Shown: positions 1 through 64,000 of the stretch, one piece after another
How positions within the stretch are numbered: position 1 is the first letter of the stretch
Layout: each line of letters begins with the position of its first letter
NCBI RefSeq assembly: GCF_030457605.1
Contig: NZ_JAKDUR010000002.1
Coordinates: forward strand, 62,001 to 126,000
Length of the DNA: 64,000 nucleotides
Reading direction: 5' to 3'
Source: Halomonas sp.
Lineage (GTDB): Bacteria > Pseudomonadota > Gammaproteobacteria > Pseudomonadales > Halomonadaceae
The notes under the pieces: model-generated
What the model was told of the DNA's origin: nothing
Seen by the model: only the letters and a program-made list of their open reading frames with translations
The model's database searches: none
Program-made: the position numbers and the translations under genes

Positions 1-1843
1 TGATGAACACGCACCGCTGCACAAGCTGGGGTCGGACCAGTGGGAAAAAGCACGCAAGAAAGCCGCCGAAAAAATTCGCGACACCGCCGCCGAGCTGCTC
101 GACATTTACGCCCGCCGCGAAGCCCAACAAGGCGTGGTGTACGACACGCCGGGTGACGACTACCAGCGCTTCTCGGCCAGCTTCCCGTTCGAGGAAACCC
201 CCGACCAGGAAGCCGCCATCCACGCCGTGGTCAACGACCTGACCGCGCCTCAGCCGATGGATCGCGTGATTTGCGGCGACGTCGGCTTCGGCAAGACCGA
301 AGTCGCCATGCGCGCGGCGTTTCTCGCCGTCCAGTCCGGGCGTCAGGTAGTAGTATTGGTACCGACCACCCTGCTCGCCCGCCAGCACTTTGAAAACTTT
401 CGCGACCGTTTTGCCGACACCGCGGTCAATGTCGGCCTGCTGTCTCGCTTTACCGGCGGCAAGGGCGCCAATGATGCACTGGAAAAAATCAAGAACGGGC
501 ACACCGACATCGTGATCGGCACTCACAAACTGCTGTCCAAAAGCGTCGAGCTGCCCAGAATGGGGCTCCTGATCATCGATGAAGAACACCGCTTTGGCGT
601 CGCGCAGAAAGAAAAGCTCAAGACCCTGCGCGCCGAGATCGACATTCTCACGCTGACTGCCACGCCGATCCCGCGGACGCTCAACATGGCCATGAGCGGC
701 ATCCGCGACCTGTCGATCATCGCCACACCGCCGGCCCGCCGCCTATCGGTCAAGACCTTTGTCCAGCAGCGCAACGACGGCGTGATCAAGGAAGCCCTGC
801 TGCGCGAAATCCTGCGCGGCGGCCAGGTGTATTTCCTGCACAATGAAGTCAAGACCATCGAAAATACCGCGGAAAAAATCCGCGAACTGGTACCCGATGC
901 CCGCGTGGCCGTGGCCCATGGCCAGCTGCCCGAGCGCAGCCTGGAGCGGGTGATGTCGGACTTCTACCACCGCCGCTTCAACGTACTGGTGTGCTCAACG
1001 ATTATCGAGACCGGCATTGACGTGCCCAGCGCCAACACCATTCTGATCGAGCGCGCCGACAAGTTCGGGCTCGCCCAGCTGCATCAGCTACGCGGGCGCG
1101 TGGGCCGCAGCCACCATCAGGCCTACGCCTACCTGCTGACGCCGCCGCCCAAGGCCATGACCCGGGATGCCGTCAAGCGTCTGGAAGCCATCAGCGCCTC
1201 GGATGACCTGGGCGCGGGCTTTACGCTTGCCAGCCACGACATGGAAATCCGCGGCGCCGGCGAACTTCTGGGCGATGAACAGAGCGGGCAGATGGAAACC
1301 ATCGGCTACACGCTGTACATGGAAATGCTCGACCGCGCAGTGAAAGCCATCCGCGCCGGCAAAACGCCCAACATCGACGCCCCCTTCTCCAGCGGTGTGG
1401 AAATCAGCTTGAACCTGCCGGCGCTGATTCCCGACGACTACATTCACGACGTACAGCAGCGGCTGGTGATGTACAAACGGATTGCCAATACCGCTGACGA
1501 AAGCGAGCTCAAGGAACTGCAGGTAGAACTGATCGATCGTTTCGGGCTGCTGCCAGTACCGCTCAAGCATCTGATTCGCCAGACCCGGCTGCGCCAGCGC
1601 GCCGAACAGCTGGGTATCAAGCGTCTGGAAGCCGGTGCCGAGCGCGGTCGAATCATCTTTGATGCCAAAACCCGGGTTGACCCCATGACGCTTGTCGGCC
1701 TGATTCAGGGCGCACCGGCCGAATACCGCCTGGACGGCTCCGACACCCTGCGCTTTACGCTACCCATGGAAAACGTTGACGCACGCTTTGAGCAGGTTGA
1801 AGCGCTACTCCATACTCTCAACCAGAAAACTGCTGCTGCCTGA
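1..1843 (+). CDS. mfd: Transcription-repair coupling factor Mfd, C-terminal part (5' truncated by window)
   Basis: This is the C-terminal half of Mfd, the ATP-driven translocase that removes stalled RNA polymerase from DNA lesions and recruits UvrA. The reading frame is open from base 2, upstream of the first ATG in the ORF track, so the gene starts outside the window. Visible are the Walker A region (GDVGFGKTEVA), the DEEH box (IIDEEHRFG), the TATPIPRTL motif, the second helicase domain with QLRGRVGRS and the C-terminal TRCF domain. The order of motifs and the DEEH rather than DEAD box separate it from RecG, which lacks the TRCF tail. It ends 18 bases before the next gene, which runs in the same direction. 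Confidence 0.96.
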   Translation, partial: DEHAPLHKLGSDQWEKARKKAAEKIRDTAAELLDIYARREAQQGVVYDTPGDDYQRFSASFPFEETPDQEAAIHAVVNDLTAPQPMDRVICGDVGFGKTEVAMRAAFLAVQSGRQVVVLVPTTLLARQHFENFRDRFADTAVNVGLLSRFTGGKGANDALEKIKNGHTDIVIGTHKLLSKSVELPRMGLLIIDEEHRFGVAQKEKLKTLRAEIDILTLTATPIPRTLNMAMSGIRDLSIIATPPARRLSVKTFVQQRNDGVIKEALLREILRGGQVYFLHNEVKTIENTAEKIRELVPDARVAVAHGQLPERSLERVMSDFYHRRFNVLVCSTIIETGIDVPSANTILIERADKFGLAQLHQLRGRVGRSHHQAYAYLLTPPPKAMTRDAVKRLEAISASDDLGAGFTLASHDMEIRGAGELLGDEQSGQMETIGYTLYMEMLDRAVKAIRAGKTPNIDAPFSSGVEISLNLPALIPDDYIHDVQQRLVMYKRIANTADESELKELQVELIDRFGLLPVPLKHLIRQTRLRQRAEQLGIKRLEAGAERGRIIFDAKTRVDPMTLVGLIQGAPAEYRLDGSDTLRFTLPMENVDARFEQVEALLHTLNQKTAAA

Positions 1844-1861
1844 TACCGCCAAGGAACCGCC

Positions 1862-3082
1862 ATGATGTCAAAGACAACTGATCACCGCCTGCGCAAGGCA
1901 CCCGCCGTCACGCTGCTGGCCGCCGCTATCGGTGCGGTTTGGCTCACCCTGCCGGCCGCCGCCAGCGCGGTATCGCTTAAAGACGCAACTGCCACCCATG
2001 AAGCCAGTTCGGCTGAAGAAACGGGCAAGATCTCTGCGGCTGCCCTGAGCAGCGTGCAGACGCTGATGTCGGCACAACAGAGACAGGCGGCGTCCAGCAA
2101 ACAGCAGTCCACAGCACCGGCCGCGACTCCCAACGACCTGCCGCGCGGGCAATTCCACCTACCCGAGGAAGGCGATGTAATCGGCAGGAACTATACGATT
2201 GTCGTGCAGGATCAGGAGCAGACGCTGGTGGATATCGCGCGCCAGCACAATATCGGCTACGAAGAAATCCGCATGGCGAACCCTGGCGTTAGCCTCTGGG
2301 TACCCGGCAAGGGCACCGAAGTGACCATTCCCAGCCGCTACATCCTGCCCAACGTCAAGCGTGAAGGTATCGTGATCAACCTTTCCGAGCTGCGGCTTTA
2401 TTATTATCCGGCCGACAAGCCGGGCATTGTCGAAACCTATCCGGTCAGCGTCGGGCGTGACGAGTTCGCCACTCCGGTAGGCGTCACGCACACCACCGTC
2501 AAGGTCAAGGACCCCGCCTGGGCGCCGCCTGCTTCCATGCGCCGTGAAGCGGCCGAGCGCGGCGATCCGCCTCCGGAAATCGTGCCGGCCGGGCCCGACA
2601 ACCCGCTGGGGCGGCACGCGATACTGCTGGATCTACCGAGCTACCTGATTCACGGTACCAACCGCCCCGAAGGGGTGGGCATGCGCGTCAGCCGTGGCTG
2701 TATCCGCATGTACCCCGAAGACATCAAGTCGCTTTACGAACGCTTGCCGGGCAACACCCGGGTCAACCTGATCGATGCGCCTTTCAAGGCGGGCCGGGAT
2801 GCCGACGGCAGCCTGCTGGTACAAGCCTTTCCCCAGCTGGAAGAAAACAGTGGCAACGTCGATCCGGTAGTGAATGCCCTGGAAATCATTCACTCACAGA
2901 CTGAAAAGGAAGGCACCGAGGTTGACTACGCAAGCGTCAAGCAGGCCATTGAGAAACCTGATGGCAGCATCATCGCCCTTCATGGCCCCCAGGCCTCGCC
3001 GGCGCCGGACGCCACCACATCACACAACACGGCGGATTTGCTCGAGGAGATCCAGCTGAAAACCCGCTCGGCAGAAGACTAA
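1862..3082 (+). CDS. LysM-containing L,D-transpeptidase (ErfK/YbiS/YcfS type)
   Basis: This is a periplasmic L,D-transpeptidase of 406 residues. The family forms 3-3 peptidoglycan cross-links or attaches Lpp-type lipoproteins to diaminopimelate. Residues about 1-35 form a signal peptide. A LysM-like domain follows at about 105-155, then the YkuD domain at about 165-305 with the catalytic signature HGTNRPEG...SRGCIRM, containing the Cys nucleophile and the catalytic His. A proline-rich tail of about 90 residues follows. The chosen ATG has AAGGAA upstream. It ends at a strong bidirectional hairpin, and the convergent neighbour is an Lpp-like lipoprotein ending in Lys, a plausible substrate (inference). 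Confidence 0.93.
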   Translation: MMSKTTDHRLRKAPAVTLLAAAIGAVWLTLPAAASAVSLKDATATHEASSAEETGKISAAALSSVQTLMSAQQRQAASSKQQSTAPAATPNDLPRGQFHLPEEGDVIGRNYTIVVQDQEQTLVDIARQHNIGYEEIRMANPGVSLWVPGKGTEVTIPSRYILPNVKREGIVINLSELRLYYYPADKPGIVETYPVSVGRDEFATPVGVTHTTVKVKDPAWAPPASMRREAAERGDPPPEIVPAGPDNPLGRHAILLDLPSYLIHGTNRPEGVGMRVSRGCIRMYPEDIKSLYERLPGNTRVNLIDAPFKAGRDADGSLLVQAFPQLEENSGNVDPVVNALEIIHSQTEKEGTEVDYASVKQAIEKPDGSIIALHGPQASPAPDATTSHNTADLLEEIQLKTRSAED

Positions 3083-3119
3083 AACCAGGCCTGCCTGATA
3101 TACAGGTGCCGGATAAACG

Positions 3120-3145
3120 AAAAACCCTGCCTCGGCAGGGTTTTT
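3120..3145. terminator. Bidirectional intrinsic terminator between ldt and lpp
   Basis: A perfect stem, AAAACCCTGCC/GGCAGGGTTTT, has a 2-base loop and A and T runs on either side. It sits between the convergent L,D-transpeptidase and lipoprotein genes, so it can stop transcription from both sides. Confidence 0.9.
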
Positions 3146-3201
3146 CGTGCTATGTACAAGCAACCGCATCAGGTAGGAACCCGCGCGGCTTCCATGCGGT
3201 C

Positions 3202-3465
3202 TTACTTCTGCATGGAACGCTCGAACATGCGGTTCATCTCTTCACGGTTCTTTTCAGACATCTGCAGGGCGGCACGTGCGTCACGCTGCGCCTGGTTTGC
3301 AGTGTTCAGCGCCTGAGAAGCGGTGCTGCGTGCTTCAGCGGCATCTGCCTGAGCAGATTCTGCAGTTGTACGAACTTCTTCCAGCGCGCTGGTAGAAGCA
3401 CAGCCAGCGAGGATTGCCAGAGAAGCGGCAGCGGCAGACATTTTCAGGGTAGTCTTCAGAGTCAT
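3202..3465 (-). CDS. Lpp/OprI-type murein lipoprotein
   Basis: This small 87-residue outer-membrane lipoprotein resembles Braun's lipoprotein and Pseudomonas OprI. It has a signal peptide with a clear lipobox (LAGC, Cys21), followed by an Ala-rich heptad region (AQADAAEARSTASQALN) expected to form a trimeric alanine-zipper coiled coil. The last residue is Lys (SMQK), the residue that L,D-transpeptidases join to peptidoglycan in E. coli Lpp. CAAGGAGA lies just upstream of the ATG. The gene has its own 200-base leader region and is flanked on both sides by L,D-transpeptidase genes. Abundant expression is likely but is not shown by the sequence. Confidence 0.93.
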   Translation of the reverse strand: MTLKTTLKMSAAAASLAILAGCASTSALEEVRTTAESAQADAAEARSTASQALNTANQAQRDARAALQMSEKNREEMNRMFERSMQK

Positions 3466-3641
3466 AATGTTCTCCTTGAGTCTTCCTTGGTGCTACGTTG
3501 ATGGAACGACAAGTGTAAGGCTAGAGACCTTATACAACATTGTCTACCTGCAAAAGCAGGTTCACTGCAGCGACATGTGCCGCAAAGCACAGACGCGAAA
3601 CGCTGTTGTATTACAGCACACAACGTTTGTCTAGCGTCGCA

Positions 3642-3666
3642 TGTTCAAATGCTAAAACTTTGAACA
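3642..3666. promoter_or_regulatory. Inverted repeat TGTTCAAA-N9-TTTGAACA upstream of lpp
   Basis: A perfect 8-base inverted repeat with a 9-base spacer lies in the 219-base gap between the lipoprotein gene and the second L,D-transpeptidase, just after the latter's stop codon. It lacks a T run, so it is a poor terminator. It could be an operator or a processed RNA hairpin. The rest of the gap is AT-richer than the surroundings and probably holds the lpp promoter, but I cannot fix convincing -35 and -10 boxes. Confidence 0.35.
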
Positions 3667-3684
3667 ATCTTCGACAACAACACC

Positions 3685-4317
3685 TTAGCGAATAACAATG
3701 CGTGTGCCAATGCCCACCAGCTCGTTCAAACGCTCGATCTGCGGGTCTGTCATGGCCACACAGCCCTGAGTCCAGTTAAAGCGCCTGTGGACCTCAGGGT
3801 CGGCCTCACCCAGCCCGTGCAGGCCGATAGCGCCACCCAGCACGGTGTTTTGTGGCGGCGTGCCATGGCGGCGATAATACTCGAAATAGGCGTCGTATTC
3901 CTGCGGGGAATAAACCCCCGATTTCAGCGCCATGCGCGCATGGGCCGGCGTGGGATAATCAACTCCCATGAAAATATGCCAGCGGCTTTCATAGTTGAAG
4001 CGATTGACACGAAACTCGCCCAGCGGCGTTACGCTGCCACCACGAATACGCTGGGTTTCTGCCCCACCGCGGCCAAGCGATACGGGCGTAAAGTGCTCAA
4101 TTCGCTCGTGACCACGGTAAACGTCAAGGGTTGAGGCCTGATCATCCACCAGCACCCACAGCTCGCCCGGATAACGGGGTTCAACAGCGTTTTCCAGCTG
4201 CTTTTTGACCAGGTCGACAAACGCGACCTCCGCCAGAAAGCCGGCGCTCGCCGGCGCCGCATAAGTGGCCATACAGGCCAACGCGCCAACGAGAAAGCGG
4301 CGACGATATACAAACAT
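3685..4317 (-). CDS. L,D-transpeptidase (YkuD domain), second copy
   Basis: This is a predicted periplasmic L,D-transpeptidase of 210 residues, without LysM. The start chosen (MFVYRRRFLV...) gives a normal signal peptide. The longer ORF-track start adds about 32 residues with no signal character. The YkuD domain carries the motif IGLHGLGEADP followed by NWTQGCVAM, giving the catalytic His and Cys. It lies on the same strand as and upstream of the Lpp-like gene, with 219 bases between them, so cotranscription is possible but not required. Whether it cross-links peptidoglycan or tethers lipoprotein cannot be decided from sequence. Confidence 0.88.
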   Translation of the reverse strand: MFVYRRRFLVGALACMATYAAPASAGFLAEVAFVDLVKKQLENAVEPRYPGELWVLVDDQASTLDVYRGHERIEHFTPVSLGRGGAETQRIRGGSVTPLGEFRVNRFNYESRWHIFMGVDYPTPAHARMALKSGVYSPQEYDAYFEYYRRHGTPPQNTVLGGAIGLHGLGEADPEVHRRFNWTQGCVAMTDPQIERLNELVGIGTRIVIR

Positions 4318-4440
4318 GGGCGTACTCTTTATAGGCGTACTGTGTATATGCGTGCTGATTGGACGACATCCGGATGGACCAACGCGGACGGCTTTTGCCG
4401 GCCGGAAAACCACCCTGTACTGCAGCGTCGGGGGACGACG

Positions 4441-4905
4441 CTAGATATCGTTGAACTCTTCAAACTGCGACACAATACGACGCACTTCGGCCTCATGGCC
4501 GTCAGCCAGCGCTTCAAAAAACTCAGCCTCGGCGGGAATCGCCGCTTTTTCGGCACGGTAGGCATACAGGCCCTGTAAAGCCTTGTGCGCACGGGTTGAT
4601 GCCTGCATGGCCGCATCAATGCTGTCATAGGTGGCGTACTGGGCCAGGCGTTCCAGTTCAGGGGGCTGAGGAAAATCAGCCGCATCATCAAACCAGGTAT
4701 TCAGCACTTCCTGATGCTCGGAATCATCGGCCAGCGTATCTTCCAGCCCGGTTTTCATGCGCAGCTCTTCGCTGGCCAGATAATCCAGCGCCATTTGTAA
4801 ACGCTCGCTTTCGGCCTCTTTGGCGGTATCGCTGAATTGCCGAGCCATACGCCCGTGAAAATCAGCTGCCCAGGCCACCAGGTCGCGTACTTGGTTATAG
4901 CGCAT
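4441..4905 (-). CDS. Conserved hypothetical, ferritin-like helical protein
   Basis: This soluble protein of 154 residues is predicted to be all helical and rich in Glu and Asp. It has no signal peptide. Spaced Glu and His residues (HGRMARQF, ASEELRMKTGLED, HEAEVRRI) suggest a ferritin-like helical bundle, but I cannot confirm metal ligands. The start at MRYNQVRDL is preferred over the longer ORF because AAAAGGAGAGG precedes it. It is followed on the same strand by the second L,D-transpeptidase, about 120 bases away. Function is unknown. Confidence 0.75.
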   Translation of the reverse strand: MRYNQVRDLVAWAADFHGRMARQFSDTAKEAESERLQMALDYLASEELRMKTGLEDTLADDSEHQEVLNTWFDDAADFPQPPELERLAQYATYDSIDAAMQASTRAHKALQGLYAYRAEKAAIPAEAEFFEALADGHEAEVRRIVSQFEEFNDI

Positions 4906-5045
4906 ATCCCCTCTCCTTTTATGTTCGTGACACGCCACGGATATGACACGGCACCATGCCGCAGGTTCAAGGTTCGCGAGACTGACAAAACACCCGTGCA
5001 TCACAGGGGAGCTCCCCGCGGGAACCAGAGCCGTCATTTCCGGGC

Positions 5046-7676
5046 TCACTTTTTACGTTTATCTTCTATTGTCCACCGGCCATTTTCAAAATTGGCCTTC
5101 CACCCCGTGGCCTTGCCGTTTTCATCAGTCATCACGAACTGCGCCTTGTTCTTGCGCGAAAAACGAATCTGCGCCGGCCGGCCGTCAGGATCTTCGCTGG
5201 GCGCATCGAGAATGAAGTGATACTTCTCGGGCAGCTCATCGGCGTGCGCCTTCAGCTCCTTGACCAACGGCGGGCGAGTTTCGCGATTCTTGGGAAACTT
5301 ACTTGCCGCCAGAAACAGCCCACTGGCCCCATCGCGCAGTACGTAGTGGTCTTCCACCTTCTGGCAGGCAAGTTCGGGCATGGGAATCGGATCCATTTTG
5401 GGCGGCGCTACTTCCCCGCTGCGCAGCAGCTTGCGGGTGTTCTTGCACTCATCGTTGGTACAGCCGAAATACTTGCCGAAACGCCCGGATTTCAACTGCA
5501 TCTCGCTGCCGCATTTATCGCACTCGATCACCGGCCCTTCGTAGCCCTTGATCTTGAACTGGCCGGCTTCTATTTCGTAGCCACGGCAGTCCGGGCTGTT
5601 GCCGCAAATATGCAGCTTGCGCGTCTCGTCGATCAGATAGCTGTCCATGGCGGTTTCGCAGCGCGGGCAACGGCGCTTGGCACGCAGCGCGTCGGTTTCG
5701 GCATCCGCACCGGCATCGGCGGCCACAGCTTCTTCACCAGGGATCAGGTCCATGGTGGTTTTACAGCGCTCCCTGGGCGGCAGGTTATAGCCGCTACAGC
5801 CCAGAAAGACCCCGGTAGAAGCGGTACGAATCTGCATGTGACGGCCGCATTTGGGGCACTCGATGTCGGTGGGCACCGGCTGGTTGGGACGCATGCCGTC
5901 TTCGCTTTCCGCCCGGGCAAGCTCTTCGCGGAACTCGTGGTAGAACGCATCCAACAGTGCGCGCCAGTTGCGCTCGCCTTCGGCCACATCATCGAGCCCA
6001 CCTTCCATACGCGCGGTAAACGAATAGTCCATCAGGTCAGGAAATGATTCCTTGAGCCGCTCGGTGACGATATCACCAAGTTTCTCGGCATAGAAACGCC
6101 GGCTTTCGAGCCTGACGTAGCCGCGGTCCTGAATCGTGGAAATGATTGCGGCATAGGTCGATGGTCGGCCAATGCCCTGCTTTTCCAGCTCCTTGACCAG
6201 TGCGGCTTCGGTGTAGCGCGCCGGTGGCTTGGTGAAGTGCTGTTGCGGATCCAGCGCATCCAGCGTCATCGGCGTGCCTTCGGGCAGATCGGGCAGGTGC
6301 TGGTCTTCGTTCTTGCCGGAAGGCTTCATCACCCGAGTATAGCCGTCAAACTTCAGCACCCGGCCCTTGGCGCGCAGCTCGTAGCCGTTGACGTCAATGC
6401 TCAGAGTGCTGGAAAGGTATTCTGCCGGAGTCATCTGACAGGCCACGAACTGCCGCCAGATCAGCTCATAAAGGCGCTCGGCGTCGCGCTCCATGCCGGC
6501 CAGATCGGTGGCCTTGCGCTCAACGTTTGACGGGCGAATCGCCTCGTGGGCTTCCTGGGCACTTTCCTTGCTGGTATAGCGGTTGGGCGCCTCAGGCAGA
6601 TAGCGATCGCCGTATTCCTCACCGATAAAGCTGCGCGCACTTTCCACCGCGTCGTTGGACAGATTGGTGGAGTCGGTACGCATATAAGTAATGTAGCCCG
6701 CCTCGTAAAGGCGCTGGGCCATGGTCATGGTCTTTTTGACTGAGAAACCCAGACGGCCGCTGGCGGCCTGCTGCAGCGTCGAGGTAATAAAGGGCGCACC
6801 GGGTTTGGAGCGCGTGGGCTTGTCTTCCCGTGCGGTAATCGAAAGTGCGGCACTTTTCAGCCCGGCAATGCGCTCAAGCGTGTCACTTTCAGAGGTGGGA
6901 CGAAACGCCTTGCCGTTCTGGCGTGCCAGAGCAAAACGCACGCCTTCCCCCTCGGGCGTTACCAGATCGGCGTGCACATCCCAGAACTCTTCTGGTATAA
7001 ACGCACGGATCTCACGCTCGCGCTCGACGATCAACCGCACGGCCACGGATTGCACCCGTCCGGCCGACAGTCCACGTGCCACTTTTGCCCACAAAAGCGG
7101 CGAAAGCATGAAGCCTACCACCCGGTCGAGAAAACGCCGCGCCTGCTGTGCCTCTACCCGGGGGATATTCAGTGCACCCGGGGCCTTGAAGGCGTCCTGA
7201 ATGGCGTTTTTGGTAATCTCGTTGAAGACCACACGCTTGTAGCGATCTTCGTCGCCGCCGATGGTCTCGCGCAGGTGCCAGGCAATGGCCTCCCCTTCGC
7301 GGTCCAGATCCGTGGCCAGATAAACGGCGTCGGCATTGGCGGCCAGCTTTTTAAGCTCCGCCACCACCTTCTCTTTACCCGGCAGCGTTTCATAGTGGGC
7401 TTCCCAGCCGTTATCCGGATCGATCCCCATACGACGAATAAGCTGGGTGTGCGCCTTGCGCTTTTTATGCACCGCTTTTTCTTCTGCCGACATCTTGCGG
7501 GTCGCCGCCGCCTGACGCGCACGCTCCCTGGGGTCGACAGCGGTTTTACTCGAGCCGCTGGTCGGCAGATCACGTATGTGGCCCACGCTCGACTTGACGA
7601 TAAAATCGCTGCCGAGATACTTATTGATCGTTTTCGCCTTGGCCGGCGACTCAACGATGACCAGTGACTTGCCCAT
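5046..7676 (-). CDS. topA: DNA topoisomerase I
   Basis: This is a type IA topoisomerase of 876 residues that relaxes negative supercoils. It starts with the Toprim domain ([13 protein letters not shown], later [14 protein letters not shown]). The active-site tyrosine is in [12 protein letters not shown] at about residue 330. The C-terminal third has three Cys4-type zinc ribbons ([24 protein letters not shown]) and a basic tail, as in the E. coli enzyme of similar length. It is divergent from lipA, with 312 noncoding bases between them, and appears monocistronic. Confidence 0.97.
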
Positions 7677-7988
7677 AGTGCTCCACTTGAATGATGTGCC
7701 GACGATAAAAACGGCAGTTAACAGGCCATATCGCGCGCTGTGTGGCGCTTTTGCACGAGTGAAAAAATGCGCCTACCCTAACCTACGCCTTGACGAAGCG
7801 CTAGCCCGGCAGCGCCATTTTGCAACCCCGCCGGGCGCTCGCCCCGGGTACGCTACGCTGGCGAGAATATCCCGGGGCCGGGCAATCGTGTTACATTGAA
7901 CGTAATTTTCCGACGTATCCATTGACGAGCGATGCCCCCGGTTTCTGGCGGCCTGGCCCGTCATCGCACAGTAGAGGCTCCTGGATTT
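7677..7988. other. Intergenic region between divergent topA and lipA
   Basis: These 312 bases hold no convincing gene. They must contain the promoters for topA (leftward) and lipA (rightward). The lipA-proximal part contains the AT-rich stretch GTTACATTGAACG. I could not assign confident -35 and -10 boxes. The middle contains GC-rich imperfect palindromes around CCCGGGG, not clearly terminators. Confidence 0.4.
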
Positions 7989-9065
7989 ATGAGCAACGAT
8001 ACCTCACAGCGCGTGCAAAGCGGCGAAAAGTTCCGCAACGAGCGCGGTATGTCCGTGATCAAGGACGGCATCAAGCAGCGCAAATCTGCCGTACAGATTG
8101 AGCCGGCCACGCCCGCCAAACCGGTAGAACGCAAGCCCAAATGGCTGCGCGCTCGGGTGGCCGGCGGGGAACGCTATGAGGCGGTCAAGAAAAACGTCGC
8201 CAAACACAACCTGAGCACCGTATGCGCCGAATCCCACTGCCCCAACATGGGCGAATGCTGGAGCAACGGTACTGCTACCATCATGCTGATGGGATCGGTT
8301 TGTACCCGTGCCTGCCGCTTCTGCGCGGTAGATACCGGCAACCCCAAAGGCTGGCTTGATGCGGACGAGCCGGAAAACACCGCCAAGTCGGTCGAGCTGA
8401 TGGGGCTACGTTACATTGTTCTGACCTCGGTTGACCGGGACGATCTTGACGATGGCGGCGCCGGCCACTACGCCAGCTGCATCCGTGCGATCAAGGCGCG
8501 CACACCCGACGTGGTAGTAGAAGCGCTGACCCCCGATTTTGACGCCGCACCGACTGCCATCGAGCGGGTCGCAGATTCCGGTCTGGAAGTGTTTGCGCAA
8601 AACGTCGAAACCGTTGAGCGCCTAACAGGCCGCGTGCGCGATCCCCGCGCGGGCTACCGCAAAACCCTTGATGTGCTGGCTCACGCCAAACGCTACCGTC
8701 CGGATATCATCACCAAAACCAGCATCATGCTGGGACTAGGCGAGACCGACGAGGAAATCATGCAGACATTTGACGACCTGCGCGAAATCGGCGTCGATAT
8801 TGTCACCCTTGGCCAGTACCTGCAGCCAACCAAAAACCACCTTTCGGTTGAACGCTGGGTCACCCCGGAAGAGTTCGAGAACTACCGCCAGCTGGGGCTC
8901 GCCAAGGGTTTCATGGAAGTACCTTCCGGCCCGCTGGTGCGCTCAAGCTATCGCGCCGACCGCGTGTTCGAGAAAAACAACCTGGGGCTCGCCTCTCCGG
9001 CTGCAGTGCCCGGCCAGGAAAAAACCGACAGCGCCAACCTGATTCCGGTGCAAAGCGTCGGCTAA
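7989..9065 (+). CDS. lipA: Lipoyl synthase
   Basis: This radical SAM enzyme inserts two sulfurs into octanoyl groups bound to E2 and GcvH proteins. The auxiliary cluster motif is [12 protein letters not shown] and the radical SAM motif is CTRACRFC. The C-terminal RSSYRAD motif, whose Ser ligates the auxiliary cluster, is also present. The start at MSNDTSQ gives 358 residues. The ORF-track start would add 19 residues with no family support. It converges on lipB, the enzyme acting just before it, and the two share a terminator hairpin. Confidence 0.97.
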
Positions 9066-9079
9066 TCGGCCTGCCAATC

Positions 9080-9125
9080 ACACAACGGCCCACCTGTCGC
9101 TAACGCGGCAAGTGGGCCGTTGTGT
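9080..9125. terminator. Hairpin between convergent lipA and lipB
   Basis: A 14-base perfect inverted repeat, ACACAACGGCCCAC/GTGGGCCGTTGTGT, lies between the two convergent stop codons. The T run is short, so it may act as a terminator for both directions or mainly as an RNA 3' end stabiliser. Confidence 0.75.
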
Positions 9126-9140
9126 TTATGGGCGATTTCT

Positions 9141-9803
9141 TTACTGCGTGAGTAAACGGCGCCTGATCCTCGTGGCCAGCGCATCAGCCAGCTGTTCACC
9201 AACATCTGCCACGCTCACCGGCCGATCAGTCAGCGACGCAAGTCGTGCCATCGGCATGCCCGCATAACCGCAGGGATTGATGCGCGAAAACGGTTCAAGA
9301 TCACAGTCAACGTTCAGCGCAACACCGTGAAAGCTCGCCCCGCGGCGGATGCGCAGCCCCAGCGAGGCTATCTTCGCTTCACTCTCGGCACCGCCCCCGC
9401 TTGTTGTGACATAAACGCCCGGAGCATCGGGCCGGGCACGAGCAGCAATGCCGTAATCGGCCAGCACGTCGATCACGGCATTTTCCATGGCAGTCACCAG
9501 CTCGCGCACGCCCATCCGCGCCCGGCGCACGTCCAGCAGCGGATATAACACCACCTGCCCGGGGCCATGATAGGTTACCTGCCCGCCGCGATCGGTCTGC
9601 ACCACGGGAATATCACCGGGCATGAGCACATGTTCGGGTTTACCCGCCTGCCCCTGAGTAAAGACCGGCTCGTGTTCCACCAGCCAGAACTGGTCCGGCG
9701 TTTGCGCATTTCGCGTGTCGGTAAGCTCGCGCATGGCTTCCCACACGGGCAGGTACGTGCGTCGCCCCAGACGATGCAGCGCGATCGCAGTGGACTCACT
9801 CAC
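9141..9803 (-). CDS. lipB: Octanoyltransferase LipB
   Basis: This enzyme transfers octanoyl from acyl carrier protein to lipoyl domains, the step before LipA. The protein has 220 residues. It carries the conserved [13 protein letters not shown] motif and the catalytic Cys/Lys region ([16 protein letters not shown]). The start is a GTG, one base after the ybeD stop codon, so translation is probably coupled to ybeD. It is the last gene of the minus-strand cell-wall block. Confidence 0.96.
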
Positions 9804-9804
9804 G

Positions 9805-10140
9805 CTACACCACCATATGAACGCGACCGGTGGCCTTCAGGTTCGCAAACAGCGCCTTGAGCTGAGCCTCACCGGTGGCGTGAATGGTTAGGCGCACCGA
9901 CTGAAAGCGACCGTTACGGCTATCGATCACCTGAATGGCAGCGGCATCGAAACCGGGCGAGTGACGCTCGACCACCTCACACACCGCGGCGGGAAAGTCG
10001 GCCGCCGCGTCCCCCACTACCTTGATGGGATAGTCACACGGGAAGGTGATTCTGGGGGACGCCTTGCCCCCGGTCTGACGTAAATCACGAAATGTTTTTT
10101 TGCCGCTTGGCTGCATAATTCTTTCCACGCGGTTGGTCAT
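9805..10140 (-). CDS. ybeD: DUF493 family protein YbeD
   Basis: This small 111-residue protein of the YbeD/DUF493 family has an ACT-like ferredoxin fold. It shows the conserved [13 protein letters not shown] and the [14 protein letters not shown] segment. Biochemical function is not established. The position between dacC and lipB is the same as in E. coli, which supports the assignment. It begins 2 bases after the dacC stop codon. Confidence 0.9.
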
Positions 10141-10142
10141 AT

Positions 10143-11354
10143 TCAGTCGGTGAAGCGGCTAAAGAGGCCGCTGAAAAAACGTTGGATCTGATCTATCAGC
10201 TGCTTGAAAAAGCCGCCTTCTTCCACATCTTCAAGCGCCACCAGCGTCCGCGTACCGACCACCTTGTCGCCCAGCATCACTTCAAGCGTGCCGACGTCAT
10301 CACCTACCGAGATGGGGGCGTTCATGTCGCTTTTCAAATCCAGCCGGGCACGCAGCTCTTTGTCACGATTGCGCGGCAGCGTCATGTAGACTTCCTTGTC
10401 AACGCCAACGCGCACTTCGTTGATGTCGCCACCCCAGATCCGCGGCGTCGCCAGCACTGCACCGCGCTCGTAAAGATGCCGGGTTTCATAAAAGCGAAAG
10501 CCGTAGCTAAGCAGCTTTTGCGATTCCTGAACCCGGGCCTCTTCTGATTTTGTGCCCATGACCACTGAAATCAGCCGCATGTCTTCGCGCTTGGCCGAGG
10601 ATACCAGGCAATAACCCGCCGCTTCGGTCCAGCCGGTTTTCAGCCCGTCAGCCGAGGGATCGCGCCACAGCAGCCGGTTACGATTGGACTGCTCAATACC
10701 GCCATAGGAAAAATCCCGCTCGGAGTACATTTTATAATGTTCGGGATAGTCGTTGATAATATGTTGGGCCAGCCGCGCCAGATCGTGTGCGCTGGAATAG
10801 TGCCCTTCCACCGGGAGGCCGGTAGCATTTTCAAAGTGGGTATTTTCCATGCCCAGGCGGGCCGCATGCTGGTTCATCAGGTCGGCAAACTGCGCCTCAC
10901 CGCCGGCAATATGCTCGGCCATGGCGACACTTGCATCGTTGCCCGAAACAATAACGATGCCGTGCAGCAGTTTTTCCACGGGTACCTGAGTCCCCACTTC
11001 AATGAACATCTTCGAGCCGCCGGTGCGCCAGGCTTTCTCGCTGACACTGACCTTGTCATCCGGGCTGATCGAGCCACGATCCAGCTCGCGCTCGGCAAGA
11101 TACGCGGTCATCAGCTTGGTAAGACTCGCCGGCGGCAGGCGCTCATCAGCGTTGTGCTGCGCCAGAATATGGCCGCTGTTGGCGTCCATGAGAATCCATG
11201 AACTGGCTGCCAGCTGTGGCGCTGCAGGCACAATCGTCTGCGGTTGCGGTATCCCCTGCGCGCTTGCCGGCATGGATGTCATCGCGCTCACGGAAACCAA
11301 CACGGCTGAACACAGTGCGGCACCGAAAAAAGTACGCAAGGAAAAAAGCCGCAA
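10143..11354 (-). CDS. dacC: D-alanyl-D-alanine carboxypeptidase (PBP5/6 family)
   Basis: This low-molecular-weight PBP removes the terminal D-Ala from peptidoglycan pentapeptides. The motifs are SLTKLM (Ser nucleophile), SGNDAS and KTGWTEAAGYC, followed by the C-terminal beta domain and an amphipathic tail that anchors it to the membrane. The ORF track extends to base 11501. I prefer a TTG start at 11354, which gives 403 residues, close to the family length. It is preceded by GGGAGAGG and leads directly into a normal signal peptide (LFSLRTFFGAALC). An ATG at 11462 is the alternative. The dacA/dacC naming is by family only. Confidence 0.9.
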   Translation of the reverse strand: MRLFSLRTFFGAALCSAVLVSVSAMTSMPASAQGIPQPQTIVPAAPQLAASSWILMDANSGHILAQHNADERLPPASLTKLMTAYLAERELDRGSISPDDKVSVSEKAWRTGGSKMFIEVGTQVPVEKLLHGIVIVSGNDASVAMAEHIAGGEAQFADLMNQHAARLGMENTHFENATGLPVEGHYSSAHDLARLAQHIINDYPEHYKMYSERDFSYGGIEQSNRNRLLWRDPSADGLKTGWTEAAGYCLVSSAKREDMRLISVVMGTKSEEARVQESQKLLSYGFRFYETRHLYERGAVLATPRIWGGDINEVRVGVDKEVYMTLPRNRDKELRARLDLKSDMNAPISVGDDVGTLEVMLGDKVVGTRTLVALEDVEEGGFFKQLIDQIQRFFSGLFSRFTD

Positions 11355-11541
11355 CGCCTCTCCCGCTGGCGCCGCCAGGCGAAAGATCGAGCGTTTTCCC
11401 GACAAATTCGTTAACCCTGTTTTTAGCTGTTTTTGTAACGGTATCTTTAACAACGCTTTCATTACATGGTTCTCGCTTATCCAGCATTTGGTGACTGTCA
11501 ACCGCAGCGTACCCGCTGCCGCTTATTGAAAAGGACGCGCA

Positions 11542-12555
11542 TTATCGCACGATAAACGCTCGGGGAAAGCCTGCACTGCGCAAAGTCTCGCGGAGCTCGG
11601 CTTCGCCGGATGCCGGCGCGACCGGCCCGACCTGCACCCGGTACATGCCGTCAGCTTCGGTAATTCGCACGGCCTGCTCAAGCTCGCCTTCCAGCCGCCG
11701 CTGCAGTTTCTGTGCACCCTGCCGGTTTTCCAGAGCAGCTACCTGCCAATAGATACCGCTCTCTGCGGCGGCCGACGGCGACTGTTCTGCCGGTGCTTCA
11801 GGGACGGGCGCGGGTGATGCGCTGTCAGAGGCGGCGCTGCTGGGAGCATCCTTGCGCGCGATGGCGCGGGGCGGCCTCTCATCCGGTGAAGCGTTGCCAT
11901 GCCGGGCCAACCACTGTTCGGGATCAATGGCTTCTACCTTGACACGCCCCGTACCGTGGTCGGTCAACCCAAGCCTTGAAGCCGCCGCATAGGACAGGTC
12001 AATCACCCGTTCACTATGAAAAGGGCCGCGGTCATTTACTCGGACAATAACCGATTTGTCGGTACCGACCCGCGTCACCCGGGCAAAAGTGGGCAACGGC
12101 AGCGAACGGTGCGCGGCGCTCATTTCGTACATGTCATAAATTTCACCACTGGATGTCGCGTAGCCGTGAAACTTTTTGCCATACCAGGATGCCGTGCCGG
12201 TTTCACTGTAGCCCTTGGCATCAGGCAGTACCCGGTAGCTTTTCCCCCATACCGTGTAGGTGGAACGATTGCCCGCCCGGGACAACGGTTCCTTGCGCGG
12301 GATGGCGTCGGGCACGTCAGACACGTCAGGGGGGTCAAGCGGGTAGGCGTCGGCGCTCATGGCATAGCGCCCGCCTCCGGAAGCCTCGTCGCTGTCCGTT
12401 GCTGTTTTTCCTGCCGGCGCTGTGGCCGCGTTTTCAGGAGATTGGGCACTCTGACTGGCACAGCCGGCAAGCGCCAGCAGCGTGCAGGCCACGCCGGCAC
12501 ACAAAAGCGTGCGGGAAGTCGCGGCGGGCCGTGTCATGCCTCGGCGGTGTCTCAT
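11542..12555 (-). CDS. rlpA: Septal ring lytic transglycosylase RlpA (lipoprotein with SPOR domain)
   Basis: This is a 337-residue outer-membrane lipoprotein. It has a signal peptide with lipobox LAGC near residue 32, then a proline/Ala linker. The double-psi beta-barrel RlpA domain follows (GTASWYGKKFHG and VRVNDRGPF), with the catalytic-type Asp. A C-terminal SPOR domain (YWQVAALENRQGAQ) binds denuded septal glycan. The start overlaps the mltB stop by ATGA and has AAGGAG upstream, so translation is coupled. Confidence 0.94.
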   Translation of the reverse strand: MRHRRGMTRPAATSRTLLCAGVACTLLALAGCASQSAQSPENAATAPAGKTATDSDEASGGGRYAMSADAYPLDPPDVSDVPDAIPRKEPLSRAGNRSTYTVWGKSYRVLPDAKGYSETGTASWYGKKFHGYATSSGEIYDMYEMSAAHRSLPLPTFARVTRVGTDKSVIVRVNDRGPFHSERVIDLSYAAASRLGLTDHGTGRVKVEAIDPEQWLARHGNASPDERPPRAIARKDAPSSAASDSASPAPVPEAPAEQSPSAAAESGIYWQVAALENRQGAQKLQRRLEGELEQAVRITEADGMYRVQVGPVAPASGEAELRETLRSAGFPRAFIVR

Positions 12556-13640
12556 GCCTGCTCCTTATCCTGGTGGGGTGTCGCGTTGTCCTGGGTCATG
12601 GCGTGGGCAATGGCTTCAGCCAGTTCGGTCACTGCCATGGCATAAAGGTGGCTGTGGTTATAGCGGGTAATCACGTAAAAATTGTATCCGCCCAGCCGAT
12701 ATTCGGGCGCCCCCTCCGGCATGGCCAGACGCAGCGGTACCACCAGCCGCGAAGGATCCTGAAAAGGCGTACCTCGGGAAAAGGCCCCGCCACTTTTACC
12801 CGCCGGCTTGATGCCGGCCTGGACTGCCTCGCCAAGCGTTGTCGACGGCTTTGAGGTCTGGTTCAGCGCGATCGTGTCGGGCGAGGTTTCCGGCCCCTGT
12901 GCCATCTGATAAACGGCCTCGCCGGCACGCCAATCGTGCTCGGCAAAATAGTTGGCTACGCTGCCAATGGCATCGACCGGGTTGTGCCACAGGTCACGCT
13001 TGCCGTCGCCATCAAAGTCAACGGCATAGGCGTCGTAGCTGGTAGGAATAAATTGCGGATAGCCCATGGCGCCGGCGTAGGAGCCAAGCAGCGTGGTCGG
13101 ATCCTCATCCTGCGCAAAGGTAATGCGTAAAAACGCCGCCAGCTCACCACGGAAGAAATCACCGCGCTGCGGGTGTTCAAAAGCCAGCGTGGCAAGCGAA
13201 TCCAGCACCCGATGCTTTCCTGTATAGCGCCCGTAATAGGTTTCCACACCGATAATCGCCGTGATCACTTCGGGCGCCACGCCATATTCGGCCTGCGCTC
13301 TCTCAAGCGCCTCACGGTGTCGACGCATGAAATCAGCACCTTCTTCAATGCGCTGATCGTTCAGGAAAATCGTCCGATACTCAGGCCATTCCAGGTGATG
13401 TTCTGCCGCGCCGGACATGGCGTCCAGCACTTCCTGACTGGCGTTTGCCTGACTCAGGGTTTCGACCAGAAAATCCCGGGGCACTCCCTGCCCGCTCAGT
13501 TCATCGACCAGGGCTGCCGCATCAGAGCCGTTTTGCCGGGGATCAAAATCAGGCGCGGCAACCGCGCCGCCGGCAACGCCCAGTGCAGCCAGCATCATGA
13601 CCGCCTGCAATGGAACGCGTCGCTGAGAGGCTTTATACAT
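12552..13640 (-). CDS. mltB: Membrane-bound lytic murein transglycosylase B
   Basis: This is a family 3 lytic transglycosylase that cleaves glycan strands. The catalytic Glu lies in AIIGVETYYGRYTG, and the domain ends with the conserved RGTPFQDPSRLVVP and GGYNFYVITRYNHS. The N-terminus has a signal peptide (LQAVMMLAALGVAGGAVAA) without a clear lipobox Cys, so the protein looks soluble periplasmic rather than lipid-anchored. The start at MYKASQRR is chosen because of AGGAGTC upstream. The ORF-track start adds 16 non-signal residues. Confidence 0.93.
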   Translation of the reverse strand: MYKASQRRVPLQAVMMLAALGVAGGAVAAPDFDPRQNGSDAAALVDELSGQGVPRDFLVETLSQANASQEVLDAMSGAAEHHLEWPEYRTIFLNDQRIEEGADFMRRHREALERAQAEYGVAPEVITAIIGVETYYGRYTGKHRVLDSLATLAFEHPQRGDFFRGELAAFLRITFAQDEDPTTLLGSYAGAMGYPQFIPTSYDAYAVDFDGDGKRDLWHNPVDAIGSVANYFAEHDWRAGEAVYQMAQGPETSPDTIALNQTSKPSTTLGEAVQAGIKPAGKSGGAFSRGTPFQDPSRLVVPLRLAMPEGAPEYRLGGYNFYVITRYNHSHLYAMAVTELAEAIAHAMTQDNATPHQDKEQA

Positions 13641-13659
13641 TAGGATTGACTCCTGAAAG

Positions 13660-14820
13660 TTAGCGCGGCAACAGCCGGCGATGGGCATAAACCGACATGA
13701 GAATACCGAACCCCGCCAGCAGGGTCACGCTTGAGGTGCCCCCAAAGCTGATCAGCGGCAGTGGTACGCCCACCACGGGCAAAATGCCGCTGACCATGCC
13801 CACATTGACGAACACATAAATGAAAAACGTCAGGATGATACTGCCGGCCACCAGCCGACCGAAGGTATCCTGCGCACCGGCTGCCAGCCATAGCCCCCGG
13901 CATACAATAATCACGTACAGCGCCAGCAACACCGTCATGCCCACCAGGCCAAACTCTTCGCCCAGCACGGCGATAATGAAATCGGTGTGGCGCTCGGGCA
14001 GAAACTCGAGCTGCGACTGAGTGCCTTCGAACCAGCCCTTGCCCCAGACGCCGCCGCTGCCAATGGCGGTAGTTGACTGAATAATGTTCCAGCCGGCGCC
14101 CAGCGGGTCGCTTTCGGGGTTTAAAAACGTGAGTACACGCTGACGCTGGTAATTCTGCAGATTTATCCACAACAGTGGCAGCGCCGCCCCCAACATCAGC
14201 AAAAAAACGCCGATCAGCCGCCAGGAAAGCCCGGCCAGCAGCACCACAATCAACGCGGCACTCGCCACCAGGATCGATGTTCCCAGATCCGGCTGCATGG
14301 CAATCAGCACCACCGGCGCGCCGATGATCACAGCGGACACCACCAGATGACGCAAGCGTGGCGGCATGCCCGCACGGCTGAGATAGGCTGCCACCATCAG
14401 CGGCGTGGCCAGCTTCATCATTTCCGACGGCTGAAACCGGATAACACCGGGAATCTCCAGCCAACGTTGAGCGCCCATGCCGATATCACCCACCAGCTCA
14501 ACCGCCAGCAGCATGGCCACACCCGCCCCATACGCCAACGGCGCCCAGCGCAGAAAAGTCCCGGGCGGAAACTGGGCCAGTACCACCATGACGGCCAGTG
14601 CCACGCCCAAGCGCAGCGCCTGCCCGACCACCATGTCGACATGCCGGCCTGAAGCGCTATACAGCACCAGCAGCCCCGAACTCATCAACAGCAGCAAAAG
14701 TCCCAGCAGCCAAGGGTCAAGGTGTACGTTTTCCCACAGGCTTTTACGCCGCGACATGCCGCTATCCGGCGGACGTACGGGGTAGCGATTAAGCAGGCGC
14801 GAAAATGTGGTCCAGGGCAT
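13660..14820 (-). CDS. mrdB: Rod-shape peptidoglycan glycosyltransferase RodA
   Basis: This is a SEDS-family peptidoglycan polymerase of 386 residues with about ten membrane segments, the partner of PBP2 in the elongasome. It shows the conserved WLEIPGVIRFQPSEMMK and LGEEFGLVGM, and ends with the conserved PLISFGGTSSV segment. It starts 3 bases after the mrdA stop codon, so the two are almost certainly cotranscribed. Confidence 0.96.
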   Translation of the reverse strand: MPWTTFSRLLNRYPVRPPDSGMSRRKSLWENVHLDPWLLGLLLLLMSSGLLVLYSASGRHVDMVVGQALRLGVALAVMVVLAQFPPGTFLRWAPLAYGAGVAMLLAVELVGDIGMGAQRWLEIPGVIRFQPSEMMKLATPLMVAAYLSRAGMPPRLRHLVVSAVIIGAPVVLIAMQPDLGTSILVASAALIVVLLAGLSWRLIGVFLLMLGAALPLLWINLQNYQRQRVLTFLNPESDPLGAGWNIIQSTTAIGSGGVWGKGWFEGTQSQLEFLPERHTDFIIAVLGEEFGLVGMTVLLALYVIIVCRGLWLAAGAQDTFGRLVAGSIILTFFIYVFVNVGMVSGILPVVGVPLPLISFGGTSSVTLLAGFGILMSVYAHRRLLPR

Positions 14821-14823
14821 GGT

Positions 14824-16719
14824 TTATTCTTCCTCTCCGCGGCGCTCATCATTGTCGGGAAGGTGGCCTTCGTCCAGCAGCCAGGCATCGGTCATTGCAC
14901 GTGCCAGCGGCGATGCGTGGCTACTGCCACCCCCGGCGTTTTCCACAATGATCGCCAGCGCAATTTGCGGATCTTCCACCGGCGCAAAGGCAATAAACAG
15001 CGCATGATCGTGTAAACGCTCGGCAAGCTCTTCGGCGTTGTAACGTTCGTCCTGTCCCAGTGAAAAGACCTGTGCCGTACCGGATTTTCCCGCCATGCGA
15101 TACTCAAGTCCTTTGCCCGCACGCCGAGCCGTACCTTCGCGGCCACTCATGACCTTTTCCATGCCGTTGAACACGGTCTGCCAACCGTCCGGGTTATCCA
15201 GCTCGATGTCGTCGGGGGTATCAGGCAAATCCCGGGGCAGCGGTTCTCCATCAATTTTTCGTGCCAGTCGCGGCTTGACCCAATCCCCCTTGTTGGCAAG
15301 GGTTGCCGTTGCTGTGGCCAGCTGCAGCGGGGTAATTTGCAGGTAGCCCTGGCCGATGCCCACCGACAGCGTCTCCCCCGGGTACCAGGACTCGTTATAA
15401 CGCTGGCGTTTCCACTCACGGGACGGCAAAAGGCCCCGGCTTTCGCCCTGCACATCGTGGGCCACACGCTGACCGAAACCAAAGTCGCTGAGTTGATGCT
15501 GCAGCCTGTCGATGCCCAGATCATGAGCCAGCGAGTAGTAATAGGTATTGTTGGAGACCGCCAGCGAACGTTCCATATCGACGCGCCCGTGCCCCCAGCG
15601 CAGCCAATTGCGGTAGCGGCGGGAATCGTTGGGCAGCTGATAATAGCCCGGGTCGTAAATGGTCTTTTCCGGCGTAATCACGCCTTCGCGCAACCCGCCG
15701 ATGGCCACGAACGGCTTGATTGTTGAACCCGAGGGGTAGTGGCCACGAATCGCGCGGTTAAACAGCGGCAGGTCAATATCCTGCTGCAACGCCTGGTAGG
15801 AGGCCACGTCAATGCCGGTGACAAACTGGTTGCTGTCAAACCCCGGCGCCGAGGCCATGGCGAGTATTTCACCGCTTTGCGGCTCAATCGCCACGATGGA
15901 GCCGCGGCGGCCATCCAGCAGGTCAAACGCCAGCTGCTGAAGCCCGGTATCCAGCGTCAGCGTCAGGTTCTTGCCGGGCATCGGGTCCTGCCGACCCAGC
16001 TCGCGCAGCACCCGCCCTCGGGCGTTGGTCTCCACCTTGCGCAGCCCCGCCTCGCCGTGCAGCGCCTCTTCATAAAAGCGCTCGACGCCGGTCTTGCCGA
16101 TAAAGTGGGTGCCCGCATAGCGTCCGGTATCCAGATTTTTCAATTCGTCGGCGTTAATCCGCCCGACATAGCCCAGCGCGTGGGACATGATGTGAGCCTC
16201 GGGGTAGTAGCGTAAAAGCTGCGCCTCCACCTCCACCCCGGGCAATCGATGGCGATTGACTGCCAGCCGGGCGATTTGCTCCTGGTTCAGGTCGCTCATC
16301 AAAAGCGCCGGCTGAAAGGGACGCTGACGCTGGCGGGAGCGGCGCTTGAATGCCTCGATATCGTCGTCGGGGAGCTCAAGGAGCGTGACCAGACGTTCGA
16401 GGGTCTGATCCAGGTCATCCACCCGTTCACGCACCAGCGTCAGGTTATAGGTAGGACGGTTTTCCGCCAGCAGTACACCGTTACGGTCATAAATCAGCCC
16501 CCGGGTAGGCGGTAACGGCTCCACGCGCACGCGGTTGTTTTCCGAACGCGTGCTGTATTTGTCATGTTCCACCACCTGCAGATACACCAGTCGGCTGACC
16601 AGCAGCGAAGTCAGCACGATGACCACTACAAGCGCCAACAGCGCTCGGGCGCGGAATATCCGCAGCTCCTGCTCGGTATTTTTTAACGTATCAAGACGCG
16701 GCGGCATGGTGACAGCCAA
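14824..16719 (-). CDS. mrdA: Penicillin-binding protein 2
   Basis: This is the elongation-specific transpeptidase of 631 residues. It has an N-terminal membrane anchor (ALLALVVVIVLTSLLVSRLVYL), a pedestal dimerisation domain and a transpeptidase domain. The catalytic motifs are SGSTIKP (Ser), SNN and KSGTAQ. The start in the track is a TTG; an ATG four codons further in (16707) is equally possible, and neither has a strong ribosome site. It heads mrdA-mrdB-mltB-rlpA and follows rlmH by about 85 bases. Confidence 0.96.
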   Translation of the reverse strand: MAVTMPPRLDTLKNTEQELRIFRARALLALVVVIVLTSLLVSRLVYLQVVEHDKYSTRSENNRVRVEPLPPTRGLIYDRNGVLLAENRPTYNLTLVRERVDDLDQTLERLVTLLELPDDDIEAFKRRSRQRQRPFQPALLMSDLNQEQIARLAVNRHRLPGVEVEAQLLRYYPEAHIMSHALGYVGRINADELKNLDTGRYAGTHFIGKTGVERFYEEALHGEAGLRKVETNARGRVLRELGRQDPMPGKNLTLTLDTGLQQLAFDLLDGRRGSIVAIEPQSGEILAMASAPGFDSNQFVTGIDVASYQALQQDIDLPLFNRAIRGHYPSGSTIKPFVAIGGLREGVITPEKTIYDPGYYQLPNDSRRYRNWLRWGHGRVDMERSLAVSNNTYYYSLAHDLGIDRLQHQLSDFGFGQRVAHDVQGESRGLLPSREWKRQRYNESWYPGETLSVGIGQGYLQITPLQLATATATLANKGDWVKPRLARKIDGEPLPRDLPDTPDDIELDNPDGWQTVFNGMEKVMSGREGTARRAGKGLEYRMAGKSGTAQVFSLGQDERYNAEELAERLHDHALFIAFAPVEDPQIALAIIVENAGGGSSHASPLARAMTDAWLLDEGHLPDNDERRGEEE

Positions 16720-16803
16720 CGGTTACACAGGGACAAAACAATCGTGGGGTCTCCGAATTCTGCTGCCTGAAAACGACGCAGAAACGCCGTATAAAACACG
16801 GCG

Positions 16804-17271
16804 TCAACGGTGGTAAGGGTGGCCGACAAGCAGCGTCCAGGCGCGATACAGCTGTTCGGCCAAAAGAACGCGCACCAGCGGATGGGGCAGCGTCAGCGGC
16901 GACAACGACCAGGCGCTATGCGCCGCCGCCGAAAGCTCGGGCGCCAGACCATCCGGGCCACCCACCAGAAGCACCACATCGCGCCCCTGCATGCGCCAGT
17001 CGTCGGCTTTTCGCGCCAGCTTTTGCGTGGTCCAGGGCTGGCCTTTCACTTCCAGCGCGACCAGGTGCTCATCGCCTTTGAGGCGCTCGCGTATGCGCCG
17101 GGCCTCCTGCTCGCGGGCTTTGGCGGCGGGCGTATTCTTGCCACGCTGGCCCAGCGCAATTTCTTCAATTTCCAGCGAGAAATCCCGCGGCAGCCGCTTG
17201 CGATAGGTGTCGATACCCTCTTCCACCCAGCCGGGCATACGCGTGCCTACGGCCAGCAGCCGTATTTTCAT
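16804..17271 (-). CDS. rlmH: 23S rRNA pseudouridine-1915 N3-methyltransferase RlmH
   Basis: This SPOUT-class methyltransferase modifies the m3-pseudouridine at position 1915 of 23S rRNA. The start at MKIRLLAVGT gives exactly 155 residues, the family length. The SAM-binding knot is seen in VVLLVGGPDGL and the C-terminus LTLPHPLVRVLLAEQLYRAW...HPYHR is typical. It overlaps rsfS by ATGA, as in many gammaproteobacteria. Confidence 0.97.
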   Translation of the reverse strand: MKIRLLAVGTRMPGWVEEGIDTYRKRLPRDFSLEIEEIALGQRGKNTPAAKAREQEARRIRERLKGDEHLVALEVKGQPWTTQKLARKADDWRMQGRDVVLLVGGPDGLAPELSAAAHSAWSLSPLTLPHPLVRVLLAEQLYRAWTLLVGHPYHR

Positions 17272-17651
17272 AGCGAGCCAGCCTGCTCTTCCATGCGTTC
17301 GCGCAGCTGGCTGATACTGCCATCCGCAGGCAGGTCTGCCCACAGGCGTTCCAGATCATAAAGTTCGCGGGCCTCGGGCAGCATGACGTGGACAATTACG
17401 TCGCCCAGATCCACCAGCATCCAGTCAGCGTTACCTCCGCCTTCCACGCCGCGCGGGCGCAGCCCCTGCTCCTTGGCCTTTTCCACCACGTTTTGCGCCA
17501 GCGCCGATACGTGGCGCGTCGAGGTGGCGCTGGCAATCAGCATCACATCGGCAACATCGGTGAGTTTAGCCACGTCAAGCGCGGTAATGTCGCGGCCTTT
17601 CAGTTCTTCCAGCGCGTCAGTCGCCAGATTTTTCAACGTATCAATATGCAT
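17268..17651 (-). CDS. rsfS: Ribosomal silencing factor RsfS
   Basis: This 127-residue protein of the RsfS/Iojap family binds ribosomal protein L14 and blocks subunit joining in slow growth. The conserved KGRDITALDV, SATSTRHVSALA and EGGGNADWMLVDLGDVIVHVM are present. It lies between nadD and rlmH, the standard order. It overlaps rlmH by 4 bases and begins about 75 bases after the nadD stop. Confidence 0.96.
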   Translation of the reverse strand: MHIDTLKNLATDALEELKGRDITALDVAKLTDVADVMLIASATSTRHVSALAQNVVEKAKEQGLRPRGVEGGGNADWMLVDLGDVIVHVMLPEARELYDLERLWADLPADGSISQLRERMEEQAGSL

Positions 17652-17726
17652 GAGCGGTAATTGCCAACTCCGTAGGAAAGCGTGTAAAGCCGGCCATTGT
17701 AACGGCTTTATAAATGACTGCCAGCG

Positions 17727-18443
17727 CTATTCGTCTGCCTGACATTGCTCTGGGGGATGACCGTGCGTTTGATACAGCTGCCGGGCAACCGCCACTTGCT
17801 CTACGGCGGCGGGCAGTAAATAGCGCACACTTTCACCCTGCTGCAAACGGCGACGTATATCCGTGGCGGAAATCGCCATGCGCGACGACAACGTCACACG
17901 CAAAAGCCTGCCGTGGGGCCTTTGCATCAAGGCCGACGCGTCTGCGACCTCGCGCTCGCCAATCAGTTCCTGAAGTGGTGCAGAATGCCCGGCACAATAC
18001 CCCGGCCGCGCAATCACCACGATATGCGCAAGCTCAAACAGGCGTTCGGGCGCATGCCAGTCCGCCAGCCGTGAAAAGGCATCTTCGCCCAGCACCATGA
18101 CAAGGCGTGCATCAGCGCCATATTCATCGCGCAGTTCGGCAAGCGTATCGGCACTGTAGGAAGGCCCCGCACGCTTGAGCTCGCGGCCGTCGGCGACAAG
18201 CCCGGGAGTATCGCCGATGCCGGCTTCAAGCAGCGCCAGACGCTCGTGAGCCGCGACCTGAGGGCACCCGCGCAGCGGCGGCTGGGGGGCTGGAATCATG
18301 TGCAGCCGGTCAAGGGCCAGGTGCTCGTGAAGCTCCACAGCACTACGCAAATGCCCCAGGTGCACCGGATCGAACGTGCCGCCCAGCATGCCGATGCGCG
18401 GCGCCGTAGCGCCACCTTCCGAGGGGCTCATGCCATGTGTCAT
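17727..18443 (-). CDS. nadD: Nicotinate-nucleotide adenylyltransferase
   Basis: This enzyme adenylates nicotinate mononucleotide to make deamido-NAD. It has the nucleotidyltransferase signature [15 protein letters not shown] with the HxGH motif, and the second motif [13 protein letters not shown]. Length is 238 residues. The start codon overlaps the proA stop by ATGA. Starting codon [11 protein letters not shown] is slightly long; an inner ATG (MSPSEGG or MLGGTFD) is possible. Confidence 0.96.
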
Positions 18444-19726
18444 TGGCGGATATGGCCTTCGCCGAGCACCACGTACTTGCGCGTGGTCAGCCCTTCAAGG
18501 CCCACCGGCCCCCGAGCGTGCAGCTTATCGGTGGAAATACCGATTTCCGCGCCCAGTCCGTACTCAAAGCCGTCGGCAAAGCGCGTGGAGGCGTTGACCA
18601 TCACCGAGCTTGAGTCCACCTCGGCCATAAAGCGCCGCGCCAGCGTGTAGTCCTGGGTGATGATGGCATCGGTATGCTGCGAGCCGTAACGCTCGATATG
18701 AGCCATGGCCTCGTCTACGCCGTCAACCACCTTGATGGCCAGCACCGGCGCCAGATATTCTTCACCCCAGTCGCTGTCATCGGCTGCAACCACCTGGGGC
18801 AACAATGCCCGGGTGCGCTCGCAGCCGCGCAGCTCGACCTCATGTTCGGCAAAGCGGCTGGCAAGCTCGGGCAGCAACGCTTCGGCCACCGGTGCATCCA
18901 GCAGCAGCGTTTCCAGCGTATTGCAGGTGCCGTAACGCTGGGTCTTGGCATTGACCGCAATGGCCAGCGCTTTTTCCTGATCGGCCGTGGCATCCACGTA
19001 AACGTGGCACACGCCGTCAAGGTGCTTGATCACCGGCACTTTGGCTTCCCGCGAGATGCGTTCGATAAGTGACTTGCCGCCGCGCGGAATAATCACGTCG
19101 ACAAACTCGGGGCTGGTGATCAGCTCGCCCACGGCAGCGCGGTCGGTCGTGGCCACCACCTGTACGCTGCCCGCCGGCAGCCCGGCATCTTCAAGGCCGG
19201 CCTTGAGGCATTCACTCAACGCAGCGTTGGAGGCGCTCGCTTCAGAGCCGCCGCGCAAAATGCAGGCATTGCCGGATTTCAGACACAGGCTGGCGGCTTC
19301 AACGGTGACGTTGGGGCGCGACTCGAAAATGATCCCGATCACGCCCAGCGGCACGCGCATCTGCCCCACCTGAATGCCGCTGGGGCGCGCACGCAGACCG
19401 TCGATCTCTCCCACCGGGTCGGGCAGTGCCGCGACCTGATGCAGCCCCTCGATCATGGCGTTGATACGCGCCTGGTCAAGTGCCAGGCGGTCGAGCAGCG
19501 CGGCATCCAGCCCCGCGTCACGGCCGCGCTTCATGTCTTCGGCGTTGGCTGCCAGTATTGCCTCACGCGAAGCGTCAATCCGTTCGGCCATGGCCAGCAG
19601 CGCACGGTTCTTGCGACCGCTGTCGGCACGGCGCAAGCCACGCGCAGCGTCCCGGGCGGCACTACCCAGTGCCTGCATATAAGCGGGAATATCCGTTGTA
19701 TCAGCTAGCGGGGTTGAAACGCTCAT
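18440..19726 (-). CDS. proA: Gamma-glutamyl phosphate reductase
   Basis: This proline-pathway enzyme reduces gamma-glutamyl phosphate to glutamate semialdehyde. The length of 428 residues fits the aldehyde-dehydrogenase-like family. The active-site Cys is in [15 protein letters not shown]. The conserved [14 protein letters not shown] and [15 protein letters not shown] segments are also present. It heads the minus-strand block that runs down to lipB. A 230-base gap to the next divergent gene should contain its promoter. Confidence 0.97.
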
Positions 19727-19956
19727 GCCTTACTCCATGCAATAGTCTGTCGTTACGGGCTCACCAGCACGGCAACACGGCGCGCACCGCACTGGCGCGT
19801 TATACTCGTGGCAACATGACAGGGACTGTTTTTATTAACGAGATTTATTTACGCGTTGTATTCGGGAGACTTGACCAGCAACGCCTGACGGGCAACGTTT
19901 CTGCCATCGGCGGAATATGCCGGTGTTTGCCATTGATCAACAGATAATAAGGCACC

Positions 19957-20817
19957 ATGCAAAGCAAATACAAAGTCCGCCTGCTCCGCGCCAATCTGCT
20001 GGCAGCCGCCGTCGTGCTGGCACTATGGACACCTGCTGCTCCACCGGCTGCCGCGCTGGTGCTCTGGGTGTCGGTCAGCTGGCTGTTTATCACCGCTTTG
20101 TTGCTGGAATTCAGCCACCGGCGAGCTCGTGGGCTACCGTGGCAGCTGTTGCCGGGTATCCTGCTGATCAGCCTGATTGCCGCAGCCCCGCAACGCCACG
20201 CCCTGTTGATCTGGGCATGGTGTGCCCTTTTCATGTTGCCCCAGGTGCACTGGGTCGCGGCCTTCAACATCAGCGGGGCGTTACTCAGCTGGGTGCTGCT
20301 CGCCCCCCAGCTGAATACGCCCGCCTGGGCGCTGATGCTGATAACACTGTGCCTGCTGTGTCTGTTGGCCGTCTCCCGGGCTCGCCAGTTCATCCATATT
20401 AACGGAGCCATTCTGCAGCGCCTGCGTCTCATTCCGGGCGTTAACCTCTGGGCCCAGGAACAGCTTTTGCACGATATCACCCGCGAGCGGCTACGCTGCG
20501 AGCGCGACGGCCTCCATGGCGAGCTGGTCGTCTTACACGTCAAGCGCCGCCAGCTCTGGCCACTGGCGCAAACACTCTGCCGGCTGACCTACCGCTTTGA
20601 AAACGCCTACCGGCTGGATGCCTCCACGCTGGCAACGCTGCTGCTGTCACGCTCGCCGCAGGAAGCCGGCCAACGACGCAAACGCCTGCTTGATGCGCTG
20701 CCCGACGACATCAATAGCCAGCACACGCCTCTGGCGTCCATTGAGCACACGCTGTCCGACGTGGAGAGCCTGAAACAGCGTCCTGAAAAACGCACGGCCC
20801 AGGAGGAGCCATCTTGA
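19957..20817 (+). CDS. Membrane protein with degenerate GGDEF-like C-terminus (first of pair)
   Basis: This 286-residue protein has about five to six hydrophobic segments in its first 150 residues. A cytoplasmic region follows whose pattern (QLLHDITRERLRCERD...LHGELVVLHVKR...LDASTLATLLLSRS) matches the secondary-structure layout of a GGDEF domain but lacks the GGDEF motif and the metal-binding Asp. It is unlikely to make cyclic di-GMP. It overlaps the next gene by 4 bases, and that gene encodes a protein of the same architecture. Function is unknown; a receptor or scaffold role is inference. Confidence 0.8.
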   Translation: MQSKYKVRLLRANLLAAAVVLALWTPAAPPAAALVLWVSVSWLFITALLLEFSHRRARGLPWQLLPGILLISLIAAAPQRHALLIWAWCALFMLPQVHWVAAFNISGALLSWVLLAPQLNTPAWALMLITLCLLCLLAVSRARQFIHINGAILQRLRLIPGVNLWAQEQLLHDITRERLRCERDGLHGELVVLHVKRRQLWPLAQTLCRLTYRFENAYRLDASTLATLLLSRSPQEAGQRRKRLLDALPDDINSQHTPLASIEHTLSDVESLKQRPEKRTAQEEPS

Positions 20818-21755
20818 GCGAGCCTCAGTTTTCGCGCCATTTGATGACGCTGGTCTATAGTGCCGCCTCTCTCCTGATGGCCGGCTATGCCGCTTGGCGC
20901 TACGCCACGGGCGACTATGTCACTCTGTTTACTCCGTTGTTCATGGTGCTGGTGCTAGTCGCCGCTCTGCTGCTGCATCTATTTCGCTCCCCCTCGCCAT
21001 ACCTTCCACGCATGATCCTGCTGGTGGCCACCTACCTGACGATGCTGGCTGCCATCTGGCAGCCACCGGAGGTTTCACTGGTGTGGCTGGGCCTGCCGCT
21101 AGCGGCTACCTTTCTGCTCCTTCCCTTGTGGAGCGCGTTGATCATTAACGTTCTGCTGGCGCCGCTATGGTGGATCACGCCCTTGCACAGCGCACCGCCC
21201 AGCTGGGTAATGGGTTTTTTCGCCACCGCGCTGCTGCTCGCACTGCCGCGCTGGGAGCAGGCGCGACGTCAGGCGTTACTGCGCGCGACCGACTCCCACG
21301 ACAGTGAGTGCAGCGCCTGTCACATTGATGCCCTGCATGAGCGCCTGCAAAGCGAGTACCAGCGTGCCACCGTGCTCAATCGTCAGCTGGCCGTGCTGGT
21401 TATCCACCTGCCACAGCTGGACATGGCCGGCGAGCAGTTCGGTCATCGCGCCCAGCTCGCCCTGCTGGACGCCCTGTGCCAGGAGGTCGGGCAGCAATGC
21501 CGGGATTACGATGTCCTGGGGCGAGCCACGGCCGCCACGTTCTGGCTGGTGCTGCCCACCACCAGCGAAAGCGGCGCGCTGCTGGTGCGCGAGCGCCTGA
21601 CACGCGCGTTATCCCGCCATGTTCTGGTCGAAACCGGGCAGATAGAAGCGCGTATTGCCGCGTCCCTACCGCGACAAGGCGAAGATATCGAGGCCTTTAT
21701 TGATCGCCTTGAAGCACGCGCCAAAGCGCTTGCCGCTCCGCAGGAGGCAGCCTGA
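20814..21755 (+). CDS. Membrane protein with degenerate GGDEF domain (second of pair)
   Basis: This 313-residue protein has about six membrane segments (residues 10-145) followed by a region alignable by eye with diguanylate cyclases: LAVLVIHLPQLDMAGEQFGH, then RDYDVLGRATAATFWLVLP. In active enzymes the second stretch reads ARxGGDEFxxLLP. Here the GGDEF loop is replaced by GRATAATF, so catalysis is not expected. The start is TTG, with AGGAGGAG before it and TTGA overlapping the stop of the preceding gene, so the two proteins are translationally coupled and may form a complex (inference). Confidence 0.85.
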   Translation: MSEPQFSRHLMTLVYSAASLLMAGYAAWRYATGDYVTLFTPLFMVLVLVAALLLHLFRSPSPYLPRMILLVATYLTMLAAIWQPPEVSLVWLGLPLAATFLLLPLWSALIINVLLAPLWWITPLHSAPPSWVMGFFATALLLALPRWEQARRQALLRATDSHDSECSACHIDALHERLQSEYQRATVLNRQLAVLVIHLPQLDMAGEQFGHRAQLALLDALCQEVGQQCRDYDVLGRATAATFWLVLPTTSESGALLVRERLTRALSRHVLVETGQIEARIAASLPRQGEDIEAFIDRLEARAKALAAPQEAA

Positions 21756-21769
21756 GCCTTGCAAGCGGC

Positions 21770-22393
21770 TTACCCCAGCGCCAGCCACAGTCCCACGCCC
21801 ACCATCAACGTGCCGGAAATACGGTTCATTAACCGCACCCCGGCTCCCCGGGCCAGCAGCCGGCGCAATGTCTTCCCGCCGGTGGTATAGATCATCAGGC
21901 TGGTAAATTCGATAACGACAATCACCGCCACCAGACTTCCCAGTTGGGGGGCCAGCGCACGGGCATCATCCAGAAACGGCGGCAGCAACACCATGAAAAA
22001 TGCCCAGCCCTTGGGGTTGGCAATGGCGGTTACAAACCCTTGCATGAACAGTTGGCCGCGCGAAGCCGATTCGCCCTGCTCGACGCCCTCGGGGATGGCC
22101 ATGCGACCACGCGAACGCCACATCATCACGCCCAGATACACCAGGTACGCCCCGCCCAGCCATTTGAACAACACAAACACTTCGGGACTTTTCAGCATCA
22201 GTGCGGCAACACCGGCTCCGGCTGCCACAGCCACCAGTCCCACACCCAGCAGTTCGCCCGCCATCATCCATAGCGTACGCTTCACGCCCTGGGTCATGCC
22301 CAGCACCATGGCAAGGGTCATGCACATGCCCGGCGTCAGCGATACCAGTAGAAACATGGGCGCAAACACCGAAAGCGTCGCGACAGAAAGCAT
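21770..22393 (-). CDS. LysE/RhtB family amino-acid exporter
   Basis: This is a six-segment inner-membrane protein of 207 residues. It shows the LysE-family opening (TPGMCMTLAMVLGMTQGVKRTLWMM) and the KWLGGAYLVYLGVMMWR segment. Such proteins export amino acids or homoserine lactones; the substrate cannot be deduced. AAAGGAG precedes the ATG. It is convergent with the GGDEF-like pair, with only 14 bases between stops. Confidence 0.9.
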   Translation of the reverse strand: MLSVATLSVFAPMFLLVSLTPGMCMTLAMVLGMTQGVKRTLWMMAGELLGVGLVAVAAGAGVAALMLKSPEVFVLFKWLGGAYLVYLGVMMWRSRGRMAIPEGVEQGESASRGQLFMQGFVTAIANPKGWAFFMVLLPPFLDDARALAPQLGSLVAVIVVIEFTSLMIYTTGGKTLRRLLARGAGVRLMNRISGTLMVGVGLWLALG

Positions 22394-22436
22394 GGTGCGC
22401 TCCTTTATATGGCTGAGAGGGTCATGAATAAGGTGA

Positions 22437-23072
22437 TCATGAATGAGATGGCGACGCCCCCCCTTCGCCCCAGCGCGGCATCAGTGTGTGCTCAATACCC
22501 AGCTGGTTGAGAATCCGCGCGACGATAAAGTCGATCAGGTCGTCGATCGACGCGGGGCGGTGATAAAACCCCGGTGCGGCCGGAAGGATCACCACGCCCA
22601 GGCGGCTGAGTGTGAGCATGTGTTCCAGATGAATAGGCGAAAACGGGCTTTCCCGTGGCACCATGACAAGCCGACGACGCTCCTTGATGGCGACATCCGC
22701 CGCGCGCTCGATCAGGTTGTTGCTGGCACCGGTCGCCACTGCCGACAGCGTGCCGGTGGAACACGGGCAGATCACCATGGCTGACGGCGCGCCGGAGCCC
22801 GAGGCCACCGGCGCCATCCAGTCCTCCCGGCCGAAGCAGCGGATCTGGCCGTCAACCGCACCGCTGCGTGCCGTGAGCGCATCGCGCAACCGCCCGGGGG
22901 CGGCGGGCAGCGTTTCATCGGTTTCAGTGGCGATGACCATGTGCGCGGCCTTGGATACCATCACCCAGACCTCATGGCCGGCATCCACCAGCACGTCGAT
23001 CAGGCGCAGCGCGTACTGCGCGCCGGACGCTCCTGTCAGTGCCACGGTGACCGGCGGTTTGAACGTCGTCAT
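22437..23072 (-). CDS. ubiX: Flavin prenyltransferase UbiX
   Basis: This enzyme makes prenylated FMN, the cofactor of UbiD-type decarboxylases used in ubiquinone synthesis. It has 211 residues. Conserved parts are VALTGASGAQYALRL, the VICPCSTGTLSAVATGASNNLIERAADV stretch and the phosphate-binding VMVPRESPFS. No ubiD is nearby. It lies 6 bases after mpl on the same strand, so the two are probably one operon. Confidence 0.95.
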   Translation of the reverse strand: MTTFKPPVTVALTGASGAQYALRLIDVLVDAGHEVWVMVSKAAHMVIATETDETLPAAPGRLRDALTARSGAVDGQIRCFGREDWMAPVASGSGAPSAMVICPCSTGTLSAVATGASNNLIERAADVAIKERRRLVMVPRESPFSPIHLEHMLTLSRLGVVILPAAPGFYHRPASIDDLIDFIVARILNQLGIEHTLMPRWGEGGASPSHS

Positions 23073-23078
23073 GGTCGA

Positions 23079-24467
23079 TTACTCCTGATGCGCCGTTTCA
23101 AGCGCTGCCAGCAGGCGCTCATGAATACCGCCAAAGCCACCGTTGGACATCACCACAATACGGTCTGCAGGTGACGCTTTGTTGACCACGGCCGCTACCA
23201 GCGCATCGATATCGTGATGCAGACTGGCGCGTTCGCCCTGAGGGGCAATCAGCTCGCCCAGCGACCAGTCCAGACCCGGCGGCTGATACCAGAAGGCGTG
23301 GTCGGCATCGGTCACGCTGTCGTTCAGCCGGGCCTTGAGCGCGCCCTGGCGCATGGTATTGGAGCGCGGCTCGATCACCGCCAACAGCCGACCGCTGGCC
23401 GTTGAGGCGCGCAGGCCGGCAAGGGTCGCGGCAATCGCCGTGGGGTGGTGGGCAAAGTCGTCGATCACTTGAATGCCGGCCACCTCGCCGCGCACCTCCT
23501 GACGCCTTCGGGGGCTTTCAAAGCGCGCCAGCGCCGCGCAGCCCCGGGCCAGATCCACTCCACAGGCATGCGCCGCCGCCAGTGCCGCCACGGCGTTACA
23601 GGCGTTGTATTCGCCGGTCAGCGACCATTCCACCACGGCGTCGTCGCCGCCCTCCACCGCGTGAACCACGCCAAAGCGGCTGGCATCGGCATGTTCAAGA
23701 GTCAGCTGCCACTCACCGCTACCGCTGCCGAACCGCGCCACCGGCGTCCAGGCGCCCTGCTCAAGCACGCGTTCAAGAGCGGGCTGATTAGCAGCCACCA
23801 GCAGTTGCCCTTTACTCGGCACCGTTCGCACCAGATGATGAAACTGGCGCTCAATCGCCGCCAGATCGGGGAAAATATCCGCGTGGTCAAACTCCAGGTT
23901 GCCCAGCACGGCAATCTGCGGGCGATAGTGAACGAACTTCGAGCGCTTGTCGAAAAACGCCGTGTCGTATTCATCAGCCTCCACCACAAAGGGCGCATCT
24001 TCTCCGCCCAGCCGCGCCGAGACGCCGAAATTACGCGGCACGCCGCCAATCAAAAACCCGGGATTCTGCCCCGCGCTTTCCAGAAGCCAGGCAAGCATGC
24101 TGGCCGTAGTGGTCTTGCCGTGGGTGCCGGCTATGGCAATCACCTTTCTGCCCGTCAGCACATACTCGCACAGCCACTGGGCGCCGGAGGTATACGACAA
24201 GCCGCTGTTCAGCAGTGCCTCGACTTCCGGATTCCCCCGGGAGAGCGCGTTACCCACCACCACCAGGTCCGGTGCCGCACCGGAGGCATCGTGCAGGTTT
24301 TCAGCGCCAAAACCTTCCTGCAGGGCAATGCCGGCGTCCGCCAGCTGGGTACTCATCGGCGGGTAAACATTGGCATCCGAACCACTGACCCGGTGGCCAA
24401 GCTCGCGCGCCAGCAGCGCCAGGCTGCCCATAAAAGTGCCGCAAATCCCGATAATATGCAGATGCAT
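23079..24467 (-). CDS. mpl: UDP-N-acetylmuramate:L-Ala-D-Glu-meso-DAP ligase (murein recycling)
   Basis: Mpl reattaches recycled tripeptide to UDP-MurNAc. Mur-ligase motifs are visible: IGICGTFMGSLA at the N-terminus, IAGTHGKTTTASMLAWLL for ATP binding, NLEFDHADIFPD and DDFAHHPTAIAATL. The start at MHLHIIGICG gives 462 residues, the family length. The ORF-track start adds 60 residues of non-family sequence. MurC is the main alternative but the HIIGICGTFMGSLA start is typical of Mpl. Confidence 0.95.
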   Translation of the reverse strand: MHLHIIGICGTFMGSLALLARELGHRVSGSDANVYPPMSTQLADAGIALQEGFGAENLHDASGAAPDLVVVGNALSRGNPEVEALLNSGLSYTSGAQWLCEYVLTGRKVIAIAGTHGKTTTASMLAWLLESAGQNPGFLIGGVPRNFGVSARLGGEDAPFVVEADEYDTAFFDKRSKFVHYRPQIAVLGNLEFDHADIFPDLAAIERQFHHLVRTVPSKGQLLVAANQPALERVLEQGAWTPVARFGSGSGEWQLTLEHADASRFGVVHAVEGGDDAVVEWSLTGEYNACNAVAALAAAHACGVDLARGCAALARFESPRRRQEVRGEVAGIQVIDDFAHHPTAIAATLAGLRASTASGRLLAVIEPRSNTMRQGALKARLNDSVTDADHAFWYQPPGLDWSLGELIAPQGERASLHHDIDALVAAVVNKASPADRIVVMSNGGFGGIHERLLAALETAHQE

Positions 24468-24729
24468 GGCCGTAACGCCCCTTAACGATGCTCTCGGCAA
24501 CGAATTTATTGAAAAAACACATGCCTCAAGAATACATACCTCGAGAACAGATCCATTGAGAACCAATCGATTGAGCACAATGCTCAATACGTGCGTTCCA
24601 AGACACACACGAAAAACGACCGGAAAGCCTAGCACGCCGCCCGGCATAGCTCACGGCCGATGTGACAAACGTCGTAGCTTGCTGCACGATGGCCGGCAAT
24701 TATATAACCCCCGCTATCAAGGAAGCTTC

Positions 24730-25122
24730 ATGCGCGTACTTATTCGCTATTTTTTCCGCGGCGTACGTCTCGTACTCACGCCGGTCATGATTATTTCCGA
24801 AAAACTCTCTACGCCCAACGCCGTGGAGCGCTCTGACGCCGAGCAGGCCGACGTTGACAAGGCCTGTGAAAAACTCGCGCTGTACCAGTTTCGTACCTGC
24901 CCGTTCTGCATCAAGGTACGCAAGGAAATCGCCCGGCTGGGCCTGAAGGTCGAGCGCCGCGACGCCCAGCTTGACCCCGTTCACAAAAAAGCCCTGCAGG
25001 AAGGCGGCGGACGGGTCAAAGTGCCATGCCTGCGGATTGAAAACGACACCGGCAACGTCGAGTGGCTGTATGAATCCGACGATATCAACGCCTATTTACA
25101 CCGTCGTTTCGGTACCGCCTGA
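24730..25122 (+). CDS. Glutaredoxin-domain protein with N-terminal membrane segment
   Basis: This 130-residue protein has a short N-terminal hydrophobic segment (VLIRYFFRGVRLVLTPVMII) and then a thioredoxin-fold domain. The redox motif is RTCPFCIKVR (CPFC), and the cis-proline region is RVKVPCLRIEND. It is probably tethered to the inner membrane facing the cytoplasm (inference). The start chosen has AAGGAAG upstream; the long ORF-track start runs back into mpl and is not credible. Confidence 0.87.
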   Translation: MRVLIRYFFRGVRLVLTPVMIISEKLSTPNAVERSDAEQADVDKACEKLALYQFRTCPFCIKVRKEIARLGLKVERRDAQLDPVHKKALQEGGGRVKVPCLRIENDTGNVEWLYESDDINAYLHRRFGTA

Positions 25123-25217
25123 GCCTCGGCATCACGGCAAGCAGGCCCGCGTGCGGCGTTTCGGCCGCACGGTCATTCAGTGGATGAATATCCCCAGTCA
25201 TTATTTCGATTGTGTAG

Positions 25218-25245
25218 CACAACGTTAACTCACTATGTTGTGAGT
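25218..25245. promoter_or_regulatory. Interleaved inverted repeats upstream of the peptide transporter operon
   Basis: Two perfect 6-base inverted repeats share the same sequence: CACAAC...GTTGTG (25218-25242) and ACTCAC-TATGTT-GTGAGT (25228-25245). Only one stem could form at a time in RNA, and as DNA they could be an operator. They lie about 85 bases before the substrate-binding-protein start codon, in a 204-base gene-free stretch. Their role is not established. Confidence 0.4.
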
Positions 25246-25326
25246 AAGCCGTTTTTTGTCAGCCAGACCATGTTGGCGATAAACCGTGGCTACCAACAAA
25301 CAATAATCATCGGGATATAGACCACC

Positions 25327-26931
25327 ATGACTGCGACTCGCACGCCTACCCTTAAAAAAACGCTACTCGCTTCTGCCATTGCCGCCACGCTTGCCGGCGG
25401 TGCGCTGGTTTCAACCGCCGCACAGGCCGAAAACACCCTGCGCATGGCCTACGACGCCGACCCGGTATCGCTGGATATTCACGAACAGCTTTCCGGCGGC
25501 ATCATGCAGTTGTCGCACCTGATCTATGATCCGCTGGTGCGCTGGGATCAGTCGCTGAACTTCGAGCCGCGCCTGGCCACCGACTGGGAGCAGGTCGACG
25601 ACACCACCATGCGCATGACGCTGCGCGACGGCGTAACGTTCACCAGCGGCAACGCGTTCACCGCCAAGGACGTGGTCTGGACCATCGAGCGCTTGAAGCG
25701 CAGCCCCGACTTCAAGGCGATTTTCGCGCCGATTGAAAGCGCCACCGCGGTAGACGAGCACACCGTCGAGATCAACACCGTCAAGCCCTACCCGCTGCTG
25801 CTGAACCTGGCCACCTACATCTTCCCGATGGACAGCGAGTTCTACTCGGGTGAAGCCCCCGACGGCGACCCGAAAGACGAAATCGTCAAAAACGGCAACT
25901 CCTACGCCTCGACCCACGTATCCGGCACCGGCCCGTTCACCGTGGTCGAGCGCCAGCAGGGCGTGCGCACCGAGTTTGCCCGCAACCCCGACTACTGGGA
26001 TGAAGACTCCCCGGGCAACGTCGACACTCTGGTGCTGACGCCGATCAGCGAAAACGCCACCCGGGTTGCCGCCCTGCTCTCGGGCGACGTGGACTTCATC
26101 GCCCCGGTGCCGCCCAACGATCTGGAACGCGTGCGTGAAAGCGACGATGCCAAGCTGGTCACCATGTCCGGCACCCGCATCATCATGCTGCACATGAACC
26201 AGAAGCGCGTCGAAGCCTTTGAAGACCCCCGTGTGCGCAAGGCCTTTGCCTACGCGGTGAATCAGGAAGGCATCGCCGATCGCCTGATGAAAGGTTTCGC
26301 CACGCCGGCCGCACAGATGTCACCGGAAGGTTATGTGGGTCACGTGGACTCGCTCACGCCGCGCTACGACGTTGAAAAAGCCAAACAGCTGATGGAAGAA
26401 GCGGGCTACGCCGACGGCTTTGACATCACCATGATGGCGCCCAACAACCGCTACGTGAACGACGCCAAGATTGCCCAGGCCGTGGCGGCCATGCTCGCGC
26501 GGATCAACGTCGACGTGGATTTGAAGACCCTGCCCAAGGCCCAGTACTGGGGCGAGTTTGACGACCGCGCGGCGGACATGATGCTGATTGGCTGGCATGC
26601 CGACACCGAAGACAGCGCCAACTTCCACGAATACCTCACCGCCTGCCCGGACGCTGACACCGGTGCCGGCCAGTACAACGCCGGCAACTACTGCAACCCC
26701 GAGCTCGACAAGCTGGTGATGGAAGCCAACCAGGAAATCGATCTGGAGAAGCGCGCCGAGATGCTTCAGCAGGTTGAGCAAACGCTTTATGACGATGCTG
26801 CCTTCGTACCGCTGCACTGGCAGGATCTGGCGTGGGCATCGGCTACCAACGCCGAAATCGAGCCGGTGGTCAACGTAATGAACTTCCCGTATCTGGGCGA
26901 TTTGGTTATCGACGCTGACAACGCCGAATAA
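25327..26931 (+). CDS. Peptide ABC transporter substrate-binding protein (DppA/family 5)
   Basis: This is a periplasmic binding protein of 534 residues with a signal peptide ending AAQAEN. The family 5 layout is clear: TLRMAYDADPVSLDI at the N-terminus, then LIYDPLVRWDQSLNFEPRLATDW, the LRDGVTFTSGNAFTAKDVVWT motif and DPRVRKAFAYAVNQEGI. It should bind di- or oligopeptides for the importer encoded downstream; the exact ligand is unknown. It leads the operon and is followed by a strong hairpin that would favour its higher expression. Confidence 0.95.
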   Translation: MTATRTPTLKKTLLASAIAATLAGGALVSTAAQAENTLRMAYDADPVSLDIHEQLSGGIMQLSHLIYDPLVRWDQSLNFEPRLATDWEQVDDTTMRMTLRDGVTFTSGNAFTAKDVVWTIERLKRSPDFKAIFAPIESATAVDEHTVEINTVKPYPLLLNLATYIFPMDSEFYSGEAPDGDPKDEIVKNGNSYASTHVSGTGPFTVVERQQGVRTEFARNPDYWDEDSPGNVDTLVLTPISENATRVAALLSGDVDFIAPVPPNDLERVRESDDAKLVTMSGTRIIMLHMNQKRVEAFEDPRVRKAFAYAVNQEGIADRLMKGFATPAAQMSPEGYVGHVDSLTPRYDVEKAKQLMEEAGYADGFDITMMAPNNRYVNDAKIAQAVAAMLARINVDVDLKTLPKAQYWGEFDDRAADMMLIGWHADTEDSANFHEYLTACPDADTGAGQYNAGNYCNPELDKLVMEANQEIDLEKRAEMLQQVEQTLYDDAAFVPLHWQDLAWASATNAEIEPVVNVMNFPYLGDLVIDADNAE

Positions 26932-26972
26932 CCTCTGATCCACGCGCGATAATCGCTTTACTTGCCGTTTAA

Positions 26973-26995
26973 CGACGCGCCCCACGGGCGCGTCG
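26973..26995 (+). promoter_or_regulatory. Intercistronic hairpin after substrate-binding-protein gene
   Basis: A perfect 10-base stem CGACGCGCCC/GGGCGCGTCG with a 3-base loop lies in the 95-base gap between the binding protein and the first permease. No T run follows, so it is probably an RNA-stabilising or partial attenuation element. Such elements often give excess binding protein over permease in ABC operons. Confidence 0.6.
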
Positions 26996-27026
26996 CTTCC
27001 CTGTTGCTGCCACAGGATACTTCCCC

Positions 27027-28073
27027 ATGATCGCTTTTTTGATCAAGCGTCTGTTTCACGCGCTGCTGGTGATGTTTGTCATCAGCGTGATCGCCTTCGC
27101 CATACAGGATAATCTCGGCGACCCGATTCAGCAGATGGTGGGTCAGTCGGTGCCGGAAAGCGAACGCGCCGAACTGCGCGAAGAGCTGGGGCTGAATGAT
27201 CCGATGCTGACCCAGTATCTGCGCTTTGCCCGCAACGCCATGCGCTTTGATTTCGGCTACTCCTATGTGTTCAACCAGCCCACCACCTCGGTCATCGCGC
27301 GCCACCTGCCGGCCACGCTCGAGCTGGTCGCGGCCTCCACGTTCCTGATCATCGCGCTGTCGATTCCCATCGGCGTGTACAGCGCCATCAAGCCACGCGC
27401 CTGGCTGACGCGCTTCTTCATGAGCGTGTCCATCGTCGGCATCTCGATCCCGGTGTTTCTTACTGCCATCGTGCTGATCCAGCTGTTTGCCATCGGCGTT
27501 AGCTTCTCACCCTTCCCCGCAGAAACCGGCTGGGGCGCGTGGCTCAATGACGTACTCTCAACCGAAGGCGGCATGCCGGCCTATGGCCGCGGCGACCCGG
27601 TTCACTTATTCGGCACCTGGGACACCAACTTCGCAAGCCTTGAAGGGCTGACGTATCTGGTGCTGCCGGCGATCTCGCTGGCGTCGATCATGCTGCCGCT
27701 GTTTATCCGCCTGATCCGCGCGGAAATGCTTGAGGTATTGCAGTCCGAATACGTCAAGTTTGCTCGCGCCAAGGGCATTTCCATGCGCCGCGTGTATTTT
27801 CTGCATGCGTTGAAAAACACCATGCTGCCGGTGATCACCGTCGGCGGGGTGCAGATCGGTACGCTGGTGGCCTACACCATTCTCACCGAGACAGTGTTTC
27901 AGTGGCCCGGCATGGGGCTGATGTTCCTCAACGCCATCGAGCGCTCCGACATTCCTCTGATCGTCACCTATCTGATGATCGTGGGGCTGATCTTTGTGAT
28001 CACCAACACTCTGGTAGACCTGATCTACGGTCTGGTTAACCCCACCGTCAAACTGACAGGAAAACCCGCATGA
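27027..28073 (+). CDS. Peptide ABC transporter permease (DppB type)
   Basis: This inner-membrane permease of 348 residues has about six membrane segments. It has the DppB/OppB N-terminus (FLIKRLFHALLVMFVISVIAF) and the EAA loop RAEMLEVLQSEYVKFARAKGI that contacts the ATPase. It overlaps the next permease gene by ATGA, showing translational coupling. Confidence 0.95.
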   Translation: MIAFLIKRLFHALLVMFVISVIAFAIQDNLGDPIQQMVGQSVPESERAELREELGLNDPMLTQYLRFARNAMRFDFGYSYVFNQPTTSVIARHLPATLELVAASTFLIIALSIPIGVYSAIKPRAWLTRFFMSVSIVGISIPVFLTAIVLIQLFAIGVSFSPFPAETGWGAWLNDVLSTEGGMPAYGRGDPVHLFGTWDTNFASLEGLTYLVLPAISLASIMLPLFIRLIRAEMLEVLQSEYVKFARAKGISMRRVYFLHALKNTMLPVITVGGVQIGTLVAYTILTETVFQWPGMGLMFLNAIERSDIPLIVTYLMIVGLIFVITNTLVDLIYGLVNPTVKLTGKPA

Positions 28074-29035
28074 CTGATTCGACACAAACAAGCGCCACGG
28101 CAACGGCCCCTCCGCTGCCCAGCCGTTGGGAGCGCTTTCGCGACTCTTACCTACTGTACAGCTTCAAGCGCGACATTATCGCCCAGCTGAGCCTGCTTAC
28201 GTTTATCGCGCTGGTGGCCATTGCCGTACTCGCACCATGGCTTTCACCCATGAACCCTTACGACCTGGCGCAGATCAATATTCTCGCCTCGGAACTGCCG
28301 CCCTTCTGGGTGGACGGCAGCGACCCGGCCTACCTGCTGGGCACCGATGCCCAGGGCCGGGATATGCTCTCGACCATCCTTTATGGCGCACGCGTTTCGC
28401 TGATTATCGGCTTTGGTGCCGTGGCGCTGCAGGCCATTATCGGGGTCAGTTTCGGCCTTTTGGCCGGCTATCTGGGCGGGCGCGTTGATGCCTTCCTCAT
28501 GCGCCTGGCGGATATCCAGCTGTCGTTTTCCACGCTGATGGTGGCGATTATCGTCGGCGCACTGGTCAAGGCCATTTTCGGCGGTGCGATGTTCAGTACC
28601 TACGCCGTACCGCTGCTGGTAGTGATTATCGGCCTGGCCGAATGGCCCCAGTACGCGCGTACCGTGCGTGCCTCGGTACTGGCTGAGCGCGGCAAGGAAT
28701 ACGTCGATGCCGCCCGCGTCATGGGGCTGCGCAGCAAACGCATCATGTTCCGCCACGTGCTGCCCAATACGCTCTCGCCGATTTTTGTTATCTCGACGGT
28801 GCAGATCGCCAACGCGATCATTTCCGAAGCCGCGCTTTCATTTCTGGGGCTGGGCATGCCGGAAACTCACCCGTCGCTTGGCTCGTTGATCAAGGCCGGC
28901 TTTGACTATATCCAGTCCGGTTCCTGGTGGATCACGCTGATCCCCGGCGCGGTGCTGGTGGTACTGGTGCTGTCGATCAACCTGCTGGGCGATTGGCTGC
29001 GCGATGTCATGAACCCCCGGCTGTACAAGGGATAA
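28070..29035 (+). CDS. Peptide ABC transporter permease (DppC type)
   Basis: This second permease subunit has 321 residues. The N-terminal cytoplasmic tail is followed by a membrane segment, the DppC-typical LLGTDAQGRDMLSTILYGARVSL and the EAA loop AERGKEYVDAARVMGL. It pairs with the DppB-type subunit encoded just upstream. Confidence 0.95.
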   Translation: MTDSTQTSATATAPPLPSRWERFRDSYLLYSFKRDIIAQLSLLTFIALVAIAVLAPWLSPMNPYDLAQINILASELPPFWVDGSDPAYLLGTDAQGRDMLSTILYGARVSLIIGFGAVALQAIIGVSFGLLAGYLGGRVDAFLMRLADIQLSFSTLMVAIIVGALVKAIFGGAMFSTYAVPLLVVIIGLAEWPQYARTVRASVLAERGKEYVDAARVMGLRSKRIMFRHVLPNTLSPIFVISTVQIANAIISEAALSFLGLGMPETHPSLGSLIKAGFDYIQSGSWWITLIPGAVLVVLVLSINLLGDWLRDVMNPRLYKG

Positions 29036-29067
29036 CAACAACAAAGCTGAAAAAGGCTGAGGTCACC

Positions 29068-30084
29068 ATGGCACTGCTGGAAGTCAACCAACTCGATGTT
29101 CGTTTCGCCCTGCGCAAGGGCGAAGTACGCGCCCTGCGCGATATCAACTTCACCCTGGAACGCGGCGAGCGTCTGGGCATTGTCGGCGAATCCGGTGCGG
29201 GTAAGTCCGTTGCCGCGTTCGCGCTGCTGAACCTGATTGCCAAACCCGGCTTCATTGCTGGTGGCGAGGTCAATTTCGAGGGCCAAACGCTCAACACCAT
29301 GAGCGAACGCCGCCTGCGCAAGGTGCGTGGCAACCGTATCTCGATGATCTTTCAGGATCCGATGATGACGCTCAACCCGGTGCTCTCCATCGGCGAGCAA
29401 ATGGTCGAGTCGCTCAAGGCGCATCGCCGCATCAGCACCAAACGAGCCCGGGCCATTGCCCTGGACAAGCTGCAACAGGTGCAGATTCCCTCGCCGGAAA
29501 CCCGGCTGGATCAGTACCCTCACGAGCTGTCCGGCGGCATGCGCCAGCGCATCATCATCGCCATCGCCCTGCTGCTCGACCCCGACATCATTATTGCCGA
29601 CGAGCCCACTACCGCGCTTGACGTCACCATTCAGGCCGAAATCATGGCGCTTTTGCTCAACCTCTGCGAGCAGCACAACGTCGGGCTGATTCTGATCACC
29701 CATGACCTGGGCGTAGTCAGCCAGGTCACCCAGCGCATGCTGGTGATGTACGCCGGCCGGGTGATCGAACAGGGCCCTACCCGGGAAATTATCAACGATC
29801 CCCAGCACCCTTACACCCAGGGACTGATCAACGCCCTGCCACAAATGGCCACACCGGGCGAACAGCTCAACCAGATTCGCGGCAGCATGCCCTCGCTTTC
29901 CAACTTGCCAGGCGGCTGTGCGTTTCACCCGCGCTGTGATTTCATCAAGCGTGCCGATGGCCAGACGCGCCCGGCCTGTGTGGAACAGGTGCCCGGATTT
30001 GTCACGTCTGGCAACTGCCAGGTCGCCTGTCACATGGTCGCCGAAATGCAGGAAGACCGCCGTTTGAAGGAGGAAGGCCAATGA
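29068..30084 (+). CDS. Peptide ABC transporter ATP-binding protein (DppD type)
   Basis: This ATPase of 338 residues begins at [13 protein letters not shown]. The ORF-track start lies inside dppC and is rejected. It has Walker A GESGAGKS, signature ELSGGMRQR and Walker [10 protein letters not shown]. The C-terminal oligopeptide-transporter domain ([10 protein letters not shown]...) has cysteines of the kind that bind an iron-sulfur cluster in DppD-type subunits. It overlaps dppF by 4 bases. Confidence 0.95.
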
Positions 30085-31166
30085 GCGCCACCGCCACCCG
30101 CATCCCCGTCACCGAAACCCGGGGCGATCAGACAGACGCGGCCGACAAGGCACAAGACGCAGAGACGCTGCTGGAAATTCACGATCTGGAAAAGCGTTTC
30201 TCGCTGTCCGGTGACTTTCTCGACCAGCTGCGCTTCAAGGGCGGCAAACTGGTCCGCAAGCAGGAACACGTCCACGCCATTAACGGCGTTAATCTTAACA
30301 TCAACCGCAGCGAAGCGCTGTGCGTGGTGGGTGAATCCGGCTGCGGCAAATCCACCGTGGCGCGCACGGTCATGGGACTTCTTTCGCCCTCGGCGGGTGA
30401 AATTCATTACGACGGTACGCGTATCGACAACCTCAGCAGCCGTCAGCTGCTGCCGTTTCGCAAACGCATGCAGATGATTTTTCAAAACCCCTATGCGTCG
30501 CTCAACCCGCGCATGACCATTCAGCAAACGCTGGAAGAACCGCTGCGCCTGCACCATCCGGACTGGAACCGCCAACAGGTCGTCGAGCAGGTCGAACAGG
30601 TGATGGCCTCGGTGGGCATCGACCCTGACTGGGGCAAACGCTTTGGCCACGAGTTTTCCGGCGGCCAGCGCCAGCGTATCGCCATTGCCCGGGCACTGGC
30701 GGTAGACCCCGAGTTCATCGTCGCTGACGAGCCGATCTCGGCGCTTGACGTCTCAATCCAGGCGCAGGTACTCAACCTGCTGATGGATGCCCGGCGTGAA
30801 CGTAATCTGACCTATCTGTTCATCACTCACGACCTGGCCGTGGTGGAGCATTTCGGCACCCGGGTGGCGGTCATGTATCTGGGCACGGTGTGCGAAATCG
30901 CCGATACCGCGACGCTGTTTGCCAAACCGCGCCATCCTTATACCCAGGCGCTGCTCTCGGCCATTCCGCGCCTTGAGGACGACGGCCCTCAGCATATCCG
31001 TCTGGAAGGCGAGGTGCCCACGCCGGTCAACCTGCCCAGCGGCTGCGTGTTTCACGGCCGCTGCCCGTACGCCAATGCCCGCTGCAAGCAGGAAGTCCCG
31101 GTGCTGCAAACCCAGGATGACGGCGTGCGCGTGGCGTGTCACGCTGTTGAAGAAGGTCGCCTTTAA
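30081..31166 (+). CDS. Peptide ABC transporter ATP-binding protein (DppF type)
   Basis: This second ATPase has 361 residues. It has Walker A GESGCGKST, signature EFSGGQRQR, Walker B FIVADEPISALD and the C-terminal domain SGCVFHGRCPYANARC. With the preceding subunit it forms the heterodimeric motor. It ends the five-gene transporter operon, 50 bases before the LysR gene. Confidence 0.95.
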   Translation: MSATATRIPVTETRGDQTDAADKAQDAETLLEIHDLEKRFSLSGDFLDQLRFKGGKLVRKQEHVHAINGVNLNINRSEALCVVGESGCGKSTVARTVMGLLSPSAGEIHYDGTRIDNLSSRQLLPFRKRMQMIFQNPYASLNPRMTIQQTLEEPLRLHHPDWNRQQVVEQVEQVMASVGIDPDWGKRFGHEFSGGQRQRIAIARALAVDPEFIVADEPISALDVSIQAQVLNLLMDARRERNLTYLFITHDLAVVEHFGTRVAVMYLGTVCEIADTATLFAKPRHPYTQALLSAIPRLEDDGPQHIRLEGEVPTPVNLPSGCVFHGRCPYANARCKQEVPVLQTQDDGVRVACHAVEEGRL

Positions 31167-31216
31167 TGGCGCCTTCCGGTATCTCTCGGGCAGCCATTAC
31201 GCGGGTAGGATAAGCT

Positions 31217-32134
31217 ATGGAAATTCGTTGGCTGGAAGACTTTATCGCCCTGGCCAGAACGCGGCACTTCTCGCGCGCAGCCGACGAGCAACACGTCACC
31301 CAGCCCACTTTTTCCCGGCGCATCAAGCTGCTCGAAGAAGAAATGAGCGTTACGCTGATCAACCGGCAAACGTTGCCGCTGTCGCTGACGCCCGAGGGCG
31401 AGGAGTTTCTCGCGCTGTGCGAGACCATTACCGAAGGGGTGCGCCTGACCCGGGAGCGCATGCGCGACATCAGCGCCGGCCACAAGCGGCGCATCAGCGT
31501 TGCCGCGCCGCAAAGCCTGCTGGCACACTTTCTTCCCGAGTGGCTTGGCGACATGGGCTTTGAAGGACGCATGCAGCCTTACCTGCGCGCCACCGGCTGG
31601 GTCGCGGCGGACTATTTCAAGGCGCTCAATCGCGGCGAATGCGATCTGGCTCTGTGCTACTGGCCGCTGGAACGCTGCGACCTGGAACTGGATACCAGCG
31701 CCTGCAGCTACCGCACCGTAGGTCACGAACGGCTGATCCCCGTCACCGCCACCACGGGCCAGGGCACGCCGCTGACCACGCTGCCCGCCAGCCGGCAGTC
31801 GCCGGCACCGTGGCTTGCCTATCCCCGGCTCGGCCTGCTCGGCGCTGCTCTTGAAACCCATCTGGCGCGCATGTCGCATAATGCCTGCCTCGCGGTAAAA
31901 AGCGAGAACCTCTACGCGGCCAGCATCAAGGAGCTGATACTCCTCGGCTACGGCATGAGCTGGCTGCCCGAACGCACCGTGCGCCACGAGCTGGAAAGCG
32001 GCGTGCTGACCCGCGCCGGTGACTCGCACTGGGACGTACCTCTGGCGTTGCGCCTTTACCGCCACCAACAACATCATCACGCCGAGCTTGACGCGCTATG
32101 GAGCGAGCTGTCCTCGCTACGCAGCCCGCCCTAG
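31217..32134 (+). CDS. LysR-family transcriptional regulator
   Basis: This 305-residue protein has a winged helix-turn-helix at residues 1-60 (EIRWLEDFIALARTRHFSRAADEQHVTQPTFSRRIKLLE is one continuous LysR signature region) and a periplasmic-binding-like effector domain after residue 90. It lies in the same direction between the transporter operon and the peptidase gene, unlike typical LysR genes that are divergent from their targets. Control of the transporter or peptidase is plausible but is inference. The effector is unknown. Confidence 0.92.
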   Translation: MEIRWLEDFIALARTRHFSRAADEQHVTQPTFSRRIKLLEEEMSVTLINRQTLPLSLTPEGEEFLALCETITEGVRLTRERMRDISAGHKRRISVAAPQSLLAHFLPEWLGDMGFEGRMQPYLRATGWVAADYFKALNRGECDLALCYWPLERCDLELDTSACSYRTVGHERLIPVTATTGQGTPLTTLPASRQSPAPWLAYPRLGLLGAALETHLARMSHNACLAVKSENLYAASIKELILLGYGMSWLPERTVRHELESGVLTRAGDSHWDVPLALRLYRHQQHHHAELDALWSELSSLRSPP

Positions 32135-32192
32135 CAGCGCCCCGCCATATCGACGGTTTTTACACCGCTTTTCATACAGGGAGACACCCGGC

Positions 32193-33491
32193 ATGTCCGA
32201 GACACTTCACCGCCTGCAGCAGGCCCACATCCACCAGCTACTCGGTGCCTACCGCACGCTGATGCAGCAGCACGGCCTTGACGCCATCGCCCTTTACAGC
32301 GGCCATGCGCTACCCCACTACGGCGACGACCAGTACCCCGAGTTTCAGGCCGCAGGGCACTTCGTTCACTTGGTGCCGCTGTCTGAAGCCCAGCACAGCT
32401 GGTTGATCATTACCCCCGCTGAACGCCCCCGCCTGATGCTTTACGCGCCCACGGATTTCTGGCACCTCTCGCCCGAGCTACCCGACGAACCCTGGGTCAG
32501 CGAGTTCAACATTGAGCTTGTCAATGAGGCCGCCACCCCGTCGCTTTCCGGCAGGATTGCCCTGATCGGCGACGTTGAGGGCCTGCAGGAAAGCCCCGTT
32601 GCCCCCCCCCACGGCGATGCCAACTCGCCAACACTGGTGGGCGCGCTTGACGAGCTTCGCATGTACAAGAGTGCCTATGAAATCAGCTGCCTGCGCGAAG
32701 CCAACCGGCTGGCCAAGGCCGGCCACGAAGCCGCTCAAGCTGCCTTTGCCGGCGCCAGCTCCGAGCTGGATATCCAGCTGGCCTATCTCGGCGCCAGCCG
32801 TCAGCGCGAATCCCACGTGCCCTACGACAACATTATCGGGCTAAACCAGCACGCCGGTGTGCTGCATTACCAGCATTACGACATTCATACACCCGGCGAA
32901 CGCCACAGCCTGCTGGTCGACGCCGGACGGCGTTTTCGCGGCTACTGCGCCGATATTACGCGCACCTGGGCGGGCCCTGATGCGCCGGCCCCGTTCAGCG
33001 AACTGATCGACGCCATGCACGCGCTCAAGGACCACCTGATTGACGACATGGCTCCGGGCGTTGACTACCTCGACCTGCACCTGGCCATGCACCGTCGGCT
33101 GGGCGCCATTCTGGTCGAACACGACCTTTACCACGGCACCGTTGATGCCTGCGTGGAAAGCGGCGTCACCCGCGCATTTTGCCCCCACGGCGTGGGTCAT
33201 TCACTGGGGATTCAGGTACACGACGTGGCCGGGCTAAAAGCACCTGACGGCACGCCCGCGCCGGCTCCCGCAGACCATCCGGCGCTACGCCTTACCCGCA
33301 AGCTGACGCCGGGCATGGTGGTTACCATCGAACCGGGGCTGTATTTCATTCCCATGCTGCTCGACCCGTTGCGTGATACCGATGCCCCCATCAACTGGGC
33401 GCTGGTCGACCAGCTTATGCCCTGCGGCGGCATCCGCATTGAAGACAACGTCGCCGTCACCGAGCAGGGCTTTGACAACCTTACGCCCTGA
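32193..33491 (+). CDS. pepQ: Xaa-Pro dipeptidase (M24B metallopeptidase)
   Basis: This cytoplasmic enzyme hydrolyses dipeptides with C-terminal proline. The start at MSETLHRL, preceded by AGGGAGA, gives 432 residues, close to E. coli PepQ. Metal ligands are visible in VDAGRRFRGYCADITRTW (two Asp), HGVGHSLGIQVHD (His), VTIEPGLYF (Glu) and RIEDNV (Glu). Its place right after a peptide importer and regulator suggests it degrades imported peptides. Some PepQ-type enzymes also hydrolyse organophosphates (prolidase/OPAA), known in halophiles. Confidence 0.93.
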   Translation: MSETLHRLQQAHIHQLLGAYRTLMQQHGLDAIALYSGHALPHYGDDQYPEFQAAGHFVHLVPLSEAQHSWLIITPAERPRLMLYAPTDFWHLSPELPDEPWVSEFNIELVNEAATPSLSGRIALIGDVEGLQESPVAPPHGDANSPTLVGALDELRMYKSAYEISCLREANRLAKAGHEAAQAAFAGASSELDIQLAYLGASRQRESHVPYDNIIGLNQHAGVLHYQHYDIHTPGERHSLLVDAGRRFRGYCADITRTWAGPDAPAPFSELIDAMHALKDHLIDDMAPGVDYLDLHLAMHRRLGAILVEHDLYHGTVDACVESGVTRAFCPHGVGHSLGIQVHDVAGLKAPDGTPAPAPADHPALRLTRKLTPGMVVTIEPGLYFIPMLLDPLRDTDAPINWALVDQLMPCGGIRIEDNVAVTEQGFDNLTP

Positions 33492-33784
33492 CTCCCAGGG
33501 TAAAACCGGCGCGGGTGACACAGCCTGCTACCCGCGGATATGAACTTTGGTTGCATAAGCGAGTCACACAGGTACGCGCAGCACAAGGACGCGACCAATG
33601 CCAGATGCGGCACGCTGCCTTGTGTGGCCTGAAGAAGGCACCACTTGACAGCAGAACGTCGCAAGCACAAAAATGGAATGCGTATTACTATTAGCAGAAT
33701 ACTGAACGCTGGCAGCAGTACATCACCAACTGCTTGATCAAAAGATTCTGCTAACTCATCTCTGATAATCACAAGGATCTTCAC
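33492..33784. other. Intergenic region upstream of azurin
   Basis: These 293 bases contain no convincing gene. The azurin promoter must lie here. A half-match to an FNR/ANR-type box (TTGATCAAAAGATT) sits about 45 bases before the start codon, but its second half does not match, so I do not call an operator. AAGGATC precedes the azurin ATG. Confidence 0.35.
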
Positions 33785-34261
33785 ATGAAAACTTCCTGGA
33801 TGCTGATTCCCGCCGCTGCCTTTGCCGCCATGGCCTTTGCTTCTCCGACAATGGCCGCTGACGACGGCGCCTGCGAGCTGACCATCGAAGGCAACGATCA
33901 GATGCAGTTCAACAAGGACGAAATGAGCGTTCCGGCAAGCTGCGACGAAGTCACGGTTACACTTGAGCACACCGGCGAAATGGCCGCCAGCGCCATGGGT
34001 CACAACTGGGTACTGGCAGGCTCTGATGAATACGAAGAGATCGCCAAGGCCGGCATGAGCGAAGGGCTGGACAACGACTACCTGCCCCAGGACGATGACC
34101 GCATCATCGCCCATACCGACGTGATCGGCGGTGGCGAGAGCACCAGCGTCACCTTCTCCACCGAAGGCCTTGAAGACCGCGACCTGACCTTCTTCTGCTC
34201 CTTCCCGGGTCACTACGCTGCCATGAACGGCACGTTTACTGTGACCAAGGAAGAGGAATAA
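33785..34261 (+). CDS. azu: Azurin (type 1 blue copper protein)
   Basis: This is a periplasmic electron carrier of 158 residues with a signal peptide (cleavage near SPTMAA|DDGA). Copper ligands are visible: His in MGHNWVL, then Cys, His and Met in FFCSFPGHYAAMNG. The disulfide Cys pair (CELTIE and SCDEV) is also present. The mature protein is strikingly acidic, which fits a halophile. No redox partner is adjacent; the window's sulfite oxidase/cytochrome pair lies 16 kb away. Confidence 0.96.
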   Translation: MKTSWMLIPAAAFAAMAFASPTMAADDGACELTIEGNDQMQFNKDEMSVPASCDEVTVTLEHTGEMAASAMGHNWVLAGSDEYEEIAKAGMSEGLDNDYLPQDDDRIIAHTDVIGGGESTSVTFSTEGLEDRDLTFFCSFPGHYAAMNGTFTVTKEEE

Positions 34262-34305
34262 GGCCAACTGCCTGACCTTCAAGACACGCACTAAACGTGT
34301 TGGTT

Positions 34306-34343
34306 AAAAAAAGTGCGCCGCATTCAATTGTGGCGCACTTTTT
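34306..34343. terminator. Bidirectional terminator between azurin and MFS gene
   Basis: The stem GTGCGCC/GGCGCAC is flanked by seven A on the left and five T on the right. It lies between convergent stop codons and should terminate both genes. Confidence 0.88.
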
Positions 34344-34355
34344 AATGGCTGCTCA

Positions 34356-35591
34356 CTATAACCCCTGGCTCTGCTTCATGGCCTCGGGATAGCGTCCGGG
34401 ATTAAAGCGCAGCGTTACCAGCAACATGGCGACAATACCCACGGCCAGCACCGCCCAGGCGGTGATAAAACTGCCGGTCATTTCGCGCAGGGTACCGCTG
34501 ACCCACGGCGACATGGCGTTAAGCATAAAGCCAAAGCCCTGCATGAAGGCGGCAAGGCGCCCTGCCGCCCGAGCATCGGGCAGGTGGTCAAGCGCCAGAA
34601 TCAGCCCCAGCGAGAAACTCGCCCCCAGCCCGAAGCCGCCAATGGCGTTCCACAGAAGCGCCAACGACTTCGGCATGAAAATAAAGCCCAGGTACCCCAC
34701 CAGCTGCGCAGTCAGGCTGGCGCCCAAAAGCCAACGGCGGTCAATGTTTTTCTGACGCTGGGCCAATGCCGGCATAATCAGCGCGGCAAGCACCTGAAAG
34801 ATGGTCATCCACGCCAACAACCGCCCGCCGGCCACAGCACTCCAGCCCAGCTCCTGATAATACACCGGCAGCCACGTCACCACGCTTGAATAACCCGAGT
34901 TGATCACGCCAAAAAACAGCGCCAAAAGCCAGGCGCGCTTTAAAAACCAGGGGCGCACGCCGTCAATCGCCGTGGTGTCCGCCGATGGTGCGGCACGGCG
35001 GCGAAAAATCAAAAACCAGCCGGCCAGCGTAATAAGCGCCGGCACCCACCAGATACCCACGCCCAGCTGCCAACCACCCGCTTCGGCCAGTTGCGGACTG
35101 ATCCACGCGGACAGACCGCCACCAGACATCAACGAAGCCGAATAAAGCCCCATGACCAGCGGCATACGCGCACCAAAGCGGCGCTTGACCAACCCCGGCA
35201 CCAACGCCTGAATCAGGGCAATCCCGGCACCGCCCAGCAGCGCAGTCGATAAAAGCGTCATGCCGGTACCGCTTACCTGGCGCAGCGCACAAGCCGTCCC
35301 GATGGCCGCCAATGACAGCATAATACCGTAGCTTTCACCCAGCAGACGCTGCAGACGGCCGCTGGCAAGCGCCACCACGCCCATGCACAGAAAAGGCAAC
35401 GTGGTCAGCCACGCCAGCACGCCGTAACCAAGCCCCGTAGCCATGCGGATATCTTCCATCAAGGGGCTTGCCGAGGCCAACAGCGGGCGCAGGTTCAGCC
35501 CCAGCGCCATGATGAGCAAAAGCCCGCCTACAAACCGTAGCGTTTCGGAGTGTGTCGATGTATCGCTGACCGCGCCGCCCTGTATTGTCAT
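34356..35591 (-). CDS. MFS transporter, CynX/NimT family
   Basis: This 411-residue protein has about 12 membrane segments and belongs to the major facilitator superfamily. The opening LLIMALGLNLRPLLASASPLMEDI resembles the cyanate-transporter-like CynX group. No cyanase or nitroimidazole gene is nearby, so the substrate is unknown. GAGGCGACG precedes the ATG. Confidence 0.88.
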   Translation of the reverse strand: MTIQGGAVSDTSTHSETLRFVGGLLLIMALGLNLRPLLASASPLMEDIRMATGLGYGVLAWLTTLPFLCMGVVALASGRLQRLLGESYGIMLSLAAIGTACALRQVSGTGMTLLSTALLGGAGIALIQALVPGLVKRRFGARMPLVMGLYSASLMSGGGLSAWISPQLAEAGGWQLGVGIWWVPALITLAGWFLIFRRRAAPSADTTAIDGVRPWFLKRAWLLALFFGVINSGYSSVVTWLPVYYQELGWSAVAGGRLLAWMTIFQVLAALIMPALAQRQKNIDRRWLLGASLTAQLVGYLGFIFMPKSLALLWNAIGGFGLGASFSLGLILALDHLPDARAAGRLAAFMQGFGFMLNAMSPWVSGTLREMTGSFITAWAVLAVGIVAMLLVTLRFNPGRYPEAMKQSQGL

Positions 35592-35728
35592 CGTCGCCTC
35601 ATGGTGATTATTCAGGGGGGATCCCCGAAGGAAAGACCCACACTTTTAACACGCTAACGAACGGTTTTGTATACAAGGAAGGCTCATCACACCAAACAAG
35701 CGCCTGGCTGACACTTGTCGAACAACAT

Positions 35729-37093
35729 TTATGAGAGTTTCAACAACGCCAGCACGGCATCCATATCCAGCTGCTGCTCCAGGGTGTCCGCCAGGCGCTT
35801 TAGCTCGCATTCTCGGTGGGCGTCGAAGTCAACGTGCTCGGCGTGCTCAAGGCCCAGCTGCGACAGTACGGAAGCACTGATATCCGGGTACTCGAAAAGA
35901 CCGTGCAGGGCGGTGCCCAGCACCTGACCGTCATTGCTGATAGTGCCTTCTGTTGCAAAGGCTGTATCACCGGCACGAATGAAGCCAAACGGCTCTGTAG
36001 TCAACCGGCTGGTAATCGGCAGTAGCCCAAGGCCCGGCACGCGGGTCGCGGTATTTTCTGCCTCGCCGGAGTCGTCAATCCACTCGCCCAGCATCTGCTG
36101 GCCTCCGCCAATCCCCAGCACCCTGCCGCCGTAACGCAGGTGGCGCTGAATCGACGCTGCAAAGCCCTGCTGTTCAAGCCAGCGAAGATCACTGATGACG
36201 CTCTGGCTGCTCGGTAGAATGATCGCATCAACGGGCGGTATCGACCGGCCGGGGCCAACGAAGGTGACGTTAACCTGCGGATGGGCGCGCAACGGGTCAA
36301 AATCGGTATGGTTGCTGATGCGTGGCAGCGCGATGACGGCGACGCTCAGAGTCTGTTCGCGTTTGTCGCTCTGGCCTTCAACAATGCCGTCTTCAGCGTC
36401 CAACAGCAGGCCCTGAATATACGGCAGCGTGCCCATCACCGGTTTATCAGTGCGGGCTTCAAGCCAGTCGAGCCCCGGGGTCAGCAGTGCGATATCGCCG
36501 CGAAAGCGGTTGATGATAAAACCCCGCGTGCGCGCCTGTTCGGATTCGCTCAGCAATGCAAGCGTGCCCACCAGCTGGGCAAACACGCCGCCGCGGTCAA
36601 TATCGCCCACCAGCAGCACGGGGCAATCGGCGGCTTCGGCAAAGCCCATGTTGGCAATATCGCCTGCGCGCAGGTTGATTTCCGCGGGGCTGCCAGCGCC
36701 TTCGGCGATAATCACGTCGTGTCGCCGGCAAAGTGTCTGCCACGCAGCCATCACGCTGCGCTGCGCCGTGCGCTTGAAAGCATGGTAATCAAGCGCATCC
36801 ATGTAGCCGTAGGGCCGTCCGCGCAGGATGACCTGAGCGCCTCGGTCGGTTGAAGGCTTTAACAGCACCGGGTTCATGTCGCTGTGAGGTTCAACGCCGG
36901 CGGCCTGTGCCTGTAGCGCGGTGGAACGGCCGATTTCACCACCCTCTGCCGTCATGGCACTGTTCAGCGCCATGTTCTGCGGTTTGAACGGCGCCACCGA
37001 TATGCCGCGCCGCTTGAGCACGCGGCACAGCCCGGCCACCACGGTGCTCTTGCCGGCATCCGAGGTGGTACCCTGGATCATCAACGTGGCCAT
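35729..37093 (-). CDS. cobQ: Cobyric acid synthase homologue with damaged glutaminase domain
   Basis: CobQ normally amidates four side chains of adenosylcobyrinate a,c-diamide using glutamine. The N-terminal synthetase half is intact ([32 protein letters not shown]). The C-terminal class I amidotransferase half is not. The nucleophile motif reads [14 protein letters not shown], with Gly where the family has Cys (GICGGYQM). About 30 residues including the conserved GYEIHMG stretch are missing between [13 protein letters not shown] and PFGFIRAG. The His of HGLFE remains. At 454 residues it is shorter than usual, about 480-490. The frame is open throughout. It may be non-functional or ammonia-dependent. 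Confidence 0.9.
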
Positions 37094-37123
37094 ACCGCTC
37101 TCCTTGAGGTGAAGCCACGTAGC

Positions 37124-37606
37124 TTAACGGTTCAGCAGCTCGCGTAAAATCAGGTTGATCACCGCGTCTTCGGGGTTGTCGTAGCCGCGGGGGGCATCGT
37201 TGTCATAGCGACGGTATTCCTGGCGATAGCGCGAGTCGCCGAGAATATCGCGCAGCCGCGCTTCGTGCTGCCGATCAAGATCCCGGTAAGCGCGTTCGCG
37301 TGCCCAATCGGAGCGAAAGCGACGCTGGCCCAGCTCACGGTAGTCCCGCGAGCGCTGGCGGTTAAAGCGCTCAAGCGCACGGCGCTGCTCGCGATCCAGC
37401 TGGCGATCATGGCGATTCCAGTCGTCGTTTTTGCGCGTGGCACCGCTGTAACCGTCGGTAGCCCCCGAGTAGCTGTCCGTAGCACCGCTGTAACCATCGT
37501 GACGGCGGTCGGCCTGGGCGCTGCCCGCGCTCAGCAACACGGCAAGCGCCACGGCGCTCGCTATCCCCTGGCTGGTATGCACTAACGTTTTGCATAAACC
37601 TCGCAT
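37124..37606 (-). CDS. Exported basic/acidic repeat protein, unknown function
   Basis: This 160-residue protein has a signal peptide (IASAVALAVLLSAGSAQA). Three tandem copies of a YSGAT(D/R) unit follow, then a highly charged Arg/Asp-rich helical region (DREQRRALERFNRQRSRDYRELGQRR begins it). It is probably periplasmic. No known domain is recognised. It precedes cobQ on the same strand by 30 bases but has no evident link to cobalamin. Confidence 0.75.
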   Translation of the reverse strand: MRGLCKTLVHTSQGIASAVALAVLLSAGSAQADRRHDGYSGATDSYSGATDGYSGATRKNDDWNRHDRQLDREQRRALERFNRQRSRDYRELGQRRFRSDWARERAYRDLDRQHEARLRDILGDSRYRQEYRRYDNDAPRGYDNPEDAVINLILRELLNR

Positions 37607-37757
37607 GTTAAGGCTCCATTTATTCTGATGAACACATCGGCACTATTTTAAGCGATAACGCATGTGTCTGACCGCGCCACCGGCGAAATCCTTATTGCCT
37701 GCCAGGTGTTCACAAACATGGCAAAAGCGCCTGATACGTTGTCGAACCAACTGGCAT

Positions 37758-37797
37758 GAAAAAAGCGCCCCGCAGTTCAAATGCGGGGCGCTTTTTT
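37758..37797. terminator. Strong bidirectional intrinsic terminator
   Basis: A 16-base perfect inverted repeat, AAAAAAGCGCCCCGCA/TGCGGGGCGCTTTTTT, lies in the 224-base gap after ytoQ on the minus strand. It should end the ytoQ transcript. The rest of the gap must hold the promoter of the exported protein gene. Confidence 0.92.
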
Positions 37798-37830
37798 ACG
37801 TGACGCAAGCCAAAACGGCTTAAGCCATGA

Positions 37831-38271
37831 TCAGGCCTTGAGCACGTAGCGCAGGATCTCTACCACCTGGTCGGTAGTGGTGCACCAGGCCTGGGCTTCG
37901 GCGTCGACTTCCTTCAGCGGGTGAACGATGTCTTCGCTGTGCAGGGTGACGTAGGGCTTGGCCAGCGCGGCGCAGTAGCCGGCGTCAAAGGCGGCGTTCC
38001 ACTGCTTGTACTTGTCGCCAAAGCGGACAACGACCAGGTCGCTCTGCTCGATCAGCGTGCGGGTGCGGATGGAGTTGACCTTGGACGACTGGTGGTCGCG
38101 CCAGAACTGCTTGTCCTGTGCGCTGATGTGGTCACCGGCGGCATCGCTGGCGTCGTGGTCGGTCACCGGTGCGGTGAATACCACGTCCAGGCCGGCGGCT
38201 TCGGCGCCGCGCTGGATGTCATCGCGCCAGTCGGTGTGGATCTCGCCGGAAAGGTAAACGTAAAAGCTCAT
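37831..38271 (-). CDS. YtoQ family protein
   Basis: This 146-residue cytoplasmic protein matches the YtoQ family in its opening (FYVYLSGEIHTDWRDDI) and in VVRFGDKYKQWNAAFDAGYCAAL. The fold resembles nucleoside 2-deoxyribosyltransferases, but activity is not established for the family. It lies between the btu operon and cobQ and is bounded by a terminator. GGAGATTTCC precedes the ATG. Confidence 0.82.
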   Translation of the reverse strand: MSFYVYLSGEIHTDWRDDIQRGAEAAGLDVVFTAPVTDHDASDAAGDHISAQDKQFWRDHQSSKVNSIRTRTLIEQSDLVVVRFGDKYKQWNAAFDAGYCAALAKPYVTLHSEDIVHPLKEVDAEAQAWCTTTDQVVEILRYVLKA

Positions 38272-38382
38272 GGAAATCTCCTGCTATTGATCATGAACGG
38301 TGAGTCACGGAGGGCGTCATGATAGCCCATATCGCGTTTATGGAAAATCCTTCCATAAATATGCCCCCGGGCAGAGGCGTCG

Positions 38383-39168
38383 TCAGCCGTTTACCGGCAC
38401 AAACACCGGCGCGCCGTCGACGTCCACCACGCGCAGCCGCTGGCGATAAAGCTGCTCCAGCGCGCAGGGCTCAAGCATTGTCTGCGCCTCGCCCCAGCAG
38501 GCCTCGCCGTCGGGGTACAGCAGCAATACGTGGCTGCACCAGCGAGCGGCCAGGTTCAAGTCGTGCAGGCACAGTACCAGCGCACGGCCGGCGGCGGCCT
38601 GCTCGGCCATCAGCGCCATGACCGCGCTCTGGTGGTGCAGGTCCAGGTGGTTGGTGGGCTCATCCACCAGCCACACGCCGGGGTCCTGGGTCAGCAGCGT
38701 GGCAACGGCCACCCGCTGGCGCTCGCCGCCGGAGAGCGTGCCCACCTGCCGGTGGCACAAATGCGCTACGTCAAGCCGCTCAAGGGCCGCCTGCACGCGC
38801 CGGGCGTCCTCGGCGCTTTCCCGCTGCCAGTACGACAGATAGGGATGCCGGCCGAGCATCGCGGTTTCTTCAACCGTCGCCGGGAAGCCGTCGCCGCGTT
38901 CCTGAAACAGGATGCCCAGCTTTTGCGCCACGCCGCGGCGGCGCATGCGAGAAAGCGCGGTATCGTCAAGCATCACCTGCCCGGCCCGGGGTGCTATCAG
39001 ACCGGCGAGGGTGTGCAAAAGCGTGGTCTTGCCCGCGCCGTTGGGGCCAAGCACGCCCCATACCTGCCCCGGTTGTACGGCGAGATTCAGCGCTCGGCCA
39101 CCGGGCCTGCCGGGCACGTCGATAATCAGATCCTGCGCGGTGAGTACGCTCGTCGTGGGCGTGGTCAT
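38383..39168 (-). CDS. btuD: Cobalamin ABC transporter ATP-binding protein BtuD
   Basis: This ATPase of 261 residues powers vitamin B12 import. It has Walker A GPNGAGKTTL, signature TLSGGERQR and Walker B VWLVDEPTNHLD. The start at MTTPTTSVL shares one base with the btuC stop (TGATG); the ORF-track extension runs into btuC and is rejected. The family also contains haem and siderophore ATPases. The riboswitch and btuF/btuC neighbours point to cobalamin. Confidence 0.93.
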   Translation of the reverse strand: MTTPTTSVLTAQDLIIDVPGRPGGRALNLAVQPGQVWGVLGPNGAGKTTLLHTLAGLIAPRAGQVMLDDTALSRMRRRGVAQKLGILFQERGDGFPATVEETAMLGRHPYLSYWQRESAEDARRVQAALERLDVAHLCHRQVGTLSGGERQRVAVATLLTQDPGVWLVDEPTNHLDLHHQSAVMALMAEQAAAGRALVLCLHDLNLAARWCSHVLLLYPDGEACWGEAQTMLEPCALEQLYRQRLRVVDVDGAPVFVPVNG

Positions 39169-40148
39169 CAGCGGCTCCGGTGGAGCAGAAACAGAAACGT
39201 CGGCACGCCCAACAGCGCGGTAATCACGCCGACCGGCAGCTGCTCCGGGGCGATCACCGTGCGCGCCAGCGTATCCGCCAGCAGCAAAAGCGTGCCGCCG
39301 GCCAGCGCGCAGGCGGGCAGCGCAATACGCTGGTCGTTGCCCAGCAGCAGGCGCAGCATGTGCGGCACGATAAGCCCCACAAAGCCGATGCTGCCCGCCG
39401 TAGCCACGGCCACCGCAGTAAGCAGGCTGGCCACGGCATAGATGCCCCACTCGAGCGGGCGGGTCTCGACCCCCAGCGCCGCCGCCTGCTGCGGCCCCCG
39501 GGCCAGCACGTTAAGGCTGCGCCCCAGCGGCAAAAGCACCGCGCAGGTCAGCGCCAGCAGCACAAGGGCAAGCGCCGGCGTGCGGGCGTAGGACAGATCG
39601 CCCATCAGCCAGTAGAGCATCCCCGGCAGGCGCTCGGCGGGCGTCATGGAAAGCATCAGGGTAATCAGCGCGCCCCAGCCCGAGGCCACCACAATGCCGG
39701 TCAGCAGTAGCCGCGAGGCCGCCCAGCCGCCGCGCCCGTGGGCCAGGCCAAACACCAGAAGCGTGGAAAAAAGCGCGCCGCCGAAGGCCGAGGTGGAGGC
39801 CAGCAGGCCGCCCAGCCCCAGCAGCATGGCGCCAAGCGCCCCCACCGCCGCACCGCCGGAGATACCCAGCACGTAGGGGTCGGCCAGCGGGTTGCGCAGC
39901 AGCACCTGCATCAGCGCCCCGGCCACGGCCAGAAGCCCGCCCACGGCAAAGGCGGACAGCGCCCGGGGCAGGCGCAGCTCCAGCACCATGGTCCGCGCCA
40001 GGCCGTCGCCCTCACCCCGGGCAATGGCCCACAGCTGGTCCAGCGAGATCGACGCGCTGCCCACGCCAAGCGATGCGCCAAGGGCCAACAGCGCCCCCAG
40101 CGCCAGCAGCACGAGCGGCAGCGCCGCTGGGTAACGCACCTGACGCAT
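39168..40148 (-). CDS. btuC: Cobalamin ABC transporter permease BtuC
   Basis: This FecCD/BtuC-family permease of 326 residues has about ten membrane segments. Characteristic stretches are RLPRALSAFAVGGLLAVAGALMQVLLRNPLADP and GSIGFVGLIVPHMLRLLLG. The start overlaps the btuF stop by one base (TAATG). It forms the membrane channel of the importer. Confidence 0.94.
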   Translation of the reverse strand: MRQVRYPAALPLVLLALGALLALGASLGVGSASISLDQLWAIARGEGDGLARTMVLELRLPRALSAFAVGGLLAVAGALMQVLLRNPLADPYVLGISGGAAVGALGAMLLGLGGLLASTSAFGGALFSTLLVFGLAHGRGGWAASRLLLTGIVVASGWGALITLMLSMTPAERLPGMLYWLMGDLSYARTPALALVLLALTCAVLLPLGRSLNVLARGPQQAAALGVETRPLEWGIYAVASLLTAVAVATAGSIGFVGLIVPHMLRLLLGNDQRIALPACALAGGTLLLLADTLARTVIAPEQLPVGVITALLGVPTFLFLLHRSR

Positions 40149-41080
40149 TACTCGGCGCTGGCCTGCGTTTGACGTGCCTGGTCGATGCGCTCGCAGAGGC
40201 TGGTCGCGCCCTGCAAAAAGCGCGGGGTGGGCCGCACCAGCGGGTCTGCGGGCACGGTATAGAGATTGCCTCGGGCCACGGCGGCCAGGCCCGAATACTG
40301 CCGCCAGTGCTCAAGCCAGGCGTTATCCACCGAGTCGTCGTCGCTGCCGGTGATGATCACCTCGGGGTTGGCGTCCAGCACCGCTTCGTCGCTCAGCCGC
40401 GGCACCAGCCGGGGGCGCTCGCCAAACACGTTGACCCCGCCGCAATCACGAATCGCCCGGCCGATCAGGTGCTCGTCGTTGAGGCTCATCAGCGGTGAGT
40501 CCCACACCTGATAAAACACCCGCACCGGTTCGTGCTCGCTATAGCGGGCTTTCAGCTCGGCCATGCCCGCAACAAACGCCTCCGCTTCTTGTTCAGCGGT
40601 GGCTTCGCTGCCGGCAAGGCGGCCCAGTCGCTCAAGCGTATCGGCCACGCCATCGACCGTGCGCGGCTCGATGTAAAACACCCGGATGCCCAGCGATTCA
40701 AGCGTTTCCAGCTGCTTTTCCGGGTTGCCGGTGACCCAGCCGACGACCAGATCCGGCTCAAGCCCCACCAGCGCTTCGAGGTCGATTCGGTTGTAATCGC
40801 CAACGATGGGCAGCTTGCGGGCGGGCGGCGGGTAGTCGCTGTGGGCGACCACGGCCACCACCTTCTCCCCCGCGCCGGCGGCAAAGGCTAGCTCGGTAGC
40901 CCCGGGGGACAGCGCGACAATGCGCCGGGCCGGGGCTTCAAGGCAGACCTTGCGTTCCAGATCATCCACGGCGCAGGGAGCATCCTCCGTGCCGGCGGAT
41001 GCCCCCTGGGTGACGAGCGCAAGCGCGAGGGCCGCTGCTGCCAGCGGCCCTGCTGTGCGCATTGGCCGCTTACTGCGCAC
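40148..41080 (-). CDS. btuF: Cobalamin-binding periplasmic protein BtuF
   Basis: This is a helical-backbone periplasmic binding protein of about 304-310 residues with a signal peptide (LAAAALALALVTQGASA). The BtuF-like segments RIVALSPGATELAFAAGAGEKVV and NRIDLEALVGLEPDLVVGW are clear. The track start is a GTG overlapping btuB by 11 bases; an ATG at 41062 is a possible alternative start. It delivers cobalamin or other corrinoids to BtuCD. Confidence 0.93.
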   Translation of the reverse strand: MRSKRPMRTAGPLAAAALALALVTQGASAGTEDAPCAVDDLERKVCLEAPARRIVALSPGATELAFAAGAGEKVVAVVAHSDYPPPARKLPIVGDYNRIDLEALVGLEPDLVVGWVTGNPEKQLETLESLGIRVFYIEPRTVDGVADTLERLGRLAGSEATAEQEAEAFVAGMAELKARYSEHEPVRVFYQVWDSPLMSLNDEHLIGRAIRDCGGVNVFGERPRLVPRLSDEAVLDANPEVIITGSDDDSVDNAWLEHWRQYSGLAAVARGNLYTVPADPLVRPTPRFLQGATSLCERIDQARQTQASAE

Positions 41081-42926
41081 CGAAGCTCACGCTCAGGTAG
41101 GCGGCGCGGCCGGCATTCAGGTAGTCGTCGCCGTTGAAAAAGCGCGTGGTGACGTAGTCGTTGTCAAAGGCGTTATCCACCGTCACCCGGGCCTGCCACA
41201 GGGGGGCGAATGCCCAGCCCGCGCGCAGGTTGACGATGCCGTAGCCGGCCAGGCGGTCGTCGTTGGCCGCATCGCCGTAGCGGTGGTTTTGCGCAACCCA
41301 CGAACCACCCACGGACCACTCGCCAAGCTCGCGGTCCAGATCCAGACGCAGGCTCTCGCTGGCGCGACCGGCCAGGCGGTTACCGGTGTCACGGTCTTCC
41401 GGCTCCAGGTAGGTCAGCGCCGCCTGGGCGGTCCAGCCGTCGATTTCCACGCCGCTTGCAAGCTCTACGCCGCGAACGCGCGCCTCGGGCGTATTGAACG
41501 CCGACGTCTGGCCGGAAATCAGGTTGTCGATCTCGGTCTGGTAAATCGCCGCGTCCCAGAACCAGCTTGTGTACTGGCCGCGCGCGCCCAGCTCAACGGT
41601 TTTGGAGGTTTCGGCTTCCAGATCCGGGTTGCCGTAATTCGGATAGTAGAGGTCGTTGAACGTCGGCGCGCGGAAGGCCGTGCCATAGTTGGCGCGGAGT
41701 GTGTGATGATCATCCAGCGCGTAGCCCAGCGCCAGCCCGCCGGTGACTTCGTCGCCGTAGGCTTCGTTGTCGTCAAAGCGCAGGCTGCCCTGTACGGTCA
41801 ACGGGGAAAAGTCCAGCAGCGCCTGGGTGAAGGCCGCCGCGTTGTCGCGACTTTCCACTTCATAAGGGCCAGTGCCGGTGTCGCTGTCTTCCACGCTGTC
41901 GTCGCGGTACTCGGCCCCGGCGATGAACTGGTGGGGGCCGACGTCCAGGGTGTTTTCCCAGCGCGCGGTGCGGCTTTGGGTGCTGTACTCGCTGGCGTAA
42001 TACTCGGTGTCGGTCTCGTCCCGGGCTTCGCTCAGGGTCAGACGGGTACGGAAGTCGTCGCTCAAGGCAAGCTCGCCGTACACGCCGGCCACCTGCTGCA
42101 CGTAGTCGGTATCGGCGTTGTCGCCGCTGACATCAAACTCGGTGTTGCCCCGGGCCCGCAGCGCCAGCGCGCCGATTTCGGAGCCGTCGTTGAAGGTATG
42201 CGATACCCGGGCCAGCGCCGAGGTGTTGTCGTAGCCCATGTCATCGCCGCCCCGGCGTACCGGCTGGCCGTCGGTGGCCATGTGGCTGCCGGCGAAGCTG
42301 TAGCGGGTGGTGCCGTTCTGCCCCGCCTCGCTTTTACCGCTGATGCCGGCGCTGACCCGGCGGGTGTCGAACGAGCCGCCGCCGACGGAAATACGCGGCT
42401 GAGGGCCGGCCTCTTCGCCCCTGGGGGTAAACAGCTGGATCACCCCGCCCACCGCATCGGCACCGTAAAGGCTGCCGCGCGGGCCGCGGACGATTTCGGC
42501 GCGGTTGAACATGCGCGGGTCAAGGTACTGGTAGCTCGGCGAGCCCAGGGTGGCCGAGCGCAGGCGGATGCCGTCGATCATGAATAGCGTCGAGCCGCTT
42601 GACGTGCCGCGCAGGTACACGCTGCTGGCCTTGCCGAAGCTGCCGCTGGTTTTCACGTCCACCCCGGGCTGGCCGCGCAGCAGGTCGGTCAGCTCTACCG
42701 GGTCCTGGCGGCGCAGCGTCGCTTCGTCCAGCACGGTGACCGAAGAGAGCGTATCACTGGCGGTGCGCGGCGCGCGGGTGGCGGTAACCACTACCGGATT
42801 GAGGGTATCAGCGGCGTTTGCGTCGGAGGGCTCGGCGGCGGACAGGGTCTGGGCAGAAACGGCCAGCGGCAGCGCGGCCAAGGCGAAAGGCACCAGCGTT
42901 TTGGTGCCCCAAATACGGTCAGACAT
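41070..42926 (-). CDS. btuB: TonB-dependent cobalamin receptor BtuB
   Basis: This outer-membrane receptor has 618 residues from the chosen start (MSDRIWGTKT), preceded by AAGGGAAC. It has a signal peptide, a TonB box (TLNPVVVTATR), a plug domain (LTDLLRGQPGVDV and IVRGPRGSLYGADAVGG) and a barrel. It ends with a C-terminal aromatic-type strand (AYLSVSFGAQ). The length matches E. coli BtuB. It is the first gene after the cobalamin riboswitch, and the operon runs btuB-btuF-btuC-btuD. Confidence 0.95.
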   Translation of the reverse strand: MSDRIWGTKTLVPFALAALPLAVSAQTLSAAEPSDANAADTLNPVVVTATRAPRTASDTLSSVTVLDEATLRRQDPVELTDLLRGQPGVDVKTSGSFGKASSVYLRGTSSGSTLFMIDGIRLRSATLGSPSYQYLDPRMFNRAEIVRGPRGSLYGADAVGGVIQLFTPRGEEAGPQPRISVGGGSFDTRRVSAGISGKSEAGQNGTTRYSFAGSHMATDGQPVRRGGDDMGYDNTSALARVSHTFNDGSEIGALALRARGNTEFDVSGDNADTDYVQQVAGVYGELALSDDFRTRLTLSEARDETDTEYYASEYSTQSRTARWENTLDVGPHQFIAGAEYRDDSVEDSDTGTGPYEVESRDNAAAFTQALLDFSPLTVQGSLRFDDNEAYGDEVTGGLALGYALDDHHTLRANYGTAFRAPTFNDLYYPNYGNPDLEAETSKTVELGARGQYTSWFWDAAIYQTEIDNLISGQTSAFNTPEARVRGVELASGVEIDGWTAQAALTYLEPEDRDTGNRLAGRASESLRLDLDRELGEWSVGGSWVAQNHRYGDAANDDRLAGYGIVNLRAGWAFAPLWQARVTVDNAFDNDYVTTRFFNGDDYLNAGRAAYLSVSFGAQ

Positions 42927-43082
42927 GGAAGTTCCCTTGCTCATCGTGCTCACCCGCACGGGGTTATCGTTATGTACCGGGCGAATGGATGGCAGGGATA
43001 AAAGCAGAGGGAAAGGCGCGTGCGCCGTCACCGCCTGCCAGCGCCCACCGCGCCACGGCCTGTATGCTGCCCACTAGTGCGT

Positions 43083-43315
43083 GGGTCAGTGTGCTCAGGC
43101 CGGTCTCCGGGCTGACGAGCAAAAGGCGTTGCGCTCCTGGCGGGCTCTTGGCCTTTAGGCCGCCACGCCCTTCCCGCGCGTTTTATCCATGGGGGATAAA
43201 AGCGGCGCAGTGGCATGCGTAGCGGCTGTCTCGATCACCGTTGCGGGGGCAGCGTCGGAATGGGCACCGACTTCCCGTTTCACCGCCGCGACCGTTGCGC
43301 GGCTGGCACCTGAGA
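43083..43315 (-). promoter_or_regulatory. Cobalamin (AdoCbl) riboswitch upstream of btuB
   Basis: Read on the minus strand, the elements occur in the expected order: AGGTGCC, then GGTGAAACGGGAAGTCGGTG, CCCCCGCAACGGT, the B12 box GCCACTG (43208-43214), GGGAAGG, and the closing AGCCCGGAGACCGGCCTG. The order and wording match the cobalamin riboswitch core. It lies about 155 bases before the btuB start and should repress the import operon when cobalamin is plentiful. A possible promoter on the minus strand (TTGCGT-N17-TAGCTT) lies just upstream. Confidence 0.95.
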
Positions 43316-43379
43316 GTGCGCGTAAGCTAGCAACTTGCGCGCCGTAACGCAACGCTGCCAGAAGGGGTACATGGGGCAT

Positions 43380-43480
43380 GAGCCGAGAGCAGGTTGGCGA
43401 GGGGGTTCTACGCCATGGATGGCGTAGGAAGCGTCCAGGGACGGATTTACAGCGCCCCCTCGCCGGCCTGCTCTCGGCTC
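43380..43480. repeat. Branched palindromic repeat between cob and btu operons
   Basis: The outer arms GAGCCGAGAGCAGG/CCTGCTCTCGGCTC extend through GGCGAGGGGG/CCCCCTCGCC to a near-perfect stem of about 25 base pairs. Inside are a second perfect hairpin, CTACGCC-ATGGAT-GGCGTAG, and a third weak one around GTCCAGGGAC. The whole could fold as a three-way junction in either strand. No long T run follows, so it is more like a dispersed repeat than a simple terminator. Only one copy was noticed in this window. Confidence 0.85.
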
Positions 43481-43496
43481 TTTGTGGTAAGCAACA

Positions 43497-43937
43497 TTAC
43501 CCCTTAAGCACCATCACCAGCCCGTGGCGCACCCGCCATACGCGCCGGGCAATGGCGGCCGCGTCCTGGTTGAACCAGCCGTTCATGTCGCGCAGGCGGC
43601 GCTCAAGGCGGTCCATGGGCACAATGCCGCAGCCTACCTCGTGGCCGATAATGATCAGCGGCGCGGGGGCGAAGCGCGCATCGAGGGCGACAAGCTCGGC
43701 CTGCCACTGCCGGCGCAGGGCGTCGTGGTTTGTCTCGCGCTCAAGCGCGGCCTCAAGCCAGGGCAGCACGCCGTACAGCACCGTGGGCACGCCCTGCCCT
43801 TCAAACTGCACGCGGGCGGCCCATTCGGCAAGGGTTTCCCCCGGCGCAAGCGCCTGCCAGCGGGCGGCGGGCCAGCGCTCGGCTACGGCGTCGCGCTTGC
43901 CGGCGCGGGCACCGCCGAGGAACAGCTGCACTGCCAT
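43497..43937 (-). CDS. Short, divergent CobU-like protein (second copy)
   Basis: This 146-residue homologue of adenosylcobinamide kinase/guanylyltransferase is shorter than the usual 180 or so. The P-loop is altered: LFLGGARAGKRDAV, with Arg at the Ser/Thr of GGARSGKS. The segment carrying the guanylylated His in CobU is absent. The C-terminal half is well kept (GHEVGCGIVPMDRLERRLRDMNGWFNQ, the CobU EVGxGIVP motif). GGGAGGCGACCC precedes the ATG. It overlaps cobC by 55 bases and is the last gene of the cob block. It may be a partner of, or a remnant beside, the full cobU. Confidence 0.82.
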   Translation of the reverse strand: MAVQLFLGGARAGKRDAVAERWPAARWQALAPGETLAEWAARVQFEGQGVPTVLYGVLPWLEAALERETNHDALRRQWQAELVALDARFAPAPLIIIGHEVGCGIVPMDRLERRLRDMNGWFNQDAAAIARRVWRVRHGLVMVLKG

Positions 43938-44566
43938 GGGTCGCCTCCCTGTGTATTGGGATCATAGGTGAGCTGCCAACGCCGGCCTTCGGCCTGGCGC
44001 ACGGTGGAGTCCCAGAAAGCGACGTTTTCAAAGCGCCGGCGCAGCTCGCGGATGACCCCGCCGTGGGCCACGGCCAGCACCTTGAGCGGCCGGCCGTCTG
44101 GTGCCCCAGTGCCGCTGGCCGCCTGGTGTGCTGCATAAGCCACGTCGCCAAGCCAGGCGTCCAGCCGGGCGCGCAGGTCGGCACCGTTTTCGCCGCCGGG
44201 GATGCGCTGCTCGCCGACGCTGTCGATCCAGGCGCGGTAGTCCGGGCGGTCTTTCAGCTCATCGTAGGTCTTGCCCTCGTAGTCGCCGAAGTCGATCTCG
44301 CGCAGGCGCGGCTCGAACACCGGCGTCACGCCGCTGTTTTCCACCGCGCCGCTCCACTCGAGGGTCTGGCGGCAGCGGGTCAGGTCGCTTGAGTAGATCA
44401 GCGCAAACCGCTCATCGCCAAGCGCCAGGCGCAGCCGCTCCAGGGCGGCCTCGGCCTCGGGAAACGCCAGTTCAATATCGCGCTGGCCCTGGTAGCGTCG
44501 CTCCAGGTTCCAGAACGTCATCCCGTGGCGAACTGCCACCAGCTCCACAGACACAGCAGACACCAT
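43883..44566 (-). CDS. cobC: Histidine phosphatase, probable alpha-ribazole phosphatase
   Basis: This 227-residue histidine phosphatase has the signature AVRHGMTFWNLERRYQGQ, with the catalytic RHG, and the second His in AVAHGGVIREL. In the cob cluster it most likely removes phosphate from adenosylcobalamin 5'-phosphate or alpha-ribazole phosphate. GAAGGAGGAG precedes the ATG. It overlaps cobS by 49 bases, and its last residues overlap the next gene by 55 bases. The 3' tail (NTQGGDPWQC...) looks unconstrained. Confidence 0.88.
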   Translation of the reverse strand: MVSAVSVELVAVRHGMTFWNLERRYQGQRDIELAFPEAEAALERLRLALGDERFALIYSSDLTRCRQTLEWSGAVENSGVTPVFEPRLREIDFGDYEGKTYDELKDRPDYRAWIDSVGEQRIPGGENGADLRARLDAWLGDVAYAAHQAASGTGAPDGRPLKVLAVAHGGVIRELRRRFENVAFWDSTVRQAEGRRWQLTYDPNTQGGDPWQCSCSSAVPAPASATP

Positions 44567-45306
44567 AGCTCTCCTCCTTCAATCATGGCACCGGCCAGGT
44601 CACCGGTGATGCCGCCAAACCAGCGCTTGAGCGCACGGCGTGCGACGAGAAAATAAAACCCCGCTGCGGCAAGCGCCAGCCACAGCCCGGGCCAGAACAA
44701 TGCCAGCGCAAGCGGCACGGCAAGCGCCCAGGCGGCGTCCACGGGGGTAAGCGACTGCTGCCAGGCATGCGCAAGCCCGGTGGGTTTGGCACCGGGAATC
44801 AGGATAAGCCCCGCCGCCCCCAGCAAGCGGCCAAGCGCCGGCACGGCAATCAGCCAGCCGAGCGGAGCGCCGGCGTCCACCAGCGCCCACAGCAGCACGC
44901 CCTTCCACGCCAGCAGGAAAAACAGCGAAAGCATGCCGAAGCTGCCGACGTGGGGGTCCTGCATGATGGCGAAGCGGCGCTCCAGAGGCTGGTTGCTACC
45001 CAGCGCGTCGGCCATGTCCATCAGGCCGTCCAGGTGCAGCCCGCCGGAAAGCGCGACCCACAGGCTAAGCAGCACCAGGGCTGTTAGCGGCGCAGGCGTG
45101 GCGGGAAACACCTCGGTCAGCAGGTACGCCGCCAGCGCCAGCACGCTGCCCAGCAGCGCGCCCACCAGCGGGTAGGCACGCACCGCAAAGCGGCGGGTTT
45201 CGGGCGTCCAGGGGCAGGCCAGCGGCACCGGAATGCGGGTCAAGAACTGCAGCGCCAGCACCAGCCCGAAGGCGGCATTTTTCATCGGTGAAAGCCTGTT
45301 TTTCAT
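44518..45306 (-). CDS. cobS: Adenosylcobinamide-GDP ribazoletransferase
   Basis: CobS joins adenosylcobinamide-GDP and alpha-ribazole in the membrane to make cobalamin. The protein has 262 residues from MKNRLSPMKN, preceded by AGGAGG, and about six membrane segments. Conserved parts are FLTRIPVP, the acidic motif GGLHLDGLMDMADALG and GGITGDLAGA. The start overlaps the cobU stop by ATGA. The ORF-track extension is rejected. Confidence 0.94.
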   Translation of the reverse strand: MKNRLSPMKNAAFGLVLALQFLTRIPVPLACPWTPETRRFAVRAYPLVGALLGSVLALAAYLLTEVFPATPAPLTALVLLSLWVALSGGLHLDGLMDMADALGSNQPLERRFAIMQDPHVGSFGMLSLFFLLAWKGVLLWALVDAGAPLGWLIAVPALGRLLGAAGLILIPGAKPTGLAHAWQQSLTPVDAAWALAVPLALALFWPGLWLALAAAGFYFLVARRALKRWFGGITGDLAGAMIEGGELWCLLCLWSWWQFATG

Positions 45307-45884
45307 CGACAAAGACCTCCTGCGTGATCGCTCATGCTCGCCGGTTTCCACTCGACGCCTTGACCGGCGATAACCTCCCGCACCGAATCGGCGCGGCCGG
45401 CGACCAAACGGTGGGCGCGCTGCAAAAAGGCCACGTAGCGCCACGTTTCGGCGCTTGCCTCATCGGTTGGCAGCAGCGCTTCGTTGAGGTCGTTGGACAC
45501 CAGCACCAGCGCAATAGCGCGCCGGCGCGCCGCGTCGATACACGCAGCAAGATCACAAAGCGCCTGCTCGGGCGATGGGTGCCGGGCATCATCTGCCTGC
45601 GGGTAAAGCACCTGGCTTGCCCACAGCGTCAGGCAGTCGATCAGCGCCGCGCCGCCGTTTGGCACCTGCTCAACGGGCGGCGTCAGCCACAGCGGCGCTT
45701 CAAGCGTGGCCCAGCCGGCACCCCGGGAGCGCCGGTGGCGGGCAATGCGCGCGGCCATCTCGCCATCGCTGACATTCGCCGTGGCGATGTAATACGGCGT
45801 TTGGGTGCCGGCGGCACGGCGCACCGCCGCCTCGGCCACGGCGCTCTTGCCCGAGCGCGCCCCGCCGCTAACGAAGACGACCAC
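45303..45884 (-). CDS. cobU: Adenosylcobinamide kinase/guanylyltransferase CobU
   Basis: CobU phosphorylates adenosylcobinamide and then transfers GMP. In this 193-residue copy the N-terminal half is complete: P-loop VSGGARSGKSAVAE, YIATANVSDGEMAARIARH with the guanylylated-type His, and GWATLEAP. In the C-terminal half the usual VSNEVGxGIVP motif reads VSNDLNEALLP. This may be a clade variant. The start is GTG with GAGGAGG upstream. It overlaps cobD by 17 bases and cobS by 4. Confidence 0.9.
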   Translation of the reverse strand: MVVFVSGGARSGKSAVAEAAVRRAAGTQTPYYIATANVSDGEMAARIARHRRSRGAGWATLEAPLWLTPPVEQVPNGGAALIDCLTLWASQVLYPQADDARHPSPEQALCDLAACIDAARRRAIALVLVSNDLNEALLPTDEASAETWRYVAFLQRAHRLVAGRADSVREVIAGQGVEWKPASMSDHAGGLCR

Positions 45885-47025
45885 GGCGGTCCTCCTCGCC
45901 CTTCAGGGCGTCACCGAGCCCCTTGAGCAGCCGGTCATTGGCATCAGCGTCACGCAGGGCCAGGCGCAGCCAGCGGCCGTCGAGCCCTTTGTAGCCGTGG
46001 GTATGGCGGACAAGAATGCCGCCGCACAATAGCCGCTCAAGCAGCGCCTCGGCGGTAATGCCCCGCCGGCGCAGCTCAACCCCCGGGCACAGCAGAAAAA
46101 AGCACGTCTCACCGGGGGCTACCTCAAGCCCCAGTGCCTGCAGCGCCCGGTGCATGCGCGGGCGCTCGGCGGCAAGCCAGGCCCGGGTACGCTCGGAGAA
46201 CGCCGTATCCGCCAGCAGCGGCGCGACAAGCCCGGCGGCCAGCCGGTTGACGCTCCAGGGCGGCTGGCGGCGGGCCATGGCGGCGATCAGCGCCTCACTG
46301 GCGAGCGCGTATCCCAGGCGCAGCCCGGGCAGGGTATAAAACTTGGTCATCGAGCGCAGCAGGATCAGATTAGGGTGTGCGGCAAGCCTTGTCGGCAGCG
46401 CGGCGGCGTCCGCCGGGCGGGCCGTCATGTCGATGAACGCTTCGTCCACCACCACCCGGCAGCCACAGGCGGCGGCCCGGGCCAGCAGCGCGTCCACGTC
46501 TGCCAGCGCCAGCAACCCACCGTCGGGGTTGTTGGGCCGGCAGAGAAATACTGCGTCGAGGTCTTCAAGAGAATCGGCCAGGGAGATCTCGCGCACTTCA
46601 GCACCTACGCCGGCAAGCGCTCGGGCGTACTCGTTAAAGGTGGGTGCCAGCACCCCGGCGCGCCCGCCGGCGCACAGCCCGGCGGCGAGAAAGATGGCCT
46701 CGCCGCCGCCGTTGGCAAGCAGCACCTGGCCTGGCATAACGCCGTGGTGGGCGGCAATCGCCGCGCGGGGTTCGGCGTAGTTTACGTCCGGGTAGCGGGC
46801 AAGCTCGCCCACATGGCGCGCAAGCCAGGCCGGCACCCAGCCGGGCGGGCCCAGCGGGTTGAGGTTGGCGCTGAAATCCTCAAACGGATGATCCGCCGGC
46901 AGGCCGAAGCGCTCAAGCAGCGCGCCCGCCTGCCCGCCGTGGCGCGGCCATTCGCTGGCTTGTTCGCAAGGCATAGACGTAAATGCAGACATGGACGTGG
47001 ATATAGACCTGGGTATAGACGCCAT
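45868..47025 (-). CDS. cobD: L-threonine-O-3-phosphate decarboxylase (CobD-type)
   Basis: This PLP enzyme makes (R)-1-amino-2-propanol phosphate for the nucleotide loop. It is homologous to histidinol-phosphate aminotransferase. The PLP lysine is in SMTKFYTLPGLRLGYA, the Asp/Asn in CRPNNPDGGLL and the N-terminal HGGQ occurs in PRHGGQAGALL. The start at MASIPRS shares a base with the cbiB stop (TGATG). Naming follows Salmonella cobD; Pseudomonas nomenclature calls it cobC. Confidence 0.93.
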   Translation of the reverse strand: MASIPRSISTSMSAFTSMPCEQASEWPRHGGQAGALLERFGLPADHPFEDFSANLNPLGPPGWVPAWLARHVGELARYPDVNYAEPRAAIAAHHGVMPGQVLLANGGGEAIFLAAGLCAGGRAGVLAPTFNEYARALAGVGAEVREISLADSLEDLDAVFLCRPNNPDGGLLALADVDALLARAAACGCRVVVDEAFIDMTARPADAAALPTRLAAHPNLILLRSMTKFYTLPGLRLGYALASEALIAAMARRQPPWSVNRLAAGLVAPLLADTAFSERTRAWLAAERPRMHRALQALGLEVAPGETCFFLLCPGVELRRRGITAEALLERLLCGGILVRHTHGYKGLDGRWLRLALRDADANDRLLKGLGDALKGEEDRRGRLR

Positions 47026-48002
47026 CAACCTGTACCTCCCGCCTTGATTAGCCACGCGCTGGCTATCACCAGCGCCGCCGTCAGCGCGAAAAACCGCGCC
47101 CAGCCCTGGTGCATCAAGGCAATCGCGCGATCAATATGCCCGGCGTTAAGCGTCTCTCGCGGCTCGCCAAGCGTCGCGCTGCGGGTCATCACGCCCTGAT
47201 AGCTGCTCGCCCCGCCAAGCGCCACGCCCAGCCGGTGCGCCATGGCCGCCTCGGGCCAGCCGGCGTTGGGGCTTGCGTGCCTGGGCGCATCCCGGCGGGT
47301 GCCCTGCCAGGCAGCCGTGTCGATGCCCTTCCCACTCAGGCAAAAACATAGCGCGGTGAGCCTCGCCGGCAGCCAGTTGGCGGCGTCGTCCAGTTTAGCC
47401 GCAGCGCGGCCAAAGTCTGCGTAGCGTGGGGTGCGATAGCCGATCATCGAGTCCAGCGTGTTCACCGCCTTGTAGGCCAGCGCCAGCGGCGCGCCGCCAA
47501 CAAGCGCAAACAGCAGCGGCGCGGTGATGCCGTCCGAGGTGTTTTCGGCCACGGTTTCCACCGCGCCACGGGCGATGTCGGCCTCATTAAGCGTCTGGGT
47601 ATCGCGCCCGACCACCATGCTCAGCGCCGCTCGAGCCGCCGGCAAGTCGCCTTGTTTCAGCGGCGCTGCCACCGCGCGGCCGGCATCGCCAAGCCCCTTG
47701 ATGGCAACGGCGGTAGAGATCAGCCACAGCTCGGCCACAAGCCCAAGCCAAGGGTGAATCGCCCCCAACCCACGGCACACAAGCCAGACGCCGACGAATG
47801 TGCCCAACACCGTCACCAGCACCGTTAGCAGCCCGCCCCACCGGCGCGCCCGGGCGGAGCCGTGGTTCAGCCGGGCTTCCAGCGCGCTGATCAGCCGCCC
47901 CATCAATACCACCGGGTGGGGAAAACGGCGCGGGTCGCCCACGGCCAGGTCCACCGCTATCGCGGCGGCGGTAAGCGCGATCAGGGCAACTCCCGGCATC
48001 AT
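47025..48002 (-). CDS. cbiB: Adenosylcobinamide-phosphate synthase CbiB
   Basis: This integral membrane protein of 325 residues attaches aminopropanol (phosphate) to adenosylcobyric acid. Conserved parts are AVDLAVGDPRRFPHPVVLMGRLI, ENTSDGITAPLLFALVGG and YKAVNTLDSMIGYRTPRYADFG. The start overlaps the cbiZ stop by ATGA. It rebuilds the arm that CbiZ removes. Confidence 0.95.
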   Translation of the reverse strand: MMPGVALIALTAAAIAVDLAVGDPRRFPHPVVLMGRLISALEARLNHGSARARRWGGLLTVLVTVLGTFVGVWLVCRGLGAIHPWLGLVAELWLISTAVAIKGLGDAGRAVAAPLKQGDLPAARAALSMVVGRDTQTLNEADIARGAVETVAENTSDGITAPLLFALVGGAPLALAYKAVNTLDSMIGYRTPRYADFGRAAAKLDDAANWLPARLTALCFCLSGKGIDTAAWQGTRRDAPRHASPNAGWPEAAMAHRLGVALGGASSYQGVMTRSATLGEPRETLNAGHIDRAIALMHQGWARFFALTAALVIASAWLIKAGGTG

Positions 48003-48715
48003 CGTCCGCGCTCCTCATCGCTGCCGGCCCGTAAAGACTCGCGCACCGTCCGGTACACCGTGCGGCCAATAGCACGGCCAAGCTCGGTGCCGGAGCCGGC
48101 ATAAGGCGTGGGCGCGCCGCGCTGGGTGGCGGCAATGCTTACGCAGTCGGTAGAGGTGCCGGTGGCCGGCGTACGGCTGTGGGCATCGATGACGCGTTCA
48201 TCGCGCAGCGCCGCAACCTTGGCTTCGGTTGCCGAGAGGCAGGCGTTGACCATGGCACCCGGCGTCAGTTGGGCATCGATAAACACAAAGACGTTGACAG
48301 TACCGACCACCAGCCGAGGGTCTTCGCCTTCGGCGGCAATATCCACGGCGTTGCCGCTGCCCGCGGTGGCAAGCGCCAGCACGGCGTTTTGCCGCTGGCC
48401 AAGCGGGGTGCTGTGCATGGCGGCGTATTCAAGCTTCACCGCAGTCATCATCGCCACCGCGCAGGACGAATCCACCTCGTGGCCGGCAAGCCAGCGGGCA
48501 AGGTCATCGGCCGGGGCGCGGCCGGCGTAGTCCTTGTCCACGTAGAAATTGCAGAAGTCCCGCGCGGTGCCCGGGCCGCCGCCTACCAGCGCCGAGCTGA
48601 GCGTGGCCAGCGGCGCATCGGCCCGCAGATGAATACAGCCGCGCGAGAACCGCCCGACAAGCCCGGCGCTGAAGGCCAGGCGCACGGCGCGGGCGTTATC
48701 GTCGGCGCTCGGCAT
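47999..48715 (-). CDS. cbiZ: Adenosylcobinamide amidohydrolase CbiZ
   Basis: CbiZ hydrolyses the amide bond to the aminopropanol arm of adenosylcobinamide (and of pseudocobalamin in some bacteria) to release adenosylcobyric acid. The start at MPSADDNARAV shares a base with the cobT stop and gives 238 residues. Conserved parts include LSSALVGGGPGTARDFCNFYV, AVAMMTAVKLEYA and GTVNVFVFIDAQLTPGAM, followed by SGTSTDC-like GTSTDCVSIAA. The ORF-track start runs back into cobT and is rejected. Confidence 0.92.
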   Translation of the reverse strand: MPSADDNARAVRLAFSAGLVGRFSRGCIHLRADAPLATLSSALVGGGPGTARDFCNFYVDKDYAGRAPADDLARWLAGHEVDSSCAVAMMTAVKLEYAAMHSTPLGQRQNAVLALATAGSGNAVDIAAEGEDPRLVVGTVNVFVFIDAQLTPGAMVNACLSATEAKVAALRDERVIDAHSRTPATGTSTDCVSIAATQRGAPTPYAGSGTELGRAIGRTVYRTVRESLRAGSDEERGR

Positions 48716-49803
48716 CACGAGCGGCTGGCGTCCACGCCGGCATCGGCAAAGGTGGCCATCTCGCGCAGCATGGCGCAGGCGGCGTTCAGCAGCGGAAATG
48801 CCAGCGCCGCGCCGCTGCCCTCGCCCAGGCGCATGTCCATGGTCAGTATCGGCTTGGCACGCAGGGCCTGCAGCGCCACGCCGTGGCCGGGCTCCAGCGA
48901 GCGGTGGCCAAACACCAGGTAGCCGCGCACGTCCGGGCATATCTCGCAGGCAAGCAAAGCGGCCACGGTAGCGATAAAGCCGTCCACCAGGCAGGGTTTG
49001 CCCCGGGCCGCACCGGCCAGGTAGGCCCCCGCCATGGCCCCGATTTCCAGCCCGCCCACGCTTGCCAGCACCTCGACCGGGTCGCTGGTATCCATCCAGC
49101 GGGCGTCGATGGCGCGCTCGATCACGCTGATCTTGTGGGTCAGCTTCACGCTGTTGATGCCGGTGCCGGTGCCCACCACCCCGGACACCGGGTGGCCCGT
49201 CAGCACGGCAAGCATGGCGCTTGCCGCCGTGGTGTTGGCGATGCCCATCTCACCCACGATCAAGCAGCGACAGCCGGCATCAAAGGCGCGATTGGCGGCC
49301 TGAGCGCCGGCGTCCAGAGCCGCTACGGCGTCTTCACGGCCCATGGCCGGCTCGGTGAGCATGTTGCCGGTGCCCCGGCGTATTCTGGCGTTCACCACCG
49401 GGTTGTCGGCGCTGCCGGTGTCGGGCAGATCATTGGCCACGCCCACGTCGACCACCTCAAGCCGCGCAGCAATACAGCGGGCAAAAGCGTTGATCGCCGC
49501 ACCGCCGGCAGCAAAGTTGGCGACCATCTGCGCGGTAACTTCCTGCCCGAAAGCCGACACGCCTTCAACCGCCACGCCGTGGTCGGCGGCAAACACAATG
49601 CACGCCGGCGGCATCACGTCGGGTTTGGCCTGGCCGGTGATTGCGCTGAGCTGCACGGCAAGTGCCTCCAGGTCCCCGAGGCTGCCCGGCGGTTTGGTCA
49701 GCGTATCCAGGTAGGCGCGGGTGGCGTCTCCGGCAGCGCGGTCAACGGGACGAACGCGCTCCGCCAGCGCCTTGAGCACGGGCGCATCAGATAAAGGGGG
49801 CAT
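48715..49803 (-). CDS. cobT: Nicotinate-nucleotide-dimethylbenzimidazole phosphoribosyltransferase
   Basis: CobT activates the lower-ligand base as alpha-ribazole phosphate. It has 362 residues from MPPLSDAPVL. Conserved motifs are TKPPGSLGDLE, IVFAADHGVAVEGVSAFGQEVT, GEMGIANTTAASAM, GTGTGIN and the catalytic-Glu region near the C-terminus. It is the first gene of the eight-gene cob block. The upstream 200 bases, shared with the divergent sulfite oxidase gene, contain no B12 box. Confidence 0.96.
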   Translation of the reverse strand: MPPLSDAPVLKALAERVRPVDRAAGDATRAYLDTLTKPPGSLGDLEALAVQLSAITGQAKPDVMPPACIVFAADHGVAVEGVSAFGQEVTAQMVANFAAGGAAINAFARCIAARLEVVDVGVANDLPDTGSADNPVVNARIRRGTGNMLTEPAMGREDAVAALDAGAQAANRAFDAGCRCLIVGEMGIANTTAASAMLAVLTGHPVSGVVGTGTGINSVKLTHKISVIERAIDARWMDTSDPVEVLASVGGLEIGAMAGAYLAGAARGKPCLVDGFIATVAALLACEICPDVRGYLVFGHRSLEPGHGVALQALRAKPILTMDMRLGEGSGAALAFPLLNAACAMLREMATFADAGVDASRS

Positions 49804-50003
49804 GCATGGTCTCCGGACAGGCAAAACGGTGCATACCATAGCAAAGCTGACGCCACGGCACCTAACCCTACGCGCCTTGACGTCGCCTACACAATGTCCC
49901 AGCTTGATAAGCGACGCACGATACTTGGCTCTGAAAGACAATGACAAGAACGCCCGCAAGCCAAACAGCATCACCAGCCTGCGGGCAATCCAGGAGACCT
50001 ACC

Positions 50004-51347
50004 ATGACGAAGCGCCACGGTGATTCCGAGACACGCGGCATCCATGAGCTTTACGCTGAAAATCCTGAAACAGCCGACAAGCGGCTCTGGGACCGCGACG
50101 TCGATCCCACCAGCCGCCGCGGCTTTCTCAAGCGTTCAAGCCTGCTGGCCATGGCCGCCGCCGTAGGCGGCTCGATTCCTTTTGCCAGCCAAATGCCCGG
50201 CGGGCTGATCCCGGCCGCGTTGGCCCAGAGCAACGACGCCTTCAAGCTGAAAAGCAAGGATGGACTGACCGTTCTCAATGATCGGCCGATCAACGCCGAA
50301 ACGCCGCCTCACCTTCTGGATGACGACATCACCCCCGCCAGGCACATGTTCGTGCGCAACAACGGCATTCCGCCGGCGATAGCGGACATCGATGCAGACA
50401 CCTGGCAGCTCGAAATCGGCGGGGAATCCTGCAAAAACCCGCAGAGCTTCACCATTGCCGAGCTCAAGGAGAAGTTCAAACACCACACTTACCAGCTACA
50501 GGTGGAGTGTGGTGGCAATGGCCGTAGCGAGTTCGTGCCCTCGGCCAGCGGTAACCAATGGACGACCGGCGCAGTGGCCTGCCCGACCTTCACCGGGGTG
50601 CGCCTGCGCGATGTGCTTGAGGCCTGCGGCATTGCTGACGACGCCGTCTATACCGGCAACTACGGCGCTGACGCCCATGCCAGCGACAACCCGGATAAAG
50701 ATGCTATATCACGCGGCGTGCCCATTGAGAAAGCTCTGGAGGATGAATCGCTGATCGCTTGGGCGATGAATGGCGAAGACATACCTTATCTCAACGGCTA
50801 TCCACTACGCGTCGTGTGCGGCGGCTGGCCGGGGTCGGTCTCGGGCAAGTGGTTAAAACGCATTGTCATCCGCAATCAAAAACACGACGGCACCAAAATG
50901 GCCGCGCCCTCCTATAGCGTACCCAAGCACCCCGTGGCTCCGGGCAGTCAGGTACCGCTGGAGGACTTCGTTACCATCCAGTCGATGCCAGTGAAGTCTC
51001 TGGTGACATTTCCGCAGTCCGGGATCAACCAGGCTCTTGGCGAAGCGATGACGGTACGCGGCCATGCCTGGGCCGGCGATCTGGCGGTGAAAAAAGTGCA
51101 GGTGTCCATCGACTTCGGGGCCACCTGGCACGACGCCGAACTGAAGGCGCCGCCTAACCGCCTGGCCTGGCAGCGTTGGACCACCTCGGTCGAATTCCCC
51201 GAGCCCGGCTACTTTGAGGTCTGGGCCAGAGCCACCGACGAAAACGGCCGCTCTCAGCCCATGGTGGTGCCGGGCTGGAACCCCAAGGGCTATCTCAACA
51301 ACGCCTGCCACCGTATTGCAGTTCAGGTGACCCAGGAGGTTGCATGA
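50004..51347 (+). CDS. Tat-exported sulfite oxidase family molybdoprotein (SorA/SoxC-like)
   Basis: This 447-residue protein starts at MTKRHGDSE with CAGGAG upstream. A twin-arginine signal is clear (SRRGFLKRSSLLAMAAA), so it is exported folded with cofactor. The molybdenum-ligating Cys lies in QVECGGNGRSEF, followed by TGAVACPTFTGVRLRDVLE and the GGWPGSVSGKWLKRI motif. The C-terminal dimerisation domain follows. It is translationally coupled (ATGA) to a monohaem cytochrome, as in sulfite:cytochrome c oxidoreductases. SoxC-like activity cannot be excluded, but no other sox gene is present. Confidence 0.92.
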   Translation: MTKRHGDSETRGIHELYAENPETADKRLWDRDVDPTSRRGFLKRSSLLAMAAAVGGSIPFASQMPGGLIPAALAQSNDAFKLKSKDGLTVLNDRPINAETPPHLLDDDITPARHMFVRNNGIPPAIADIDADTWQLEIGGESCKNPQSFTIAELKEKFKHHTYQLQVECGGNGRSEFVPSASGNQWTTGAVACPTFTGVRLRDVLEACGIADDAVYTGNYGADAHASDNPDKDAISRGVPIEKALEDESLIAWAMNGEDIPYLNGYPLRVVCGGWPGSVSGKWLKRIVIRNQKHDGTKMAAPSYSVPKHPVAPGSQVPLEDFVTIQSMPVKSLVTFPQSGINQALGEAMTVRGHAWAGDLAVKKVQVSIDFGATWHDAELKAPPNRLAWQRWTTSVEFPEPGYFEVWARATDENGRSQPMVVPGWNPKGYLNNACHRIAVQVTQEVA

Positions 51348-51724
51348 ATACCTTGTTTCAATGGGGCAAGGCAGCCCTGGTCGTCATGCTGATTGGCCTA
51401 CCCACCGGCGCACTGGCTCAGGAAACCGACCCCGACACGGGTTTTATCAAGGCTGAAGGCTGGCAAGCGACCAAGGCCAACTGCACCGTCTGCCATTCCG
51501 CCAGGCTAGTTACCCAGAACAGTGGCTCGCGCAACCATTGGAAATCGCTGATCCGCTGGATGCAGAATACCCAGGGACTCTGGCAGTTCCAACCCGAGAT
51601 GGAAGCCACCATCCTCGGCTACCTGGCCAGCAATTATGGACCCAAGGAAGATGCCCGCCGCCCTCCTCTACCCAGAGCGCTAATGCCGGACAACCCTTAC
51701 CCGACGGTATCCGACACCGATTAA
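51344..51724 (+). CDS. Monohaem cytochrome c subunit (SorB-like)
   Basis: This 126-residue periplasmic protein has a signal peptide (ALVVMLIGLPTGALAQ) and one haem site (NCTVCHSARLV). A Met ligand is probably in the MQNTQGLWQF or PEMEATILGYL region. It overlaps the molybdoprotein gene by 4 bases and should accept its electrons. The short length and pairing resemble SorB. Confidence 0.92.
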   Translation: MNTLFQWGKAALVVMLIGLPTGALAQETDPDTGFIKAEGWQATKANCTVCHSARLVTQNSGSRNHWKSLIRWMQNTQGLWQFQPEMEATILGYLASNYGPKEDARRPPLPRALMPDNPYPTVSDTD

Positions 51725-51732
51725 CACCGCCA

Positions 51733-51754
51733 AGGCCCCGCAAGGGGCCTATTT
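51733..51754. terminator. Hairpin between sorB-like gene and eda
   Basis: The stem AGGCCCC-GCAA-GGGGCCT is followed by ATTT. It lies 8 bases after the cytochrome stop codon and about 75 bases beyond the end of the convergent eda gene. The T run is short, so termination strength is uncertain. Confidence 0.65.
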
Positions 51755-51827
51755 GCAGCAAGGTGGCGGCGACCATTTCGAGCCCATCAGCAAAGCCGGA
51801 AGCACGGACGATGAGATTTAGCGCCGT

Positions 51828-52487
51828 TTAATGATGGAAGCGGTCGGCGGCCTGTTTGGCCAACTCACGGATGCCGTCCCAGTCTTCGGCGTCAATCAGC
51901 GCTTTGGGCGTAAGCCAGGTGCCGCCGACGCACATGACGTTATCGAGCGCCAGATAGTCGCCGGCATTGTCGACGTTAATGCCGCCAGTAGGGCAGAAAT
52001 GTGCCTCGGCAAGCGGTGCGCTAAAGGCCTTGAGCGCGGCCACGCCGCCGCTGGCCTCAGCGGGGAAAAACTTGAAACGGCGGTAGCCGTACTGCCAGCC
52101 GGTCATCACTTCGGAGACGCTGGCCACGCCCGGCAACATCGGTACCGGGCTTTCAATACCATAGCGATACAGCGCTTCGGTCGCGCCCGGCGTCACTACA
52201 AAATCAGCCCCCGCCTGCTCGGCCTGACGGTACTGTGCCGGCGTGAGCACCGTCCCCACGCCAATGCTCGCTCCCGGCAGCGCTTCGCGAATACGCGCCA
52301 CGGCATCAAGTGCGCAGGCGGTGCGCAGCGTGATCTCGAGCACCTGCAAGCCGCCTTCCACCAGCGCACGGGCAATGGGCACGGCATCTTCCAGCCGCTC
52401 AATGGTAATCACCGGCAACACTTCGGCCTTGAGGCAAATGCTGTCGAGTTCGGCGGTACGCGTTGAGGGCAGCTGTTTATCAATCAT
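51828..52487 (-). CDS. eda: KDPG/KHG aldolase
   Basis: This Entner-Doudoroff enzyme splits 2-keto-3-deoxy-6-phosphogluconate to pyruvate and glyceraldehyde 3-phosphate. It has 219 residues. The motifs are LEITLRTACALDAV (active-site Glu), FKFFPAEASGG (Schiff-base Lys) and FCPTGGINVDNA. It is last in the gap-zwf-pgl-eda order, 95 bases after pgl. No edd lies in the window. Confidence 0.97.
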   Translation of the reverse strand: MIDKQLPSTRTAELDSICLKAEVLPVITIERLEDAVPIARALVEGGLQVLEITLRTACALDAVARIREALPGASIGVGTVLTPAQYRQAEQAGADFVVTPGATEALYRYGIESPVPMLPGVASVSEVMTGWQYGYRRFKFFPAEASGGVAALKAFSAPLAEAHFCPTGGINVDNAGDYLALDNVMCVGGTWLTPKALIDAEDWDGIRELAKQAADRFHH

Positions 52488-52582
52488 TAAACGTCTCCAA
52501 CGTAGTAGATATTATCATTATTCCAGTGTTCATCATGCCTGATTCAAGGGCATGGCGGCACATCAACAGGGCAACGTTGGCC

Positions 52583-53263
52583 TCAGGGTGCCCAGTAAAT
52601 GGCCAGCGGGCAGGCGAGAAATGCGCGGATGGGCAGCTCGCGCGCATCATCCCCGGGCAGCGCTCGGGCCAGCACCTCGCGTTTATTATCGCCGGTAATG
52701 TGCAGAAAATGCCGCTGCGCACGGTGCAGACGGTCGGCCGAGAGCGTCATGCGCGGCTGATGCTGGCTGGGCGCGCGCACCGCCACCAGCGGCTCGCGGG
52801 TGGCAAGCGCCAGCTCAAGTTCGGGGCTGTCGGCAAATAATGAGGCGGTATGGCCGTCGGTGCCCATGCCCAGCACCACGACACTTGCCGGCCAGCCAAG
52901 CGCCCCGATGCGTGCCGCTGCCTCTTCCACACCTTCTTCCGGCGTGCCAACAGTGGTTTTCAGGCCCACAAATCGCGCGACAGCGGCCTCGCTCTGCAGC
53001 AGCGTCTCGCGCACCAAACGGGCATTACTCGCGGGATCGCTTTCTTCTACCCAGCGCTCATCGGCCAGGGTGATGTCTACCCGCGCCCAGTCCAGCGGCA
53101 TTGCCGCCAGCGCACGCAAAAACGCCACCGGCGTGCTGCCGCCGGAGACCACGAGCAACACGCGCGATTGATGGCGCAGGTCTTCTGCCAGGGCACTGGC
53201 CACGGCTTCGGCCAGCTGGTGCGCCAGCACTTCTCGGGGATCACTCATGTCAGCACTCTTCAT
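52583..53263 (-). CDS. pgl: 6-phosphogluconolactonase
   Basis: This enzyme opens 6-phosphogluconolactone. It is a 226-residue NagB/DevB-type protein with VVSGGSTPVAFLRAL, the ITLADERWVEESDPASNARLV motif and VVLGMGTDGHTASLF. The start chosen lies one base after the zwf stop; an inner ATG (MSDPREV, 53248) is also possible. Confidence 0.95.
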   Translation of the reverse strand: MKSADMSDPREVLAHQLAEAVASALAEDLRHQSRVLLVVSGGSTPVAFLRALAAMPLDWARVDITLADERWVEESDPASNARLVRETLLQSEAAVARFVGLKTTVGTPEEGVEEAAARIGALGWPASVVVLGMGTDGHTASLFADSPELELALATREPLVAVRAPSQHQPRMTLSADRLHRAQRHFLHITGDNKREVLARALPGDDARELPIRAFLACPLAIYWAP

Positions 53264-53264
53264 A

Positions 53265-54770
53265 TCAGTAATCCTCGTACCAGCTGCGCCCGTCCTGGGT
53301 AATCATGGCGATGGAGGCCACCGGCCCCCAGGAGCCTGCGGGATAACGCCTGGGCGGCGTGCTGCGGGACTGCCAACTTTCACTCAGCTGCTCGCACCAG
53401 CGCCAGGCGTGCTCGACTTCATCCCGGCGTACAAACAGGTACTGCCGTCCTTTCATGACTTCCAGCAGCAGACGCTCATAGGCGTCGGGAATGCGCGCCT
53501 TGGGAAACGCATTGTTGAAATCCAGATGCAGCGGGCCGGGGCGCAGGCGCATGCCTTTATCCAGCCCGCTGTCCTTGGTCAGCACCTGCAACGCGATGCC
53601 TTCGTCCGGCTGCAGGCGGATCACCAGCTTGTTGGCCGCCAGGCTGCGTTGGTCGGGGTCGAAGATATAGTGCGGCTGCTGACGAAAGTGAATCACGATC
53701 TGGGAGAGCTTTTCCGGCAGGCGCTTGCCGGTGCGCAGATAAAACGGCACCCCCGCCCAGCGCCAGTTGGCCACTTCGGTTTTCAGCGCGACGAAGGTTT
53801 CGGTATGACTTTGTGGATTCGAGCCGTCTTCCTCGAGATAGCCCGGCACCGGCTGGCCATCGCTGGTGCCGGCAATGTACTGGCCGCGCACTACGTCGCG
53901 CTCCTGGGCTTCCGGCGTCAATGGCTTGAGCGCCTTGAGCACCTTGACCTTTTCATCGCGGATGGCGTCGGCGTCCAGATTGGAAGGCGGATCCATGGCA
54001 ATCAGGCAGAGCAGCTGCAACAGGTGGTTCTGCACCATATCGCGCAGCTGGCCGGCGTCGTCAAAATAGCCCCAGCGGCCTTCGATGCCGACTTTTTCAG
54101 CGACGGTAATTTCCACGTGGGAAATGTGGTTCTGGTTCCACTGGTTGCCAAACAGCGGGTTGGCAAAGCGCAGCGCAATCAGGTTTTGCACCGTTTCCTT
54201 GCCCAAATAGTGGTCGATACGATAAATCTGCTTTTCGGGGAACACCTCGCCAATGGCATCGTTGACCGCGTTGGAGGATGCCAGATCATGCCCCACGGGC
54301 TTTTCCACCACCACGCGGTCGTGCTCGCCCAGGCTGCCGCTTTGCTGCAAATAGCCGCAAATATCGCCATAAAGCCGCGCCCCGACAGATAAATACACCA
54401 CCATCGGCCGCGTGGCCGTGCCCCGCCAATCGCCCACGGCGGCATAGTCCGCCGCCTGGGTAAACTCCAACGGACTGTAATCCAATCGGCGTAAAAAACG
54501 CGTGCGGCTCTCGGCATCCTGCTCGTCATCTGTCAGGCGCGCCTCGAGGGCATCGGCTACCAGCTGGCGAAACGACGCCGTATCGTGGGCATGACGCGAT
54601 AGCCCGAGAATCCGCGTGTCAGCGGCGAGCAGCGCTTCGCGGTCAAGCTGGTAAAGCGCGGGCAACAGCTTGCCCTGGGCAAGGTCGCCCAGCGCGCCAA
54701 ACAGCGCCAGATCAATAGCATGGCTGGCATCGCCGAACGGTTCGGTTGATGCACTTCGGGGCTGGCTCAT
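53265..54770 (-). CDS. zwf: Glucose-6-phosphate 1-dehydrogenase
   Basis: This enzyme oxidises glucose 6-phosphate and produces NAD(P)H. The start at MSQPRSAST has CAGGAG upstream and gives 501 residues. The N-terminal Rossmann motif is [17 protein letters not shown], where most family members have GASGDLAxRK, so it is slightly unusual. The active-site motif is [13 protein letters not shown]. The ORF-track start extends back into gap and is rejected. Confidence 0.96.
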
Positions 54771-54822
54771 GGGCGCTCCTGTTGCCAAAAACAGTGAAAA
54801 ACCGGGCGTTAAAAAAGCATCG

Positions 54823-55827
54823 TTACTCGTCGCATGCCTGCATGGCAAGGGCGGTATCCAGCATGCGGTTGGAAAAGCCCCATTCGTTGTCGTACCAGGC
54901 CATGACCTTGACCAGGCGACCGTTGACTCGAGTGTGGTTCTGATCAAATACGCAGGAATGGGCATCGTGGTTGAAGTCGATCGAGACCAGCGGCTGCGCG
55001 TTGACGGCCATGACGCCTGAGTGCTCCGCCGCCTGCGCCACAATCGCATTGACTTCCGCGACGCTGGTATCTCGCGCCACGGTAAAGGTGACGTCGACAA
55101 GCGAGACGTTGATCACCGGCACGCGCACGGCGAGGCCGTCGAGCTTGCCGTCAAGCGCTGGCAGCACCTTGCCTACCGCCGCCGCGGCGCCGGTTTGGGT
55201 CGGAATCATCGACTGGGTAGCGCTGCGTGCGCGGTACGGATCCTTGTGCCAGGTGTCCGACAGGTGCTGATCGTTGGTGTAGGCGTGAATGGTGGTCATC
55301 AGCCCGCTGTCAATGCCCAGCGCAGCGTCCAGCGTCTGGGCCAGCGGCGCCAGACAGTTGGTGGTGCAGGAGGCATTGGAGACCACCGTATGCGTCGCGC
55401 GCAGCATGTCGTCGTTTACCCCGAACACCACGGTGGCATCAGCGTCGGGGCATGGCGCCGAAATCAGCACCCGGCGCGCACCGGCGGCAAGGTGGCCGGC
55501 GGCGGCCTCACGGCGGGTAAACAGGCCGGTGCATTCCAGCACGATGTCCACGTTATGCGCCTGCCACGGCAGCGCACAGGGATCGCGTTCGGCCAGCATC
55601 GCGATACGATCATCGCCTACGCTAATGCTTTGTTCGTCATGGCTCACCGGCAGGTTAAAGTGGCCGTGCACGCTGTCGTGGCGCAGCAGGTGTGCGTTGA
55701 GCTCGGGGCCACCCAGGTCGTTGATTGCCACCACGCGAACGTGCTCGCGGTAGCCGTTCTCATACAGCGCCCGCAAGACGTTTCGTCCGATCCGTCCAAA
55801 ACCGTTAATGGCGATATTAAGTGTCAT
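54823..55827 (-). CDS. gap: Glyceraldehyde-3-phosphate dehydrogenase
   Basis: This 334-residue NAD-dependent enzyme has the motif [15 protein letters not shown] and the active-site Cys in [14 protein letters not shown]. It leads the operon gap-zwf-pgl-eda and is divergent from mgsA, which uses dihydroxyacetone phosphate. The 66-base intergenic region must hold promoters for both. Its use in glycolysis or gluconeogenesis cannot be told from sequence. Confidence 0.97.
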
Positions 55828-55893
55828 ATGCTTGTCCTTTCCGTGGCCGACAGTTATTCACTAGGCTCGCACACATTGATCAGGAGAAACATC

Positions 55894-56373
55894 ATGCATA
55901 ATGCCCGACCTACCCGCCAGGCCACGCGTACTCTACCGGCGTGCAAGCGTATTGCCCTTATCGCCCATGACGGCAAGAAAAGCGAGCTTCTGGACTGGGC
56001 GAGTCGCTGGCAGGAAACGCTGCAGCAACATCAGCTGGTGGGTACCGGCACCACTGCCGGCAAGCTGAAAATGCACCTGGGACTGGAGGTTGAGGGGCTG
56101 ATGAGCGGCCCGCTGGGCGGCGATCAGCAAATCGGCGCGCGGATTGCCGAGCAGGCACTGGACGTGCTGATTTTCTTCTGGGACCCCTTTGCTCCGCAGC
56201 CCCACGACCCGGACGTCAAGGCGCTGTTGCGCCTGGCCGCGCTATGGAACGTGCCGGTGGCGTGCAATGCCGCCAGCGCCGACTTCATTCTGTCATCCGG
56301 CTATCTGGCCCAAGACTATACGATGTCGATCCCCGATGCCGAATCTTGGGCCAGCGATCGCCGCGATGCATAA
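55894..56373 (+). CDS. mgsA: Methylglyoxal synthase
   Basis: This enzyme converts dihydroxyacetone phosphate to methylglyoxal and phosphate. The start MHNARPTRQ has CAGGAG upstream and gives 159 residues. Conserved parts are IALIAHDGKKSELLDW, GTGTTAGKLK, GLMSGPLGGDQQIGA and LIFFWDPFAPQPHDPDVKAL. The long ORF-track start reads through gap in antisense and is not used. It is an overflow bypass beside the triose-phosphate gene gap. Confidence 0.96.
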   Translation: MHNARPTRQATRTLPACKRIALIAHDGKKSELLDWASRWQETLQQHQLVGTGTTAGKLKMHLGLEVEGLMSGPLGGDQQIGARIAEQALDVLIFFWDPFAPQPHDPDVKALLRLAALWNVPVACNAASADFILSSGYLAQDYTMSIPDAESWASDRRDA

Positions 56374-56388
56374 ACGCAGCCATTGCGC

Positions 56389-57282
56389 TTATGCCACGCT
56401 CACCTGATAACCGGTAAATTTGCGCAGGTTGATCACGCCGGTATCCAGCATCAGATACTGGCCCTTGATGCCCTGCAGCACGCCTTCAACTCGCGGGGTT
56501 TTATCCAGATTGTGCGACACCACTCTGGCGGGAAACGTACGTACCGGGTAGCTGAAGGTTTGCGTTCGGGCATCCAGCGGGCGAATGGCATCAACGCCGT
56601 GGGTATCGCGCAGCTTTTCCAGCCCCGGTGCGAACTGTGCCAGCAAACGGTCGCGCTCGGCGTGCAGGTCCAGCGTTTCCACCTCACCCTTGAGCATGGC
56701 GCGCCAGTTGGTACGATCAGACACGGCTTCTTTCAGCAGCACTTCGACAAATCCGGCCTGCTGGCGGGTGGCTACCTCGAGTATCGGCAACGCCTGAATC
56801 GCCCCCTGATCCAGCCAGCGGGTGGGCAGCTGGGTCTTGCGGGTAATCCCGACCTTGAGCCCTGACGAATTAGCCAGGTACACCACATGGGGCGTAAAGC
56901 AATGCTGCTCACCCCATTCGGGCTCACGGCAGGTGCCCTGAAAATAGTGGCACAGCTCGGGTTTGACGATGCACATATCACACCGCGCCAGACGCTTGAA
57001 GCACGGATAACAATGCCCCTGGCCGTAGCTTTTGCGGGTTTTCCGCCCGCAGTGCGAGCAGTGGATCTCACCAAGCCATTCAAGGCTCAGGAGTGTTCCG
57101 ATGCGCGCATTCAGCCCGGCCTGTTGCTCGCCGACCCGCAACCGGTACTCCACAGTGCTGGCTGTATCAGGCCAGGCACCGGAAACCAGCGGTAACGTGG
57201 CCGCCTCGGCCACTTCAGCGCCAGGCACAGCGGCCATTTTTTGCAGCCCACCCGAGAGGATCTCAGCGGCCACGGGTAGCAT
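56389..57282 (-). CDS. DUF2797 family protein with zinc-binding and GIY-YIG-like regions
   Basis: This 297-residue protein shows paired Cys motifs (HCSHCGRKTRK, GHCYPCFKRLARCDMC, then a further Cys cluster) that look like zinc sites. It then has VVYLANSSGLKVGITRKTQLPTRWLDQGA (the first half of which resembles a GIY-YIG fold). Function is unknown. The start at MLPVAAEIL is chosen because the family N-terminus aligns with ILSGGLQKM. The gene overlaps the upstream DUF1315 gene by 20 bases; the ORF-track start would add 18 residues. Confidence 0.87.
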   Translation of the reverse strand: MLPVAAEILSGGLQKMAAVPGAEVAEAATLPLVSGAWPDTASTVEYRLRVGEQQAGLNARIGTLLSLEWLGEIHCSHCGRKTRKSYGQGHCYPCFKRLARCDMCIVKPELCHYFQGTCREPEWGEQHCFTPHVVYLANSSGLKVGITRKTQLPTRWLDQGAIQALPILEVATRQQAGFVEVLLKEAVSDRTNWRAMLKGEVETLDLHAERDRLLAQFAPGLEKLRDTHGVDAIRPLDARTQTFSYPVRTFPARVVSHNLDKTPRVEGVLQGIKGQYLMLDTGVINLRKFTGYQVSVA

Positions 57283-57550
57283 CCTGGCCAAGTCCGGCCA
57301 TCTCCGCAGAAACACCGCTGCCGTCGGCACCGGCACCGCAAGTGCGTTGACGCAAATAACCGACGCGATCTTCTTCGGGCACCCTGTTTTCCACTTCGTA
57401 ACGCATGACCGCCTCCAGACACAGCTCGGTCTGCTCGGCCGTCAGCAGTTTGCCGTCCGGCCACTTTCTTAACGCGACCGCCTGCTTGAGGCTGGTATAG
57501 ATTGACGGCGTCATCTGGCCGACCATTTTCTCGAAGGTCATATCGCTCAT
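57263..57550 (-). CDS. DUF1315/YeaC family protein
   Basis: This small 95-residue protein begins at MSDMTFEKMVGQMTP, typical of the YeaC/DUF1315 family. The KWPDGKLLTAEQTELCLEAVM stretch and EDRVGYL are also conserved. The C-terminal 25 residues (TCGAGADGSG...) are variable. Function is unknown. The long ORF-track start includes about 90 residues of noncoding sequence. It overlaps the DUF2797 gene, so the two are likely cotranscribed. Confidence 0.85.
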   Translation of the reverse strand: MSDMTFEKMVGQMTPSIYTSLKQAVALRKWPDGKLLTAEQTELCLEAVMRYEVENRVPEEDRVGYLRQRTCGAGADGSGVSAEMAGLGQDATRGR

Positions 57551-57783
57551 GGCAAACTCCGGCGAGGTGGTATCCGCTGTCGGCAGCCGTACACAACGGC
57601 GCCCGTAAACCCGCCCAGCATACCATTGCGCTATACAAAAAAGTCCCGGGAAAAAAATCCCAACGCCCCCCCCTGACACCGGGGCCAGGGGGAACAGGAC
57701 AAGACGGCGGGGAGTAGCACGCCCCAAAGACAGGGTTTGCATCCCCTGAATGAGGGCGACACGGATGCTTTGCAGGCGCAATC

Positions 57784-58638
57784 CTAGGAGCCCGAGCGCA
57801 GGTGCCGCATGGAGGCATACCAACCGGTAGCAAGCCCCACCACCAACCCGCCCAGATGCGCTTCATTGGCCACGTTGCCAAAGCCTACCTTGCCGGCCAG
57901 CGCCGTCATGGTGAAGACCATCCAGCCGAGCATGAAGACGACCAGCATTGTCGGCACGAAAAATCCGCTCTGCGGTGCGCGGCGCGACATCAGCCACACA
58001 TGGCCCAGCAGCGCATATACTACCCCTGACATACCGCCGAAAAGCGCCGTGCCCGTGGCGTATTGGGCAATGTTGGCTCCTACGCCGGCCACCAGCAAAA
58101 GTACCAGCATCCAGCGGCTGCCCTGCAGCGTTTCGACCTGACGACCGAAATACCAGACCCACATCAGATTGAAAATCAGATGCGTCCAGCCGAAATGCAA
58201 AAATGCCGGTGATAAAAGTCGCCATACCTGGCCGCTGGCAAACGTCTGGCTGAGCGAGCCAAACACCAGCTCGTCGCCGGAAATGCCGATCGGCACGATG
58301 GTGAGGCTGACAATCAGCCAATCGCCAAACATGCTGATCAGCGCAAACACCGCAATACTCAAGGCAACCATGGCGGCCGTCACCGGCACGCGCTTCAGCA
58401 ACGGCATTACACTTACACTGCCGCGCCGTGTATGCGGATCAGCGGGAGCGTCCAATGGCTCGCCACGCTGCCAGCGCCCGACCACGCTCTGTAGCGCATC
58501 GTGCTGAGCCGGGTTGGCCAGCCACAAAAGCTGACCGTCAGCCTCTTGGGTAATACGGTGGCTGATTCGTTGCTGCCAAAGCGTCTGGCGCAGCGTACGC
58601 GTATCGGCATCGTGGGGCAGAAGCATAACGGGCTGCAT
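57784..58638 (-). CDS. Rhomboid-family intramembrane serine protease (GlpG-like)
   Basis: This 284-residue protease has an N-terminal cytoplasmic domain of about 90 residues and then six membrane segments. The catalytic Ser is in FGGMSGVVYALLGH (GxSG) and the His in ANEAHLGGLVVG. The ISPAFLHFGWTHLIFNLMW-type segment (LLSPAFLHFGWTHL) is also typical. Rhomboids cut membrane substrates; the target is unknown. No glpE or glpR is beside it. Confidence 0.93.
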   Translation of the reverse strand: MQPVMLLPHDADTRTLRQTLWQQRISHRITQEADGQLLWLANPAQHDALQSVVGRWQRGEPLDAPADPHTRRGSVSVMPLLKRVPVTAAMVALSIAVFALISMFGDWLIVSLTIVPIGISGDELVFGSLSQTFASGQVWRLLSPAFLHFGWTHLIFNLMWVWYFGRQVETLQGSRWMLVLLLVAGVGANIAQYATGTALFGGMSGVVYALLGHVWLMSRRAPQSGFFVPTMLVVFMLGWMVFTMTALAGKVGFGNVANEAHLGGLVVGLATGWYASMRHLRSGS

Positions 58639-58661
58639 GGCGCTCTCTTTATGTCCAGACG

Positions 58662-58688
58662 AAAAAAACCGGCGGTGGAAGCCGCCGG
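58662..58688 (-). terminator. Intrinsic terminator for the minus-strand metallophosphatase transcript
   Basis: Read on the minus strand, CCGGCGG-loop-CCGCCGG is followed by seven T. It lies about 120 bases beyond the metallophosphatase stop codon and just before the rhomboid gene, so it separates the two transcripts. Confidence 0.85.
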
Positions 58689-58805
58689 ATAAAGCAAGGG
58701 ATCATTCAAGGGAACACTTACTCTGATGGCCGGCCGCACGCAAAGTTCACCCGTTATCTCAAAAAAATGTCATTTTTTATAAAACCGGCGTTATACCGGG
58801 CTACA

Positions 58806-59816
58806 TCAGACCGATAGCAGGCTTTCTTCCCGGGGCACGCGCACCCAGACAAACCGGTCAGCGTTCAGCGTTTGTTCGCCACTCCAACGATAGGCTACCA
58901 GACGGCCGTATTTCACCGCGCTATAGTCCAGGCAGGCAATGTTGTGCGTCGGCAGCGACGGCACGCCTTCGCACCAGTAATGCCCGATAAAAAGCGGCGG
59001 CTGGTCGCTGCCATAATAACTCAGGCGGCGGCGTTCCCCCGGCTCCAGCGGCCGTGATTCCAGATCGCCCGGCAGATTATCCGGTTGAAATACCACATCG
59101 CCCCAGACCGCGGGCGCTTCGCTCCAGAAATGCGCGCGAAAACTGCTGCGAGTAAAGCCGTCACCGGAATGGATCTCCACACCTCGGGGCAGGGGTATAT
59201 TGGCTCCGCGCGTCAGCCTGTCCAGAATATCGAATGCTTCGGTCGAGGCATCGGTGGACTCTTCCAGAAAGGCGTCGTCCATGCAGGCATTGGGTCGACG
59301 CTTTAGCAGCCTGGCGATCAGTGTTTCATCCCAGCAGGCGTGTACCACGCGAATACCGTCGATCTCCAGGCACAGCGGAATGGTCTTGAACCAGGCCAGG
59401 GTGTCTTCCCATTCGTTAGTGTAGTCGTAATACTGCTCCAGGGTTTCACGAATCAGGCGATTGTTGCGCGGCGTATGCTCGCGCAGCCAGCGTTTACCGC
59501 TACCCGCCGGCCCCGGATAAGAGTACGCCAGCGCGTTGTACTCATGGTTGCCCATGACGATGTACGCTTCGCCCGCTTCCACCATGCGCCGGGCCACGGT
59601 GACCGCCAGCCGGATACGCGGACCGCGGTCAATCAGGTCGCCCAAAAAGATGACCTTGCGCCGGGGATGGCGATACACGCCGCCACGCTTTTCATAGCCC
59701 ATCTTCTCCAGCAGGGTTACCAGCGTTGCGCCGCAGCCGTGAACATCACCGATCAGATCGTAACCTTCAAGCCGTGGCTTGCCCTGCCGGGTGTGTGGCA
59801 TGAGGGTCCGTTGCAT
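58806..59816 (-). CDS. Metallophosphatase (calcineurin-like)
   Basis: This 336-residue cytoplasmic enzyme has the metallophosphatase motifs in order: IGDVHG, FLGDLIDRGP, VMGNHEYNALA and FIGHYW. The layout resembles bacterial Ser/Thr protein phosphatase/PrpE or diadenosine tetraphosphatase relatives. The substrate is unknown. It starts 2 bases after the nadK stop codon, so both are probably in one operon. Confidence 0.9.
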   Translation of the reverse strand: MQRTLMPHTRQGKPRLEGYDLIGDVHGCGATLVTLLEKMGYEKRGGVYRHPRRKVIFLGDLIDRGPRIRLAVTVARRMVEAGEAYIVMGNHEYNALAYSYPGPAGSGKRWLREHTPRNNRLIRETLEQYYDYTNEWEDTLAWFKTIPLCLEIDGIRVVHACWDETLIARLLKRRPNACMDDAFLEESTDASTEAFDILDRLTRGANIPLPRGVEIHSGDGFTRSSFRAHFWSEAPAVWGDVVFQPDNLPGDLESRPLEPGERRRLSYYGSDQPPLFIGHYWCEGVPSLPTHNIACLDYSAVKYGRLVAYRWSGEQTLNADRFVWVRVPREESLLSV

Positions 59817-59818
59817 GG

Positions 59819-60748
59819 TTAATCTCCCAGCCGATGGCTCCAGCCCAGCTTGCTGCGCAGCACTTCATAAAAGTTGTGCCCCAGCGGATGCACCAGCTGC
59901 ACCCGTTCGGGCTTGCGTTTTATCACCAGCACATCATCGGGCTTGGCGACGGCTCGGGTCTGGCCGTCACAGCTGACGTGCGGATAAACCATGTTGGTTT
60001 CGCCGATATGAATGCGGATTTCGCTGGCCGCGTCCAGCACTACCGGCCGGCTGGACAGCGTATGCGGAAACATCGGCACCAGCGTTACCACATCAAGTCG
60101 GGGATGCATGATGGGCCCGCCCCCGGAAAGTGCATAGGCCGTTGACCCCGTAGGTGTGGCGATAATCAGGCCGTCGCTGCGCTGGCTGTAAACGAACTGG
60201 CCATCCACGAACAGCTCGAACTCGATCATGCGCACTGCCTTTCCCGAATGCACCACGACTTCGTTGAGCGCTTCGCCATGGCCGACCGCGACGCCGTTGC
60301 GATAGAGCTCGGCATCCAGCAGGAAACGTTCTTCACGTTCATAATGGCCGGCCAGCACTTCGCCGACGCGGTCTTCCAGCTCGTCGGGCGAGATATCAGT
60401 GAGAAAACCCAGACGACCGCGATTCACGCCCAGAATCAACGTGCCGGTTTCACACAGCGTGCGCGCCGCTCCCAGCAGGCTGCCGTCGCCGCCCACGACA
60501 ATCACCAGGTCACAAAGCTCACCCAGCGCCCGGCGGCTGGTTTCCGGCAGGCCATGGTCGGCAATGACGGTGGCCGTGCGGTCTTCCATCACCACGTGAT
60601 AGTCACGCTCGGTCAGATAGCGAATCAAGCGCTTGAGAGAATCGACAACCTTGTCACTGCCCAGCCGGCCGATCAGGCCGATGGTCGTAAAAGGCCGCAC
60701 ACCGCTTTGGTCAGATGGTGCGCCGGTAGCAGAAGCTGTGTCAGTCAT
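59819..60748 (-). CDS. nadK: NAD kinase
   Basis: This enzyme phosphorylates NAD to NADP. It has 309 residues. The family motifs are IVVGGDGSLLGAAR (GGDGS), LGVNRGRLGFLTDI and ATPTGSTAYALSGGGPI. The N-terminal 20 residues are poorly conserved and an inner start is possible. It heads a two-gene unit with the metallophosphatase. Confidence 0.96.
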   Translation of the reverse strand: MTDTASATGAPSDQSGVRPFTTIGLIGRLGSDKVVDSLKRLIRYLTERDYHVVMEDRTATVIADHGLPETSRRALGELCDLVIVVGGDGSLLGAARTLCETGTLILGVNRGRLGFLTDISPDELEDRVGEVLAGHYEREERFLLDAELYRNGVAVGHGEALNEVVVHSGKAVRMIEFELFVDGQFVYSQRSDGLIIATPTGSTAYALSGGGPIMHPRLDVVTLVPMFPHTLSSRPVVLDAASEIRIHIGETNMVYPHVSCDGQTRAVAKPDDVLVIKRKPERVQLVHPLGHNFYEVLRSKLGWSHRLGD

Positions 60749-60853
60749 TAGGGCAACCCGTTAACATCGGCCTGCATTATGTCGGCCCGGAAGACGACGG
60801 GCAAATAGGCTTACGTCCTGGTGGGCCTGATTATCTTTCCGGCAGTGGCTCAT

Positions 60854-61723
60854 TCAGGCCTTAGCGGTTTTGCGTCCATTATAAAATCGCTGGTTGAGCC
60901 ACAGTGAAGCACCAATAATCGCTCCGCCCAGCGCCAGCCGGCCAAGGTCAGCCTCGCGGTTCCAGATCAGCAGGTTCACCAGCAAGCCCGCCGGCACCAG
61001 CGCGTTGTTCATGATCGCAAGCGTGCCGGCATTCACTTTTACCGCACCGCGGTTCCAGAGAAAATAGCCGCCGCCCGAGGCAGCCAGCCCCAACCATACA
61101 AGTACCAGCCATTGGCGGCCCTCGGTGGGCAACGCCGCCGTATTGCCCAGCAGTAAAAACGCGGGCAGCACCACCGCCAGTGCGCCGAGAAAAAACCAGC
61201 CGAACACGTTATGCCAGGGCAACGAGTGCGGCAGCGTGACGGCCAGCCGCCGATAGCCCACCTGCCCCAGGGCAAAGCACAAGCTGGCTCCCTGTACCAC
61301 GCAGAATCCCAACCAGAAACCGGCATTCACACCGTCGTAACGGATCACCGCTGCGCCCAGCACTGCCAACAGTGCCGTCAGCAGGTACAGCGGCGTAAAG
61401 CGGCCAAACAGCAGGTCATCGAGCAAGGCGATATACACCGGCGTCAGGACGGTAAACAACAGCACCTCGGGCACCGACAACAGCAAAAACGACTGATAAA
61501 GAAACAGGTACATGATGCCCTGCTGCAACGCCCCGATCACCATGAGCGCCAACCGTTTTTTGCCCTGCAGAAGACGCGGGCGCAAAAACGGCAAAAAGAC
61601 CAGCGCCGCCAGCGATATCCTTGCCAACACGGCAAAGTAGCTGTCGACCTGGCCGGCCAGGTAGGCGCCAATCAGCGAAAAGGAAAATGCCCACAACGCC
61701 GTCACGCCAATAAGGTAGTTCAA
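60854..61723 (-). CDS. EamA-family (DMT) transporter
   Basis: This inner-membrane protein of 289 residues has ten predicted segments and two EamA repeats (the second near GLAASGGGYFLWNRGAVKVNAGTLAIMNN). The start is a TTG preceded by AGAGG. The substrate is unknown; carboxylate, amino acid or drug-metabolite types all exist in the family. An inverted repeat covers its ribosome site and start. Confidence 0.88.
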   Translation of the reverse strand: MNYLIGVTALWAFSFSLIGAYLAGQVDSYFAVLARISLAALVFLPFLRPRLLQGKKRLALMVIGALQQGIMYLFLYQSFLLLSVPEVLLFTVLTPVYIALLDDLLFGRFTPLYLLTALLAVLGAAVIRYDGVNAGFWLGFCVVQGASLCFALGQVGYRRLAVTLPHSLPWHNVFGWFFLGALAVVLPAFLLLGNTAALPTEGRQWLVLVWLGLAASGGGYFLWNRGAVKVNAGTLAIMNNALVPAGLLVNLLIWNREADLGRLALGGAIIGASLWLNQRFYNGRKTAKA

Positions 61724-61756
61724 GGTAAACCTCTGAGGGGTAAAAAGTTTACCTTA
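61723..61756. promoter_or_regulatory. Inverted repeat over the EamA gene start
   Basis: AAGGTAAAC and GTTTACCTT form a perfect 9-base inverted repeat with a 16-base spacer. The minus-strand start codon TTG lies at its edge and the ribosome site is in the spacer. It could be an operator or a translational hairpin. No known regulator consensus is recognised. Confidence 0.45.
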
Positions 61757-61786
61757 GTATACCCGCTCCTGGGGCTCGGCCCAATT

Positions 61787-62356
61787 CTATTCGCGGCCAC
61801 GCAACCAGGCAATTGCATAGATCATGCCGGGAAGCCACAGCAGCATGGTCAAAGCGATACTGATGGCCACACGGCGCCCGCCGCCGCCGCTTAAACCAAT
61901 GGCCAGCGGTGGCAACAGTACGGCAAGTGCGGCGTAGGCCGCGTTGAGCACCACGGGCTCTTTTTCCGTGGCAGCTGCGGGCATCTGTAGCTCGGGCGCC
62001 TGACCGGGTGCCGGCGGCGTAAAATGCCCCACGGCCGCACTGGGTGGTGCTTGCGCCGGCTCAGGGTCGGGGGTGGCGGCGTTCGATTCGGGCTGACTCC
62101 CGGGCGCCGCTGCAGGTGGCTGCTCTGCCTGGCGGTGGGCCTGTTTGTCGATTTTTTGCTCCAGCGACGCTGCATCTTCTGCCAGCTCGTCGTGATAACG
62201 CTCCCAGTCCTCCCAATCGTGGGGCGTGCCGGTAATAGGCCGGTGGTCTCCGGCACCACGGGCACGTTCCCAGGCTTTTTCTTCCAGGGTATTCGGTCGA
62301 TCCGGGTCACGATCAAGCCCGACACCTTTGCGGCTCAAATATTCACGTGCATCCAT
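61787..62356 (-). CDS. Protein with C-terminal Pmp3/YqaE-like membrane domain
   Basis: The first 130 of 189 residues are hydrophilic, charged and Pro/Ala-rich with a short coiled-coil-like stretch. The last 55 residues form two membrane segments (AALAVLLPPLAIGLSG and IALTMLLWLPGMIYAIAWL) that match Pmp3/UPF0057 proteins, which are usually only about 50 residues alone. In other organisms Pmp3 domains influence membrane potential under salt stress. The role here is inference. Confidence 0.85.
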   Translation of the reverse strand: MDAREYLSRKGVGLDRDPDRPNTLEEKAWERARGAGDHRPITGTPHDWEDWERYHDELAEDAASLEQKIDKQAHRQAEQPPAAAPGSQPESNAATPDPEPAQAPPSAAVGHFTPPAPGQAPELQMPAAATEKEPVVLNAAYAALAVLLPPLAIGLSGGGGRRVAISIALTMLLWLPGMIYAIAWLRGRE

Positions 62357-62457
62357 CAGCGCACTCCTGGCGAGTAAAAAACAATGAACTGGACTAATCT
62401 AAAGATGATGGTCGCCGTGGCGTTCTTCAACCACGACTCGTTCAAGGAGCACTTATT

Positions 62458-62865
62458 ATGGCTCAGAAAACACCGGATGTTGTTCGCGATATCATGTCCC
62501 GGGACTGCTACCGTGTCTCACCCGAGACGTCCATCACCACCCTTGCCCAGGGCCTGACCCTGCATCGCCTGCCCGGTGCGCCGGTGGTCGATGGGGCGGA
62601 TCGTCTGGTGGGTTTTATTTCCGAGCAGGATGTCATCGGTCAGGTACTGGATAGCGTTTATCATGATGGCGAGGCGCCGCTGGTCAAAGAGCTGATGCGT
62701 AGCGATGTGCTCAGCGTAACCCCCAACAAGTCCGTGACGGATCTGGCCCAGGAGATGCTCGGCGCCAAGCCCAAAGTTTATCCGGTGGTGGAACAGTATC
62801 GGCTGGTCGGCATTGTCACACGACGCGATATATTGATGGCTTTGCTCAATATCCGGCGCCACTGA
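62458..62865 (+). CDS. Two-CBS-domain protein
   Basis: This 135-residue cytoplasmic protein consists of two CBS motifs: RDIMSRDCYRVSPETSITTLA...LVGFISEQDVIG and KELMRSDVLSVTPNKSV...LVGIVTRRDILMAL. Pairs of CBS domains usually bind adenosine nucleotides. No fused catalytic domain is present, so it may regulate another protein. CAAGGAG precedes the ATG. Confidence 0.9.
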   Translation: MAQKTPDVVRDIMSRDCYRVSPETSITTLAQGLTLHRLPGAPVVDGADRLVGFISEQDVIGQVLDSVYHDGEAPLVKELMRSDVLSVTPNKSVTDLAQEMLGAKPKVYPVVEQYRLVGIVTRRDILMALLNIRRH

Positions 62866-62921
62866 CAAAAGTCCGGCTGTCGTCCGTTTGTGCCCGGTGC
62901 TGACGTCGCAAACATGCTGCC

Positions 62922-62948
62922 AAAAAAAACGCTGCCCACGGGCAGCGT
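62922..62948 (-). terminator. Minus-strand intrinsic terminator without an obvious gene
   Basis: On the minus strand, ACGCTGCCC-GT-GGGCAGCGT is followed by eight T. This is a textbook terminator, but no coding gene is read toward it from the right. On the plus strand it could act only as a 3' hairpin for the CBS gene, which ends 57 bases before. See the finding on a possible small RNA. Confidence 0.75.
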
Positions 62949-63123
62949 AAACAAGGGATCGAAAACAATAGCCAGTCCAACAATTATCGCGATGACCTCC
63001 TTTTACGATGACCAGTGCAACAGCCTTTGCCACTGCTATCGCTATGCTGCCTGTAACCTTTCAGACACCGTTATCGACAAAAGTTCGCTTACCGGACAAA
63101 TTTTCTCGCGCTGCGTGTACGCG

Positions 63124-63129
63124 TATAAT
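63124..63129 (+). promoter_or_regulatory. Perfect -10 box upstream of small membrane protein
   Basis: TATAAT occurs 75 bases before the ATG of the next gene, in an otherwise gene-free stretch of 338 bases. The -35 is weak (TTTTCT at 17-base spacing). A short hairpin CGCCACC-CA-GGTGGCG (63142-63157) lies in the leader that would result. Confidence 0.6.
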
Positions 63130-63203
63130 GCTCACCGGTTGCGCCACCCAGGTGGCGGGCGCGTTATGTACTTCCTTTTTACACGCAATCCCGGAGCCAT
63201 TTC

Positions 63204-63563
63204 ATGGCGCTTTATTTGCTGGTGTTTGGCGTTTGCCTGCTGGTTATCGGCACTACGGTCGTGATTCTGCTCTCGACCCACACCCCCCGTTATCGCACGG
63301 AAGCACATCACTTGCTGGACGTTTTCGACAAGGCGCTGGCAAGCCAGGTCAGCGAAAGCGAATGGAACGCGCTCATCGGCTATCCAATCCGCCACGATGA
63401 ATACCTGGAAGGCGTACGCCGCCGGGCGGTTCATCTCATGGAAGAGCACGGCCGCCGCTGGCAACTTGTCCAGGGCAAGCCCCTGCTCAATACCCGCGGG
63501 CAGGCGGAACTTCAAGCGCTACGCGACCATCTGGCCGCCCGTATGGCTCTGCGCCGTACGTAA
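63204..63563 (+). CDS. Small membrane-anchored hypothetical protein
   Basis: This 119-residue protein has one N-terminal membrane segment (LYLLVFGVCLLVIGTTVVILL) and a cytoplasmic or periplasmic charged domain (YRTEAHHLLDVFDKALASQ onward). No known domain is recognised. GGAG precedes the ATG. It is followed after 16 bases by an AraC-like regulator start, so both may be one operon. Confidence 0.75.
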   Translation: MALYLLVFGVCLLVIGTTVVILLSTHTPRYRTEAHHLLDVFDKALASQVSESEWNALIGYPIRHDEYLEGVRRRAVHLMEEHGRRWQLVQGKPLLNTRGQAELQALRDHLAARMALRRT

Positions 63564-63579
63564 CCCCGAGGAGGGCGCC

Positions 63580-64000
63580 ATGCATAGCACCATTCGCGAA
63601 CTGCCGCTGGAAACCGCCACCCGGCATCACGCTCACGACTTTCACCAGATCGTGATCACGCTGTGCGGTACCGCTCGCTTTGAAATCGACGGCCTCGGTG
63701 GGCGGCTGGATGCCTATGCCGGCTGTATCGTGCCGGCCAACTGTGAGCATTATTATTCCGGCAATGCGGAAAACCGCCAGCTCATTCTGGACCTGCCGCC
63801 GGAGGCACCGGCATTGTGCGGTGACCACCGTGAACTGGCTGCGCTGTTTGACGCCCCGCGCTTTTTTACTCTGGACAATGCCCTACGCCATTACATGGCC
63901 TTTATGGAAAGTGAAATGGCTCTGATGGGGCGCTCGCCCGAACACCCGGTACCGTTAAACAACGATGTCATGCGCCATGATCGGCTGGCAGTGGCCTTTC
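63580..64000 (+). CDS. Probable AraC-family regulator, N-terminal part (cut by window end)
   Basis: An open frame from ATG at 63580, preceded by GAGGAGGG, continues beyond the window, so it is absent from the ORF track. The first 140 residues read as a cupin-like effector domain (HHAHDFHQIVITLCGTARFEI, then GCIVPANCEHYYSG). This layout is typical of AraC-family sensors. The DNA-binding domain would lie outside the window, so the family call is provisional. Confidence 0.65.
   Translation, partial: MHSTIRELPLETATRHHAHDFHQIVITLCGTARFEIDGLGGRLDAYAGCIVPANCEHYYSGNAENRQLILDLPPEAPALCGDHRELAALFDAPRFFTLDNALRHYMAFMESEMALMGRSPEHPVPLNNDVMRHDRLAVAF

What the first reader, a model, noticed from the sequence alone, without database searches (positions are those of the whole stretch)
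43497..45884. Two CobU homologues with opposite halves degenerated
Seen in sequence: the full-length copy (45303-45884) keeps the P-loop GGARSGKS and the guanylylation-type His segment, but its C-terminal motif is VSNDLNEALLP instead of VSNEVGxGIVP. The short copy (43497-43937) has a broken P-loop (GGARAGKR) and no guanylylation segment, but a well-kept EVGCGIVP half. Both sit in one tightly overlapped operon. CobU is a homotrimer with active sites between subunits, so a hetero-oligomer sharing two half-functional proteins is conceivable. Alternatives: the full copy belongs to a natural clade and the short one is a decaying duplicate or has a new role.
Basis: partly seen in the sequence, partly recalled or inferred. 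Interest (0 to 1): 0.75.

Follow-up and report, generated by a model that had tools for sequence, protein, structure and literature searches.

The report
Vitamin B12 enzyme split in two
In Halomonas-type bacteria the one-protein vitamin-B12 assembly enzyme CobU is replaced by two always-paired proteins, each of which has kept exactly the essential residues that the other has lost, so the two very probably work only together as one enzyme.

Summary
The two CobU homologues are not a gene plus a decaying copy. In 275 Halomonadaceae genomes, 168 carry the divergent long CobU together with the short one. Another 31, in other genera, carry a single canonical CobU. None has both types, and the one apparent lone long copy lies at a contig end. 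The long and the short proteins each form one fully supported clade. Of 23 positions invariant in 42 canonical CobUs, 6 are kept by both proteins, 10 only by the long (P-loop, His46 loop, Cys81), 7 only by the short (Glu135, Gly137, Gly139, Arg148, Asp152, Gly155, Gln159), and none is lost from both. Gene order and the 46/49-nt cobC/short overlap are nearly fixed. Where an insert has separated the genes, both persist. Both are predicted to be well-folded CobU proteins. Best explanation: a hetero-oligomeric CobU in which the long subunit binds nucleotide and carries GMP, while the short subunit supplies the missing C-terminal half of the active site. Physical association and activity are not shown. 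No short-type gene was found outside the family.

The parts
45303..45884 (-). long CobU paralogue (CobU-L), proposed nucleotide-binding/guanylylated subunit
   Evidence: PF02283 124.5 bits; AF2 pLDDT 91.1, closest folds are solved CobU chains
45843..45866 (-). P-loop GGARSGKS of CobU-L (K13, S14 = Salmonella K12, S13)
   Evidence: G6, G7, R9, G11, K12, S13 kept in 41/41 long homologues, S10 in 40/41
45735..45737 (-). His50 of CobU-L = Salmonella His46, the guanylylation site
   Evidence: 41/41 in long, column absent in all 41 short
45468..45497 (-). remodelled motif SNDLNEALLP of CobU-L in place of SNEVGxGIVP
   Evidence: D, N and E at the positions of E135, G137 and 138 in 41/41 long
43497..43937 (-). 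short CobU paralogue (CobU-S), proposed trans-acting partner subunit; conserved start may be 43931
   Evidence: PF02283 55.4 bits; AF2 pLDDT 93.2, pTM 0.88, closest folds are solved CobU chains
43893..43916 (-). altered P-loop GGARAGKR of CobU-S, inside the overlap with cobC
   Evidence: S13 replaced in 41/41 (Arg in 38), R9 kept in 5/41, K12 changed to Arg in 5/41; short frame more conserved than the cobC frame in the overlap
43617..43640 (-). kept motif EVGCGIVP of CobU-S
   Evidence: E135 39/41, G137, G139, P142 41/41 in short
43566..43601 (-). helix of CobU-S carrying R113, D117, G120, Q124 (= R148, D152, G155, Q159)
   Evidence: 41/41 in short; kept in 3, 2, 0 and 0 of 41 long
43883..44566 (-). 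cobC-type phosphatase, overlaps the start of CobU-S
   Evidence: PF00300; TIGR03162 107 bits, below its cut-off; overlap of 46 or 49 nt in 40/41 loci
44518..45303 (-). cobS, between the two CobU genes
   Evidence: PF02654; TIGR00317 above cut-off
45868..47055 (-). cobD (L-threonine-O-3-phosphate decarboxylase)
   Evidence: TIGR01140 above cut-off
47025..48002 (-). cbiB (AdoCbi-P synthase)
   Evidence: TIGR00380 above cut-off
48715..49800 (-). cobT, first gene of the conserved order
   Evidence: TIGR03160 above cut-off; order

Best explanation
The pair is a split, hetero-oligomeric CobU. An ancestral homo-oligomeric CobU gene duplicated in one Halomonadaceae lineage, and the copies lost complementary parts. 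The long subunit binds NTP through its P-loop, keeps Cys81 and the acidic Asp80, and carries GMP on His50 (Salmonella His46). Its own C-terminal half of the site (Glu135, Gly137, Gly139, Arg148, Asp152, Gly155, Gln159) has been replaced. The short subunit has no working nucleotide site of its own: S13 is replaced and the His46 loop is deleted. It supplies the missing C-terminal residues in trans to a neighbouring long subunit. Working sites would therefore form only at long-short interfaces, and the complex performs the CobU reactions (AdoCbi to AdoCbi-P to AdoCbi-GDP) ahead of CobS. The plan resembles F1-ATPase alpha/beta, where a non-catalytic RecA-fold subunit completes the site of a catalytic one (analogy from general knowledge). 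Shown: co-occurrence, complementary conservation, single origin of each copy, predicted fold, fixed operon. Inferred: physical complex, composite site, need for both proteins, which reactions are kept.
For: Co-occurrence: 168 of 275 family genomes have the pair and 31 have one canonical CobU; 10 genera have only pairs and 9 only single CobU, with none mixed. All 40 fetched pair loci hold both genes. In an overlapping sample of 80 named loci, pattern and profile searches found both in 78. In the other two, an inserted island or phage-like sequence separates them, and both genes are still present elsewhere in the genome. Reciprocity: of 23 columns invariant in 42 canonical CobUs, 6 are kept by both, 10 by long only, 7 by short only, 0 by neither. 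Zero overlap of the losses (7 and 10 of 23) has a hypergeometric probability of about 0.007, worked by hand, and the losses fall in two blocks. Selection: median NG86 dN/dS is 0.31 for long and 0.40 for short, against 0.27-0.35 for four operon neighbours. Single origin: both clades 100/100; long plus short as one clade not rejected (p-AU 0.778). Fold. Operon: order cobT-(cbiZ)-cbiB-cobD-long-cobS-cobC-short in nearly all 40 loci; 46/49-nt overlap in 40/41.
Against: No direct evidence of physical association, and multimers could not be modelled. The placement of the seven C-terminal residues at the subunit interface of canonical CobU was not checked against coordinates; the structure papers are not in the library. 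Genes of one operon are inherited together, so co-occurrence alone is not proof of joint action. The altered motifs of the long protein are invariant, so it could have acquired a self-sufficient site. The mirror-tree correlation of long with short (0.838) is no higher than with CobS (0.888). E135 is Asp in 2 of 41 shorts.
Confidence: 0.66

Rival explanations
1. The long protein alone is the working enzyme, perhaps guanylyltransferase only, with its remodelled SNDxNE motif replacing the canonical one. The short protein has a separate conserved role, such as allosteric regulator, scaffold for the nucleotide-loop assembly enzymes, or corrinoid carrier.
For: The long protein keeps all known nucleotide and guanylylation residues. 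Its replacement motif is invariant, as if selected for. AdoCbi kinase is dispensable where CbiZ is present, and the window's operon has cbiZ.
Against: The short keeps exactly the residues the long has lost, and none is lost from both, which a separate role would not require. CbiZ is in only 48 of 275 family genomes, 4 of them canonical, so most pair genomes lack it.
Confidence: 0.25
2. Division of labour: the two proteins each perform a different one of the two CobU reactions on their own.
For: CobU is bifunctional, and archaea are known to use a separate guanylyltransferase, CobY (PMC4626045).
Against: The short has no intact Walker A (S13 replaced in 41/41, K12 also changed in 5/41) and no His46 loop, so it should support neither reaction alone.
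Confidence: 0.05
3. The short gene is a decaying duplicate of the long gene.
For: It is shorter, lacks the His46 segment and evolves somewhat faster than its neighbours.
Against: It is present in every genome of the lineage whose contig allows a check, has many columns invariant over 38-41 sequences, is predicted as a compact fold, and its reading frame is open throughout.
Confidence: 0.02

Closest known systems
CobU/CobP, bifunctional AdoCbi kinase / AdoCbi-P guanylyltransferase (PF02283; PDB 1cbu, 1c9k, 7tm8, 8yep, 8ykc, 9vio)
   Same: Both proteins are homologues with the CobU fold, and together they keep all 23 residues invariant in canonical CobU. Operon partners are those of the CobU pathway.
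   Different: Two proteins instead of one, each lacking part of the invariant set. The short lacks about 28 residues including the guanylylation His. Both score far below the NCBIfam equivalog cut-off (111.9 and 55.1 against 161).
F1-ATPase alpha/beta (RecA-fold hetero-oligomer)
   Same: Same general plan as proposed: a subunit with a non-catalytic nucleotide site completes the site of a catalytic one. RecA-type proteins, including an F1 alpha subunit, are the next structural hits after CobU for the long protein. The F1 mechanism itself is general knowledge.
   Different: No sequence kinship beyond the fold, different chemistry, and the hetero-oligomer here is not shown.
CobY, archaeal GTP:AdoCbi-P guanylyltransferase (PMC4626045)
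   Same: Also departs from the one-protein CobU arrangement for the same step.
   Different: Guanylyltransferase that lacks kinase activity, non-homologous to CobU (PMC7242693); not a pair of CobU paralogues.

Membership tests
CobU (PF02283 / NF004469) | significant match to the family profile | tested here: met
   Pfam 124.5 and 55.4 bits against cut-off 27
CobU (PF02283 / NF004469) | score over the NCBIfam equivalog cut-off (161 bits) | tested here: not met
   long 111.9, short 55.1 bits
CobU (PF02283 / NF004469) | Walker A GGxRSGKS in the same chain as the C-terminal E-x-G-x-G-(I/V)-V-P motif | tested here: not met
   long has only the first, short only the second
CobU (PF02283 / NF004469) | guanylylation His46 with its loop | tested here: met
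   met in long 41/41; absent in short 41/41
CobU (PF02283 / NF004469) | CobU fold | tested here: met
   AF2 models of both; solved CobU chains are the top Foldseek hits
CobU (PF02283 / NF004469) | AdoCbi kinase and AdoCbi-P guanylyltransferase activity | not testable with these tools
   biochemistry needed
CobU (PF02283 / NF004469) | homotrimer | not testable with these tools
   oligomeric state not predictable here; the proposal is a hetero-oligomer
F1-like catalytic/non-catalytic RecA-fold hetero-oligomer (mechanistic likeness only) | partner subunit with an altered P-loop that completes the site in trans | tested here: inconclusive
   altered P-loop shown; action in trans not tested

The most novel reading that the evidence does not exclude
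An obligate hetero-oligomeric CobU in which neither protein is active alone and every working site forms at a long-short interface, fixed in a whole lineage of Halomonadaceae after a single duplication and complementary loss.
Probability: 0.55. Interest if true: 0.7.

Novelty: new variant of a known kind. Interest (0 to 1): 0.62.

Why it matters
It would be a clean natural case of one enzyme turned into an obligate two-subunit enzyme by complementary loss, with the canonical one-gene state still present in other genera of the family for comparison. The partition divides CobU's invariant residues into two groups, which is a prediction about which residues act within a subunit and which act across the interface, a point on which the mechanism of this bifunctional enzyme can be tested. 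It also warns that genome annotation can mislabel or miss CobU in these organisms: both proteins fall below the NCBIfam equivalog cut-off. No paper in the held library describes it, though subscription papers were not searched.

Tried and rejected
1) Decaying duplicate: rejected by universal co-occurrence and conservation. 2) Link to CbiZ (kinase step dispensable): CbiZ is in only 48 of 275 genomes, including canonical ones, so it does not explain the pair. 3) Occurrence outside the family: profile searches of 369 class, 392 order and 399 phylum genomes (overlapping samples) found no short-type gene outside Halomonadaceae; short-type matches have E of 3e-52 or better, all others 1e-19 or worse and fit canonical CobU. 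4) Mirror-tree correlation: not informative, since all operon genes correlate. 5) Two apparent losses of the long gene (L138, L146) proved to be insertions, with both genes still in the genome; the pattern search was too tight and was replaced. 6) A possible lone long gene in G150 lies 784 bases from the contig end, where the short gene would be cut off. 7) Literature on CobU residue roles and on the newer structures: not held. 9) Residue coevolution across subunits: not attempted, too few canonical sequences at hand.

Full report
WHAT IS THERE. The window lies on contig C73 of a Halomonadaceae genome. The nearest named match to its short gene is Vreelandella jeotgali. On the - strand runs a late-cobalamin operon: cobT, cbiZ, cbiB, cobD, long cobU (45303-45884), cobS, cobC-type phosphatase, short cobU (43497-43937). 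Downstream are a cobalamin riboswitch (43081-43328) and genes matching btuB, btuF, btuC and btuD (one search gives their Pfam families).

THE PAIR IS THE RULE IN ONE LINEAGE. PF02283 was searched in 275 genomes of the family. Of the 200 with a match, 168 have the divergent long CobU (E about 1e-30 to 1e-44) plus a second match. Another 31 have a single canonical CobU (E 1e-49 to 1e-60). One (G150) has a lone long CobU, 784 bases from the end of its contig, where the short gene would fall off. By genus code, 10 genera have only pairs and 9 only single CobU; none is mixed. Forty pair loci fetched from 10 genera all hold both genes. In a second, overlapping sample of 80 named loci (Vreelandella, Halomonas, Billgrantia, Aidingimonas, Litchfieldella, Onishia, Halovibrio), 78 have both genes nearby. 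The other two (L138, L146) carry an insertion in front of cobS: a phage-tail-like ORF in one and an HsdR-like ORF in the other, naming by my reading. A search of those genomes shows both CobU genes are still present, about 10 kb apart on one contig in one case and on separate contigs in the other. Both genes therefore outlive the loss of operon linkage.

EXACT RECIPROCITY. In an alignment of 42 canonical CobUs (family, order, class and Salmonella) with 42 long and 41 short proteins, 23 columns are invariant in the canonical set. Both paralogues keep G6, G7, G11, W54 and G174, and K12 with exceptions in the short (K12 is Arg in 5/41). The long alone keeps R9, S10, S13, T31, D36, R42, H46, R50, E58 and C81. 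The short alone keeps E135, G137, G139, R148, D152, G155 and Q159. None is lost from both. With 7 losses in one and 10 in the other among 23, zero overlap has a probability of about 0.007 if losses were independent (hypergeometric, worked by hand), and the losses form two contiguous blocks. A broader count of columns at least 93% conserved gives 16 long-only and 0 short-only in the N half, and 5 and 7 in the C half (Fisher p = 0.0007). The altered positions are not random: the long has invariant S-N-D-x-N-E, and 38/41 shorts have Arg at S13.

SELECTION AND HISTORY. Median pairwise dN/dS (NG86, many pairs near saturation, so rough) is 0.31 for long and 0.40 for short; cobS, cobC, cbiB and cobD lie at 0.27-0.35. 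The long and the short each form one clade with 100/100 support; both stand on long branches. Holding long and short together as one clade is not rejected (p-AU 0.778), which fits one duplication, with the caveat of long-branch attraction. Gene order is cobT-(cbiZ)-cbiB-cobD-long-cobS-cobC-short in the 40 fetched loci, except that one (L049) shows cobS and cobC swapped and one (L068) gave no cobD match. Canonical Halomonadaceae have a different and far more divergent cob cluster, so the whole operon of the pair lineage may have a separate history. The short start overlaps the cobC stop by 49 nt in 33 loci and 46 nt in 7. The overlap codes for the short's P-loop segment, and the short's frame is the better conserved of the two there (0.88 against 0.68), so the segment is not kept merely for cobC.

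STRUCTURE. AlphaFold2 predicts both as confident single domains (short pLDDT 93.2, pTM 0.88; long 91.1, 0.87). Top Foldseek hits for both are solved CobU chains, followed by RecA-fold oligomers such as P4 and KaiC, and for the long also F1 alpha. R148, D152, G155 and Q159 lie in the long helix after the E-x-G-x-G motif (secondary structure), spaced as on one face. That helix face is kept only in the short.

HOW IT PROBABLY WORKS. The long subunit binds nucleotide and carries GMP on His50. The short subunit contributes the C-terminal residues to the long's site. In a ring, working sites would form only at long-short junctions. The role of Arg at S13 is open. Eight near-complete pair genomes and the window's genome each have one GHMP kinase-type match, probably IspE (inference), so a PduX/BluE-type threonine kinase was not seen; I did not identify the hits further.

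DISTRIBUTION. The short-type profile finds nothing short-like outside the family in overlapping samples of 369 class, 392 order and 399 phylum genomes; short-type matches have E of 3e-52 or better, others 1e-19 or worse. CbiZ occurs in 48 of 275 family genomes and does not track the pair.

VERDICT. Observation confirmed. The joint-enzyme reading is the best supported, the decaying-duplicate reading is refuted, and the physical complex is inferred. It is a new variant of a known enzyme.

Noticed in passing
43081-43328 (-): Cobalamin riboswitch (RF00174, 84.4 bits) between the short cobU and btuB, so it seems to control btuB and the genes behind it rather than the cob operon upstream.
   Followed up: partly
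47999-48706 (-): cbiZ (adenosylcobinamide amidohydrolase) sits in the operon but is optional: present in 48 of 275 family genomes, between cobT and cbiB in the pair loci that have it.
   Followed up: partly
L138 1-2700 and L146 1-2700: Billgrantia campisalis and Halomonas faecis carry insertions (phage-tail-like and HsdR-like ORFs) between long cobU and cobS; both cobU genes survive elsewhere in the genome.
   Followed up: yes
L073-L087: Halomonadaceae genera with a single canonical CobU have a cob cluster of different order and much lower similarity for cobT, cobS and cbiB as well, which hints at replacement of the whole cluster in one of the two lineages.
   Followed up: no
L101: In Halomonas sulfidaeris ATCC BAA-803 the long cobU, cobS, cobC, btuF and btuC all align in several pieces or with a cut start, as if the assembly has many indels there or the operon is decaying.
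   Followed up: no
35729-37093 (-): CobB/CbiA-type glutamine amidotransferase (PF07685 over 119 of 196 positions, PF01656); the complete relative G009, nearest to the window in the CobU trees, has no such gene although it has the CobU pair.
   Followed up: no
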